A stretch of 64,000 nt of DNA from Medakamo hakoo. Lineage: Eukaryota > Chlorophyta > Trebouxiophyceae > Coccomyxaceae. The translations under genes and the position numbers were made by a program. The notes below the pieces were generated by a model, which saw only the letters and a list, made by a program, of their open reading frames with translations, searched no databases and was not told the DNA's origin. Below, piece after piece: positions 1 through 64,000 of this stretch (within the stretch, counting starts at the first letter, position 1; each line of letters opens with the position of its first letter). Location of the stretch: NCBI GenBank assembly GCA_026636295.1, contig CP089462.1:372001-436000 (forward strand). Reading direction: 5' to 3'.

Positions 1-73
1 CTCCGCCAGGTTTCTGCGCCCACCCAGGGACAGGCACGCCCACACCAAAACCAGCCACACGAAAAGGACTCAC

Positions 74-250
74 CGCCATGAACGCCCGGCCGCGCAGGCG
101 CAGGTCGGCAAGCGCGTCCTTGCCCCCCGGCCCGCCGCCGTTGGGCGAGGCGGCCGCGCGGACGGTGAGGGCGGCGCCTCGCCGCGGCGCGGCAGCTCGC
201 CGGGCTAGCACAGCGGCGGGGCGCGTGATGGTGGCGGGAGCGGCTGCCAT
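74..250 (-). CDS. First exon of a plastid-targeted protein (5' partial)
   Basis: The minus strand reads from an ATG at 250 through 59 codons to a GTGAGT donor at 73-68, and the rest of the gene lies beyond the left edge of the window. The peptide begins MAAAPATITRPAAV and is rich in Ala, Arg, Ser and Thr with almost no acidic residues in its first 35 positions. It contains LTVRAAA, which looks like a plastid transit-peptide cleavage region. The first residues of the mature part are KDALADLRLRGRAFMA. I do not recognise the family from so little sequence. The call rests on composition and on a consensus donor in frame. The unusual proximity to the end of the UBP12 homolog (313 bp) fits the local density. 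Confidence 0.55.
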
Positions 251-563
251 CACGAAAAAAACTCGGGAAGCGGTGTGGAGGGAGCAAAAAAAAAAAAAAC
301 AAGAGTGCCGCCGAGGAACGTGCGCGGGCTTGCATCACACTCTCACCACCCACCCTCCACCCATGACGCCCCGACTGAACCCATCCGCTCTCACTCGCAC
401 GCGTTTGAGCGCGCTCCGGCTCTCCCCACCCGCCCGCATCACAGGCAAAACGCTCACTCTCTCCCGCTGTGTTTTTTTGGTGCCTTCCGGAGGGGGCTTG
501 TGCGCGCCGGCTCCCTCCCCACGACCACCCGCAGCCCCCCCACCCCCCTCCACACCCACCGGG
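251..563. other. Intergenic, tandem minus-strand genes
   Basis: This 313-bp stretch lies between the stop of the UBP12 homolog and the start of the next minus-strand gene. It must hold the 3' UTR of the first and the promoter and 5' UTR of the second. It contains a 13-A run near 286-298 and pyrimidine-rich patches. I see no conserved RNA or short ORF that I can support. Confidence 0.5.
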
Positions 564-3500
564 CTAGGCGTAAATCTTGACCGGCCGTTCCAGCGCCGAC
601 CCGCCACCGCTGCCGCCCCCGGCCCGCCGCCGCGGCCCGCGGTCCGCGTGCTCCAGGCCCAGGTACGTCGGCTCCGCCCCCTGGGCCGTGCCGCGGGCCT
701 GCTTGCCAAACCGGGCCGAGACGTCGTCGCCGTCCGCCAGCGGCTCCGGCGGGCGCAGGTGCGGCACGGTCGCAAACTTCCAGGCCTCCCACTCGGCGTC
801 GGGGACGGGAGCGCGCAGCCGGGCCCGGATGCGGGGTTTGATGTCGGCCAGCGTCTCGCCGTCGTCGACGCGTACGAAAAACGGGTCGCCGTGCGTCGTG
901 ACGGCGCCGGTGGAGGCGGGCGGGGGGGGCGACCCGCCGGCGGGGGCGGCGGGCGCGGCGGACGGCGCCACGGAAAAGTGGCAGACCATGACCATGCGGG
1001 CGGTCGGGGGCAAGGGCTCGACTTCGTCGCTCTCCACCGGCTCGGCTCGCAGCGTCCAGTAGGCGTCGTTGATGTCGGCGACGCGGTCGGCCGGGCTGAA
1101 CACCTTGAAGACGCGGTGGGAGAAGATCTCCAGGAGGCGGAGGGGCTTGCCGGCCGCGGCGGGGCCGATGGTGGCGGCCAGGGCGGCCAGGGCGTCGCCC
1201 ACGGTCGCCTCGCGCGGGACCCGCACGGTGTGCGTGCGCGCGTCGCCGCCCGGCGGCAGCCACTCCAGGCGCAGCGGCTTGAGCTGCTCCAGCGCGGGCA
1301 GCGGCATGTCCAGGACTTCGTAGTACAGGACGCCGTCCGGCCCGTCCGGGGAGCAGGCCGACCCGCCGCCCAGGGCGGCCGTGGGCGGGCCGTACCCGGC
1401 CGGGCCGAGCATGTCCGCCAAACAGCCCGCGCCGCCGTGGCGCATGGGCGTCGGCTTGGGCGCGCCCGTGTACGGGTTGTGGCCCGTCAGGCGGACGTGG
1501 TCGCCGTCCGGGGGCGGCGGCGCGGGCGGGGGCGGGGCGGCCGCGTCGGCGGCAGCCTTGCGGCCGCGGCCTTTCGACGGCGGCGGCGGCGGCGGCGCGC
1601 CCGCCCGGCGCTGGAGCGCGGCCGCGAGCGCGGCCGTGACCGCGCCGTACGAGTCGCCCTTGGCCAGCTCCAGCGTGACGGCCGACGGGTCGGGCACGCC
1701 GTCGTCACCCGCTTCCTCGCGCGGCGCGTCCAGGCGTTTGAAGGCGACGATGCGGCGGGCGGCAGCCCACTCGAAAAACGCGGGCGCGGCCGCAAACCGA
1801 CCAGCGGGCGGCGCGCCCGGCACGCCGTCGGGGGGAGGGCCGGACGCAGCCGGCGGGCACGCCGCCTCGGCCCCCTCCTCCCCCACCGCTTCTTGGACGA
1901 CCAGGATGTCGCCATGCTCCAGCTGGGCGCCGCCCGCCAGGGTCTGGGCCCGGTCGGGGCGGTCGACCATGACGGCCGGCTCAAACTTGACTTCCTCAAA
2001 CAGGGTGACGGGCGTGCCAGCTGGCAGGCCGGCCGCCGCCGCGGCGACCGGCTCCAGCTCGGCGATCGTGGCGTCGGCCCGCGCGAGGACGTGGCCGGCG
2101 AAGCGCAGCGTCCCCGCCGCCGGGTCGAAGCGTTTCAGGAAGAGGAGGATGCGGCCGTCCAGGGGCGACAGGGCCGCCTCGCCGGGGGGCGGCGTCTCCA
2201 CCCACACGTCGAGCGTGCCGGACGAGCCCGCGCCGCCGCCGCCGCGCCCGGCCCCGCCCGGCCCGGCCGCCTGGGCCGCCAGGGTGGCCAGCGTGGCCGC
2301 CTCGTCTTCCGGGCCGTCCAGCGGGCGGGCGGGGCGGTACGTCCCGTTTTGGCGGCGGGCCCACAGCCACCAGCGCTGGGCGGTCGGTGGCACGCCGGCG
2401 AGCGGGGGCTCGGACGCCAGCGCCACGGCGACCGGGTCGACCGCCGCGCCGGCGCCGGCGCCCGTCCCGGCCCGGTCGCCGTCGGCCGCGCCGGCGGGCG
2501 CGGCGGCGGCGGCGGCGGCGGCCGACCCGCCCGTGTCTTTGGGGGCCGTGGACGCCGCGGCCTCCCGCGCTTCGGCCAGCGTGGACGCCTTGCGCAGGCG
2601 CAGCGCGGGCACGTCCTCGTGGTCCACCAGGTCGAAGACGCGGCCGCGGTCGGCCGCCTGGCGGGCCATGTCGGCCGACCGGGCCAGGCGCACGGTCCGG
2701 TACAGGTGCGCCTCCTGCTTCTCGCGGCGGCGGCGCTCGCGCTCGGCCGCCTCGCGCACCAGGCGCGCGCGGACGTGGGCGGGGATGTCGGCTTCCACGG
2801 ACACGGGGCACATGATGGCCGGCCAGTCCGAGGCCCGGACGTAGACCAGCATGTACGCGTTGGCCGACCGCCCGGGCGCGCCAAGGATGCCCAGGCCGCC
2901 GCCGCCCAGCAGGCCGCCGCCGTTGCCGGCCTTGTCGCCCGCGCCGCCCGCGCCGAAATTGTCGTCGACCGCGCGGGCCGCGTCCTCCACCGTGACGCGC
3001 TCGTCGTCAAAGCGCAGCCAGCGCGAGCCGTCCGGGCGGGCAAAGGCGTAGTAGTGCCCGCCGTGCACGCCGCCGCTGTGGACGAGGACGGAGTGGAGCT
3101 TGTACGCGTTGCGCACGCCCGCGTCGGCGGAAGGGGCCAGGTACTTGCGCCCGCCGACGTCCAGGTCCAGGTCTTCGGGGAACTCGTACCGGTCGTTGAC
3201 CTTGACCATGGCGTCCCGGGCGTAGTCGTACTCGAACCGTTTCAGCTGGAGGACCAGGACGGGCGGCAGGTCCTCGAACAGGACGCCCTTCTCCGCGTCG
3301 ATGAGACCGTGCTCGTCGCTCTTGTACTGGTTGGGCCCCTCCAGCGTCTCCACGGCCGTGTACGCGTCGAAGGAGGCGTAGATGTCGGCGCAGCCCTTGA
3401 CGTCCAGCTGCAGGTCCATGAACGACTCGGTCCGGGTGGAGTTGACGGGCTGTGCCACGCCGCGCACAAAGCAGTGCGTGTGGCCCTCAAACAGCTTGGC

Positions 3501-5103
3501 AATGGTGCCCTCCACCCCCGTCCCCTTCATCTTGTCCTCCAGCTTTTCGCACAGCACGCGGTTGAGTTCCTGGACGTCGTGCTGGAGGAAGGCGTCGTAC
3601 GAGTCCCAGCCGAACGAGCGCGTCAGGTCCTTGGTCGGCGCGGGGCCCTCGCCCACCTGGAGGCGGTAGAACAGGGATTGGAGGGCGAGCGGGATGGAGG
3701 TGTGCGGGGCGTCGTCCTCGGACGTCGGCATGTGGTAGACGGCCTGTGTGGGTTGTGGGTGGGTGGGGGGCAGGGAGGGGTGGCGGTGGGCGTGAGTGTG
3801 GTGTGTGCCCGTGTCGTGGTCCCACGGGCCCGGGGTGCGCGCCTCCCACCCGCCCACCCCCACCCCCCTCCCATCCCGCCCTGGCCATGCCCACACACCT
3901 TGCGGAAGTAGTTCAAGTGGTACAGCGTCTGCAGCAGGCTGTTCATGTAGCACGTCGCCCCCTGGTTCTTCAGGCCCACGCAGCCCGTCGCCGCGCGGGA
4001 GTCGTACGGCAGCGCCTCGGGCGGCATCCCTGCCGCGTCGTCGACTTTGAGGGAGACACGCAGCGTCAGGCCTCCCGCCGCGTCCACGAAGCCGTCGGGC
4101 GCGGGGGCCAGGACCGTGTCCAGCTGGGCAAACTGGGTGAAGCCCCAGTCGATGGCGGCCGCCGTGAAGACGTGCTGGGCGTCCTTGGTGAGTGACCGCC
4201 CGTCCGGGTCGGTCGGGTGGACGAGTGTGAGTGCAAACGCGCACCGCCGGGCCCAGCCCTCGGGCAGGCCGTCGGCGTGGTCGGCCGCGTTCAGGTAGAC
4301 GGACAGGTAGTCGACCTTGTTGCCCTTGGGGAAGGCGAGGAGGTTCCTGTGTGTTGGGTGATGGGGGGGAGGGTGGGGGACGGGGCATGTGTGTGGGGAT
4401 GGAGGCGAGGTGGTGAGGGGTGGTTCGAATGGGGGGGGAGCGCGCTTTTTCTTTTGGCCGGTCGTCGAGCTCAATCCGTCCGTCCATCCAACTCACCAGG
4501 GGTACGTGCCGACAGTGAAGACGTCGGAGAAGCGCTTGACCTCGCCGTCGGCGGCGGCAAAGTCCGGGATGCGCCACTGACGGGGGCGGCGTGATGGGGG
4601 GGAGTGGGGGGTGAGAGATCGAGCGCGACGCACGGCCGGGGCCCGGAGGCACGACATCCAAAAACCAGCTCACCGTGAATTCGCCGGTCAGGGCCGCGCC
4701 TTCCTCCTCGACGGCCGCGGCGGCGGCGGGCTCTGTCGCGGGCGGCGTGCCAGCCGGGACTGTTTTTTGTTTTTTGGGGGAAGCGGGGCGGATGATGATG
4801 GGAGCGAGCGGCGCAAAGGGAAACAAAAAGACGGGGCGCGGAGGGGTTGGGACACGGTTTCTTGCTCCGACCGCCATCTCAGAGGGTCGTGCACACGCAT
4901 GTGCCATCGCGGACGGCACGGGCGGGCCGTTGAGTGTGGCCCGTCGGCGATGCCGGCGCCCCCTCACGCGCGCTCGCGCTGTCTCCCCATGCTCCTTCCT
5001 CCGCCCCTGTTCCCGTCCCCCCAGTCCCTCAAGAAATCACGCCCGCACCTTCCGCCTCCATTGGCTGGGGCTCCGAAGGCACGTCCACACCGTCAGCGTC
5101 CAT
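564..5103 (-). CDS. UBP12: Ubiquitin C-terminal hydrolase, UBP12/13-USP7 type
   Basis: Five exons (5103-5049, 4759-4674, 4576-4497, 4346-3899, 3743-564) join to 1,282 codons. The start peptide MDADGVDVPSEPQPMEAE resembles the plant UBP12 N-terminus. A MATH domain (about residues 48-175, WRIPDFAAADGEVKRFSDVF) is followed by the USP protease. The Cys box GLKNQGATCYMNS puts the nucleophile near residue 206, and the His box VHSGGVHGGHYYAF is near 455. The long C-terminal half holds the USP7-type ubiquitin-like repeats (LLEIFSHRVFKVF). The protein ends YLGLEHAD...KIYA*, close to the plant UBP12 tail. These nuclear or cytosolic enzymes remove ubiquitin from regulatory proteins. Alanine- and glycine-rich spacers make it longer than the roughly 1,120 residues of plant homologs. 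Family assignment is secure; UBP12 versus UBP13 has no meaning here. Confidence 0.93.
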
Positions 5104-5355
5104 GGCGTCCGCGGCGCCCGCCGAGTCGGACCGGTTGCGCCGCGACGATTTGCGAGCGTCGCCGGACGCCGGCGCGTCGGCGTCGGCCGGCGCGCGCCTC
5201 CGCGTGAGCCGCGTCTTTCCTGGCGTGCGGGGGCCCGGTGCGCGCGGCGGGGCGCGCCCGGGCTGCGTGCACGAAGGACCGGGAGGAGCGGGAGGCCGGC
5301 TCCCGCTGGGGGTGTCGCGGAACAAAGGAGAGTCTGTGAATGTGCGCGCGCAGCC

Positions 5356-7365
5356 TTACAGCCTTGCTCCCCGTCCCTCGCCGCGGCCGCCCTCCACGAC
5401 GCCGACGCCCGGCAGGCCCGCCCGCTTCAGCAGGCCGTCCAACGCCTCGCGCCCCTCGGGCCGCGCCTTCCCCTCCACACTGGGCTCCGCCTGGGCCAGC
5501 GCCCACAGCGCGGCTCGCCCGGGAGGCGGCGGCCGCGCCGGCCGCCTCCCTCCTCCTCCGCCCAACGCCGCGGCCCACACGCCCGCCAGCGCGTCGCCCG
5601 CCAGGCTCAGGGACAGGTGCGGGATCGTGCCGCCGCCAGCGCCGAGCGCGCGCACGTTGGCGACAGCCAGCCCGGCGATGGCGGGCGCGCCACCGGCGTC
5701 CAGGAAGGCGAGCGGGCCGCCCGACCCGCCCGCGGAGACGGGCGCGGACGACACCAGCAGCTCCGGCGGGTGGCGCCCGCCCGGGCTCAGCGACCGGGAG
5801 ACGACGCCCGCCGAGGCGAGGAGGCCTGCGCCGACGCGGGGGTGGAGGCGGGGCCACCCCAGGGCCGCGACGGGCGTGCCGGGCGGCGGCGGGGACGGCG
5901 GCGGCCGCGGCGCGGGCGGCGGCGGCCAGGGCGCCGCGCCCGCGGCGGCCGCGGCGGCCGGGCTGACGGCCAGCGCGGCCACGTCCAGGCCGGGCGCGTC
6001 GATGCCCACTCGGCGCGCGGGCAGCCAGGCGTGGCCGGCGGGCGCGGGCGGCGAGGCGCGGCGGCGGGCAGCACGAGGCACGGGCGCGAGGACATAGACG
6101 GCACGCCCGCCGCCGCGCGGCGCGCCCTCCTCCTCCTCCGGCGGCGGCAGCGCGTGCGCCGCCGTGAGGAAGACGCCCCGCCCGACGTGGACCGCGCTCG
6201 CCCAGGACTGACCCGGGACGAGGACCGCGGTCGTGGCGGGGGCGAGGGCGGCGATGGCGGGCGCCAGGGACGCGGCCGTGGGCGCGGGCACGGCCCAGCC
6301 CGACGTGGATGTACCGGCGGCCGACGGTGGTGGTGGGGGCGGGCGCGGCGGCGGGCCAGACCGCCGGACCGCCGCGCCCACCGCGTCCGCCAGCCCGGGC
6401 GTCAGGCGGAGCATGGTCACCAGCCCTTCCTCGCCGGACGACGACGACGACGACGAGACGAGCGGCGGGCCGAGGACGCCGGCCAGGCGCCCGCCCGCCA
6501 GGACGACGGGGCCGCCCTCCGTCCCGGCCAGGCACCGCGCGTCCAACAGCGCCAAGGCCTCGCCCAGGGTTGCCGAGACAATTCCGGACAGGGCGCAGCC
6601 GGCAAAGTGGGTGGGAGACAGCGGGCCGAGCGGGGCGCCCGCCGCGGACACGGGCGCGCCGAGGGGCAGGGCCGCGGCCGCGGACGCCGCCCCCGCCCAG
6701 GCGGACGCCACGGCCGCGGCCGTCCCCGCCGGCAGCGGGCCGTGCCCGACCAGGATGGCGAGCAGGCCTGCGCTCGCACTCCCACTCGCCGCGGGCACCC
6801 ACCCCGCCGCGGCGAGGGGGGTGAGGGCCAGGGCGACGCCGGGCGCGGCCACGATGGCGAGCGGCGACGCGGGCCGCGCCGCCGGGCGCTCGCCGCCACC
6901 CTCCACCGAAAACGACCATGCCGCGCCGGGGAGGATGTCGGCGGGCGCGACGGGCCCTTCTGGCGACGACCGCCTGGCCTGTGTCAGGAAGGGCAGGACG
7001 AGCGAGGCGGGGACGAGGACGGCGGCCGTGGGCGACGGCAGGAGCGTGCCTGGATGGGAGAGGGGGAAGGTTGGGATGGTGTGAGGCGCGCGCGTGCCCG
7101 AGGATCACACCGCGCGGCCGGCCACCGCACCTCGACATAGCTTTCGATTGGACGAAGGTTTGGATGGAGTGAGGCGCGCGCGTGCCCGGAAAAAAAAAAA
7201 AGAAATGGGTCGTCGCCCTCGCAGCTTTCTCCCCCGCCCCGCACCTGAACAGCCCAGGGTTGTCACGCCATCTCGGGACAGACAGGCACGAGCCTGAGCG
7301 GCCTTGACGCCCAGGGCGTCCGGGCCGCGCGCTTCGGCGTAGGCGGCGAGCGCGACGGCCTGCAT
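5356..7365 (-). CDS. DEG15: Peroxisomal processing protease DEG15/TYSND1
   Basis: Two exons (7365-7245, 7049-5356) give 604 residues. The N-terminus YAEARGPDALGVKAAQ...GCSGTLLP matches the plant DEG15 start (VEGPDPKGLK...SASGILLP). The trypsin-like triad is visible: His in GRGVFLTAAHAL, Asp in GIDAPGLDVAAL and Ser in VSAGGSGGPLAF. The last residues are ARL, a peroxisomal PTS1 tripeptide. DEG15 removes PTS2 presequences from proteins imported into peroxisomes and glyoxysomes, and animal TYSND1 does the same. The Ser context is GGSGGP rather than the usual GN/DSGGP. Proline- and alanine-rich loops interrupt the domain. The start was chosen because it gives the conserved first motif and a phase-matched intron. 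The fold, the family-specific N-terminus and the targeting signal agree. Confidence 0.88.
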
Positions 7366-7674
7366 GCGTTGTTTTTAGGCCGTGTGCGCAGGCCCCGGCG
7401 CCAACCATCCCCACCCCGCACAAAAAAAACGACAGCGGATACGTTTCGCTTACAATATCTCTAGAAAAAAAATACTATTTCATAGGTGAGGGACCGGCTC
7501 AGCGTGCGATACAAGGCATCAGTCAACGGGTTCCCAAACAGACGAATTCAAAGGGCGGAGGTTTGGTCGGGGGCTGCGCAGCTGGCCCGAGACCATCCAC
7601 CCGCCCAGCGCCACCCAAAAAAATACATAAGCGGCGGCGGGGAGGGGTGTGTCCGCGGGGGGGACGCCGTCGCT
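7366..7674. promoter_or_regulatory. Intergenic with an AT-rich patch upstream of DEG15
   Basis: The interval lies between the stop of the GAF-like gene and the DEG15 start, both on the minus strand. Positions about 7430-7500 are strikingly AT-rich for this genome (cgcttacaatatctctag and an A8 run). They sit 65-135 bp upstream of the DEG15 ATG, where a core promoter would be expected. No precise TATA box or RNA gene could be assigned. Confidence 0.35.
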
Positions 7675-9626
7675 CTACCCTCCATCCTCGCCCAGGCGAC
7701 CACCGCCACCGCGCCCGCGCCCCAGGCGGGCGGCGTGGTACGCGTCCCGGCGCCACTCGTCGAGCACCGCGGCCGCGGCGAGCGGGGCGAGGCCGCCGAG
7801 CGCGGCGATCGACGCCGCGTCGCGGGGCGCGCCCGACGCCGCGGCGGCCGTGCCCGCCGCCAGCGCGGTCGCGAGCGCGTGTTGGCCGACCAGCGTCGCA
7901 AAGCGGGCGGGCACCAGCAGCGCCCACGCGGCCAGCCAGGCGCACGCGCAACGAACGGCCGCGCCGGGCGCGGGCGGGCCGGCGCCGCCGCCGCCACCCT
8001 GGGCGGCGACGCCCGCGGCGAGGGCCAACAGGCCGACGGCGGCACGAGGGGTGGCGGCCAAGGCGTCGCGCCGGGACGCGTACCAGGCGCTGGCGGACCC
8101 GGGCGGCGACGCGGCGCCCGCCCACGCGCGCAGGCAGGCCAGGAGGGCGGCCGGCAGCAGGGGGAGCGCGGCCGCCGCGCCGGCCGCGGCGCCGCCCGTC
8201 GCCGAGCAGTGCACCGCCCACCAGGCCCCGCCCGCCGCCAACAGCCCCAGGCGCGGCCCGTCCCACCGGGCACGCGCCCGGGCGGCGGCCGCGTCGTAAC
8301 CGCCGTCGGTCGGTGGAGGGCGGGGGGCGGGCGGCGCACCCCAACGCTGTTGCTGCTGCTGCTGCTGCTGCTGCTTTGCAACGGCCGCGGCCGCCACGGC
8401 CGCAGCCACGGCCGCCGCCCGGGACGACGCAAACGGCTCGGTCGCCGCCGCAGCGTCTTCATCGCTGCCGCTGCCGGACGCGGACAGGCTGTTTCCATCG
8501 GCGTCGTAGCCCGCGGCGGCCAGGCGCGCGGCCGCGGCGCGCAGGGCGCTCGTGGCGGCGGGCGGCGGGCCGTCGTCGTCGGGAGGCGCGCCTCCGCCCG
8601 CCCGCGCCAGGTCGGCTTCCACGCGGGCCAGGGCCAGGCAAGGACCCAGGGCGGCGGCCAAAGCGACCAGGCCGTCCGCGGCCGGGTAGGACGGCGGCCG
8701 GGCGGCGCCCGTGCCGCCGCCGACCTCGCTGCAGCCGGCGGGCCGGCCGCTGCCGCTCGTCCCGGTGCTGGACGTGCTCAGGCTGCGCGGCGCCGCGGGG
8801 CGGCCGGGCACGCGTCCCCGGTCGGCGTCCGCGGGCCAGGCGGCGAGCGTGACGGCGCCCAGGACGCCGCCCCGGGCTTCCAGCGGGGCGGTCGTCAGGG
8901 TCAGGCTGGCAGGGTCCGGGCGGCTGCAGCGGGAGGAGGCGGACGGGGCGTGTGCGGCCTCGACTTCCGCCCGCACAGCCGCCCAGTCCGCAAAGACGGC
9001 AGGCGAACTGTTGAGTGGGGTGAGTGGGGGTGAGCGTGGGGGGACGGAGTGTCAGCGGGGAGGGCGTTGCCTGGAATGGAAAGATGACGGACGCAACGCG
9101 CCGGGTTTTGTTGGCCGAGCGACGAGCAGCGAAAAAAAACGCAAAGCCGCGCGCACCTGCTGCAACCGCTTCCGGACCTCAGCGGTTCAGCGGTTTGAAA
9201 GCAAAGATATGCAGCCGTCCCAGGACCGGCGCGGGCGGTCGGGCGGGGCGGGGAAGGCGGGGTTTGAGGGCGGCAGAGCGGCGTCGGCGCGGTCTGCGCG
9301 GCGCCCGCGCGGACGACGGGAAAAATGAGGAGCGCCGCTCCGTCTCGTGTGGCCAGGGCGACGCTGTTGGTGTGGGTAGGAGGCAACGTCAGTCCGCATC
9401 TAGCTTGGGCGCAGGGCAGCGGGAGAGCGGTGGGCGAGGTGCGTGGCGGGCCGCCCGACAGGGGGCGCCCGAGGCAGCATGCGGACCCCAAGCACAAAAA
9501 GCACCTTAACGCCGCCGTCCCCGGCAGCGCGCTCCGCAGCCGGTCGACAAAATCGGCTGCCAACGGCCTGCCGTCTATGAGGGCCGCGGCCAGGTCGCCG
9601 GCCAGGGCGGCCGGCGACGACCCCAT
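7675..9626 (-). CDS. Uncharacterised multipass membrane protein with GAF-like N-terminus
   Basis: An ATG at 9626 and two exons (9626-9157, 9007-7675) give an open frame of 600 codons. A further in-frame intron is possible inside the first exon (donor at about 9504, acceptor near 9367), which would join AAL to SVALATRDGAALL. The N-terminal half has alternating strands such as GVLGAVTLAAWP that look like a GAF sensor domain; this is inference from pattern only. Residues after about 300 contain a nine-Gln run and then four or five hydrophobic helices (for example LGLLAAGGAWWAVHC and CAWLAAWALLVPARFATLV). I do not recognise the family. The minus-strand frame is preferred over competing shadows because its introns are phase-matched and it carries coherent transmembrane segments. 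Confidence 0.6.
8347..8373 (-). repeat. CAG repeat encoding nine glutamines
   Basis: Nine tandem CTG triplets on the plus strand encode a Gln run on the minus strand in the GAF-like membrane protein. The run lies in a charged, Ala-rich spacer before the first hydrophobic helix and is likely variable in length. Confidence 0.85.
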
Positions 9627-9948
9627 GGTGAGAGAGGAGAGAGGGCGGGGAGGCTCTCTCTGTCTCTATTGGCCTATAGAGTGTGGAAGCGCGTCTCTGA
9701 CGCACGACCCCCCCCACCCCCACCCCACCCACCCACCTCTCCTCATGAGGACAACAACAGGCAAACATTGGTTTTTACACACACGCCGCGGGCCGCGGCA
9801 CGGCACGGATCACGCCCGGCCCCACGCGAGCGCAAAAGTGGGAGGGCAGAAGCGCATGTTTCCATGCATGTCTCTCCCCTCTCCCCACTCAGGCAAAAAC
9901 TCTCTCACCCTCCCGCTTTGTGCTGCCGGTTCTGGCGGCGGCAGCGCG
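9627..9948. other. Intergenic, tandem minus-strand genes
   Basis: This is the promoter side of the GAF-like gene and the 3' flank of the small secreted protein gene. It has a C-rich tract at 9709-9740 and no ORF or RNA that I can support. Confidence 0.45.
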
Positions 9949-11131
9949 TCACGCCGTCGCCTTGCACAGCTTCAGCTCCGCGATCTGGAAGCCGACGCCG
10001 TAGGCGTTGCCGTTGGCGTAGCCGATGGTCAGCGCGGAAATGGAGCAGCAGCCGGCGCCGGCGAGGTTGACGGCCGCGCCGGCCGACGCAGGGATGGTGC
10101 CGTTGCACTTTTGTTGGCCGTACGCATTGACGCCCCGGAACGTCAGGGCGCCGCCCGGGTTGGAGATCCAGACGGACTTGTAGTTGCGCAGGACCGTGTT
10201 GGAGGTGATGGTGACGGTCGGCGTGGGGCCCTTGTACGACGCGACGGCCGTGTGGCCGGCCGCGTTGACGCCCGACCCGACGGGGTAGCACGGGTCGCCG
10301 GGCGCCGTCGTGACGTTGGTGAAGCAGATGCGGGACGTGGTGCGCACGAAGGAGAAGATGGGGCGGGGCAGGAAGGAGAAGCCGGAGCGCGTGTTGTTCC
10401 AGGCCTGGCCGGAAGTGTTCCAGGCTGGGTGGTTGGGTGGGTGGGTGCAGAGGGTGGGGTGCACGCTGTGAGTGGGAGGCCCGCCTCCGTCCCGCCCACC
10501 CCCCCGTCGCACCCTCTCCCCCCCTGCCCCCCCCCCACACACGGACTCACTCGACGCGTTGGTGTTGAGGCCGTCGAACGAGACGACCGTCTCGCCGTTG
10601 CAGTTGAGGAGGCAGGTGATGTTTGGGTTTTTCTTGGCCAGGTCCGGCACCAGGCTCTCGGCCTCCGCGCCCGGCGCCGAGACGGCCGGCTCGTCGTCCG
10701 CGGCGGACCACGACTCCTCCGCCTTGACGATGGCCTCCAGGTTCGCGTCCGGGTTGTCCTTCAGGAACGACGTCGACCGCAGGCCGCCCTCGTAGTCGGC
10801 GTCGTAGTTGATGGAGCGCGGGCGCTGCGGGGTGGGCAGCGTGGCCGTCGCCCCGTCGGCGGCGGCCTGTGTGAGTGTGGGCGTTGTTTTGGGGCGTGGG
10901 AAGAGAGGGGAGAGGGGCGGGTTGTGAGTGCGGAAGCCGCCAGCGTCGTGGAGAGAGGGAGGGGTGTGGGATTTGAAAAATTCGAGCGGACGGCAAACGC
11001 CGCGCCGTCGCGCGAGCAAAGACGCCGCCGCGCGCCGCCTTCCGGCCCTTGACACACCCACAACTCACCGCCCCGGAGACCGTGAAGACGTCTGCGACGA
11101 TGGACGCGACGGCGAGCGTCACGAAACGCAT
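9949..11131 (-). CDS. Small secreted glycoprotein-like protein, family unknown
   Basis: Three exons (11131-11069, 10866-10551, 10424-9949) make 284 codons, with phases that match. The first exon is a signal peptide (MRFVTLAVASIVADVFTVSGA). The rest is a Cys- and Asn-rich extracellular-looking domain with several N-glycosylation sequons (NIT, NAS, NTS, NNT, NVT, NGT). Cys pairs sit in ITCLLNCNG and AGCCSIS. The C-terminal half is rich in Gly, Asn and Thr (NTVLRNYKSVWISNPGGAL), suggesting a beta-sandwich. It does not match pherophorin, expansin or lectin motifs that I know. A role in the cell wall or extracellular matrix is inference from secretion alone. Confidence 0.7.
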
Positions 11132-11259
11132 CGTGGTAGGCGGAGGCGGGAAAAAAGAAGAAGCGCGAGATGTTTTGAAAGACGGCAGTGAGACAGATAC
11201 AGGCACACACAAAAAAACCAACACACACACACACCACACACACCCGCTCGCCCCCCCCC

Positions 11260-14200
11260 CTACGCGTCCGCCAGCTCCAGGCGGGGCACGATGTTCATGG
11301 CCTGCAACTCCTGGAACAGCAGCTTGCACGCGTACGGCAGGGGGAGGGTGGCCATGGCGTCGGGCGAGCGCGTGGTCGGGCACACGGGCGCGCGCGCCCG
11401 CTTGCCGTCGTGGTAGCCCATCAGCCCGCAGTGCGTGCACACGTGCACGTCGAACGCGTCGGAGGAGAGCATGAGGCGTTCCAGCAGCAGGGCGGACGCG
11501 CCGTACCCGATCAGGCAGTCGCGCTCCATCTCGCCCAGGCGCAGGCCGCCGTCGCGCGCGCGGCCTTCCGTCGGCTGGCGCGTCAGCACGACGCGCGGGC
11601 CCCGCGCCCGGGCGTGCACCTTGTCCAGGACCATGTGCTTCAGCTTCTGGTAGTAGACGGGCCCGGCGAAGATGGACGCGGACAGCGGGGCTCCCGTCGT
11701 GCCGCAGGTCAGCAGGTCTTTGCCGCAGTACGAGTAGCCGTGGGCCACGAGCGTCGCGGCGAGCGCGTCCGCGGCGTCGGCCGTGCCGGCGCCCTCGCCA
11801 AAGGCCGTGCCGTACCGCGTCTTGCCCGACAGCACGGCCGCCTTGGCGCCCAGCAGCTCCAGCAGCTTGCCGACCGTCATGCGGGACGGGAAGCCGTGCG
11901 GGTTCATGACCAAGTCGGGGCACACGCCGCGCTCGTCAAACGGCAGGTCGGGCGCGGGGGCGACGGCGCCGACCACGCCCTTTTGGCCGTGGCGGGACGA
12001 AAACTTGTCGCCCAGCTCGGGGCGGCGGGCGTGGCGGACGAGGACTTTGATGACGAGGTGGGCGTCATCGTTGCGGGTCAGGAGGACGCGGTCGACGACC
12101 GCGGCCTCGCCGGGCGGCCCGCGCCAGGACGCGGGCGCGGGGCGGTAGCCCGCGTCGGGTGGGGCGGACGACCCGGGCGGCGCAGGGCCGGACGCGGCGC
12201 CGCCTGGGCCCGGGCCGCCCGACGCGCCGCTCACGCCGCCGCCGCCGCCGCCGGCGCCGCCGCCCAACCCCGCCACAGCCGCAGCCGACGGCGGCACAAA
12301 GTCGCGAGTGTTGGCCGGCACCTGCTTGTTGAGGAAGACGTCGCCGGCGCGGACGACCTCGCCCACGGCGGCGATGCCGTCGGCTTCCAGCAGGCGCAGG
12401 CGGCCGGGCGCGCGGGTCTCGCCGGGCGGCGGCGGGGGTGGCGGCACCACCCTGTCGGCCGTGCGGTTGTTGTGTTTCTTCAGGACGGCCGCGTGCTTGC
12501 GCAGGACGAGGCAGCGCCCAAACCCGCGGTCCAGGGAGGCCTTGTTCAGGACGATGGCGTCTTCAATGTCGTAGCCTGGTGGGAGTGTGGGGTGAGGGGG
12601 GAGGGATGGTGGGTGCCACAGCAAAACGGTGAGGGGGCAGGCATGGGGGGAGGTGGGTGGATGGATGGGAGCAGGGGGTGGGGGGAAGGAAAAAAGGGGG
12701 GGGTGTCCTCCCCCAACCCATATGGGCCGCACCTGAGTAGGACATGACGGCCACAATCGCGTTCTGGCCCGCGCCCAGCCGGTCAAAGCCGACCAGCTCC
12801 AGGGGCCGCGTCGCGACCAGGGGCTTGGCCGGGTAAGCCAGCAGGTACAGCAGCGTGTCCATACGGACGCCCTGGTTGTAGGCGACGGCGCCCATGGCCT
12901 GCTTGCCCATGGCGCACTGATACGTGTTGCGCGGCGACTGGTTGTGGTGCGGGTACGGGATCAGGCCCGCGACGACGCCCAGGATGGACAGGGGCTCGAT
13001 CTCCAGGTGGGTGTGGGCGCGCGTGAGCGACGCTTCGGCCAGCGCGACGAGCGCGTCGGCCTCCTCATTCACGTCCAGGAACTCCACGACGCCGGCGGCC
13101 ACCAGGTCCGCGAACGACGTGGTGCCGGCTTTGACGGCGGCCGTGTGCGCGGCCGTCAGGCGCGGCACGCCGCCGTCGCAGATGATGAGCGGGCGGCAGA
13201 CCCGGCCGCCGTCGGCCGCGATGTGGACGCACCCGTCGCCGGGGGGCGCGCACACGCTCACGTACGGGTTGAGCCGGCCGCCCCGCCGCAGGGACCGCAG
13301 GGCGGCCACGAGGGAGGCCGGGTCCGCGTGGCAGCCCAGGATGCAGCCGTTGAGCAGGACGACGGCCGACCCGGCCGCGTGCGCCTCGCCGCCGGCCAGG
13401 CCGTCGGCGGGTTCGACGCCGAGCGCTTCGGCGAGCGCGGCCAGCGGGCCGTCCTCGCCGTCCGTCGTCACGTGCGTCAGCAGGGCCAGGTTCTTGACCA
13501 GGCCGCACGACTCGCCCTCCGGCGTGTCGGCCGGGCACAGGCGGCCCCACTGCGACGGCTGCAGCGCGCGCGGCCCGGACACCTTGCGCGTGCGCTCAAA
13601 CTGAGACGTGATGCGCGTCATCATGCCGAGCGTCGCGATGAAGGACAGGCGGTTGAGGGCCTGGGTGACGCCCTTGCGCTCCATGCGGAAGCGGCGGATG
13701 GTCCAGTTGCCGGACGCGATGGCGCCCTCCAGCCCCGCGGTGATGGTGTCGGTGCGCAACATTTTTGCGGCGTCAAACGCGCCCGCGCGGTGCGCCTTGC
13801 TCAACATCGCGTCCGCCTGCCGCTTCAGGTCCGCGTTCAGCCGCTTGAACAGGTCCTCGAACAGCAGGCCCAGCAGGCCGCCCGCCAGCTCCAGGCGCTT
13901 GGCGCCGCAGTAGTCCCGGTCGTCCAGGCGGCCCGGGTCCAGGTGGGCGGCCAGCATGCGCCGCACCATGAGCGCCAGGTACCGCAGCTTGGCCCGGAAG
14001 TCAAAGCGGGTCACGGGCACATGGCAGATGACGACGTTGGCCAGGATGTCGCGGGCCTCGTCGCCGCGGGAGCGGGGCGGGCGGCGGGAGGACGGGGGGG
14101 TGTTGGCCGCGCCGGACGGCGGCGGCGCCGCCGGGCCGGCCGGGCCGGACGCCGGGGTGTGCGCGCCGCTGCCGCCCGGGCGCGCGTCGGCCGCCTTGCC

Positions 14201-15418
14201 CGGCGCGGCCGCCGCGGGCGGCGCGCCGCCGCCGCCGCCGCCGCCGCCGCTGCCGCCGCCGCCCCCAAAGGGTGACCGCGCCGCCTTCACCCGCGCGCCC
14301 AGGGCATCCAGCGCGTCCGACCGCGTCACCACGCCCTCCCGGCGGGCGTCCTGCAGCGTCGGCAGCAGCAGGGACGCCAGCGCCGGCTCGCCGCCCACCA
14401 GGGCCAGCACGTCCGCGTCCGACTCGGCACCCATGGCCTTCATGACGACCGCCACGTTGACGTCGTCCGCGAAGGCGTTGTGGCGCAGGCACACGCGGCC
14501 GCCCTTCCACACCACGGCCGTCTTGGACTTGCGCTCGTGCGTGGAGGACGTCACCGCCGCGGTCGCGGACCCGGTCGCGCCGTCGGGCTCGACAAGGATG
14601 CGGTTCTTGGACAGCTGCTCCTGGATGAGGACGACCTTCTCCGCGCCGCGCACGACAAAGTAGCCGCCCGGGTCGAGCGGGCACTCGCGCAGGCGGGCCA
14701 GCTCGGCTTCCGTCCGCCCCCGCAGCACGCACCGGTCGGAGCGCAGCATGATGGGCAGCCGCCCGATCAGCAGCGCGCCCGACCCGCCGCGCCCCTTGCG
14801 CACGACCAGCTCGCGGCCGCGCGTGTACTCCACGTCCACCGTGATGGGCGCCGCGTACGTCATGTCGCGCAGGCGGCACTGCTGCGGCGTCACGTCCGCG
14901 GTGACGTACTCTTCCTCCACGCACGGCCGCCCGACAAAGACGTCGGTGTAGCGCAGGTAGAAGTTGGGGTCGGTGTCGCACGTGACGCGTTCGTTGCCCT
15001 TGGCGCGCACGATTTTTTTGATTTCGCGGTTGACAAAGTGGTCGAAGGAGTCGATGTGCTGGCGGACGAGGCCCCGGACCTGTTGTGTGTGTTGTGTGTG
15101 TTTTGGAGGAGGAGGGGTGGGCAGGGGAGGGATGGTTGTGGCTAGGTTGATGGATGGAGGGGACGGGAGAGGAACACAAAAGTCGCGGGCAGGCCTCACC
15201 TGCAGGAACGCCGGCAGCAGCTCGTACTTGTCCTTGATGGTAGACACTGGGGACGTGAGCTTGGACGGGTCGGACGCCAAAGCCGCGGCGACGGCGGCGG
15301 GCGTGGTGGCACCGGCCGCGGCTGTGAACGCATCGGGCGCGGCCGCGCGGCCGTGGTGCGAAGCCGACGGGCCGGCGCGCCCGTCCCGGCCGGACGGGCC
15401 TGGACCTTCCGCGTGCAT
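11260..15418 (-). CDS. NRPC2: DNA-directed RNA polymerase III second-largest subunit (RPC2)
   Basis: Three exons (15418-15200, 15079-12733, 12575-11260) give 1,293 residues that align along their length with eukaryotic RPC2/POLR3B. Diagnostic segments include [108 protein letters not shown] and the end [21 protein letters not shown]. The LPYACKLL...MNIVPRL tail separates Pol III from Pol I and II. The subunit forms half of the active site that transcribes tRNA and 5S rRNA genes. Ala/Gly/Pro-rich inserts near 14,090-14,280 and 12,150-12,290 enlarge it. The C-terminal zinc ribbon is altered (CTHC...VCPTT). The gene is head-to-head with the unknown gene at 15,926. Confidence 0.96.
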
Positions 15419-15925
15419 GGTCTGGCCTATCGCGCGCACGTCTGCGGCTGGGTGCGCCACGTCGGCCGCGGACGAGGGTAGGGGTGAAGGGGACGGCCAG
15501 TGACCGCGGCCGCCGTCGTCGTCGGCCGGCGGCGCGCCGCTAGCCGGGGACTGTGCGGCGGGCGGCATTTCAAAGTGCACACCACCACCCCTGCGCTGCC
15601 ACTGCTGCAGGCCGGAGACGACGCCTGCACCTGGCGAGAAAGGAGCGGGCGAGCGCGCGCGCGTGCCCGTCTCCTGCCCGCTGCTGTGTGCTTTTTGTTG
15701 GCGCTCGGCCGATGTTTTCGCTCTGTACAAACACAGCCCCCCCATTCGTTCGGCCACACTCCTCTCATTTTTTTTGGTGTAGTGAGCCCGCCCGTGCACG
15801 GCCGGCGCGCGTGCAGCGACTGTCGCTGCACGCACACACACGGGAGGGCACACAGCCGCCCTTCTCAGCTGTCCATCCCGGAAGGCCCCCGCGTGATCGC
15901 CTCGCCTCCCGCACCTCGCCGACGC
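15419..15925. promoter_or_regulatory. Divergent promoter region between RPC2 and an unknown gene
   Basis: About 500 bp separate the two start codons. The part next to RPC2 stays open in several frames but looks non-conserved. A T-rich patch at 15,766-15,778 is the most AT-rich point. The start of the plus-strand gene is uncertain, so part of this interval could be 5' coding sequence. Confidence 0.4.
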
Positions 15926-17833
15926 ATGAGCGCCGTGCTCGCAGCCGCCGCGGCCGGTTGCACGCCACGGCCGGCCCTGCCGCCCGGTCCGACAGGCCCT
16001 GCGCGCCTCGGCGAGGCTCTGCGAGATGCGGCACCGCACGCCATGAGTGCGGCACGCCCACCCCACCCTACCACGACCGGCCGCGGGCTGGTTTGGCCAA
16101 GCCGTCGCACTCGCTCGGCTCATGCACGCCCGACCTCGACTCGCGCACTCGCCCGCCTGGGTGCCGGCCCACCCGCCCGCCGCGCGTCGTCGACGTCCAC
16201 GCCCGCCATGCGCGGCGGCCGCGACCTGACGTCCGACGATTTCGTCATGCCGGACCCGCCGCCGACGCCGCCCCCGCTGTCCGTGTCCGAGGCGGGCGGC
16301 GCGCGCCTGTGGGAAATCGACCTGCCGACGGCGTACGACATCGTCGTGGACCCGGAGGGATGGCCGGCCAAGGTCAAGGACTGGCCCCGCTTTTGGGCGC
16401 TGCACGCGACCTGGCAACTCCACCTCGGCCGGCGGGACGCCGCGCCCAAGGGCGACGACAAAAACAGCCCGCGCAAGCGGCCGGGCGCGGTGTTTGAGCG
16501 CGCCCTCATCCTCAGCCCGCCCGACGGCGGGCCGGGCGCCCCGCCCCGGCCGGACAGCCTGCTGCAGCTGCAAGCGCAGGCCAAGGCCGGGGATGCGACC
16601 GCCGAGGGCGGAGGCACCACCAACCAGTGGTACTCCTCGGACGACGAGCACGGCGACGCGGCGTCCGACTCCGACTCCGACGACACGTCCGACGGCCCGG
16701 ACATCGCCCGCCCGGCCCTCCTGGGCTCGGCCACCGCCGCCGCCGCCGCCAAGGAATTCTGGGAGGAGGACGGCCTGTACACGGACGCGATTGACAACGC
16801 CATCCGCATCGTGCAGGCGGCCCTGCCCCGGCTGGCGGCCGCGGGCGTCCCCGTCCCCGAGTACGTGCCGCCGTACGACGTCGAGCGCGACGCCTTCACC
16901 GTCTTCACGGACAGGCCTGAAGAGGCGGCGTGGGACACGCGGTGGCGGACGGCGCGGGATGACGTGGCCCGCCCCGCGCCGACGCCGCTGCCGTCGCCGT
17001 ACGCGGGGTGGGCGGGCGTCGAGGTGCGGGCGTGGGCGGAGAAGCGCGCGGCGCACGCGGCCGACGACGCGGCGTTCGCGTGGGAGCAGGCCAAGGTGGG
17101 CGCGTTCGTGGAGGCGGACGCCACCGAGCTGACCGACGTGCGCATGCGCCGGGCCGTCGACGACATCCCCGGCTTCAAGTTCACGTGGAGCCATGACGAG
17201 ATCATGGCCGTCATCACAAACGGCGGCATCAGCGTCCACCCGGACGCGGTGCGCCCGGCCCTGGGCGTCACGGCGCCGGGCACGGTCGTAGACTACTGGG
17301 AGGAGGGCATCCACTGGCCGGCGCCCATCGAGGAGAGCCTGGACGCGGCGGGGCGGCTGGCCGGGCCGGGGACGCGCGGCCCGCCCGAGCTCGCGGACCC
17401 GGAGGGCTGGGGCGTGTTTGTGGAGGGCGAGGACGGCGAGGGCGGCGTGGCCGGCGGGTCGGCGGCCGGCCTGAGCCCGGCGCTGGTCGCCGAAGCGGCG
17501 GCCGCGGCCGCCATCGTCCCGGCGTCCGTGTCCGGCATGGCGACCCGGCGGCGCGGGGGCGGGGGCGGGGGCGGGCCGGCCGCAACCGCCGACAGCAGCG
17601 CGGACGAGGAGGAGGGCGGCGGGGACGGGCTGGCCGGCGGCGGGCCGCCGCCGCCCGCGACCCAGCCGCCCCCGCTTGGCAGCACGGCCGCCTCCGCCAC
17701 GCTGGACGAGCCGTTTGCGGACTTTGAGGACAGCACCGGAGCGGTGGCCGGCTCGTTGCTGGACCCCGCGGACGACCACACCGCCCGGACGCGCGGCGTG
17801 GAGTGGGACGACGAGGACGAGCCGGAAGAGTGA
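15926..17833 (+). CDS. Unknown acidic-tailed protein, probably organelle-targeted
   Basis: One open exon. From the ATG at 15,926 it has 635 codons; another ATG at 16,042 is equally plausible, and 16,208 would remove all of the leader. The first 95 residues are Ala/Arg/Ser/Pro-rich without acidic residues, like a transit peptide (PPARRASSTSTPAMRGG). The body has well-ordered, low-bias segments: LWEIDLPTAYDIVVDPEGW, EFWEEDGLYTDAIDNAIRIV, DIPGFKFTWSHDEIMAVITN and VDYWEEGIHWPAPIEESLD. It ends DEPFADFEDSTGAVAG...EWDDEDEPEE. The many tryptophans and these ordered blocks argue for a real conserved protein. I considered plastid transcription factors of the pTAC class but could not match any, so no function is assigned. 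Confidence 0.75.
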   Translation: MSAVLAAAAAGCTPRPALPPGPTGPARLGEALRDAAPHAMSAARPPHPTTTGRGLVWPSRRTRSAHARPTSTRALARLGAGPPARRASSTSTPAMRGGRDLTSDDFVMPDPPPTPPPLSVSEAGGARLWEIDLPTAYDIVVDPEGWPAKVKDWPRFWALHATWQLHLGRRDAAPKGDDKNSPRKRPGAVFERALILSPPDGGPGAPPRPDSLLQLQAQAKAGDATAEGGGTTNQWYSSDDEHGDAASDSDSDDTSDGPDIARPALLGSATAAAAAKEFWEEDGLYTDAIDNAIRIVQAALPRLAAAGVPVPEYVPPYDVERDAFTVFTDRPEEAAWDTRWRTARDDVARPAPTPLPSPYAGWAGVEVRAWAEKRAAHAADDAAFAWEQAKVGAFVEADATELTDVRMRRAVDDIPGFKFTWSHDEIMAVITNGGISVHPDAVRPALGVTAPGTVVDYWEEGIHWPAPIEESLDAAGRLAGPGTRGPPELADPEGWGVFVEGEDGEGGVAGGSAAGLSPALVAEAAAAAAIVPASVSGMATRRRGGGGGGGPAATADSSADEEEGGGDGLAGGGPPPPATQPPPLGSTAASATLDEPFADFEDSTGAVAGSLLDPADDHTARTRGVEWDDEDEPEE

Positions 17834-18067
17834 GACGGGGGGAGGGGGGGGGAGGGTGGCCACACCCGGCAAAAAAAAGGACGATTGTTTTTCTCTGTTT
17901 AACACGTATGCACAGCACGCACGGGGAGGGAGGAGGGGGCACCGCGGGGGTGGTGGGGTGGGGTTGTCTCTACGTGGCGCGCGCGGCCGCGCCTCCTGCG
18001 CCTGGGCCCCGCTCCTGCAGCTTGAAAAAACGACAAAGAGTCGCAGGCACCGTCAGTCCCCCTGCCC

Positions 18068-18916
18068 TCACGGCCGCGCCCCGCGGCCGGCCTTGGCGCC
18101 CAAGTCCGCCTGCAGCCGGGCGGCGGCCGCCGGGGCGACGGCCTTGCCCGCCGCCACGGCCGCGACGAGCGCGGCCACCTCGGTTTCGGACCGCGAGGCC
18201 GACGCCGCGGGCGAGCGGCCGCCGCGGGCGGCGGCCAACCGCGGGACCTCCACCAGCCCGCAGATGGGCGCCGCAATCAGCAGCGTGTCGGACGACCCGT
18301 CCGCCAGCAGGGGCATGGCGTTGCGGGCCTGGCACAGGCACAGGTCCGACTCCGGGATGCCGAGCGCGGTGCCGACCTGCCACGCGGCCGTCGACCCCGT
18401 CAGCGACGAGAACAGCAGGCACTGGCACGCCGTCATGGCCGCGCCCACCTCGCCGCAGCCGCCGGCGGCCACGGCCTGGCACACGGACTTGCCGATGGCG
18501 GCCGCGTACGCCGTCAGGTTGCCAGCGCACGACGCGTCCGCGCACTCCGAGGCGGGCGTCGTCGCGATGCAGCTGCCCACCGCGCCGCCGGGCACGACCA
18601 CGCCCGTGTCCAGCACGGCGTCGGACGCGTCCGTGCCGTTGGCGCCGGGCGGGCCGACGGGCCCAACCAAGCCGCGCGGGCCGCGGAGCTTGAGCTTGAG
18701 GTCGTCGAGCGGGGAGGGCGGCAGGCCGCCGGCCTGGTGGGTGGGTGGGTGGGGTGGGGGCAAGGCAAGGGTGTTGTTGTTGAGTAACAACTCATCTGAC
18801 GCTGTCTGTGCGCGCGCGCGCGCGCGCGCGTCACCATTTTTAGCTCCGCGCCGGCCTCCACGACGCACCGCAACGGACGCGAGCAATGTCAAAGAGAGGG
18901 CCAACGCCCACTTCAT
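18068..18916 (-). CDS. Secreted Cys-rich protein with a short collagen-like segment
   Basis: Two exons (18916-18869, 18733-18068) give 237 residues. Exon 1 is exactly a signal peptide (MKWALALSLTLLASVA). Exon 2 opens with a Gly-X-Y stretch, GPRGLVGPVGPPGANG, about five or six collagen-type triplets. A domain with roughly eleven cysteines follows (CIATTPASECADASCAG, GKSVCQAVAAGGCGEV, TACQCLL, DLCLCQARN, APICGL). The tail is Ala-rich and basic. The Cys pattern vaguely recalls extracellular four-helix domains of the lipid-transfer or elicitin sort, but I cannot match it. It is probably an extracellular matrix or wall component. The start is fixed by the signal peptide and a GTGCGT donor. Confidence 0.72.
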   Translation of the reverse strand: MKWALALSLTLLASVAVRRGGRRGAKNGDARARARAQTASDELLLNNNTLALPPPHPPTHQAGGLPPSPLDDLKLKLRGPRGLVGPVGPPGANGTDASDAVLDTGVVVPGGAVGSCIATTPASECADASCAGNLTAYAAAIGKSVCQAVAAGGCGEVGAAMTACQCLLFSSLTGSTAAWQVGTALGIPESDLCLCQARNAMPLLADGSSDTLLIAAPICGLVEVPRLAAARGGRSPAASASRSETEVAALVAAVAAGKAVAPAAAARLQADLGAKAGRGARP

Positions 18917-19357
18917 GGTTTGAGGTGCAAAGCCTGGTGTTTGGCGGTGTGTGTGGAGGGCGGGAGGAGGAAAATGCATGACGGAGGTGCATGCGGTTCG
19001 GTGCGGGCAACAAAAGCAACCGCCCTCTCCGCGCGGCCGGGCCGCCGGTCGAGCGCTCCCGCAAACCCGACACGCGGGGACGTCAAAAGTGTTATTGTGC
19101 GTTTGGGTGGACGCAGGAGGGGTGGGGACGGACCTGGGCGCGTTCCGAGGGAGAGAAAGGAGAGAGGGCGTCTTGGCCGGTGTGAAAAGACACACACTGT
19201 GACCACACTCTCTGACCACACTCTCTCTCTACCACCACGGGGGCACCCACGCCCACCCACGCATGCCGCCGCGACGCCGCGCCCCCTCACAGCCCGCCAG
19301 CCCAGGAGGGGCGCGCCCGGGCGCGCGGTGGGGTGGGGGGCCATTCCCGCCCCGTGT
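18917..19357. other. Intergenic, tandem minus-strand genes
   Basis: The 441 bp hold the promoter of the collagen-like gene and the 3' flank of the mannanase gene. Short CTCTCT patches occur near 19,208-19,236. No ORF with coding character or RNA gene was found. Confidence 0.45.
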
Positions 19358-22052
<2,695 letters not shown>

Positions 22053-22754
22053 TGTCTGGGTGTTGCTCGTCTCCTTCTGGCTTGGCGGGCGCCCAGGCAG
22101 AGAGGGGTGGGCAGAGTGAAGGTTGGACGGCCGGCCGGCCGGGCTTCGGCCGCCCTTGCGCCCCTCTCGCACCAGACTCGAGTCTGCTCGCGCTCTCCCC
22201 CCAACTGGCTGTCGCCCGTCCGTCCCAGGCCTGCGCCGCCCGTATTCCCTCGCCCACGCCCTCCTACCAGGGCCGGACACCCCGGGTCAACACATCGGCC
22301 TAGCCCACGCGCTCGTCAGCCCCGGGTTGGTCTGTTTGCTTGTTTTTGTTTTGCTCCGACGCCCGACGCCGCGCAACCGCATTCGCCGTCCGCGCCCGCC
22401 CCCGCCGATCCAGGATTTCCGGGTGAGTTTCGCCGCGGTGCATTGACGGGCAGACACCCGATGCCATGGATGAGAAAGGAGGGGGGCATGGTGCGCGAGG
22501 TTGCACGTTTCGCGGCCTAAGTCACGCCGGGGAAGGCGGGGGGAAAGAGGGGCGCGCGGGCTGTGGGGGCCCCGCTTGCCTGTCGGTTCCCCTCCGCGGC
22601 TCCGCGACGCCGCCGCCGCCGCTGGTGCGGCCGCCACGCCACTCGTCCGCCCTTGTTTGGCGGAGCGGCACCCACACATCACATCGCGCCATAGGTCACC
22701 CCCTCACAGGCCTTGTTCGTCGGCCCTACAACCCTCCTCTCTCGTCCGACAGCC
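22053..22754. promoter_or_regulatory. Divergent promoter region, mannanase/KCS
   Basis: This is the longest intergenic gap in the window (702 bp), between two outward-facing start codons. It is less GC-biased near 22,330-22,440 (a ttgtttgcttgtttttgttttg patch). No coding ORF with credible composition and no RNA fold could be supported. Confidence 0.45.
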
Positions 22755-24593
22755 ATGCCCTCCCGCACGACGACCCTCGCACTGCTGCCCGCGGCCGTCG
22801 CCGCGGCCGCCGGCCGCCTGGCGCCCTCCCTCACCACCGCCGCCTCCACGGTCGCGTCCCGCGCCCCGGCCGCCATCCAGGCCCGCCTCCCGACGGCGGG
22901 CCGGTACCTGGCAGCCCTGGCCCTGGCGGCGGGCGGTGGCGACGCCGCGCGCGGCGCGGCCGTCCTGGCCGTCCTCGCGGCCCTGACCCTGGTCGGCCTG
23001 GCGGCCGCCCTGCTGCCCCGCCGGCCGACGCCCGTCTACCTCATGGCCTTCTCCGTCTTCCGCCCGCCCGCCCACCTGCGGTGCTCCCGCAAAAAGTTCA
23101 TCGAAATCTCGCGCGACTGCGGCGCGTTTGACGACGCGGCCATGGCCTTCCAGGAAAAGATGGCGGCCGCGGGCGGGCTGGCCGACGGGACGTACCTGCC
23201 CGAAGCCATGTTTGCGACGCCGCCCGCGCCGTCCATTGCCGCGGCCCGGGCGGAGGCGGAGATGGTGCTGGGCGCGACCGTCAACGACGCGCTCGCGGCG
23301 GCGGGCGTGTCGCCCGCCCAGGTCGACGCCGTCGTCGTCAACTGCTCCCTGTTCTGCCCGACGCCGTCCCTGGCCGCCATGGTCGTGCGCATGTGGGGGC
23401 TGCGCCCGGACGTCATCACCTACAACCTGGGCGGCCAGGGCTGTTCCGCGGGCGTCATCGCGCTCGGCCTCGCCCAGGAGATTCTCCAGGCCTACCCCAA
23501 CTTCCGCGTGCTGGTGCGTTTTGCTTTTTTTTAATTTTCTGGGACACACGTGGCGCTCCTTTTTTTACCTGGTCGACGGGGGGGAGGGGGGGGCGAGACC
23601 ACCGGCCGCACCGGAGAGTGGGGAGGCGCGCGTGCGCGCGCGCAGAGGGGAGTGGGGGACGCACACGGCTCGCCCGACTGAGAGCTGGAACAGGGCCCGA
23701 CCCCCAGGTCCGGGCCTGTTCCAGGTGGCCGCCGCGCCGCCCGCGCACACCCCCTCGCACTCTCTCACCCACACGCGCCCTCACGCGCCCTCACGCCCCC
23801 CCCCTCCACGCCCCCACGCCGCCCCCCTCCCCCTACCCAGGTCGTCTCCACCGAAAACATCACCCAAAACTGGTACTTTGGCTCCGACCGGTCCATGCTG
23901 ATCCCCAACGCCCTGTTCCGCCTGGGCGGCGCGGCCGCGCTCCTGTCCAACCGCCCGGCCGACAGGCGCAGCGCCCGGTACGTCCTGTCCCACCTGGTCC
24001 GCACGCACGCGGGCGCGGACGCGGGCGCGTACGAGTGCGTCGTCCAGCGCGAGGACGCGGCGGGGACGGTGGGCGTGCACCTCTCCAAAACGCTCGTGTC
24101 GGTTGCGGGCAAGGCCCTGACCGCCAACATCACGCGCCTGGCCCCGCGCGTCCTGCCCTGGGGCCAGCAAGCCCGCTTCGTGCTGAACGCGCTGCGCCGC
24201 CGCACCGCGCGGGACAAGGCGTCCCGCCCCCCGCCCTTCATGCCCGACTTCACGACCGCGTTCGACCACTTTTGCGTGCACACGGGCGGCCGCGGCGTCC
24301 TGGACGAGCTGGAGAAGCAGTTGGGCCTGCCGCCGGCCGCCATGGCGCCTTCCCGCGCCACCCTCGCCCGGTACGGCAACACGTCCTCCTCGTCCATCTG
24401 GTACACGCTGGCGGGGATTGAGGCGGGCGCCGCGGGCGTGAAACGCGGCGACCGCGTGTGGCAGGTCGCCTTTGGCTCCGGCTTCAAATGCAACTCCGCG
24501 GTGTGGACGGCGTTGAGGAGTGGGCGTGTCGTCCACCCGGCCTGGGACACGGACCTGGACAGCCGGGAAGGCTTCGACGTCGTCGAGGAGTGA
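22755..24593 (+). CDS. KCS: 3-ketoacyl-CoA synthase (FAE1/KCS type)
   Basis: Two exons (22755-23513, 23841-24593) give 503 residues, the normal length. Two hydrophobic N-terminal segments anchor the enzyme in the ER. The thiolase-fold triad is complete: Cys in NLGGQGCSAGVIALGLA, His in HFCVHTGGRGVLDELEKQL and Asn in RYGNTSSSSIWYTLA. LRCSRKKFIEISRDCGAF and VVVNCSLFCPTPSLAAMVV are further FAE1-family signatures. It catalyses the condensation of an acyl-CoA with malonyl-CoA, the first step of very-long-chain fatty acid elongation. The start at 22,755 was chosen over an upstream in-frame ATG at 22,713 because the latter adds a non-conserved peptide. Substrate chain length cannot be read from sequence. 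Confidence 0.95.
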
Positions 24594-24954
24594 GTTGAGT
24601 GGTGAGACACAGAGGGGAGAGAGAGGGGGCGGGGGTGAACAGAGAGAGACAAACCTGATGCCCCGCCCGACAGCTTTGATTTCATTTGACTACATGTCGC
24701 CCGCCAGCCAAAAGAGAGGGAGAGAGAGAGAGAGTTGAGAGAGAGAGTTGAGAGTGAGCATTTCATGAAAATCCCGCCGTTTTGAGAGTGTTACACGCAT
24801 GCAAAAAAAGAGACAGGCCGTTGCTATGACACGTGACACAAGCACCACCTCCATCCATCTCCCGCCGCCGTCCCGCCGACGTCCACCCTCCATTCGCAGG
24901 CACGCGCCCGTCCACGCATGACAGCCTCACCTGCCTATGTATGCATCTACCCCC
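24594..24954. other. Convergent 3' intergenic region with AG repeat
   Basis: The 361 bp lie between the 3' ends of KCS (plus) and RTF2 (minus). An imperfect GA-rich repeat occupies about 24,711-24,755, followed by a relatively AT-rich stretch (gcatttcatgaaaatcccg). This is likely 3' UTR and termination sequence for both genes. Confidence 0.5.
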
Positions 24955-26201
24955 TCACTTCCGGCACGCAAACGTCTCCGGCGCCGGCGCCTTGGAACTG
25001 GTGAACAGGCTGCCAAACACCTTTTCATCCGCGCCCGGCGGCGCGAGCGCGAGCGTCGCTGCCTGCCGGGCCGCCCGGGCCGCCGCGTCGTCGGCCTCGA
25101 CGCCGCGCGACTTCTTGGTGCCGCCACCACCGCCATCGGCTGCAGCAGCAGCCTCCGCCGTCCGCTTCCCCGCACTCCCACCTTTTTTGGCCGCCTTTTT
25201 TGCGGCGTCGGCCGCCCGCCGGGCCAGCAGCGCCGCGCGCGCGGCCGCCTCCTCCTCACCCACCGGGTTGAGCACCAGCGGCGGAGCGTCCCAGCTTCCG
25301 CCCGCGGCGTCCCTCACCGCGTCGGGCGCGGCGCTCAGGGCGCGCTCCGCCACGACCAGGCCGGACGGCTTCAGCAACACAAACCGGGCCCGCCCGTTCA
25401 TGGCCGCGCCCGTGACGGGGCACACAAAGCGCGGGGCGTCCGGGTCGGCGCCCGCCTCGGCGTCGTCGGACCGGGTCAGACACGCGAGCGTGACGTGTTT
25501 GAGCGAAGAAATGTGGGGCGGCAGGGCGGCGGCCTTGCCGTCCGCGGCACCGCCGTTTCCGGCCGCCCTGCCTTCCCGCGCGGCGAGCAGCGCCTTCACG
25601 ACCGCGTCTTTGTTGTACAGCCGGCCCAAGTCATCCACGACGATGGGTGCCGTCAATGGCTCTCCACTCAACCGGCACAGCGTGACGTGCATTTTAGCGA
25701 GGGCTAGCTTGTCCGGGCCGTCCTTTTTCGCGCTTTTATACATTTCTAGATAGGCGGCACGGCATTCGGCGCCGGTAGACCCGCCGTCTCCACCGCCGCC
25801 GAGGAGTGGGCGAGACAAGGATGCGTCCAAGGTGAGTGGGAGCGCGGGCGGGAGGGCGGAGGACGGGTGGAGGGGCGTGCCTGCGGCCGTGATGGCCTGG
25901 AGAGAGGGAGCAGGGGTGGGGGGGTGGGCAGACGGACGGTGAGTTTTTCGATTGCGCGTCACCAAGCTCGGCAGCGTCAGTCCGCTGCTGCTCCACCCAC
26001 ACTCACCACCGCGTCAGGTCGTATGTGGCCGTCCCAGCCGGCGGCGGTCAGCACCGCAGCCGCCACGTCCCGGGCCGTGGCATGGTGCGGCGCACCGCTG
26101 GCCGCGGCGACACGCACAGCGTGCGACGTTGCTGTGGGAGCGAAGCGGACGAGCAGCGTGCGGGACGAGGAGGTCGAGGCGGCCATGTCGGGCTGCGCCA
26201 T
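24955..26201 (-). CDS. RTF2: RTF2-domain protein with ubiquitin-like N-terminus
   Basis: Two exons (26201-26007, 25896-24955) make 378 codons. Exon 1 resembles the ubiquitin-like N-terminus of plant RTF2 (RTLLVRFAPTATSHAVRVAA). The Rtf2 domain shows CRLSGEPLTAPIVVDDLGRLYNKDAVVKALL and FVCPVTGAAMNGRARFVLLKPSGLVVAERAL, characteristic of the family. A Lys/Ala-rich basic tail (AKKAAKKGG) may be nuclear-targeting. Fission yeast Rtf2 acts at replication-fork barriers, and plant RTF2 is linked to pre-mRNA splicing. The second set of zinc ligands usually following ERAL (CxxC) is absent here; the sequence continues AAPDAVRDAAGGSWD. Start choice between ATG 26,201 and 26,186 is not certain. Confidence 0.88.
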
Positions 26202-26541
26202 GGCGTGCGTGGGAGGGAGGGCGCACGCGTGCACGGGAGCCCCTGCTGTTTTCCGCTGAAAAACAGCGGTCTGTGCATGCAGCCGCGTCGGACACGTCCG
26301 GCCTCTCACACACTCGGCCTTGTTTGTTCGCTGCTCTTCCCCGCCACGGCACCCGGCGCGAGCCGTTTCGATTCCGCACACGCCTACCCCCTCTGACCTC
26401 AACTGCACCTGCCCTACACGCGCGCTGGGCGGCCAAGCCTGTCTGAGCCGTCCACCTGCCCTTTCGACACCGAAAACCAAGCGCAACTAGCCGCCGGCTC
26501 TCTCTCGCCGCCGCCGTCGTTCTGCCAAACACAAGGAAACA
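26202..26541. promoter_or_regulatory. Divergent promoter region, RTF2/EF-P
   Basis: The 340 bp separate two divergent starts. A patch at 26,366-26,376 (gtttcgattcc) resembles a tRNA B box, but no A box or cloverleaf accompanies it. An A/C-rich stretch (cacaaggaaacaatg) leads directly into the EF-P start codon. Confidence 0.4.
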
Positions 26542-27406
26542 ATGGTAGCCGCCTGCCTGACGATGTCTGCCCGCGCGGCCACGCCCCGGGCAGCCCTGGC
26601 GGTGAGTAGTCTGCAGATAAGGAGCGGAGCGGCGGAATGCGTCGAGCTTTTCGCAGCACGCAGTCGCGGCGCCCCCTGTTTTACTAGGCCCCACGCCCCA
26701 CCAAACCACGCCCCCCCCCTCCCATCAAAACACTCCCCTTCAGTCCCCGCCCACGGCCCGCACCCACCGGGCCGCCGGCCTCCGCTCCCTCGCGCCTGCC
26801 ACCCACCGCCCGCACCGTCGCACCGCGTCCTTCACCCCACCGCGCGCGGGGGACATGATCAGCTCCAACGACTTCAAAGTGGGCGCGACGATCGAGATCG
26901 ACAACTACCCGTGGCGGGTGATGGAACACCTGCACGTGAAGCCGGGCAAGGGCGCCGCATTCGTGCGGACCAAGCTCAAAAACTACATCACGGGCAACAC
27001 GGTCGAAAAGACGTTCCGCGGCGGCGAGATGGTGGCGGCGGCGGAAATCCTCAAGTCGGACGCCCAGTTCACGTACGTGGACGGCGCCGACTACGTGTTC
27101 ATGGACAATTCCACCTATGAGGAGACGCGCGTGCCCCGGGACGAGGCCTGGGCCAAGTACTTGAAGGAGGGCGCGGACGCGTCGCTCGTCAAGTGGAATG
27201 GGCGCGTCATTTCCGTGGACCTGCCCGCGATGGTCGAACTGGAGGTCGCGGAGACCGACCCCGGCCTGAAAGGCAACACAGCACAGGGCGGGTCCAAGCC
27301 CGCGACGCTGGAGACGGGCGCGGTCGTCCAGGTGCCGCTGTTCATCAACGTGGGTGAGAGGATCAAGGTGGACACGCGGACGGACGAGTACCTGTCCCGT
27401 GCCTGA
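26542..27406 (+). CDS. efp: Plastid translation elongation factor P
   Basis: Two exons (26542-26601, 26744-27406) give 240 residues. Exon 1 and the start of exon 2 encode a basic, Ser/Thr/Ala-rich transit peptide. The mature part from [16 protein letters not shown] is bacterial-type EF-P, not eIF5A. It shows the KOW loop [17 protein letters not shown], with the lysine that bacteria modify, and the C-terminal signature [39 protein letters not shown] rescues ribosomes stalled on proline runs, here inside the plastid. The intron phase fits exactly, which supports the short first exon. Its divergent neighbour is RTF2, and L29 at 62.6 kb is another plastid ribosome component. Confidence 0.96.
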
Positions 27407-27674
27407 GTTTTGGTTTTTTTCTGCCGCTTTTGGCGGGTGGGGGTGGGGGGGTGGACATTTTCCCGATGGAAAACGCACGGTTTTTGAGGGCGGCGTGGGG
27501 TGTAAAAAACCAAGCGGTGAGAGCAGCACACTGTGTTCCCTACAACAAAAGCGCGACTGTCCCCCCCCCCAAAGCTGCAACGGGCGGCGAAGGAAGAAGA
27601 CGCAGAGAGGGCGGGGATGAAGGTTGGGCCGGGGGCGAAGCGGCATCGACCAACCCCCACCCCTCCCCTCACCC

Positions 27675-29021
27675 TTACTTCCCTTCATCAATGGGGAAGC
27701 TTCCCAGCACGCGCATGAAGGGCGCGACCTCTTGCAGGTGCCTCAACGCGTTTTGGGCGGGAGGGGACGCCAGGTTGGCCAGCACGTCAAAGTAAAAGAG
27801 GTAGCGGAAGGGCGAGGCGCCGTCGCCGCCGCCGCCCAGCGCCATGCCGGCCGCCGCCGCCGCGTCTGGCGTGAGCGGGCGGGACTCGACTTTCGACAGG
27901 TCGATGTCACGCAGGGCAAAGGCTGAGAGCGCTTTGAAGAGCGCGCCAGGCCCGTCGGGCAGCGCGCACACGAGCGAGGTGCGGAAGGGCCGGGCGTCGC
28001 CGGGCGAGGAGACGGCCGGGTCGCGGCCCAACACCAGGAACCGGGTCACATTGTCTTTCGAGTCCTGGATGGCGGACGCGAGGACGTCCAGGCCGTACAG
28101 TTCGGCGGCGCGGGCCGACGCAATGGCGCCCGCGGTCGGGTCGCCGGCGGCGGCGACGGCGGCGGCGGCGCCCGCCGTGTCGTCCGCGACGACGGGCGTG
28201 ACGGCCGGGCCCAGGCCGCGCAGGTAGCCGTCGCACTGGGCCAGGGCCTGGTAGTGCGACGCGACGGTGCGCAGCCCGCCGATGGACGCGCCCTTCACGC
28301 CCAGCAGGCAGTGCGAGACGGGGAGGGCGACCTCCCCCACGACGTGCAGGCGGTGGGCGAGGAGCAGGTCGTACACGGCGTGGATGGACCCGCCCAGCGA
28401 GTTTTCGATGGGCAGGACGGCCCTGTCCGCCAGGCCCCGCGCCAGGGCTTGGAAGGCGACGTCGAACTGGGCGCAGGGTACGGGCGCCCCCGACGGGAAG
28501 GCGGCCAGGGCGGCGGCCTCGGAGTAGGCGCCGGGGACGCCCTGGTACGCGACGCGGAGGGCGGACGCGGCCGGCGGCGGGGCGAGTGGGCGCGCGCCGG
28601 CGGGCGGTGCAGACGCGGCCGGCGCGCCGCCCGCCCCGACGCCGGGCGGGGCGACTTCCGGGGGTGGCAGGGAAGGCGACGGCGGTGCGGCGCCGCCGCC
28701 CTGCGTGCCGTCCACGGGCACGGCGGGCGCGGACAACAGGGGCGACCGCGGCGGCCCACCGTCCGGGGAGGCGGTGCTCGTGGAGGGGAGGGGTGCCCCT
28801 GCCGCGGCTGGGTAACAGCCCAGCACGCGCAGGTACGGCGCGAGCTCGCCCAAGTGCCGCAGCGCGTTGGAGGCGGCCGGGTCCGCCGCGTGCGCCAGGA
28901 CGTCGACGTAGAACAGGTAGTTGAACCGGCGGGAGGAGCCGTCCGTGGTGAGGAGCGGGGCGTCTGTGGAGTTGTGAATGGGAGGGACGGAAAAAAAAGA
29001 TGAGTGGGTTGGGGTTGCGCG

Positions 29022-29106
<85 letters not shown>

Positions 29107-30234
29107 CGCCCCCTCCCACCCGCCATCCGCACCTCTGGCCGGCCGGGACTCGATCTTGGTCAGGTCGATGCCGCGCAGGGCGAAGACGGACAAGGCCTTG
29201 AACAGCTGGCCGGGGCCGTCGGGCAGCGAAAAAGCGACCGACGTCTTGGCGGGCGGCGCGTCGGCCGCGGCGGCCGCGTCCGCGCCGCCGTCCGCCACGG
29301 GCGACGGCCGGGCCGGGTCACGGCCCAGGACGAGGAAGCGCGTCACGTTGACGGCCGCGTCCTGGATGCCGGCATCCAGGACGTCCAAACCATACAGCTC
29401 CGCGGCGCGTTCGGACGCGATGGCCGCGACGCCCGGGCGGGGCGACCGGGCCAGGTCGCGCGCCGCGCCCGCCGTGTCGTCCGCGGCTTCGCGCGTGATC
29501 GCTTTGCCGCCCGCCGCGCCCAGGCGGCGCAAGTAACCTTCACACTGTGCCAGCGCCTGCGGGTGGGACGTCACGGTGTGGACGTCCTCCAACGCCGTGC
29601 CGGCCGGGGCGAGCAGGCAGTGCGAGACGGCCAGCGCGACCTCGCCGGTCAGGTGGAGCGAAGCATACCGCAGGAGCAGGTCGTACACAGCGTGCACCGA
29701 CCCGCCCGCACTGTTTTCGATGGGCAGGACCGCCGTGTCCGCCAGCCACTGGGACAGGGCCTGGAAGGCGACCTCGAACTGGGCGCACGGCAGCGGGTCG
29801 GCGCCGGGCACGGCGGCGAGCGCGGCCTTTTCGCTGTATGCGCCCGGGACGCCCTGGTACGCGACGCGGGGCGGGCCCGATCCGGCGGACGAGCCGGACG
29901 CGGTGGCAGCTAGGGCCGCGACGGTCGTGCCCGTGGCGGCGGCGATGCGGGCGGTGGTGAGCGGTGCCGGGAAAGGCTGGGCAGGCGGGCTGCTGCTGGA
30001 GCGGGCGGTCGCGGCCGCAGCCGCGCTGGCCGTCGTCGTCGACGCGGCCTCCGCATCGGCCGTCGTCGCCGTCGTCGTTGTGACAGGGACCGCCCTCAGC
30101 TCTGCCGCCCTCTTGCCGAGTGGTGCACTGGGTCCAGCACCCATCGCACAGGCGGGCGGTCTGCGGACGGCGTGGCGCGCAATGCGGGGCGTGACTGGTG
30201 AAAGCGTGGCCAGCGGCGGCGCCGTCGCCACCAT
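27675..30234 (-). CDS. ADT: Double-module arogenate/prephenate dehydratase (PDT-ACT-PDT-ACT)
   Basis: Two exons (30234-29133, 28963-27675) give 796 codons in one frame. After a Ser/Thr/Ala-rich transit-like leader, module 1 (about residues 120-400) has [46 protein letters not shown] and the ACT motif [11 protein letters not shown]. Module 2 (about 505-790) repeats all of these: [57 protein letters not shown]. By eye the modules are roughly two-thirds identical, and both keep the TRF catalytic motif. The enzyme decarboxylates and dehydrates arogenate (or prephenate) to give phenylalanine (or phenylpyruvate), with feedback through ACT. Plant ADTs have one module of about 400 residues. The intron falls only in module 1, just after ESRP. 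An upstream in-frame ATG at 30,291 is an alternative start. Confidence 0.93.
29025..29104. repeat. (CT)40 microsatellite inside the ADT intron
   Basis: About forty perfect CT units on the plus strand, read as (GA)n in the pre-mRNA. The repeat occupies nearly half of the 169-bp intron (29132-28964), beginning about 30 bp after its donor. Confidence 0.97.
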
Positions 30235-30494
30235 TTGTTCGACGGCCCGGCGCGAGGATGCGCGGAGTTCTGAGCACGTAAGCAGGCGCACGTCTAGTCA
30301 GACCAAAGAACTCTGCGCTTCAGGGCGGGTGTAGTTGGACGAGGAGCCACTGTTTTCAGGGCGTGCGTCCGCGCGGCGAGTGTTTTCGTTGGCGTCGTCC
30401 CCCACCCGGCTTGCTCGTCGCTATGAACGAAAACGTGTTGTCTCTCTGCACTCCATCAATTCGCGCGTGCCCGGCACACACACACGCAGCAGCC
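30235..30494. promoter_or_regulatory. Compact divergent promoter, ADT/OLA1
   Basis: Only 260 bp lie between the two start codons, so both promoters and both 5' UTRs must fit here. Moderate AT content around 30,295-30,315 and 30,420-30,465 is the only visible feature. Confidence 0.45.
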
Positions 30495-32463
30495 ATGGCG
30501 CCCAAGAAGAAGCCGGAAGTCCCGGCCGAGAAGCCCATCATCGGCCGGTTCAAGTCCAACTTGAAGGTGTGCGCCGGGCACGCCGCGTCGTGGGGCGGGA
30601 GGTTGTTGGTCACGAGCGCGCTCCGCGCCGTCGGTCCGCCGTCGCCCCCCTGCCACGCCCAATCCCAGCCAGTTCCAGGCCTCTCCACTCCCGTCACGCA
30701 TGCTGCGGGATAGCAGCATGGCCTGGACATGGACGGCATGGCGTGGCTCGCACCCGCCGCCACGTCCTCCTCGCACGCTCGTCGATCGGCGCGCTCCCTC
30801 CCCGGGTGCGTGCGCACTCTCAACCTGCCCCCTCCATCCATCCCATCCCATCACGATGATGACAAAAAAAACAGATCGGCATCGTCGGCCTGCCCAACGT
30901 GGGCAAGTCCACGCTGTTCAACGTGCTGACCAAGATGGGCATCCCGGCCGAGAACTTCCCTTTCTGCACGATCGAGCCCAACTCGGTGAGTGTGTGGACG
31001 GCGGGCCGCGTTTTTCCCTACCCTCCTCCCCCAGGCACACAGCCCCCTTCCCCCCTTCCTCACGCCCCCGCTCACACACCACGACTCGACACAGGCCCGC
31101 GTCAACGTGCCCGACGACCGCTTCCGCTGGCTGGTCGACCTGTACAAGCCCAAGTCCGCCGTCCCCGCCTTCCTGGAAGTGGTGGACATCGCCGGCCTCG
31201 TCAAGGGCGCGGCGCAGGGCGAGGGCCTGGGCAACGCGTTCCTGTCGCACATCGCCGGCGTGGACGGCATCTTTCACGTGTGCCGGGCCTTTGAAGACGC
31301 GGAGGTCGTCCACGTGGAGGACCGGGTGGACCCGGTGGAAGACTTGGAAATCATTCACGGGTGCGTTTTGGCAGCGGCGGTGTGGTGCTTCATCCAATGG
31401 GGGGACACTCTCTCACCTCCGTCGCGCCCTCTCCCCCACCCCACCCCTGCCCCTCCAACAAACACACAGTGAGCTGCGCACCAAGGACATTGAGCGCGCG
31501 AACAAGTACGTGACGGACTTGAAGGCCAAGGAACGGCTGGGCCTGTCCAAGGAACAGAAGGAGGAGGTGGCCATCTCTGAAAAAGTGCGCGACTGGTTGG
31601 AGGCGGGCAACGACGTGCGGGCGGGCGAGTGGAGCGCGCGCGAGGTGGAGTGGCTCAACACCAACCCCATGATCACGGCCAAGCCCGTGGTCTACCTCGT
31701 CAACCTGACGGAGAAGGCGTACACGACCAAAAAGTCCAAGTGGCTGCCCAAGGTCGCGGCGTGGGTGGCCGAGCACGGCGGCGGCCCCGTCATCCCCTTT
31801 TCCGGCGCGTACGAGTCCCGCCTGTTTGACATGCCGGAAGACGAGGCGGCCAAAGCCCAGGAGGAAGCCGGCGCGCCGAGCGCGCTGCCCAAAATCATCC
31901 GCACGGGCTTTGCGCACATCCAGTTGATCTACTTTTTCACGGCGGGCGAGGACGAGGTCAAGTGCTGGCAAGTGCGCAAGGGGACGAAAGCCCCACAGGC
32001 GGCGGGCACCATTCACACGGACTTTGAGCGTGGGTTCATCTGTGCGGAGGTCATGGGTTACGAGACGCTGAAGGAGCTCGGGTCTGAGAACGCGGTCAAG
32101 GTGAGAGTGTGGGGCGTGGGGAGGGAAGGGGGGGTGGGGATGGGGTGGGGGATGGGCGCGGGTGGGGGTGGGGGTGGGTGAGCGCGCCCATGCCCCCATC
32201 TCACGCACGCCCCCACACCCCTTTCCTCGACCAACAGGCCGCGGGCAAGTACCGGCAGGAGGGCAAGACGTACGTGGTCGCGGACGGCGACATCATCTAC
32301 TTCAAGTTCAACGTGACGTCGAGCGGGTGCGTGTGTGTGTGCGAGGGCGACGGGTTGGATGCGAGAGGCGCACACCTGTGCCCTTGGCGCCCGGAGGAAA
32401 AAAAAAGAACCAAAAATCTCACTCGAATCCCACGCACAAAAAAATCTGAACAGGAAAAAATGA
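30495..32463 (+). CDS. OLA1: Obg-like ATPase 1 (OLA1/YchF)
   Basis: Six exons (30495-30566, 30875-30985, 31095-31360, 31470-32100, 32238-32326, 32454-32463) sum to 392 residues, the standard length. Motifs run in order: MAPKKK start, P-loop [12 protein letters not shown], switch region [10 protein letters not shown]3 [12 protein letters not shown] and the YchF-specific NxxE in [11 protein letters not shown]. The C-terminal TGS domain carries [26 protein letters not shown] and [14 protein letters not shown]. The NxxE replacement of NKxD makes the family prefer ATP over GTP. OLA1 is a cytosolic, ribosome-associated regulator of translation and stress. The last exon contributes only ten coding bases, giving the end SSGKK*, which matches the usual lysine-rich terminus. 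This is the most intron-rich gene in the window. Confidence 0.97.
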
Positions 32464-32596
32464 GAGCCTGCGCCTTCTGACCCAGGGGGACGGGAGAGGG
32501 GGTGGGAGGCGTGCGGGCGTGTGGACCAGCGGGACGGAAAAGCTTTTCTCTACAAAAAAAATCACTGACGCCGGCGCCATGCTCAGCGTGTCTTCA

Positions 32597-32624
32597 CCCC
32601 CCCCCCCCCCCCCCCCCCCCCCCC
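32597..32624. repeat. C28 homopolymer between convergent genes
   Basis: Twenty-eight consecutive C residues lie between OLA1 and the TMEM184-like gene, ten bases beyond the latter's stop. The length may be affected by assembly error. Confidence 0.9.
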
Positions 32625-32634
32625 GCTGCTTCAC

Positions 32635-34296
32635 TCACCCGTACCCGCTCCCCTCCGGCGGCGGCACGCTGCCCAGCAGGCTGCCCGTCGCTTCCACGAC
32701 GGGGCCGGACCCGTCGTCGTCAGACAGCCGGCCCGTGAAGGGCGGCGGCGGCGGGTCTTCCGCGTCGGTGCTGCCGCCGCACGACGCGAGGCGGGCGCGC
32801 GAGCTGCTGTGGTGGCCGCCCCCACCCCCTCCACCGCCCAGCCGCGTCCCGACCGCGCCGAGCAGCGCCGCCGGCGCGCCCAACGCCGCCGCGCCCGCCG
32901 TCCGCGTCGCATCCCACGCCCCCGCCCCCGCCGCGCCCAACGCGCCGGCCGTGCGGGTGGCGGCGAGCGCGGTCGCGCCGCTCACGTCGTGCACGACGTC
33001 GTCGATCGCGAGCATCGCCCTCAGCGACGCCCGCAGCCCGCCGCCGCCGCCCCCGGACAGGCGCCGCCCCACTCCCGCCCAGGCGGGGCCGGGTGGGGCG
33101 CCCGGGTCGGCGTAGTCGGACGCGGGAAAGGCGTGGGCGTGGGCCAGGGCCGCGAAGAACATCTCGACGCAGATGAGCCATTCCTGGAGGCCGGCCGCGA
33201 CGCCGTCGACGTCGAAGTCGCCCTGCCAGCCTGGCGGGGCTTTGATGGCGCCCGCCCACACGCCCACCGCAATGGCAATGCCCTGCCAGTACGACAGGAA
33301 GACGACGGCCTTGACGACCGCGAATTTGGCGAGCGGCCGCAGCGGGGCGAGCTCGTGCGCCGTCCCGGCGTAAAACAGGACGAGGCAGTAGAGCGCCCAC
33401 AGCTGGGACGCGTTGTTGGCGGCCGTCGCCCAGACGAAGGCGCGGTCCGGGCGCAGCTCGCCATCGCCCGCCACGCCCAGGGAGGACGCGAGGAGGTTGG
33501 CCGCCGTCATCAGGGGGCGGACGACGACGTAGGCGAGGACGCCCTGCTGGCACTCGCGGAAAAAGGGGGCGCCCATGCGCCAGGGCGGGAGGAGGCGGGC
33601 CAGGGGGCCGAGGTGGGGGACGTCGTCCTTGGTGGCGAAGTAGGCGTCCAGGTCGCCGTACTGGAAGCCGCGGGTGGGGGCGGGCGGGAGGGGGGGGGGG
33701 GGGTGAGGTGGGTGGCATGGGAATGGAGGGGGGGCGCGCGGCGCGCTCCCCTCCAACCCCGGCGCGCAAATCTCACCTCGTCCTCCAGGTACGCGCGCAG
33801 GTACATGAAGAAGTTGTAGATGACGTACGCTTCGTAGCACTCGCGCACGGCGTCCAGGTACAGGCGGGAATTCTGGGCGCCGGGTGGGAGGGATGGGTGA
33901 GGTGCGCAAGGTTTTATGTTTCCACCAACCCGAAAGACCACCGCGCCTCCTCCCCCCACCCCCACCCCACCCCCCAAAAAAGGGAACAAAACTCACCGCA
34001 AAGCGCAGCGCGAACCAGGAGTTCAGCGCGTACACGGGCACCATCCACAGGATGCGGATGACCCGTATCTGGAGGCGCGGCCGCGCGTAGTGCGCCAGCT
34101 GCGACCCGACCTCCGCGATGGAGACGGGCAGGGCCAGCAAGACAAAGGCGCCGGCCGTCAGGCAGGCTTGGGCACGCAGGCTCCAGTGGGCGGCGCGGGC
34201 GGCGCGCACGGCCGCTGGCAGGGAGGCGAAGACGGCCAGGGAGGTGAGCGCCCAGGCCAGGCGCAGCCAGCGGGTGGTGCTGGTCGAGCCGGGCAT
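32635..34296 (-). CDS. TMEM184/LAZ1-type (DUF300) membrane protein
   Basis: Three exons (34296-33997, 33872-33777, 33660-32635) give 473 residues. Family signatures are IRILWMVPVYALNSWFALRF, YEAYVIYNFFMYLRAYL and VVLFYAGTAHEL-like helices, with seven hydrophobic segments in all (for example FAVVKAVVFLSYWQGIAIAVGVWAG). Plant LAZ1 sits in the tonoplast and affects brassinosteroid signalling and cell death; animal relatives include the bile-acid transporter OST-alpha. The tail is Gly/Ser/Pro-rich and probably disordered. The stop is written GGGTGAGTGA, which could also be read as a GTGAGT donor. A further terminal exon is therefore possible, but nothing conserved follows. Confidence 0.88.
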   Translation of the reverse strand: MPGSTSTTRWLRLAWALTSLAVFASLPAAVRAARAAHWSLRAQACLTAGAFVLLALPVSIAEVGSQLAHYARPRLQIRVIRILWMVPVYALNSWFALRFAVSFVPFFGGWGGGGGRRRGGLSGWWKHKTLRTSPIPPTRRPEFPPVPGRRARVLRSVRHLQLLHVPARVPGGRGEICAPGLEGSAPRAPPPFPCHPPHPPPPLPPAPTRGFQYGDLDAYFATKDDVPHLGPLARLLPPWRMGAPFFRECQQGVLAYVVVRPLMTAANLLASSLGVAGDGELRPDRAFVWATAANNASQLWALYCLVLFYAGTAHELAPLRPLAKFAVVKAVVFLSYWQGIAIAVGVWAGAIKAPPGWQGDFDVDGVAAGLQEWLICVEMFFAALAHAHAFPASDYADPGAPPGPAWAGVGRRLSGGGGGGLRASLRAMLAIDDVVHDVSGATALAATRTAGALGAAGAGAWDATRTAGAAALGAPAALLGAVGTRLGGGGGGGGHHSSSRARLASCGGSTDAEDPPPPPFTGRLSDDDGSGPVVEATGSLLGSVPPPEGSGYG

Positions 34297-34808
34297 GGAT
34301 GGAAGTGTTTGATTTTTCGCACACACACACACACAGGGAATCGCCCACTCAGCTCAAGGGTGGAGACTCAGCCGCAAGGCGTCGGTGAAAAGGCACAGTC
34401 CGGCTCTCCGTCCTGCACGCGGGAAGGGCAATGCCGGCCAGGCGAGGGGCGTGCGCGGGCCTCCGTTTCACGACGCGGGCGCAATGCGGGGACGCGTCGA
34501 GAGTCTCCGTGAAAAAACGCCGCAGGGCGCACTCCAGCCTCCAAGGCCGGGCAATGAGTGTGTTTGTGTGACCGGGTTTAGACCTTGCCACAGCGTAAAA
34601 AGGGACGAGGCGGCCCGGCGCGGCGGACAGGGACCACGACGCAAGCCTGCGCGCGCCAGCGCGGCGCTCAGCGTTCTGCGTTGTGATGGCCCGAACAAGG
34701 CCGGCCCCCCCACGCCTAGACAGGGTGAGGCACAAACAACGGGACGTCACACAAGCTCGTGTCTCTCATAACAACTCCTCCCCCCCTCTCTTTCTCTCTC
34801 TCTCTGTT
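34297..34808. other. Intergenic, tandem minus-strand genes
   Basis: This 512-bp interval contains the promoter side of the TMEM184-like gene (a short CA repeat at 34,320-34,336) and the 3' flank of the AP180-like gene (TCTC repeat at 34,787-34,804). ORFs crossing it have no recognisable protein character. Confidence 0.45.
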
Positions 34809-37224
34809 TCAACTCCACGGCGACGGGTTGGACGCCGCCGTCGCGGCTGGTGGCGGCGGCGACACCGGCCCACCCCCCAAGACACCTGCCGCCTGGGCAA
34901 AGCGGGCCGCCCGGTCAGCCGCCATGGGTGCGCCGGCCGGCGGGGCGGCTTTACGCAGCGGCGGCGCGGCCGACGGGCTGGGGCCCAAGGACAGGCCGCC
35001 CAACAAGTCCTTGAACGGGTCGGCGGGCTCGACGGCCGGAGCCGCGGGCGGGCGGGGCGGCGAGGGCGCGGCCGGGGAAGGGGAGGCGGCGGCGGCCGGC
35101 GCCGCGGGCACAATCGGCGGCGCCAGGGCCGTCGCGTCGCCGAAAGGGTTGGCGCCCATCGTGGGCAGCGGTGCGGCCGGCGCGGGCGCGGGCGCGGCCG
35201 GTGCAGCAGCAGCAGCAACAGCAGGCGGCGCACCGGCCGCGGGCGGCGCGGCCGCAAACGGGTCGAAGCCCGCGCCCCAAGGATCCGCGGACGGTGCGGC
35301 ACCAGGCGCGCCGCCGCCGTCCGCGCTGCCGCCCAACAAGTCCAGCAAGGCGTCCACGGGCGGCGGGCCGGCAGGAGCGGGCGGCGGGCCGCGCGCGGCG
35401 CCGGACGCGGACGCGGGGATGATTGCAGCCGCAGGCGTCGCCGGAGACGCGGGGGCAGCGACGACGACGCCGGGGCCACCACCGCCACCGAAGCGGGGGG
35501 CAGAGCTGCTCGTCGTGAGAATGGATGGAGGGGGTGCGCGCGTGCCCCGGCGCAGGGGCAGGCCCGTGCCGACGGGGCGCGGGGCCGCGGCGGGCGCGGG
35601 CGCGCCAGGCGCGCTGGCGCTGGTGGCGGCGGCCGCCGCCGGCGCCACCACGGCCGTCGGGCCGCCGCCGCCGTCCCCCACCGACGCCGGCGCGCCGCCC
35701 TCCCGGATGTACGCTTCCATCTGCGCCAGGAAGTCGGGCGGCGGCGGCTCCAGGCGCGGGAACTGGAGCGACGCCCGCAGGCCCGGCATGCCCTCGGCCG
35801 CACGGTAAAAGGCCTGCAGCCGGGCCGTGACGGCCGTCGCCTGCCGGTACGCGTCCGCGCCGCGCACCGCGTCGGCCGCGTCCATGTCAAAGAACCGGTC
35901 AGCCAGGTTGATGAGGCCTTCGGACGCCGCCCGGTACGCGCGGAAGGATTCCTGGGCGACGGCCAGGCACGCGGCCTGGACGATGGGGTCGGACGCCGCG
36001 GGGCCGGACGGCACGCAGTCCGCCAGCCGCAGCAGCAGGCGCTGCAGCCGCGGCAGCTGGAACAGGAGGTCCGGGCCGGCCAGGGAGCGGAAGCGGGCCG
36101 CGGCCGCGCTCGCACCCCCCCCGCCGCCGTCCGGCCCCCCGCTGCCGCCCAGGTAAAAGTTGATGCCCTCGTACACGTCGAGCGTCTCGTCCAGGTAGCG
36201 CGCGTACGCGCGCGCAAAGGCCGACCCCTCGAACCGGCCGGCGATGTTGACGGTGTCGACCCAGCCGTCCAGGCCAAAGCGCGGGGTGGAGGAGGCGGCG
36301 GCCGGTGAGGACGCGGGCCCGCCGGGCCGGGACGCCGGGGGCGGCCCGGCCCGCCCCCCGCCGCCCGCCCCCCGCGCCAGGCGGAGGAGGTCGTCCAGGT
36401 ACGACGCGTCGGACTCACGCATCAGGCGGTGGAAGACCATGAGCGTTTTGAGGGCCGTCACCCAGTCCGTGGCGGCCGCGAGGCGGGCCCGGAGCTCGGC
36501 GTTGACGTAGGCGACCGTGCCGCGCGGGGACCGGGCCGAGACGGCGGCCTTGAGGGCTGGGGGTGGGGGTGGGGGTGGGTGGGTGTGTGGGTGGGTGGGC
36601 GTGCGCGGTGGTGGCGTGAGAGAGAGGGTCGAAGAGTAGTGCGGGCCGGCGCCCCCACACAGCCTGCCGGGGTTAACTCACTGCGCACGTGCTTCTCCTT
36701 GGGCACGACGTGGAAGGCGGAGGAGGTGGCCTTGATGATGGCGACGTCGAGCTCCTGCGCGGCGTGGGTGAGTGCGGTGGGGGTGGTGGGAGGTGAAGGG
36801 GTGCTGCTGGCGTGGCGCGCGCGCGCGCGCGCGGCAGGTGTGCGTTTTCGCGCGGTCCGACGGCTCGACCGCGCCCGCCACGCCCGTACGCCCCGCGCGC
36901 AGGGTGCTTCGGACATGTGTGCACTCGCCCGGCGGGACGGGGTGTGCGGGCGGGCGCTGTCGATGGCGGGGACGGGCGCGCATTCGTTCGCCGGGGCCAG
37001 CGCGCCGCGAACAGGCACTGTCAAAAGACTGGCACCGCGCCACGCCGGGAAGCCAAACCGGGTCGCGCCGCTGACGAGCAACAGTGCCCCTGTCCGCTCC
37101 TCACCATCGTGTCCGGCCGGCTGAGGGCCAGGCTGGCCAGGCGGGCTTTGTCCGCCCCGATGACCAGCGCGCGGCGTGCTTCCTGCTTCACCGCGTCCGC
37201 GGTGGACAGGTCGGCGGCAGCCAT
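34809..37224 (-). CDS. AP180/CALM-type clathrin assembly protein (ANTH domain)
   Basis: Three exons (37224-37105, 36754-36682, 36556-34809) give 646 residues. The ANTH domain spans about the first 290 residues: ELDVAIIKATSSAFHVVPKEKHVR is the inositide-binding region, followed by YVNAELRARLAAATDWVTALKTLMVFHRLMRE and LDETLDVYEGINFYLGG. The disordered tail carries adaptor and clathrin motifs: FDPFAAA, ADPFKDLLGG, GANPFGD and DALLDLLGG. Such proteins bind PIP2 on the plasma or endosomal membrane, recruit clathrin and sort SNAREs. The short first two exons were accepted because the phases fit and they restore the conserved start of the fold. Most of the tail is Ala/Pro, typical of this genome. 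Confidence 0.92.
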
Positions 37225-37425
37225 GGTTTTTTGTTGTGTTCCGCTGTGTTGTGCGAGGGGCGCGGGGACGTGGGCGCGGTGTCCGGGGCCGAGTTGCGCG
37301 CCGGCGCCGACCGGGCGCGACAGAAAAAGGGATTGCCGCGCACAGAGCTCCAGTGGGACAGCGCGCCCGGGCCACTCTCTTTTTCTTGCCGCGAGCGCCG
37401 CGAAAAAAAAAACACGGACGGCAGA

Positions 37426-37986
37426 ATGCAGTCGCGCACCAGCGCCGCCTCCACCAGCGCCCCAGCGCCGCAGCCATGCACGTTCCGTGGCTGCTCTGCG
37501 CGTGGCGGGAGCGTGAAGGCCCAGGTACGTCGGTCGCGCAAGCTCTTTTTTTTTTCTCCGGGGCCGCCGGGGCCGCCGCGCAACCCCTCGCACCCCCCTG
37601 CCTCACCCACCCCCACACACACACGCACACGCGCGCGCTTCCAAACAATGACCCAGGCCCTCCCCGTCATAGCGACTGTGCAAGACGCCATCGTGGGCAG
37701 CGCCGTCTTTGCGGCCATCGGCGCCGCGGCCTGGGCGGGCGTCCGCGGCGACCCGGCGCCCTGCTCGCTGTGCGCGGGGACGGGCGGGTGCAGCTGCTTT
37801 GCCTGCGGCGCGTCCGGGGCGAGCACGGCTGCCAGTGGCTCCGGCGAGGCGGGCGGCGCACCACCCCGCCCCCAGCGCCGGGACCCGCTCGGCCGGGCGG
37901 CCCCGCCGCCGGGCCAGTGCCGGGTGTGTGGCGGGACCGGGATGGTCCTCTGCTCGGCGTGCAGGGGCAGCGGGTTCAAGTTTTGA
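37426..37986 (+). CDS. Plastid DnaJ-type zinc-finger membrane protein
   Basis: Two exons (37426-37524, 37657-37986) give 142 residues; the GTACGT donor and CCCAG acceptor are in phase. Exon 1 is a transit-like peptide (MQSRTSAASTSAPAPQP). Exon 2 opens with a hydrophobic helix (DAIVGSAVFAAIGAAAWAGV), then four cysteine pairs of the DnaJ zinc-finger type: CSLCAGTGGCSCFACGASG and, after a 38-residue loop, CRVCGGTGMVLCSACRGSG. Related thylakoid proteins without a J domain (LQY1, BSD2, PSA2 classes) act as thiol isomerases or assembly chaperones for photosystems and Rubisco. Which one this is cannot be decided. A TGTAA at 38,015 may be a polyadenylation signal of the chlorophyte kind. Confidence 0.78.
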   Translation: MQSRTSAASTSAPAPQPCTFRGCSARGGSVKAQVRRSRKLFFFSPGPPGPPRNPSHPPASPTPTHTRTRARFQTMTQALPVIATVQDAIVGSAVFAAIGAAAWAGVRGDPAPCSLCAGTGGCSCFACGASGASTAASGSGEAGGAPPRPQRRDPLGRAAPPPGQCRVCGGTGMVLCSACRGSGFKF

Positions 37987-38180
37987 TTGATTGATTTTGT
38001 TTTTTGGGGGGGCGTGTAATGCGAAAAAAATGCAGTAGGCCAGGGCTTGTCGGAATCGCTTTTGGTTTCGGCGGACGTGTTTTTGTGGTGGTGGTGGAGG
38101 TGTGTGTGAGTTGATGGGTCGAGCACACTGCCGTTTGCCGCACGCATTCCAGCTCCTCCAGTGGAGAAAACAGGCACACG

Positions 38181-38993
38181 ATGCCCGCCTCGGTCCGGCT
38201 CCAGCCCGCGCGTGTGGGCGGCATGCGCGCTCGTGGCGTGCACGCGCCAGTGGCCATGAGGAATGGAGGCGTGCGTCGCACAGGCGCCGGCAACACCGCG
38301 CCGCGCGCCGCGGCGCCGCGTCCGCCACCCGGCCGCTCGCCATCCTCCTCCGGCCGCCCCTCTCTCCGGGCACCACCACCCCGCGCCACGGCCGGCTCCT
38401 CCTCCGGCGGTGCGCCCGCCCCCGGCCCGACCTCCCTGCCAGCCAAGCTCAAAGCGTTCTTCACCCGGGACAAAGTCGACAAGGAAGCCATGAAACGCCT
38501 GGGCCTGGGCGCCGTCGCGTCGTACGGCTTTGTGTCCAACGCGACGTATGGGACGGGCCTCGGTGCGTCAGGCGCGGGGGGGCAGGGGGGGGGGGGGAGC
38601 CCCGCGCACTGTGTGGCCTGTCACAGGCGCCACTCACCCTCCCTCCCTCCCCCTCCCTCCCCCTCCAAAAAAAAAACGCCAGCGCTGAGTTGGATCGCCT
38701 TTGTCAAGCAAAAGGGTTTCTCACCGCTGGCACCGGGCAAGTGGCCCGTCTTCCTCACGTTTTTCGCGGCCTTCTGGATGACCCAAAACTTCCTGCGCCC
38801 GCTGCGCCTGTCCGCCGCCCTGGCCATGGCGCCTGTCTTTGACCGGTTCATCGGCTTCGTGGAGCGCAAAACCGGCTTGTCCCGGGCGGGCGCGTTTGGC
38901 GTGTACTTGGCCATTTTAGGGACGGTCACCTCTGTCGCCGTGTTTGGGTCTATTTTCCTGGCGTGTGGGCCGGCGGCGTACGCGCGGGCGTGA
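38181..38993 (+). CDS. Plastid membrane protein of DUF1279/FAM210-like type
   Basis: Two exons (38181-38562, 38683-38993) give 230 codons from the first ATG; in-frame ATGs at 38,223 and 38,256 are alternative starts. A long Pro/Arg/Ser leader looks like a transit peptide. The conserved part begins KLKAFFTRDKVDKEAMKRLGLGAVASYGFVSN and continues across the intron as ATYGTGLALSWIAFVKQKGFSPL. Two or three hydrophobic helices follow (WPVFLTFFAAFWMTQNFLRPLRLS, VYLAILGTVTSVAVFGSIFLACG). The LGAVASYGFVSN...WIAF pattern resembles plant plastid proteins of the DUF1279/FAM210 type, for which no biochemical role is settled. Targeting and helices are well supported; the family name is moderate. Confidence 0.75.
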   Translation: MPASVRLQPARVGGMRARGVHAPVAMRNGGVRRTGAGNTAPRAAAPRPPPGRSPSSSGRPSLRAPPPRATAGSSSGGAPAPGPTSLPAKLKAFFTRDKVDKEAMKRLGLGAVASYGFVSNATYGTGLGASGAGGQGGGGSPAHCVACHRRHSPSLPPPPSPSKKKTPALSWIAFVKQKGFSPLAPGKWPVFLTFFAAFWMTQNFLRPLRLSAALAMAPVFDRFIGFVERKTGLSRAGAFGVYLAILGTVTSVAVFGSIFLACGPAAYARA

Positions 38994-39276
38994 TGGCGGG
39001 GATGGACGGGCATGGGCAAGACGGAGGCGGTGTGCAAGACAAGGGTGGCGGGAACGCCGCAGGTTTTCATTGGGTCCTTTCCTCGGCGAGTGCGACCGCG
39101 CGGCGGAACGACAGCCCCTGCCCGTGCGCCGCGCTGGACGGCGCGCGGCCTGCCGTCCACTCTCACCCACTCAGGCCGAGGCTGTGCGTCTGCCCACCAG
39201 CCTCCTGTCTGCCGCATCGCACCACCGCGGCTCGCGCGGAGCCTTTTTCACTGAGACGGACTGCGTGCGTGCCGCT

Positions 39277-41347
39277 ATGGTCGCCGCGTTGGTCGTCCTC
39301 GCCCAGGCCGGCCTGCTGGCCCTGGCGGTCTGGGCGGCCCACTGGGTGATGCGCAAGTGTCGGACACCAACACCAGGTGAGGTGGCGGAGGGAGTGTCGG
39401 GCTCGTTGTGAGGGCGCGGGGCGGCCGGCTCGTTGCGCCGCGCGCGCAGGCATGCGACCCGCTCGACCACACTGCTCACCCCTCCCCCCCCCCCCCCCCC
39501 CCCCCCCCCTTGCCCGCCCACCACGACCCCGCGGCCCAGCGCACCTCCGCCCACTCTCTTCCATGCCCGGCCCGCGCGGCCTCCCCCTGCTGGGCAACGT
39601 CCTGGAATTCGCACGCATGCCGGGCGGCCAACCCCAAATCCACGCGCTCTGGCACAGGCTGGCCCTCCGCCACGGCCCCCTCTACAGGGTGACCGTCCCG
39701 GGCCGGACGTTCGTGGTCGTGACCGACCCGTCCCTCCTCCCCGCCGTCCTGGGCCGGCTGGGCATGCCCAAGAGCCCCATGTACCGCATCACCCGCCCCC
39801 TGTTTTCGCCTGAGCGGGCGGACAACATGTTCACCGTCCTCTCCATCCACGACCCCGGCTGGTCGGAAGCGCGCAAAGCCTTCGCGTGCAATGTCAGCCC
39901 GGCCAACGTGGCAGCCCGTTTCCCGGGCGTGTTGGGTGTGACGACGCGGTGCGCGGCCGCGGTGTGCAAGGCCGTCGGCGGCGGGCGGCCGACGTGCCCG
40001 GCGCCGCCCTCCCTGGACGTGCAGGACGTGTGCCTGCGCCTCGCCCTGGACATGATCCTGGGCGCCGCGTACGGCGTCGACGTGGCCGCCGCCGCGGACT
40101 TGGGCGGTCGCTGCGCCCTGCTGGACGCCTTCCACGCCGCGTTTGACGAGATTTACCTGGGCCTGACCAACCCGCTGCGCCGCCCGGTGTTTGCGGCGCT
40201 GCCCTGGCTCCCCGCTGCGCGGAAGAGCGCGGCCGCGCACCGCACGCTGTACGACGCCTGGGCCCGCCTGGTGGGCGTGACGCGGGCCGCGTCGCCGCCG
40301 TCCCCTGACGACACGTCGTACCTGGCCTGCCTGAACCGGCTGACCGACCCGGTGAGCGGCGGGCCGTATTCCACGGCGGCCCTGACCTCCCAGATCGGCG
40401 CGACCGTCATCGCGGGCACGGACACGACCGGCCACGCGGCCGCGTGGGCCCTGTACGCGCTGGCGGCCCACCCGGCGTCCCAAGCCCGCCTGGCGGCTGA
40501 GTTGGGCGCGGCCGGGCTGCTCGCGTCTCCGTCCACCCCCCGCCCGCGGCCGCCCGCCTACGCCGACCTGGCCGCCGGCCGCCTGCCCTTTTTGGAGGCT
40601 GTCATCGCCGAGTCCATGCGCCTGTGGCCCGTCGGCGGCGCGGGCGTCGGCCGGTGCGTCGACGCCCCGGGCGGCGCCGAGCTGGGCGGGTACCACCTGC
40701 CGCCCGGCACGGAAGTCGCGGCACCGCTGTACGCGCTGCACCGGGCGCCGTGGGCGTGGGAGCGGGCGGACGAGTTTGATCCGGGGCGGTGGCTGGGCGG
40801 TGGTGGGGGCGGTGGAGGCGGTGGAGGCGGAGGCGGCGGCCCGCCGTCCCTCATCCGGGCAGGCTCGCCGGCGGGCGGGGGGCCAGAGCGGCGCGCCTCC
40901 ACCGCCGCCGCCGCCCCCGCCACCAAGGACGGCGCCGCCCTCCCTGCAGCCAAGGCAGGAGGCGAAGTCGCGTCGCACTCCTGGTCCGCGCGGGATGCGG
41001 CGGCCTTCAGCGCCGGCGGCGGCGAGTCCGTGACCCAGGCCTGGGCGCGCGGCGGCCTGGCGGCCGCGGCGTCGGCCGCCAAGCCCGTGTCCAAAGAGTC
41101 CTACCTCCCGTACGCGGGCGGGCCGCGCGAGTGCCTGGGGCGGCGGTTTGCGGCGATGGAGCTGATGACTGCCCTGGTCGTGCTGGCGGGCGGCTTTGAG
41201 TGGTCCGTGGACGAGGAGCGGATGGGGGGCGGCGGGCCGTGCGCGACGGCGGGTCGGGAAGTCTCGCGCTTCACGCTCGCCGTGGAGGGCGGCATTTGGC
41301 TGCACGCACGGCCGAGGGCTGGGGCGGCGGGCGTCGGGTGGCAGTGA
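39277..41347 (+). CDS. Cytochrome P450
   Basis: Exon 1 (39277-39376) encodes the N-terminal membrane anchor MVAALVVLAQAGLLALAVWAAHWV. Exon 2 (39540-41347) continues in phase into SSMPGPRGLPLLGNVL, the proline-rich hinge. The I-helix oxygen-binding motif is GTDTTGHAAAW, the K-helix ExxR is ESMRLWPVG, the PERF region is WERADEFDPGRW and the haem loop is YAGGPRECLGRR, whose Cys ligates the iron. At 635 residues it is about 130 longer than usual, because a Gly/Ala/Ser-rich stretch of roughly 100 residues (40,795-41,095) sits between the PERF region and the haem loop. It is presumably an ER monooxygenase. The subfamily and substrate cannot be deduced. Confidence 0.93.
39484..39509. repeat. C26 homopolymer in P450 intron 1
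   Basis: Twenty-six consecutive C residues 30 bp upstream of the acceptor of the P450 intron, in the position of a polypyrimidine tract. Confidence 0.92.
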
Positions 41348-41455
41348 GTGAGGGCTTTACTTCTGGTTCCGGGGTCCGGGTGGTTGCAGAGCAAAGACAA
41401 AAGCGCAATGCTTCACTGAACTCGCCCTCCCGGCCCACTCCCCCCCTCCTATAAA

Positions 41456-42857
41456 ATGACCGACCCCCTCAGGCTGGCCCTTCTTGGCGCGGGGATTTTC
41501 GCCACGTCAGCGTGGGCGCCCGTGCTGCGGTGCGTCGTGTGTGTGTGGCGCGCGAGCCCTGGGGGTGTGCACGCGCGGGGCGTGGGGAGCAATGTGTTCT
41601 CGCTCCCGCTGCGCGCGCACGCTCTCGACGCACCTGCCTCCCCCCATCCCGCCTCACCCCCCTCTCCCTCCCGCGACGCGCAGGGCCGCCGCCGCCGACG
41701 GACTCATCACCCTCACCCACGTCTGGTCTCGGTCCGAAGCCTCGGCCACCGCTCTGGCCGCCGACCTGGGCGTCCCAGCCGCCCACGGCGACGCCGGCCT
41801 CGACGCCGTGCTGGCCGACCCGGCCACGCACGCCGTCCTCGTCGCCCTCCCCGTCCAGGCCATGCCGGCCGTCGTCACGGCCGCGCTCGCGGCCGGCAAA
41901 GCCGTGCTGCAAGAAAAGCCCGTCGCGCCGACGGTCAAGCTGGCGACAGAAGTGGCGCGCGCGGCTCTGGCCGCCCGCCGCAAAGCCGAGGACGGCGCGG
42001 ACGCGCCCCTCCTCACCGCCGTGCAACCCGTCTGGTGCCTCGCCGAAAACTACCGGTCGGAGCCCGGCATCGCGGCCGCGGCGGCCGCGGCCCGCCCGTG
42101 CTCCATCGGGCCCGCTGTCAAGGCCGACCTCATCGCCAACATGCCCATGAACGGCGCCAACCGGTACCACGGCTCGGCCTGGCGGCGGGACGGCGTCGGC
42201 TGCCCGGGCTGCTTCCTCATGGACTCGTCCGTCCACTTCATCGCGGGCCTGCGGGCGCTGCTGGGCGACGGCGGCGCCGGGTGGGGAGAGGCCGTGGCCG
42301 CGTCCGCGTCCGCGTACGGCGCGGACGCCGAGGGCGGGGCGTCGCCCTGCCCCCTGCCGCCGCCCGACACGCTGGTCGGTCGCCTCGTGTACGCCAACGG
42401 CCGGGCGGCGGGCGTGTCCATCACCTTTGCGGGCGCCGCGCCGGCCCTGAGCCTGGGCGTGGAAGGCCGGGACGGGTCCGTCCACCTGTCCCGCGGCGGG
42501 TTGAGTGGGCTGGCGGGGGGCGGCGGCGCCAGCCCGGCGGCCGCGCGCGGCGCGGGCTATGACCTGCTCACGGCTACGACCCGCACACCGGGCGGCGGCC
42601 TGGCGGGCGAAGCGGCCTTCCACCCGTTTGCGGGCTTGGAGCGGGAGCTGCGGTCGTTCGTGCGGCTGGCGAGGGGTGAGGGCACGCCCGCCGACGCGGC
42701 CGCGCTGAGCCCGGCGGCGGCCGCGCACGACCTGTGCGTCGTCGAAGCGCTGCTGGTGAGCGCGGCGGCGGGCGGCGGCGCGCCCGTGCCCGTCCTGCCG
42801 CTGGCGGCAGAGCCATGGGGCGGCCTGCAAGCGGAGGAACAGGCTGGAGACGTGTAA
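41456..42857 (+). CDS. Gfo/Idh/MocA-family NAD(P)-dependent oxidoreductase
   Basis: Two exons (41456-41529, 41684-42857) give 415 residues. The Rossmann motif is LALLGAGIFATSAWAPVL, split from the second strand ITLTHVWSRS by the intron. The family EKP motif appears as GKAVLQEKPVA, followed by PVWCLAENYRSEPG. The C-terminal alpha/beta domain holds FLMDSSVHFIAGLRALLG, where the DSSVHFI histidine is in the catalytic position. Such enzymes oxidise or reduce sugar, inositol or related substrates in the cytosol; the actual substrate is unknown. A TATAAA abuts the ATG (41,450-41,455), leaving almost no leader if it were a promoter, so I regard it as chance. The gap to the P450 is 108 bp. Confidence 0.9.
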
Positions 42858-42896
42858 AAACAAAGGCGCTGGCGCGCGCGTGTGTGTGTCAGGTCC

Positions 42897-44726
42897 CTAC
42901 AGCCCCGCCCCTGCTGGCGCCGCCCGCCCCCGGCGTGCGTGCGGCGGCCCGCCGCCATCCCGCTCCGCCAGGCTCAACCCGCCGGGCGGGAGGGGCGGCA
43001 GGACTTCGTACCTCAGCAGCCGGGCGTCCGCGCCGCCCAGCGCCAGGCGCGCCTTGGACGCCGCCCGCATGCGCAGCGCCCGGGTGGCGGCCGGGTTGCC
43101 GCACAGTACAAAGGCAGTGGACGGCGACGCGGCCTTCCTCAGAAAAGCGCCCAGGTCGGCCCAGGCGGCCTCCAGCGCCGCGGCGTCGTCCCCCCCGTCG
43201 TCCTCGCGCGCGGCGGGTCCGCCCCCGCCGTCGCCGTCCCAGTCCAGGTCGGCGGCGGCGTGCGAGTCGGACTCGCCGCCTCCAGCCCGGGCCGAGCCGC
43301 CGCGGCCGTCCGTGCCCGCCAAGCGCCCGCCCCACGGCGGGTTGGTCACGACCAGCGTCGGCCGGCGCTCGGGCGCCCACTCGCCCGCCGTCCCTTTCGA
43401 CCAGGAGATCAGGTGCCCGACGCCCGCCGCGTCCGCTGCCGCCCGTGCCAGGTCCAGCGCCCGGCCGTGCGTGTCGTTGCCGAGCAGGGCGCCGCCCTCC
43501 CACCCGACGCGCGCCCGGGCGGCGTCGCCGCGCGCGGCCGCCCAGCCGCGGCTGTCGTGGTCGGGCCACCGCTCAAACGGCCAGGACCCGGGCGGGCGGG
43601 CCAGGCCGGGCGCGGCGTGCGTGGCGGCCAGCGCGGCTTCAATCAGCAGCGTCCCGGACCCGCACATCGGGTCGGCCAGGACGACGGGCGGGGTCTTGCC
43701 CGCGGCCGCGTCCGCTGCGCGCTGCGCCCACCCGGCCGCCGCCAGGACGCCCGCGGCCGCCGCCTCATTCAGGGCGGCAGCGTGGACGGGCAGGCCGGTC
43801 CTGTACCCCCGCTTGTGCAGGCTCTGGCCGGAGCAGTCGCGGTAAAAGGTGATGCCGTCCGCGCCATCGGCCGCGACGAGGAGGGGGAGGTCGACGGCCG
43901 CGGCCAGGCCCAACCCTGGCGGCGGCGGGGCGGGCGGCGGCGGCCGGGCGCCTGTCGCGTCGCGCACCGCATCGCAGACGGCATCACGCACGCGGGCGGC
44001 CACCAGGCCGGGCGTCGCCAAGTCGCTCGCGCCCGGCGACACGCGCGCGTCCACGCACAGCGTGCCGCCGGGCGGGAGGAGGGCCGGCCAGTCGACACAC
44101 CGCCGGGCGAGCAGGTACAGCCGGTCCCCCCCACGGGGCGCGTCCCGGCCCCCGCCGGCCGCGCCGCCGCCCAGGCTGCCGCGGCCGATGACGTGCAGCA
44201 CGCGCACCGCGATGCGGGACCACAGGTTGGCCCGGTGCATAACGGCCAGGCGGGGCTCGCCGCGCGGCGAGGCAAAGGACACGCCGCCGCGGCCCGGGTG
44301 GACGGCGACCGCGCGGATGCGGGGGCCGGCCAGCTCTGCCGCCAGGAACTGTTCATTGCCGGGATGGCACGTCGCAAAGTATGAGGCTGAGCCGGGCGGG
44401 GTGGGTGGTGGCGGCGGCGCCGGCCGGGCGTTGGGTTGGTGGCGTGGTGGCGGTGGCCGGCGCGCCTCATCCCGGACCCAGGCCTCATTCCGCCGATTGT
44501 GACGGGGGCCAGGGCTATCACTGTCCCATGCTGGATTGGTGGCGCGGTCCCGGGACGGCGGGCGGCGCTTGTGCGAGGACGCATTGCCTGGCCACCCGGC
44601 GGCCGCGACTCTAGTGGAGAGGCGCAGGGCTGGGGGTGGGGTGGGCAGGCCGCGACCGCTGGTGCTGGCCAGCCGGGTCAGGAGGTGACGACCCAGGGCA
44701 TGGGTGGCCGTGGGTGGGGGTGCCAT
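42897..44726 (-). CDS. THUMP-type RNA (guanine-N2) methyltransferase, RlmL-like, organellar
   Basis: A single exon of 609 codons from ATG 44,726. A basic leader (MAPPPTATHALGRHLLTRLAS) suggests import into plastid or mitochondrion. SASYFATCHPGNEQFLAAELAG starts the THUMP/ferredoxin-like RNA-binding region. DITFYRD-type sequence GITFYRDCSGQSLHKRGYR leads into the methylase. The S-adenosylmethionine site is PVVLADPMCGSGTLLIEAAL, and the catalytic motif is LVVTNPPWGGRL. This order is that of bacterial RlmL and its plant relatives, which methylate a guanine of large-subunit rRNA. Long Gly/Ala/Asp-rich loops interrupt the methylase after NPPWG. Only 39 bp separate its stop from that of the convergent oxidoreductase. 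An alternative start at 44,900 would add a poorly conserved peptide. Confidence 0.86.
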   Translation of the reverse strand: MAPPPTATHALGRHLLTRLASTSGRGLPTPPPALRLSTRVAAAGWPGNASSHKRRPPSRDRATNPAWDSDSPGPRHNRRNEAWVRDEARRPPPPRHQPNARPAPPPPPTPPGSASYFATCHPGNEQFLAAELAGPRIRAVAVHPGRGGVSFASPRGEPRLAVMHRANLWSRIAVRVLHVIGRGSLGGGAAGGGRDAPRGGDRLYLLARRCVDWPALLPPGGTLCVDARVSPGASDLATPGLVAARVRDAVCDAVRDATGARPPPPAPPPPGLGLAAAVDLPLLVAADGADGITFYRDCSGQSLHKRGYRTGLPVHAAALNEAAAAGVLAAAGWAQRAADAAAGKTPPVVLADPMCGSGTLLIEAALAATHAAPGLARPPGSWPFERWPDHDSRGWAAARGDAARARVGWEGGALLGNDTHGRALDLARAAADAAGVGHLISWSKGTAGEWAPERRPTLVVTNPPWGGRLAGTDGRGGSARAGGGESDSHAAADLDWDGDGGGGPAAREDDGGDDAAALEAAWADLGAFLRKAASPSTAFVLCGNPAATRALRMRAASKARLALGGADARLLRYEVLPPLPPGGLSLAERDGGGPPHARRGRAAPAGAGL

Positions 44727-45086
44727 GGCACCTGCCGGCCGTGTCGGAGGCGCACGCATCGGACTGTGGAGCGTCGCGAGGTGTGTTTGGCTCTGCGCCA
44801 TCCTGCCGCAGACAGAGAAAAAAAAAAAAAACTGCGGCCGCGCGCGCTTGGTTTCCGCGCGCCGCGCCGCCCACTCGCCCACCTCCTGAACCGGCCCCAC
44901 CCCTGCTCGGAAGCCCTTGTCTCACCCGATTCGATCGACAGGGCGTGAGCGTGTGCGGACTCCGCACCGTCGCGCAACTGTCGGCGCGGCGCCGAGCTTT
45001 TCGCGCGGGCAACGCATCGGCCCGCCCAAGTGCGGGCCTCCCCCCTTCCACCCCGCCGCCCGCGCCCGCCCTCCCCATCCCAGGCC
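44727..45086. promoter_or_regulatory. Divergent promoter region, RNA methyltransferase/CABIN1
   Basis: About 360 bp between divergent start codons. An A14 run at 44,819-44,832 is the only strong compositional feature. No RNA gene seen. Confidence 0.4.
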
Positions 45087-46242
45087 ATGTTTGCCGCCAT
45101 CAACGCGCCCGCACCCGGCACCGCCGCAGCCGCGGCCGGGTCTGCCGACTTGGTCACCTCCCCCTCCTCCGCCGCGCTCTACCTGCCCGGCGGAGAAACG
45201 GTGGAAGCCGCGACCGCGCGCGCGACGGCCGCGCACGGGGCGGCGCTCCGCCTGCTGGCGGGCGGGGACGCGGACGGCGCCGCGGCCGGGTTCGAGGCGC
45301 TCCTGGCCGAGCCCGTCATGGTCCGCGCCGCCGACGGCGTCGTCTCGCACTCCTCCGGCCAGGCCATCAAGCTCCGGGCGTCGGCCCTGAAAAATCTGGC
45401 GGGCATTCTCGCGGCCCGCGCCGCCGGCGGCGGCGGCGGCGGCGCTGGCACAGCCAGTGGCGCGGGCCGGGCCCTCGCCTGTTACGCGGAAGCCCTGGCC
45501 CTGGACGGGTCGGGCGACCCGGCGGCCTGGCAGCGCACGTCCGAACTGGCGGGCGGGCTGGGGCTGTGGGCCATCGCCCGCCGGGCGGCGGAGGCGGGGC
45601 TGGCGCTCGTTCCCGGCCACCCCCTGCTGCTGGAAGCGGCGAGCGAGGCGGCGCTGCGCCTGGGCGACTGGCCCGCCGCCGCGGCCGCGGGCGGCCGGCT
45701 GGGCGCGGCCCGCGGCGGCGACCGGTGCCGGGCGGCGGCGCTGAGCGCTGCCGCGGCGGCCCAGTCCACGGACGGCCTGTCCTGGCGCTTTCCGCCGGCC
45801 GTGCTGCCGCCGGGCGTGTGCGCGGCCGCCGTGGCCGAGCTCGCGGCCGCGGTGCCCGACCCGCCGCCGCCCGGCCCGCCGCCGCCGGCGCGCGCGCGCG
45901 CGCTCGACGTGCCGCACCCCACCTGGGCGGCGCTGTTGGGCGTGCTGGCCGAAGCGGTGAGCCCCACCGACGGCTCCGTCGCGCCCTGGCTGGGCGGGGC
46001 GGTGGCCGTGTCCGTCGGCGGGGTGGGCGCGGCGGCAGCCGCGGCCGCGGCGGCGGCGGCCGCCGCGCCGTTTGCGGCCGCCGTGGCCGGCCCGTCGCCG
46101 GCCCGGCCGCCCCACCCCCCACCCCCCCTTCCCTCCTCCTCGCCTCCCGACCCGGATTCGGCGCCGCGCGGTGGGCTGTCCGCCATGCCCGCTCAGCGCC
46201 GCACCACGCGTGCGGGCAGCGCCGGCAGCGCGGGCGGCGGTG

Positions 46243-46276
<34 letters not shown>

Positions 46277-49200
46277 TGGGCGTGGCGGCCGTGCCCGCGC
46301 CGGCGGCGCGGCCGCAGAGGAGGAGGCGGCAGCGGAAGAAGCGCCAGCACCGCCGCCTCCGGTCCGCCGCACGCCTTCGCCGCCGCCCACCGCCCCGGCC
46401 TTCCCGCCGCCGCCGGAGGGGACGGTTGACGCGCTGGGCGGCGTCTTGCCAAGCCTGGGCGCGCCGCCCGCGCCTGGCGGCGGCGCGACACCACCCACCC
46501 GCGCGGCAGCCACCACCGCCGGTCTCCCGGCGCCCTCCCCACACCGGCCCAGCCAGGCGCTGGTGCTGCCACCCGGTGCCGAGGAAGCTTTGGAAGCCGC
46601 GGCGGTGACGGCGCTGCTGGCCGGGCCCGCTCCTGCCGCGGGCCTGGGCGCGCTCGCGGCCGCAACGCTCGCCGCCGTCGGCCGGGCCCTGTACGCCTCC
46701 ACCCCGCCCCTGGTCCTGCCACGGTCCGCTGTGCGCGCGCTCGCCCGCCTGGATGACGCCCTGCGCGGCTGGCCGCCTGCGGGCGGAGGGGAGCCGGCGG
46801 CGGCGTTGGCTATCGGCGAGCTGCGCGGCCTCGCCGCGGTCGACCCGTGCGCCTGGGACGAAGACGGCGACGGCGGCGACGGCGGCGGCGGCGGCGTCGC
46901 CGGCGTGTTGAACCGGGCGGGGCGTGCCGCTGCCGCTGCTGCGGCGGCCGCGGCCGAAGCCTCCCTGGCCGCCGCCGCGCCGGCCGCGGCTGCCATCGAC
47001 CGCCGCCTGGCTGCGGCGCAGGCATCCTCGCCCTCCGAGCCGCCGCCCACGCCCGCGGACCGGGAGTTCGCTGCCCGCTTTCACTGGGCGGCGGGGTTGG
47101 TGGCGGAAGCGGGGCGCCACGCCGCCGCGGCCATGGGTCACTTCAACGCTGTGGCGGCCGCGGCGGCGGGCGGTGCGCTGGAGGTCGACCTGCCGCACCT
47201 CGCCGCCGGCCGCGGGCCCGCGTCGGCCGCCGCCTCCGTCCTGACCGCCGCGGGCGCCGCCGCCAAAGCCCGGGCCCTGGGCGTCGCGTCCATCTTGGAA
47301 GGCGGCCACGCCACCGTGGACCGCAAAGACGCCGCGGGCGCGGCCGCCCTGATCGCCAGCCTGGAAGCGCCGGTGCTGGGGAGCGCGCGCGCGGCCGCGC
47401 CGCGCCCGGCCACCGTCGACGCCCGCCGCGTCCTCAACGACGCTGCGTTACTGCTGCACGATGCCGCGGCCTTGGTCCCAGGCCCCGCGGCCGAGGGCGT
47501 CCGCTTCCGGGCGGGCCTGGCCGTGCTGACGGCCCTGCTGCCGCCGCGGCTGCCCCCCCCGCCGGCCGGCCGCGACCCTGCACGGTTGGCGGCGCCGCCG
47601 GCCGGCCCGGCGCCGCCCGGCACGGCCGACACGTCCAGGGCCGTGCGGCCGCGCCTGAACGCGGCCATCGCGCGCACCACCGCGCACGCCCGGTCCTTGG
47701 CGGCCCGGCCCGCCGCGGCACGGGACGCCGTCATGGGCTGCGGTGGTGGAGGGGCCGGCCCCTCCGCGTCGTCGTGTCTCGCCTCCACCCACGAAGCATG
47801 CTGGGCCATGGCCGCGCACGTGGAGCGGTGCTTCTGGGCGCTCGCCCCATCCGAACTGGGCCCCAAACCCGACCCGGGCCGGCTGGGCGGCCTGCACGGC
47901 GCGCTGGCGGCGGGCGTGACCGCCTTGTTGGCGCTGTGGCGCCTGGACGCGGCGGCCGACCACGCCCCGGCGCCCGCCCTGGCGCTGGCGACTTCCCTGG
48001 CGGGCCTGCTGGCCGGGCGCAGCGTGCCCGGCCCACGCTGGGTGCCCTTCCTGTGGGAGGCGGCGGCTGTGTTGAGTGACGCGCGGGCGGCCGCGGTGGA
48101 CGACGGCGGCGGCGAGCGCGGCGCCCTCTGCACCGGCGTGGACGGCGCGGCCGGCGCCGTCTTGCACGCCCTGTTCGCGGTCGACCCGCCCGGGCGGGAC
48201 CCGGCCTGGCCTCCTGGCGGCCCGTGTGTACCGCCTCCCCCGGCTGGCGGGTGGGCGAAAATCACCACCCCGGAAGAGGGCGTGGCGGCGTGGCGCCTGC
48301 TGGCGCCCGTGGTTGCCGGCGCTGCGACGACGCACGACGCCCGCCGGTCGGCCAAAGCCGCGCCCGCGTTGCGGGCCATCCTGGCCTCCCTGCCGCCGCC
48401 CGCCCCGTCGGTCGTGGCTTCCACGCCCGACCCGGTCGCTTTCTTGGACGGCACGGGCGACGCGCCGGGCGACGGCGATTTGCTGGCCGTGTCGTCTCCC
48501 GCAGCGCTGCCTGCTGCGCTCGTCGCGCCGCCCGCGTTGGCCGCCGCCGTCTCGTCCGACCCGGCCGCCTCCACGTCTGCCGCCGTCCATTCCGCGCTGC
48601 TGGCCCTGAGCGGCGAGGGCGTGGCCGCGTCCTCCATTGCGGGCCTGTTTGGGGCCGGCGGCCTGGTGTCCGCCGCCGACGGCGCGCTCGCCCCGGCGGG
48701 GCTGGCGGCAGTTGACGAGGCGGCCGCCCCCTCGCTGGCCGCGCTCCGCCTGGACCCGGGCGCCCGGCCCGCCTGGGCGTCGCTGGCCGCCCTGTACGAA
48801 GCAGCGGCCGAAGCGGCCCTGGCCGGCGCGGCCGCCTGCCCGCGCCTGGCCCGGCGCGGGTGGGAGGCCGACGGCAGTGCGACCGTCGGCGCCGTCCGGT
48901 CTCGTGTCGACGCCTGGCGCCGGCGGGGCGTGCGCGCCCGCCTGGCGCAGCGTGCGCTGGCCGCGGCGGCGGGCGACGCAGCCGGCACCGCGGCCGCCGA
49001 CCTGGCCCTGGCCCGCGCGCACTTGGGCGTCCTGCACCGCGCCCCGCCGGCCGCGCCGCGCGGGCCCGCCCGGCCGGTCGGACCGGAGGCCGCGCTCGCG
49101 CACGCGACCGCCGCACTCGACGCGTGCCGCCGGGCTGCGGCGGCGGACCCGTCCGACTGGCGGGCGCCCTACTGGCAGGGGCGGGCGGTGGAGAAGGCGG

Positions 49201-51266
49201 CCGTGGCGGCCCGGGCGGCCGGCCGGGCGGGCGGCGCGACCGCCCGCCGCCTGGACTCCCTCCCGCTGTATGCGACCGCGTGCGCGGCCGCGGCCGCCGC
49301 CCACGGCGGCGCCGCCCTGCTGGACCCGCTGTACCGCCTGCACGCCACCCGGCTGAAGGCGGCCGCCGTCCTGGCGCGCGGCCTGCTGGGCGGCGGGTCC
49401 GTGGCGGCCGCCCTGCCGGGCTTGAAGGCGCTGGCGGACCATTGCTTCGAGCCGGGCGGGCCGGCCCGCCTCGCCCCGCTGGTCGCCGCGGCGGAGGCCG
49501 AGGCGGCGGCCGGCGGGCCCGCTGCTTCCGGCGCCGACGACGTCCCCACCTTCTCCGACGACCCGGACTCCGACGCCGACTACCCGCGCCCGGCCTTCAC
49601 CCGGGGGGGCGTGCGCGGGCGGAGTGGGGGAGGGGGGGGAGGCGATGGGGAAGAAGCCCGCCCGACCCAGCGCCGGCGTCTGGAAGGCGGCGGGGAAGGC
49701 GAGCGGTCCACGCCGCCCCCTCCACCGTCCGCCACCTCCACGCTGACCGCTCTGGCCGCCATCACGGCCGACGGCCTGGCCGCCATGCGCTGGGTCGTCG
49801 CGGCCGACCGGCTCCACCACCGCTCGCGGCGCCGCGCCGCACGGACCGTCGCCGGCAGCGGGTGGGCGCCGGACGCGCCGCCGTCGCACGAACGCGCGTC
49901 GGCCGCCCTGGACGAGCTGCGCCCGCTGTTCACGTCGGGGCGGTCGGCCTACCACGTCAACCTGTACGCCGGGAAAGCGAGCCGCGGCGGCGATGAAAAT
50001 GGTGGTGGCAGCGGCACGGGGCCGCTGTCCCCTCCCGGCGGCGCCCGCCCCGCGTCCGTGGCTGGCGGCGGCTTTGACGAACCGGACCGCACGTACGCCC
50101 GGTCCGTCGCGTCCGCGGCGCGGGCGCACGCCCGCCTGGCGGCGGCGGCCCGGGACGGCGGGGCCCTCGCGGCCGCCGCGGCCTTCCTCAACTCTCGCGC
50201 GGCGCGCGCCGTCGACGGCGTCCCCCCGACGGCGCTGGAGGCGGCCGCCAAACTGTCTTTGGGTTACCACTTCCAGGAAGTGGTCGTCTCGCTCATGGAG
50301 CAGGCGGGCGGCTGGCTGGTCGCGGACGGCGGGCGCGGCTCGCCGCCACCCACACCGACCGCGGGCGGCGCGGCGTGCCTGGCCCTGGCCCCCGCGTCGC
50401 CGCCCCGCCCCGCGCCGACGCCCGCCTTGTCGGACGTGTTCGCCCGGGCCGCGGCCCTGTACACCGACTACGCCCTGGCCGGCGACGCGTCCGGCAAGAG
50501 CTGGGCCGACCTGGGCGCCGCGGCCGCGGCCGCGGCCGCCCCGCATGCGCCCCACCCCGCCCTGGCCGGGCCCTGGGCCGACGCGCGCACTTTCTGGGCG
50601 GCGGCCCGCGCCCACGTCGCCTGCCTGGAAGTGAGCGGCGGGTACAAAGCCGCCACCAGCCTGGCGGGCGCGCTGCGGCGCCGGTTCCGCCCGCTGCGCG
50701 ACGCGCCGCTGCCCGCCCGCACGCTCGGCGCCGAAGCGTTTGCCGCGGCCGGCCGGTCCCTGGCGACGGGCGTGGCGGGGCTGGAAGCCGCGGCCGCCGC
50801 CGGCGTGGCGGCGGAGAAGGCGGCCCTGGCCGCGACCGTCGCCGCGGCGGACCGGACGCCGTCCGCGGCCGACGGCAAGGCCGCCGCGGCGGCCGCGCGC
50901 GCGGCCGGCGCGGCCGCCTCTGACGCGGCCGGCTGGTCGCCCGAAGCGGGGTGGGCCCTCCTCGCCGCGGCGTCCAACCTGCGGCGCCAGGGCCCCTGGA
51001 CGCACGCGGACGGCGAGGCCGACGCCGCCTTCGCCGCGGCCGACGGCCGGCCCGCCGCGCCGGCGGGCCCGCTCGACCTCGACCGCCTGTTGGTGCGCGC
51101 GTACCGCGCGTACGGCTCCCTGCGCCACGGCGCCGCCGCGGGCGACCCGCCGCCGCCCGTGTCGCTGGCGGACGCGCTGGCGGGCGTGGAGTACCTGATG
51201 CGGTCGGCGGGCAAGGGCGGGAAAGGCGGCGGTGGGAGCGCGCCGGTGCCGGTGCGGATGGGGTGA
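45087..51266 (+). CDS. CABIN1: CABIN1/Hir3-like HIRA-complex subunit, intronless
   Basis: One uninterrupted exon of 2,059 codons. The start MFAAINAP resembles the MFSIAAIND of plant cabin-1-like proteins. The following TPR-like block also aligns: KLRASALKNLAGILAARA, ALACYAEALALDGSGDPAAWQRTSELAGGLGLWAIARRAAEAGL. Helical repeats of the TPR sort continue through the protein, for example YHFQEVVVSLMEQAGGW and SAYHVNLYAGKASRGGDENG. CABIN1 scaffolds the nuclear HIRA complex, which deposits histone H3.3 outside replication. Alanine is the dominant residue over long stretches, and a Gly-Arg repeat (GRGRGRGRGRGRG) occurs near residue 400, so alignment beyond the N-terminus is uncertain. Transcription start and the choice of ATG follow the conserved N-terminus. 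Confidence 0.82.
46236..46290 (+). repeat. GGGCGC-type hexamer repeat encoding Gly-Arg
   Basis: Tandem GGGCGC units inside the CABIN1-like gene encode an RG-rich patch of about 20 residues. RG repeats often bind RNA or are arginine-methylated; here that is inference. Confidence 0.75.
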
Positions 51267-51367
51267 ACACAGGCGGCGAGGCCAAAGGCGGCCAAAGGCG
51301 GCGAGGAAAAAAGGGAGAGAGCATGGGTTGACGTTTTTTTGTTTGTTTGTCTGTCATCCGTTTTTTT

Positions 51368-53037
51368 TCAACTTCCACCTCCACCGCCACCAAACAGCGC
51401 GCCCGCCAGCTGCCGGGCCAGGGGCGGCGTGCCCGCCCTGTCGTCGGGAGCCATGAACCCGACCAGCTTCTCGTGCACGTCAAACCGCAGTTTCCGGCCT
51501 TTTGACGCGCGGCGGTCGACGGCCTTGCGCCGGCGCGTGGCCGCCCGCGCGCCGGCTAAACCACTGCCGCCTCCGGCACCGCTCGCCGCCTCCACAAACT
51601 CCTTGAGCAGCTGCGCGTAAAACTCGCCGTCGTCGTACGTGTCCGGGTCCCGGGCGGTGGCTGACGGTCCGCCGTCCTCACCGCCGCCGTCGTCGTTGTC
51701 GTCGTCGGAGGTTTGGCCCCCGCACGCCACGCGCGTCGGCGGCACGTCGCACGCGACGCGCGCCGGCGCAGCATGGAGCGGCAGGCGCGTCCGGTCGATG
51801 AGGCGGGCCGCGTCCGCCATGGCGGCCGCGACTTGGGCCGACGGCGGCTGACCCACCGCGCGCAAGCCCAGGCCGGCAGCGGCTTTGGAGCCGCCGCCGC
51901 CGCCGGCCAGCAGGGCGGCTTTCCTGTGCCAGCGGTCGAGCGCCGCGTCCCGAAACGGCGCGGCGGCGTCCATGGCCGCCTCCCCGCGCGCCCACAGCCA
52001 GTCCGACCGGCGCCTGCGGCGTTTCGGGGACGGGGTGGCGTCGTCGTCTTGAGCGGGAGGGCTCCACGGCCCGGGCGGCGGCAGGTCGCCACCGCCGCGG
52101 GCCGACACGGCCGAGCCGAGCAGCGCTTCTGCCGCGCCCCACAGGGCGGCCGCCACCCCCGCCGCCGCGTCCGCCACGCCGTCGGCCTGGGCTTGGAGGC
52201 CGTCCCCTTCTTCCGTGCCGGCGAGAGACCCCAACGGCGCCGGGCGCGGGAGGCGGTTGGTGGCGGCCAGGGCGCGCTGGAGCAGGATGCGCGCCTCCAG
52301 CGCGCGCCCCCACACCCGCTGCTGGGTTTCGACCGCCGCGCCTTTTGCCGCTTCGGCTGCGGCGCGGGACGCGAGCGCGGCGGCGGCGGACGCGTCTTCG
52401 CGTTCGGCCGCCGCGAACGCGGCCTCTTCATCGTCCATGTCGTTGTTGGCGAGTGGCGGTGAGGGCGACGGGCCGGCGCCGTCACCTCGATCGCCGTCGT
52501 CGTCGTCGTCGTCGTCTTCGTCGTCGCTGGAGGGAGGGGGCTGCCCGCTCGCGCGCGGGTCGCTGCCGCCGCTCGGCCCGCCGTCGCTGCTCCGCTCCTC
52601 GTCTTCGCCCTCGTCGTTCCACCCCTCAAAGCCCGACGGCACGTCGTCCTCGGCTTCATCCCGGCCAAACGCTGCACTGGCTGACACGCGGCGCCCGCTG
52701 TACGCGGCCCCCAAATCCGCGGCTGCGCCCGGCATGCGGCGGCGCTCGGGCGCGCGGCGGCCCGCGGCGGCGTGGCCGCCTTTACTACCAGGCAACGCCA
52801 GCGCCTCGTCATCCGAAGCATCGATGGTCGCAGACGGGCCCAGACGCTCATCGTCCAGGTCGCGAGCTGGCGGGATTGAGTGGGCAGAGATGGGTGGGGG
52901 CGTGAGAAAAAAAGACGCGCCGAGCGACGGCTAGCCACCGGCCGCATTGGCTTGACCGCCCAAATCAAAAACACACCTGTCGCCGGCGTGACGGTTGTCA
53001 GCTCGGCCAGCTCCTCAGCCAGGGACTTCCGCGGCAT
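51368..53037 (-). CDS. AATF: AATF/Bfr2 ribosome biogenesis factor
   Basis: Two exons (53037-52977, 52866-51368) give 519 residues. The short first exon MPRKSLAEELAELTTVTPAT joins in phase to ARDLDDERLGPSATIDASDDE. The middle is acidic and Ser-rich (SSDDEDDDDDDD), then helical AATF sequence (EARILLQRALAATNRL). The C-terminal TRAUB domain is clear: DTYDDGEFYAQLLKEFVEA and RRKAVDRRASKGRKLRFDVHEKLVGFMAP, ending near LAGALFG. AATF/Bfr2 works in the nucleolus on early 18S rRNA processing in the small-subunit processome. Composition is Ala/Gly-rich outside the two conserved parts. SAS10 was considered but the TRAUB signature decides. Confidence 0.9.
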
Positions 53038-53215
53038 GGTGTGTGATCTGGACGCCCCGTTGTTGGGCGGGAAAAAAGGACGAGGCGGCTAGTCCGCCCG
53101 CCAACAATGGAGAAGTGAGGCGCCGTGAGGCCATCACCACCAACACGTGCTGCAACCCGCTCTCGCTCCCTGTTCTATCACACCACGCGCGGGGCCCGCC
53201 CCGCCCAGCACGCCT

Positions 53216-54921
53216 CTACCACACATCCCGCACATCTTCCGCTTCTTCCGCCGCCGGCAACGGGTCCCGCAAGAACACCTCCACCCCGACGGGCGCCCAC
53301 ACCCGGATCTCCACGCCCGCCAGCGCGTCCGGGCCCGTGTCGCCCGCAGGCGGGCGGATGGCCAGCCACCCGGGCAGGCCCGACACGGCGACGTCCACCG
53401 CCCGCCCTCGCAGCGCGGCCGTGCGGGCCGGGCGCAGGCCCCCACGCGCGCGCACGGCTTCCCGCCCGAAAGCGGGCGACGTGGGCGTGCCGGCCAGGCC
53501 GTCGAGCGCCTCGTCACCCAGCGGGGCCGCCTCCAGCGCCGTCGCGCCGACCCTGAGCACCGGCGGCCCGTAAAAAATGAGGCGGGTGCCGGGTGGGGCG
53601 CCCCGCACGTCGAAGCGGGCCAGGCCGCCCCACGCGTACGTGGCGGCGCCCAAGCCGGCCGCGTCCGTGCCCAGGAGGGAGGGATCCGTGCCAAACCATG
53701 GTTTCAGGGCTTTTTTGGGCTGGAGCGCCGCGATTTCAGCCGGGGCGAGGGTGTGGACCAGCCGGTGGTGCAGGTGCAGCCCCGGCGTGTCAACCAGCCG
53801 GCCGTCACCGTTGGCGAAGGCGCGCAGCGGGATGCGGCCCAGGGTCGTGCCGGGCAGGGCGGCTTCCAGGGGGAGGCGCCGCCCCACGGCCGCGGCCGCC
53901 GGGTCAAAGTGTGGCGAGCCCATGGCCTTGGTTTCCTTGACGAACGCGCGCACGAACGCGGACTTGCCAACGTTGGCGGCGCCCAGGACGACGAGGTCCC
54001 GGCCCTTGCGCTCCCGCCGCAGCGCGCCCACAGCCCGGCCCACGCCCGCGCCGCTCTTGGAGGAGCAGGCGGCCGCGCCCGCCACGTTGAGCCCGCGCCG
54101 CGCCGCCGCGTCGGCCAGCCAGGACGCCAGGGCGCGCGGTCCCGGGCGCGAGCCAGGCGGCGCGCCCGGTCCCCGGCCGACCAGTGAGTGCGGCAGGAGG
54201 TCGGCCCGCGTGCCGACCAAAAAGACCGGGTTTTTCCCGACCAGCGACCGCAGTCGCCCGCCCAGGAGCGAGCCCGGCACGTCCAGGACGTCGACGATGA
54301 GGGCGATGAGGGCCGGGCCTGACGCGACCTCGGCCAGTTCAGCCCGGAGTTGGGCGGGCGTGGCCAACCGGCGGGCCGGCGTGTCCGGCGCGTCGTCGTC
54401 CCCGGCCTGTTGCCAGTCCTCCCGCACGCCGGGCTGCAGGTCGCCCTGTGCCAACCCCCGACACCGCGCGCACAGCAGGAGGCCCTTTTGCCGGTGGTTG
54501 GCTTTGGCCGCCGCCGCATCGAGGTCGACATACCCGGCGGACGAGGGCGTGTGCGTTTGCAGTGGGGCGCCGCACCCGTAGCAGGCGCCGGCCTGGAGAG
54601 GGAGTGTCGATGAGAGGTGTGGCTAGGCCCTGAGTGCTGGCAAGTCGCGGCGGCCCGAAGAAAAAACGCACACCACACACCCCTGACAACATCACGTCCT
54701 CTCCTCCGTCATCCTCCTACCTTGCGTACGACCGGGTCTGATGACGGAGCCAGCGGGTCGGCCGCGTCAAAGGACGTGTCAGCTGCTGCGGAGGCGACGC
54801 GACAGTTCGGCAAGCGCATGCGCCGCCGCGACGCAATGCACGCGGCCTGGTCGGCAAGGGTGGGGCCGCCGACCCGCGGCGCAGGTCGGCTGACTGGCCG
54901 TGCACCCAGAGTGCCTGGCAT
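53216..54921 (-). CDS. NOA1: Circularly permuted GTPase NOA1/YqeH, organellar
   Basis: Two exons (54921-54721, 54592-53216) make 525 residues. The leader (MPGTLGARPVSRPAPRV) looks organelle-targeting. The four-Cys zinc finger CYGCGAPLQ...CARCRGLAQG follows the intron. The G motifs then run in permuted order: G4 FLVGTRADLLP, G5 region ACSSKSGAG, G1 LGAANVGKSAF, G2 ALPGTTLG and G3 LVDTPGLH. The C-terminal part (YAWGGLARFDV, TRLIFYGPP) matches the NOA1/RIF1 family. Plant NOA1 supports plastid ribosome function. The G4 motif is TRAD rather than NKxD. The start at 54,921 was taken because it begins a basic leader; a nearer ATG at 54,816 would truncate it. Confidence 0.92.
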
Positions 54922-55056
54922 GGTGTGTGTGACTGCGCGGGTGTCCGCGCCCCCGGAACGTGCGCGCCGTGCGTGACGGAAGGGAAGAGACTGAAGACTC
55001 GTGTGTTTTTGACACACGCCCGGACCCCCCCCCCCTCGCTCCCCCCTCCACCCATG

Positions 55057-56177
55057 TCAAGTCGTGATCGTCGCCCACGACTCCTGGTCCACGCCACGGG
55101 CTTTGGACCCCAGCGGGTCCACGTACACGTGCCGCCACAGCGCTTCCGCGGGCGGGATGGGCCCCGCCTTCGCGCCCTCCACCGCGGCGTCCACTTCCTT
55201 CTTCACCTCCCGCTCGACCGCCTTGAGCTCCGCCGGGTCGACGCCCCCGCTCTCCGTCAGCAGGCGCCGCACCAGTTCGATGGGGTCCCGCCGCGACCGG
55301 ACGCCGGACACCTCGTCCCGCGTGCGGTACGTGGACCCCGGGTCCGACATGGAGTGGCCGTGGTAACGGTACGTGTCCATTTCCAGGACGATGGGGCCCG
55401 TCCCGGCCGCGTGCGCTTTGGCAAAGGCGACGCCCTGCTTGACGGCCAGGACGTCCATGCCGTCCACCTTGAGGCCGGGCATGTAGTCGCCCCGGGTGTA
55501 GTACGACGCGGACTTGGCGCCGCGCCAGTCGGCCGTCCCCATGCCGTAGTGGTTGTTCTCGCACACAAAGACGGCGGGGAGGGACCAGAGCGCCGCGATG
55601 TTGAAGGCCTCGAAGATTTGGCCCTGGTTGGCGGCGCCGTCGCCGTACATGGCGTACGCCACCCCGCCGTCGCCGCGGTACTTGTGCGCGAACGCCAGGC
55701 CCGCGCCCACGGGCACTTGCGCGCCCACAATGCCTTGGCCGCCGTAAAAGTTGTGTTCCTTGTTGTAAAAGTGCATCGACCCGCCGATCCCGCCCGTCCC
55801 GCCGTTGGCTTTGCCCATCAGTTCGGCCATGACGCCCAGGGGGGTGCCGCCCCGGCCCAGGTACGTGCAGTGGTCGCGGTAGGACGTGATGATGGAGTCG
55901 GCCTTGGTGGACGCGGCTTCCAGCCCCACGATGACCGCTTCCTGGCCGTCGTACAGGTGGCAGAACCCCCGGATCAGCTTGGACTTGTACATCTGGTCCG
56001 CCGCGATTTCCAGGCGGCGCATCAGCACCATGGTCTTGAAGAAGGACGACAGTTCGCCGACGGTCGTGGTGACGGTGGTGGAGGGCGGGTCGATGCGGTG
56101 GGCGGCGAAAGGGGTGACCTGTGGGGATGGGAGTGTGGGGGGTTGGTGGATGAGGGTGGCTGCCGTTCAGGGCGGGG

Positions 56178-56215
<38 letters not shown>

Positions 56216-56667
56216 CGAAACCGCGGCCGCGTTTTCCGTTTCTTCGACCTGGAGGGCTGGTCTTCGGCCGCCTGGCACGCCTCTCCCGCCGCGCGTGTGC
56301 TCCAGATATCGCGGCACATGATCGACGAGGCAGAACGAGGCGTGAACAGCGCGGTCGCGCGCCGCGCGCGAATGAAGAGGGGGGCCGCGTCGAGCTGCGC
56401 GCCCCATCGGCGCGCCGCCCTACCGACGGGCAGGACGTGACGCCCCGGAGTGCACAGCCTGTTCCACGCCCAGGCACCCACGGCGGCAGTAGGAGCAGGC
56501 CGTCCACCACCCGCACACCGCCACCAAAAACCCACCTCGTGCTCGATGACCTTGCCGTCGTCGGCGGACGAGAACGCGCGGCGAGCCGACGCCGCCGGCG
56601 CAGCGGCAGCAGCGGCGCGGCCGCGCGCCAGCAGGCCCGCGGCCGCCAGGCGGGAGGCGAGGGCCAT
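55057..56667 (-). CDS. PDHA: Pyruvate dehydrogenase E1 component alpha subunit, mitochondrial
   Basis: Two exons (56667-56536, 56118-55057) give 397 residues, the normal size. The leader [17 protein letters not shown]...[10 protein letters not shown] has a classic mitochondrial cleavage region (RRAFSS). Thiamine diphosphate binding is shown by [18 protein letters not shown]. The phosphorylation loop [21 protein letters not shown] carries the regulatory serines. [30 protein letters not shown] is the standard start of the fold. The subunit decarboxylates pyruvate with E1-beta in the mitochondrial complex. The mitochondrial rather than plastid isoform is inferred from the leader and the phosphorylation loop, which plastid E1-alpha lacks. 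The 417-bp intron holds a run of 37 Cs on the sense strand. Confidence 0.97.
56179..56215. repeat. G37 homopolymer in PDH E1-alpha intron
   Basis: Thirty-seven consecutive G residues on the plus strand (C on the transcript strand), about 60 bp upstream of the acceptor. On the plus strand it could form G-quadruplexes. Confidence 0.93.
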
Positions 56668-56844
56668 GGTCTTGAGTGAAAAGGGGGACGCGCGCCCCTG
56701 CTTCTGGTGCGTGCGCCTCTCTCGCTCTCGCTGCCCTGGAGAGACACGTAAGGCAGCAGTGAGAGAAACGGTGCGGCGCCGCGCGCTCGCCTTCACTCTC
56801 GACAAAGCGAAAAGCATTCGCTTTCTGGGGGGCCGTCGTCGACC
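56668..56844. promoter_or_regulatory. Compact divergent promoter, PDH E1-alpha/NERD1
   Basis: Only 177 bp separate the two start codons, so the core promoters must be close together or overlapping. No TATA box seen. Confidence 0.45.
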
Positions 56845-59299
56845 ATGCACACCCGTGATTTCGCGGCGCTAGCCCTGTCGTTGCTTGCTGTACATCTGAG
56901 CCTGCAACATGACGGCCCAGTCACGCTGAGAAAGGTGGGGTGGGGAGGGGTGTGCGCACGCACAAAAGGGGCGCCGATTCCCTCTGCGCGCTCCGTCTGC
57001 CATCCTTCCGCCTCCCGCCCTCTCACACACACACGCCCTCTCCCTCTCTCTCTCTCTCTCTCCCCGCCCGCACACACAGTCCTGGTACCACCACACCCCA
57101 CCCGACACCGCCTCCGCCTTGGAAGGCACGCCACCCTACATCCCACCACCTCCTCTGGCCGCCGACCTGAATGGCGACGGCGCGGTGGAAGTCGTCGTCG
57201 CGTCACCCGACGGGCGTGTCTCGGTGCTCGCGCCGCGGCCACCAGCCGGCCGGGGCGCGGGGTTCTCGCCCGCGCCCGTGCTGGCGACCGCAGCGCTGGG
57301 CCCGGCGGGTCCAGCAGTGCCAGGCGTGGAGTGGCGGGCCGTGGCCCTGGCGTCCGGCTTCTTGGACCCCCCGCCCGCCGCGCCGGGCGTGGCCGCGCCG
57401 CGGAAGCGGGTCGTCGTCGCGCTGACCGCGTCGCTGGAGGTCGTCGCCCTCGACCACCGGCTGCGCGAGCTGTGGCGCGCCCCGCTCCTCCTCCCTCACC
57501 ACGACCACGCGCCCATCCCGCCCGGGTCTGTGGTGAGGGAGGCCGCCATCCTGGTGGCGCCGCACGCCCTGCGGCCGGGCGACCGCGGGTCGGTGTTTGT
57601 GAGCGCAGCGGTGCGGCACGCCGTGGCAGGCGGCGGCGGTGGCGGCGGCTCCACCCCCGCCGACGCGGCCGCCGCCGATGGCGTGACCGCTGCTGTCGCG
57701 GCGGACGCGGCGGGCGGCGTGCGCGGGCACGCGCCGGATGGGAGCGGCACGGCCGCGGACGGCACAGACGGCGGCGGCGGCCCGGCCCCGCTGCACACGG
57801 CCACCCACGCCGCGCTCGCGGGCCAGTCCGGCGCCCGCCGCTGGACGGCGACGCCAGACGCTGCGACCACGCCGCCCCCTGCCTCCAAACTCCGTCGCCA
57901 GCACGACGTCCGCCTGGACGCGGCGGCGGTGGCGGCGGCGCGGGCGGCGGCGGACGCGGCCGGCGGCGCCGCCTGCCGCGACCACAGGGACGGTGTCCTG
58001 TCGGTGCTCCCGCACGCGTGGGCGGGCCGGGCCGACACGCGCGTCCGCCTGGCCCATTTTGCGCACCGGCGGGCTGTGCGGGAGGGGCTGGGCCCGCAGC
58101 AGCGCCGGGTGGCGGACCTGGGGCGGGCGGGGCCGACGTCGGCGGGCCTGGCCCGGGCGTCTGCGGCCGCTGGCGGCGGGCAGAGCGGAAATGCGGTCGT
58201 CGCCGCTGCCGCCCGTGCGGCGGCGGCCGCAGGCCGGGGCGCCGCCCGCGCCCCGGGTGCCCGGAGCCCGCCCGTCCCTCCTCCGGGAGCCACGGCCGCC
58301 ACGCTCGCCGCCTGGCACGCGGCGCACAAGCCCAACGCGGTGGTCGTCCACGGCGCGGCCGGGCTGGAAGTTTTTCACCTGCACTCGGGGGCGCGCGTCT
58401 GCGGGCTGCGCGCCCCACACCCGGGCGTGACGGCGGACCTGGATGGGGACGGCGTGCCAGACTACGTGTCGGCGGTGAGCACGGCCGGGCACGGCGGGCG
58501 TGGCGCCGGCGGCGACACGGCGCACGCGCACGCGCGCGCGTGCGAGGGCGTCGCCCTGGCGGGCGTGCCGCCGACCCTGCCTCTGTGGAATGTGTCGCTC
58601 TGCCACGCACACGGCGGCGGCACCGGTGGTGAGGGGCTGTTTGGCGGGGGTGGGGACGACCCGGCGTCCAGTGGCGGGCTGTTTATGGGCGGCGGGGCGG
58701 TGAGCGCCCTCGCGGGCGTGGAGGCGGCGCCGCCCGCCGTCGTCCGCCTGCCGCGCTGGCGGGGCGGCGGCGGCGGCCACGAAACGCTGGCCGTCTTCTC
58801 CGTCTCCAGCGGGGAAGTCACGGCCGTCCACGGCGCGGACGGCGCGCTGGCGTGGCGGCGCGTCGTGCCGGGCGCCGGGTGGCGGCCGCGCACGCTGCGC
58901 GCGGCGGGCGCGGCGGGCGCGGCGCCCACGCTCGCGCCCGTCCCCCTGCGGCCGGGCGGCCCGCCCGCGGCGCTGCTCATCGCGGGCGACCGCCGGGCCA
59001 GCCTGGTCTCGCCCGCCGGCCACATCCTGGCCGGGGTGGACCTGCCCGGCGCGCCCCTCCTCCCGCTCTCCTCCCCGGGCGACCTGGACGGCGACGGGCT
59101 GAGCGATTTCGTCCTCACCACCCGCGACGGCTTTTACGGGTTCTCCCAGCGGCGGCGGGCCGGGAGCGGGGGCGGCAGCGTGCCGCTCTCCGCGTTGGTT
59201 GGGTGCTTGATCGTGGCCATGGCCCTGGTGTGGTGGACGCAGCAGGCGGGCGGGCGTGGGGCGGCCAAAGGCGGGCGGGCGACGGACCGAGAGGATTAG
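56845..59299 (+). CDS. NERD1: NERD1-like FG-GAP membrane protein
   Basis: Two exons (56845-56934, 57080-59299) give 769 residues. Exon 1 MHTRDFAALALSLLAVHLSLQHDGP parallels the start of Arabidopsis NERD1 (At3g51050). Further matching blocks are ADLNGDGAVEVVVASPDGRVSVL, ADLDGDGVPDYVS, HDVRLDAAAV...CRDHRDGVLSVLPHAW and DLDGDGLSDFVLTTRDGFYGFSQ. The end is a single transmembrane helix (LSALVGCLIVAMALVWW). The DxDGDG loops are calcium-binding FG-GAP repeats of a beta-propeller. NERD1 is a Golgi/endomembrane protein that affects exocyst-dependent secretion and root growth in plants. Ala/Gly-rich inserts (57,630-57,800) separate the propeller blades. The head-to-head partner is mitochondrial PDH E1-alpha. 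Confidence 0.92.
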
Positions 59300-59421
59300 C
59301 TGAGAGAGAAAGGGGGCAAAGAAAAAGAGGGGTTGCTTCATTCAAAAAGCACGCAACAGCAGTCATCACACGACACACACACACACACACACCCGCACAC
59401 ACACACACATTCACACACACT

Positions 59422-60423
59422 TCACCGCCCGGCCTGGGCCACCGCCGCCGCCACGTCCGCGGCGGACGGCGGCGGCGCGTCCGCCGCGGCCGCCGCCTCC
59501 GCGGCGGCGGCCTCCCCGCCGGACACGGCGCGGTAGAACAGGAGGTACGGCTGGGCCGCGCGCGCGGCGCCCTCGTCCGCGGGCAGCACGGCCGCGTCGT
59601 CGCACGCGTACCACCGCCCGCCCGCCTTGACGAACGCGGTGTAGTGCCCGCCGTGCATGGACCCGCGGTGGGAGACGACCGCGTACAGTTCGTACAGCGG
59701 GACGTGCGGGCTGGAGGGGGCGGGGCGGGGCGACGGGTCGGCGCCGCCCCTGTCGGCTGGGGCCGCCGCCGCCGCCGCCGCCGCCGCGGCCGCGGCCGCG
59801 GCCGCGCCGCCCAGCCCGCGCCCCGCAGCAGGCGCGCACGTCCCGTCGCCGCTCACCCACCCCGGCGGCTTGCCCAGGCGGGCCGCCAGGACGGCCGGCG
59901 ACGTGAACGGCGCCGGGTCCAGCCAGGCGGGGAAGAGGAGCGGCGTGTCGAGCTTGCGCTCCCACAGGCGGGGCTTGCCGCCGCCGCCGCCGCCGCCGCC
60001 GACCGCGCCCGGGCCCAGGGGCCCGCCCCACCCGCCGTCCGCGCCCGTGCTGCCGTCCGGCCAGATGACGCCGTGCTCGAAGCGCTTGACGTGCAGGCAC
60101 AGGACGGGCGGGAGGGACCGGATGGACAGCTGCTTGGAGGCGGGGCGGGGCCCGCCGCAGGACGCGCAGTGCCAGGAGGCCAGGGGTTCGGGGCGGACGA
60201 AGCGGCGCAGGCAGCCCAGCAGGGTGGCAGCGCCCGGCGGGCGGGTGGGCAGCGGCAGGGCGACGGCCGGGAGGGGCGGGGGGCCGGACGCGGCCGAGCC
60301 ACGGGCGGCGGCCGGCCCGCCGCCGCCATCACCGGACGACGGCGGGGACGAGCCGCGCGCCTCCTCGCCCGCGGGCGGGCTGGACCCGGCCGTTGTCGCG
60401 GGCTCGGCGTCCGATAAAGCGGC

Positions 60424-60454
<31 letters not shown>

Positions 60455-62419
60455 GCAGCAGCCGCGACAGCCGCGGCCGCGGCGCCCACCACGACGGGCG
60501 CGGGCCGCGGGTGCAGGCACGCTTTTTTCGAGCCGGGCCGCAGGCACGGCCCGCACTCGCCGCACCGGCGTTTAGGCGTGCGCGCGCGCTTGACGTGGCG
60601 GCCCGTGCGTGGCGGGCGCGTGGTCGTTGCCGCGGCGGCTGAGGCGGCTGGGTCGGGCGCGGGCGAACCCGAGGCCGCACGGCCGCCGCTCGCCTCCGCG
60701 CCACCCGCCGCAGGACTCGCGTCCCGCGCCTGCTTCGCCGCCGCGGCGGCCAGGGCAGCCGCACGCGCCGCCGCCGCCGCCACAGCGCCAGGCGGGGGCG
60801 GCGGCGGCGGCGCGGCCGCGCCGATGTCCAGGGAGATGTCGAGGAACGGGTCGTGCGCCGTCGACACCGCCCCGCAACAGCCGCACGTGACGTCGGAGCG
60901 CAGCGCCCCGCCGAACGCGGCGGCGGCGACGGAGGCGCCGCGGGCTGTGAGGGGCGCTGCTGGGCGGCCTGGCGATGGCGGAGGCAGGGTGGCGAGGGAG
61001 AGGGCCGGGACGGGCGGCGGCCCGCCCTCCCCGTCGCTGCCGGACGCGCCGCCGCGACCGCCACCGCCGCCCGCGGCTTTCACCGCGCCCGCTGCCGCGG
61101 TTGCCGTCGCCGCGTCCGCCGCCGCCGCCGCCGCGGCAGCAGCCGCCCGCGCCGAAGCGGGCAGGCGGCACCCCGCCAGTGCAGAGAGCGCGCACAAAAA
61201 GAACTCGTGCGCGTCTTGCTGGGCCGGGCCGGCGAGGCCCGCGCCGCCGCCCACGCCGCCCGCGGCCGCGCGCCACCACGCGGCCAAAAACGGCGCGGGG
61301 CGCATGGGCGCCCGCTCGCCCGAGTACGCTTCCGAAAAGACGGCCGACATTTCGCAGGACAGGCACGCTCCCCGGGGTTGAGCGGCAGCGGCGGCGGCGG
61401 CGGCGGCGGACCGGGCGGCCGACGCGGCGGCCGCGGCCGAGAGCGGGCCGGTGGGCGGCGCGCCCGCGGCCGCGACCGCGGTCGCGACCCCGCCCGCCGC
61501 CGCCGCCGCCGCGACCGGGCACGCGTGCGCGGCGTGGCCCCCGCCCAAAAAAAAGTCGCGCAGGGGCGGCGCGTGCAGCAGGGCCTGGAGCGTCGCGTTG
61601 ATGTAGCACGTGTTCCCCAGGTTGGCCAGGCCGCGCAGGCCGGGCGGCATGCCGTCGGCCGGCGTCCGCTTGGCGGCGCCGGCCGCGCCCGCGCTCGCCG
61701 CGGCCGCCGCGTCCCGGGGTGCAGGCGGCGGGGGCGCGGAGGGCGGGCGTGGTGGCGGGTCACCCCGCCCCGACGACGTGGGCGGCCGGGCGGGCGCGGC
61801 CCCCCAGGCGGCCGCGGCCGCGCCCTGTCGCGGGTGTGTGGGGGGTGAGGGACGGCAGTGTGCATGTGGATGGGTGAGGTGGATGTGGGATGGACGGGAC
61901 AGGACACGCGCCGCCCCTCCCCCTTCCACGTGCAACGCACCAGAGCCGCCTCATCAAAGTCGGCATCGTACACGTAGTCGGCGCACGCCCGGCAGAAGAG
62001 CTCGCCCCGGCCCGCGTCCAGCCAGGCCGCGTGGGCTGTGTTGTTGTGTTGTGTTGGGAAGGAGGAGGGATGAGGGGTTGAGCCGGAGGGGGAAGGCCGC
62101 GCGCTGATGAAATGGAGAGGAGCACCACCAGCCCGGTGCCGGGCAGGCGTCCCCCCTCCGCCCACGACCCTACCCACCCACCTGAGTCCGCACACGCGTC
62201 ATCCATCTCTGCCCGGCTGTCCGCAGCGGCCGCGCAGGTCAGGCACGCAAAGCCCGGCTGGTCTGCGTCGTGTTGCTGCTGCAGCCCATCGGCTGGGCCA
62301 CCGCCGCCGCCGTCGCGCTTGCCCCAGCCCGCCAGCAGGGCCCGGGCTACGGGAATGAAGGCGGCCTGGCCGCCGCCTCGCTCCGCCTTCCACGCAGCGA
62401 GGTGTGGACAAGGCGCCAT
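59422..62419 (-). CDS. UBP22: SAGA-type deubiquitinase UBP22/USP22 with internal CXXC-like motif
   Basis: Three exons (62419-62182, 62035-61941, 61824-59422) join to 911 residues. The N-terminal ZnF-UBP shows MAPCPHLAAWKAER, FACLTCA, HAAWLDAGRGELFCRACADYVYD and DFDEA, as in plant UBP22. The USP domain has Cys box GLANLGNTCYINATLQALL, then QQDAHEFF, VTCGCCGAVSTAHDPFLDISLD, HCASCGG...KQLSIRSLPPVLCLHVKRFEH and His box HRGSMHGGHYTAF. UBP22 removes ubiquitin from histone H2B in the SAGA complex. A low-complexity insert in the protease holds KRRCGECGPCLRPGSKKACL, a CXXC-like zinc motif, next to a poly-Ala run. The protein is about 300 residues longer than plant UBP22 because of such inserts. Confidence 0.93.
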
Positions 62420-62581
62420 GGTGTGTGGCGCGCCTCTCTTTTTTTGGTGTGGTCTTGCTTTTATGGCGACCGCGCAGCAAACGCGCCGCTGCCCTCTCAC
62501 TCACCCTTTTCCCGTGCCACAGCGGACCGCCCCCTGACGCGAGTCCGTTCCCTCCAGTCCGTCGCACACTCTACACTAGCC

Positions 62582-63534
62582 ATGCAGGCCATGCGCCCAG
62601 CCACCCGGCCGGCCCCTCGCCTGGCCACGCCCTCCGGCCGGCCCTCGTTGACGCTCGTCGCGGCCAAGCCGACGAAAGCCGCCGACTTCCGTTCTTTAAG
62701 CGACGACCAGATTAAGCAGGAGGTGGCCGACGGTAAAAAAGCGCTGTTCAAGCTGCGCATGGCCCAGAAGACGCGCCAGGTGAGTGGTGGGTGGAGAGTG
62801 GATGGGCGCGGGTGGGGGCGGAGGGCGAATGCGGGTCCGCCGTCGGAGCGTCGTGTGTGTGTGTGGCTGCCGGCACGGCCGGCCGCAGCGCGGGGCCAGG
62901 CGGTGGCTTGGTCGCCATGCCCGCCCTGTCGATGTCACCGGCCAGGATCAGAGACCGCATTGAGGTGGAGACAGAGGCTGGAAGATGCGGGCGCAGGCCG
63001 CCGCACGCCCGCGTGGCAGCCTTGCCGAGCCGCCGTCCGTGGCTAGGTGCGAGCGCAAGGCGAAAAACGACGCGGCTGCGTCTCGCTCACCCCTTTCCAC
63101 CCCCCGTCTTTTCACAACACACAGGAGTTCAAGGGCTCGGACTTTGCGTGGAACCGCAAGAAGGTGCGGTTTGACGAGAGACGGTCGTGGGCGACCGCGC
63201 GACAAAACCAAAACACTCTTGCCACACGGCCCGTCGTCTCACGCTCTCTCGATTCGTTCTCTCTCCTCTCTTTTCCCCAACCACAGATCGCCCAGCTGCT
63301 GACCATCCTGCGCGAGCGGTCGGTGGAGGCTGGCGTCAGCAAGCGGGACGCCCGCAAGGCGGAAGCGTGAGTTTTTGACGCCGTGGAAAGGGGGCGGCCC
63401 GCCGACTAGAGAGCGGGCCGTGAGCTGCTCCGCCCTCTCTCGACCTGCAACCACCACTCACCACCACCACCCCACGCCCTCCCCTCACACACGACAGTAA
63501 GGAGAAAATCGCCGCGGGTTACGGCAACATGTGA
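62582..63534 (+). CDS. PRPL29: Plastid ribosomal protein L29 (uL29c)
   Basis: Four exons (62582-62779, 63125-63163, 63287-63366, 63498-63534) sum to 117 residues. A transit peptide (MQAMRPATRPAPRLATPSG) precedes ADFRSLSDDQIKQEVADGKKALFKLRMAQKTRQEFKGSDF. That is the bacterial L29 helix pair, including the typical LFKLR motif. WNRKKIAQLLTILRER continues the second helix across the 39-bp exon 2 boundary. The protein ends AKEKIAAGYGNM*. L29 sits near the peptide exit tunnel of the plastid ribosome. All junctions are in phase. The gene is head-to-head with UBP22 across 162 bp. Confidence 0.93.
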
Positions 63535-63722
63535 GCCCGGATCGCTGCACTGACAACCCATTCCTTCTTTTGGGGGGAGAGAGAGAGAGCGTGTGTGGGA
63601 AAAAACCAAAACTTGAGACTCGACAAAAGGCAAGGGAAGGCAACGCACTCTCTCCATGCTCTCTCTCTCGCTCCCTCCCTGTCTCTCTCTCTCTGTCCAA
63701 GCCATGCCCCATGCTCGCTCAC

Positions 63723-64000
63723 TCACTCTTCGGCGACGACCTCCTCCTCCGCGACCGGGTGCGACCCGACCCGCACTTTGGGGGCGGGCGCCGCCGCCGT
63801 CGCCGGCGTGGCGCGGGAAGGAGCAGGCGGCGCGGCGGCGGCGCGGCCACCGCCACCACCGCCCTCCAAGACGGCCGGGCGCGGCACGGTCGCCACGCCG
63901 CCCCCGCCGCCCGCGCCGACCCGCCCGCCCGACGACAGCTCCGCCAGCAGGGACGCGCGCTCCGCCTCCGCGGCCTCTAACGCGTCCATGGCCTCCTTCC
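63723..64000 (-). CDS. C-terminal end of an unidentified gene (partial)
   Basis: The minus strand is open from the right edge to a TGA at 63,723-63,725, about 91 codons. The part nearest the edge is helical (KEAMDALEAAEAERASLLAELSSGG). It then turns Gly/Ala/Pro-rich and ends RVGSHPVAEEEVVAEE*. The Ala/Glu heptad-like pattern suggests the end of a coiled coil. The stop is inside GAGTGAGTGAG, which could also be a GTGAGT donor, so this may be an internal exon. No family recognised. Confidence 0.5.
   Translation of the reverse strand, partial: KEAMDALEAAEAERASLLAELSSGGRVGAGGGGGVATVPRPAVLEGGGGGGRAAAAPPAPSRATPATAAAPAPKVRVGSHPVAEEEVVAEE

Follow-up and report, generated by a model that had tools for sequence, protein, structure and literature searches.

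A predicted double-module arogenate/prephenate dehydratase gene in the green alga Medakamo hakoo

Introduction

Does one gene of Medakamo hakoo, which is among the smallest green algae, encode two complete arogenate/prephenate dehydratases (ADT/PDT) in a single polypeptide? Enzymes of this family combine a catalytic domain with an ACT domain that serves feedback by phenylalanine (PMC11843938, PMC11439500), and reviews credit green algae with a single ADT gene (PMC3608921, PMC11843938). A first-pass annotation of the 64,000-nucleotide stretch analyzed here (positions 372,001–436,000 of contig CP089462.1; hereafter the window, whose numbering we use for this locus) had claimed the order PDT-ACT-PDT-ACT in one reading frame of 796 codons. 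The genome was reported (PMC9871001) to comprise 18 contigs (two of them organellar) with 15,811,321 bp, a longest contig of 1,473,234 bp, and 72.7% GC; the main text of that paper makes no mention of a dehydratase, duplication, tandem, fusion, or phenylalanine.

Gene model and intron

The ADT gene occupies positions 27,675–30,234 of the window on the minus strand, running from a start ATG at 30,234 to a TAA stop codon at 27,677–27,675, and once spliced it reads PDT-ACT-linker-PDT-ACT in 796 codons plus the stop. The coordinates and codon count of the first-pass annotation fit this spliced model, but the intron had gone unstated: the 796-codon frame exists only when 169 nt inside ACT1 (29,132–28,964) are removed, and in the unspliced sequence module 1 is read in a different frame from module 2 and the end of ACT1 that adjoins it, its C-terminal half. 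Without splicing, the module-1 frame stays open for 775 codons by chance and is nonsense after ESRPAR; chance open frames are frequent in DNA as GC-rich as this.

In the model built from frame and splice sites, exon 1 (29,133–30,234, 1102 nt) holds the N-terminal extension, PDT1, and the first half of ACT1, and exon 2 (27,675–28,963, 1289 nt) holds the second half of ACT1, the linker, PDT2, ACT2, and the TAA, both on the minus strand. Between them lies a phase-1 GT-AG intron (28,964–29,132, minus strand, GTGCGG...CCACAG), whose borders read GAG followed by GTGCGGAT at the donor and ACAACTCCACAG followed by ACG at the acceptor, and which contains an uninterrupted 80-bp run of (GA)n (29,025–29,104), the length of which has no effect on the frame. 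Four introns of the neighboring OLA1-like gene (30,567–32,237), whose exons once joined give one continuous protein, have the donors GTGTGCG, GTGAGTG, GTGCGTT, and GTGAGAG and acceptors that end in ACAG, and the ADT intron is of this same GTGNG...ACAG type. Moreover, the alignment of the spliced ACT1 with its counterpart in 2qmx, a PDT of solved structure, extends from KTS to the C terminus across the splice junction. From its splice sites and the comparison with neighboring introns, we infer that the ADT intron is removed in vivo.

Methionines of the spliced protein that lie in frame are found at residues 1, 31, 741, and 784. The intron itself contains an ATG (29,124–29,126, minus strand) that shares the frame of exon 2 and could start a product devoid of module 1, made of a few residues, an Arg-Glu repeat, half of ACT1, and then module 2. 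Residues 1–122 (29,869–30,234, minus strand) are rich in Ala, Thr, Pro, and Ser, contain Arg, and have few acidic residues, a composition that makes them a candidate plastid transit peptide plus spacer. Because codon scores over these residues do not favor the used frame (0.05, versus 0.08 in another frame), the exact start of the ADT gene is less sure than the modules.

Integrity and relationship of the two modules

Both catalytic domains match PF00800 over profile positions 1–180, PDT1 at 29,314–29,865 (TRF at 29,335–29,343) and PDT2 at 28,017–28,553 (TRF at 28,038–28,046), each on the minus strand. With scores of 195.7–197.1 bits for module 1 and 204.2–205.6 bits for module 2, so far above the cut-off of 25.2, chance resemblance is excluded. 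The ACT domains, on the same strand, follow their catalytic domains. The N-terminal half of ACT1 (29,133–29,244; ESRP at 29,140–29,151) was placed by profile match and alignment with 2qmx, its C-terminal half (28,809–28,963) by the 2qmx alignment that continues into exon 2, and ACT2 (27,693–27,980; ESRP at 27,876–27,887) by its PF01842 score, the 2qmx alignment, and its identity to ACT1. PF00800 and PF01842 had each been expected twice; PF00800 is indeed found twice, but for PF01842 only ACT1 passes the cut-off of 27 bits, at 28.8, while ACT2 scanned by itself reaches 19.4. Module 2, ACT2 included, aligns with 2qmx over its whole length, and ACT2 matches ACT1 in 53 of 91 columns (58% identity), its loop after ESRP being the longer of the two.

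To judge the motifs we used bacterial PDTs from 39 of 44 loci as a reference, the five partial matches being left out, and considered the 42 columns in which at least 85% of these sequences agree. Each module keeps 40 of the 42, including in both the N, T, R, and F of NVTRF (T and R are present in 39/39 bacterial rows, and F in 38/39) and the ES of ESRP, and the alignment bears out the claim that TRF and ESRP persist in both modules. One of the departures, a G-to-A change, is common to both modules; the other is F to V at position 20 in module 1 and Y to F in module 2. At the GxLF effector motif, module 1 reads GQLF and module 2 reads GALF, Ala being the residue in 30 of the 39 bacterial PDTs; the names of ESRP and of the GALV-type effector motif follow PMC10845154.

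None of the bacterial PDTs compared, nor 2qmx, is as similar in sequence to either module as the modules are to one another. They share 60% identity by BLASTP (187/314, gaps counted) or 66% in a MAFFT alignment, compared with at most 48% to the 39 bacterial PDTs and, to 2qmx, 48.5% for module 1 (131/270) and 50% for module 2 (132/264). A phylogeny of the modules had been proposed as a check on the locus, and in two trees they came out as sisters with 100/99 support and effectively equal branches (0.27 and 0.26, or 0.30 and 0.30 with 2qmx added), module 2 being among the eight rows flagged in each tree for unusual letter make-up. The modules and 2qmx were grouped in only 6% of 200 bootstrap trees, so no bacterial donor of the algal family can be assigned. 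Between the modules dN is 0.27 and dS 0.69, which points to constraint, although the ratio is only rough; we give it little weight because, with GC3 at 92%, synonymous change is close to saturation.

These comparisons bear on the possibility that the gene is fused and its modules have diverged in role, one having become regulatory or shifted in its preference between arogenate and prephenate, a course known from other duplicated allosteric enzymes. As a sub-case of the reading we favor, this has perhaps a modest chance of being right: an identity of 66% leaves room for specialization, and the modules differ in the GxLF residue and the loop of ACT2 described above, but both retain TRF and ESRP and have branches of equal length. 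Both also have the Ala of FKALS, which we take to be the Ala314-type position for prephenate use. The PAC-domain rule for substrate preference has exceptions in soybean (PMC10845154). The more specific proposal of the first-pass annotation, an arogenate-specific module beside a prephenate-specific one, is unsupported, since the branches are equal and neither module has lost more conserved positions than the other; at the level of sequence, two different specificities find no positive support beyond ordinary divergence.

Linker between the modules

Whether the modules are joined turns on the linker, an 84-residue segment rich in Pro, Ala, Gly, and Ser (residues 420–503; 28,557–28,808, minus strand). 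It has no stop codon in the coding frame, and neither the linker nor any other part of exon 2 upstream of module 2 has an ATG in any frame. A scan of 28,556–28,830 for intron-like GTRNG/[ACT]CAG pairs separated by 50 nt or more found none. At 85% GC, compared with 62% in the 5′ and 3′ flanks of the ADT gene, the linker is unlike the adjoining intergenic DNA. Among the linker frames, the used one has the best codon score, though a low one (+0.22 bits per codon, versus +1.2 in the modules), as expected for a Pro/Ala-rich sequence. Taken together with the modules, these properties point to a real double-module gene, intact in appearance and very probably expressed as one chain.

A single translated chain could nonetheless be a polyprotein, cut at the linker in the plastid to give two ordinary ADTs. 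This sub-case of one-chain expression would suit the length and composition of the linker, which resembles a second transit peptide, but no processing site is known in it. We know of no precedent that we could name for such cleavage of an ADT/PDT enzyme, and consider it improbable.

The same Ala/Pro/Ser richness, together with the fact that the modules are clear tandem paralogues, might lead one to think that two adjacent genes, each for a single-module enzyme, had been misread as one. We think this very unlikely given the missing stop after module 1, the absence of an ATG in exon 2 before module 2, and the difference in GC content between linker and flanks; a separate module-2 gene would need either an intronic or a non-ATG start. 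That gene copies were joined or duplicated in assembly is hardly credible, because the long (GA)n repeat that might invite such an error sits inside ACT1 rather than between the modules, the assembly was built from PacBio reads at a coverage of 246.8 (PMC9871001), and the modules, whose aligned coding sequences mismatch at 29% of nucleotides, are neither two alleles nor one copy repeated.

Copy number and genomic neighborhood

A six-frame Pfam search of the assembly (16 contigs, 15,638,232 bases) returned only two PF00800 matches, both within the ADT gene. Because no other PF00800 locus was detected, the double ADT probably supplies the phenylalanine of the alga. A further dehydratase is unlikely, if not strictly excluded, since the six-frame Pfam search missed arogenate dehydrogenase: the PF02153 and PF20463 profiles found no match in the M. 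hakoo genome, and a protein search found one match to the plant-type enzyme (C2:89,595–90,359, 63% identity to the query). Pfam screens can miss arogenate dehydrogenase in an algal genome.

LHC-like open reading frames, apparently of green type, are in keeping with a green alga. The M. hakoo genome also contains a gene of the phenylalanine hydroxylase family (PF00351; C4:74203–75123). The idea that tyrosine is made from phenylalanine only, with the doubled ADT carrying all of the flux, was rejected when the plant-type arogenate dehydrogenase was found. With both this dehydrogenase and phenylalanine hydroxylase present, tyrosine need not come from phenylalanine alone, and phenylalanine may also feed tyrosine through the hydroxylase.

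On its 5′ side the ADT gene stands head-to-head with a plus-strand gene for an OLA1/YchF-like GTPase (30,495–32,328, at least four GT-AG introns); as the two are divergent with 260 bp between their start codons, a shared promoter region is likely. On its 3′ side it stands tail-to-tail, 268 bp apart, with a plus-strand gene for elongation factor P (PF08207, PF01132, and PF09285; 26,855–27,406), for which a plastid-targeting exon may lie upstream because the open frame begins almost at the EF-P domain. Elsewhere in the window is a near-perfect (TG)57 tract (20,401–20,514).

Search for other double modules

The first-pass annotation knew of no described double-module dehydratase, and likewise a search of open-access full texts for a fused, tandem, duplicated, or two-domain dehydratase found none. 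In three groups of bacteria, 84 of 149, 127 of 151, and 193 of 200 genomes had a PF00800 match, and inspection by eye of the matches listed revealed no side-by-side pair on the same strand; the only close pair among them (G208:C61) is on opposite strands. In a separate set, seven of seven genomes, some of which recur in these groups, had one PF00800 match each. The 19 candidate stretches on viral contigs included no relative. Matches were present in 78 plasmid records, all below 60% identity (15 of the 78 records being listed).

Discussion

The reading that we favor is that a tandem duplication very likely gave rise to a single, covalently doubled arogenate/prephenate dehydratase. An ancestral single-module gene for the plastid enzyme would have duplicated in tandem, and the two copies would have become one gene through loss of the first stop codon and the second start codon, leaving the region before module 2, perhaps an old second transit peptide, as the in-frame Pro/Ala linker. 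The gene would now give one mRNA, from which the intron in ACT1 is removed, and one protein, presumably imported into the plastid, with two dehydratase sites, both predicted to be active, and two phenylalanine-binding ACT domains.

ADT/PDT enzymes dimerize or assemble through ACT–ACT contacts, and because they do so, the most likely partner of ACT1 is the ACT2 of the same chain. Such pairing would yield a pre-assembled pseudo-dimer that combines two active sites with one paired effector region, possibly joining another chain as a pseudo-tetramer and presumably subject to feedback by phenylalanine. At its simplest, the benefit would be that each transcript supplies more active sites and that assembly is obligatory. 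The intramolecular dimer and asymmetric phenylalanine feedback foreseen in the first-pass annotation are reasonable inferences. A stronger version, in which the modules form an obligate intramolecular hetero-pair, with ACT1 and ACT2 acting as one asymmetric phenylalanine sensor and the modules having begun to divide labor (for example, one loosely regulated or accepting prephenate), seems to us rather doubtful; if true, a single gene would do the work of the separate ADT isoforms of land plants.

A covalently doubled ADT would offer a natural test of control by ACT pairing, in which each site can be inactivated separately within one chain. The retention of two conserved modules in a 15.8-Mb genome suggests that the pair is useful. 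The gene also qualifies review statements of a single, unduplicated ADT in green algae (PMC3608921).

Compared with known systems, the M. hakoo protein resembles the ADT/PDT proteins of plants and green algae (for example, Chlamydomonas Cre06.g261800), as these are described, in having PF00800 and ACT domains, TRF, ESRP, and an N-terminal extension; like those of green algae it is encoded by a single gene, the only one detected. It differs in that the known proteins are described with one catalytic and one ACT domain (PMC11843938), whereas two complete modules are predicted in the M. hakoo chain. Two modules per chain are, on this prediction, a departure from the usual ADT/PDT and not a ground for leaving the family. 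The best-scoring solved relative of both modules, 2qmx (which we take to be from Chlorobium tepidum), is a single module of 283 residues that presumably assembles from separate chains. In bacterial AroQ-PheA fusions (PMC1173090), PDT-ACT lies within a longer polypeptide as it does in M. hakoo, but the partner is chorismate mutase and not a second dehydratase.

The closest parallel lies in the sister branch of the same pathway. Rippert & Matringe reportedly described, in 2002, a double arogenate dehydrogenase of Arabidopsis with two similar catalytic units, both said to be active; we take this enzyme to be TyrAAT1/At5g34930. This dehydrogenase has a fold different from that of the dehydratase and is not known to have an ACT domain. 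TYRAAt1 is targeted to chloroplasts (PMC8145761). Like the predicted M. hakoo ADT, the double dehydrogenase has two catalytic units per polypeptide, but it makes tyrosine, and its homologue in M. hakoo shows one match. Beside the Arabidopsis enzyme, the double ADT would be a second case in which a whole unit was duplicated in tandem at the last steps of phenylalanine and tyrosine synthesis in the plastid. It is best regarded as a doubled version of a known enzyme, for which the same pathway offers a good precedent.
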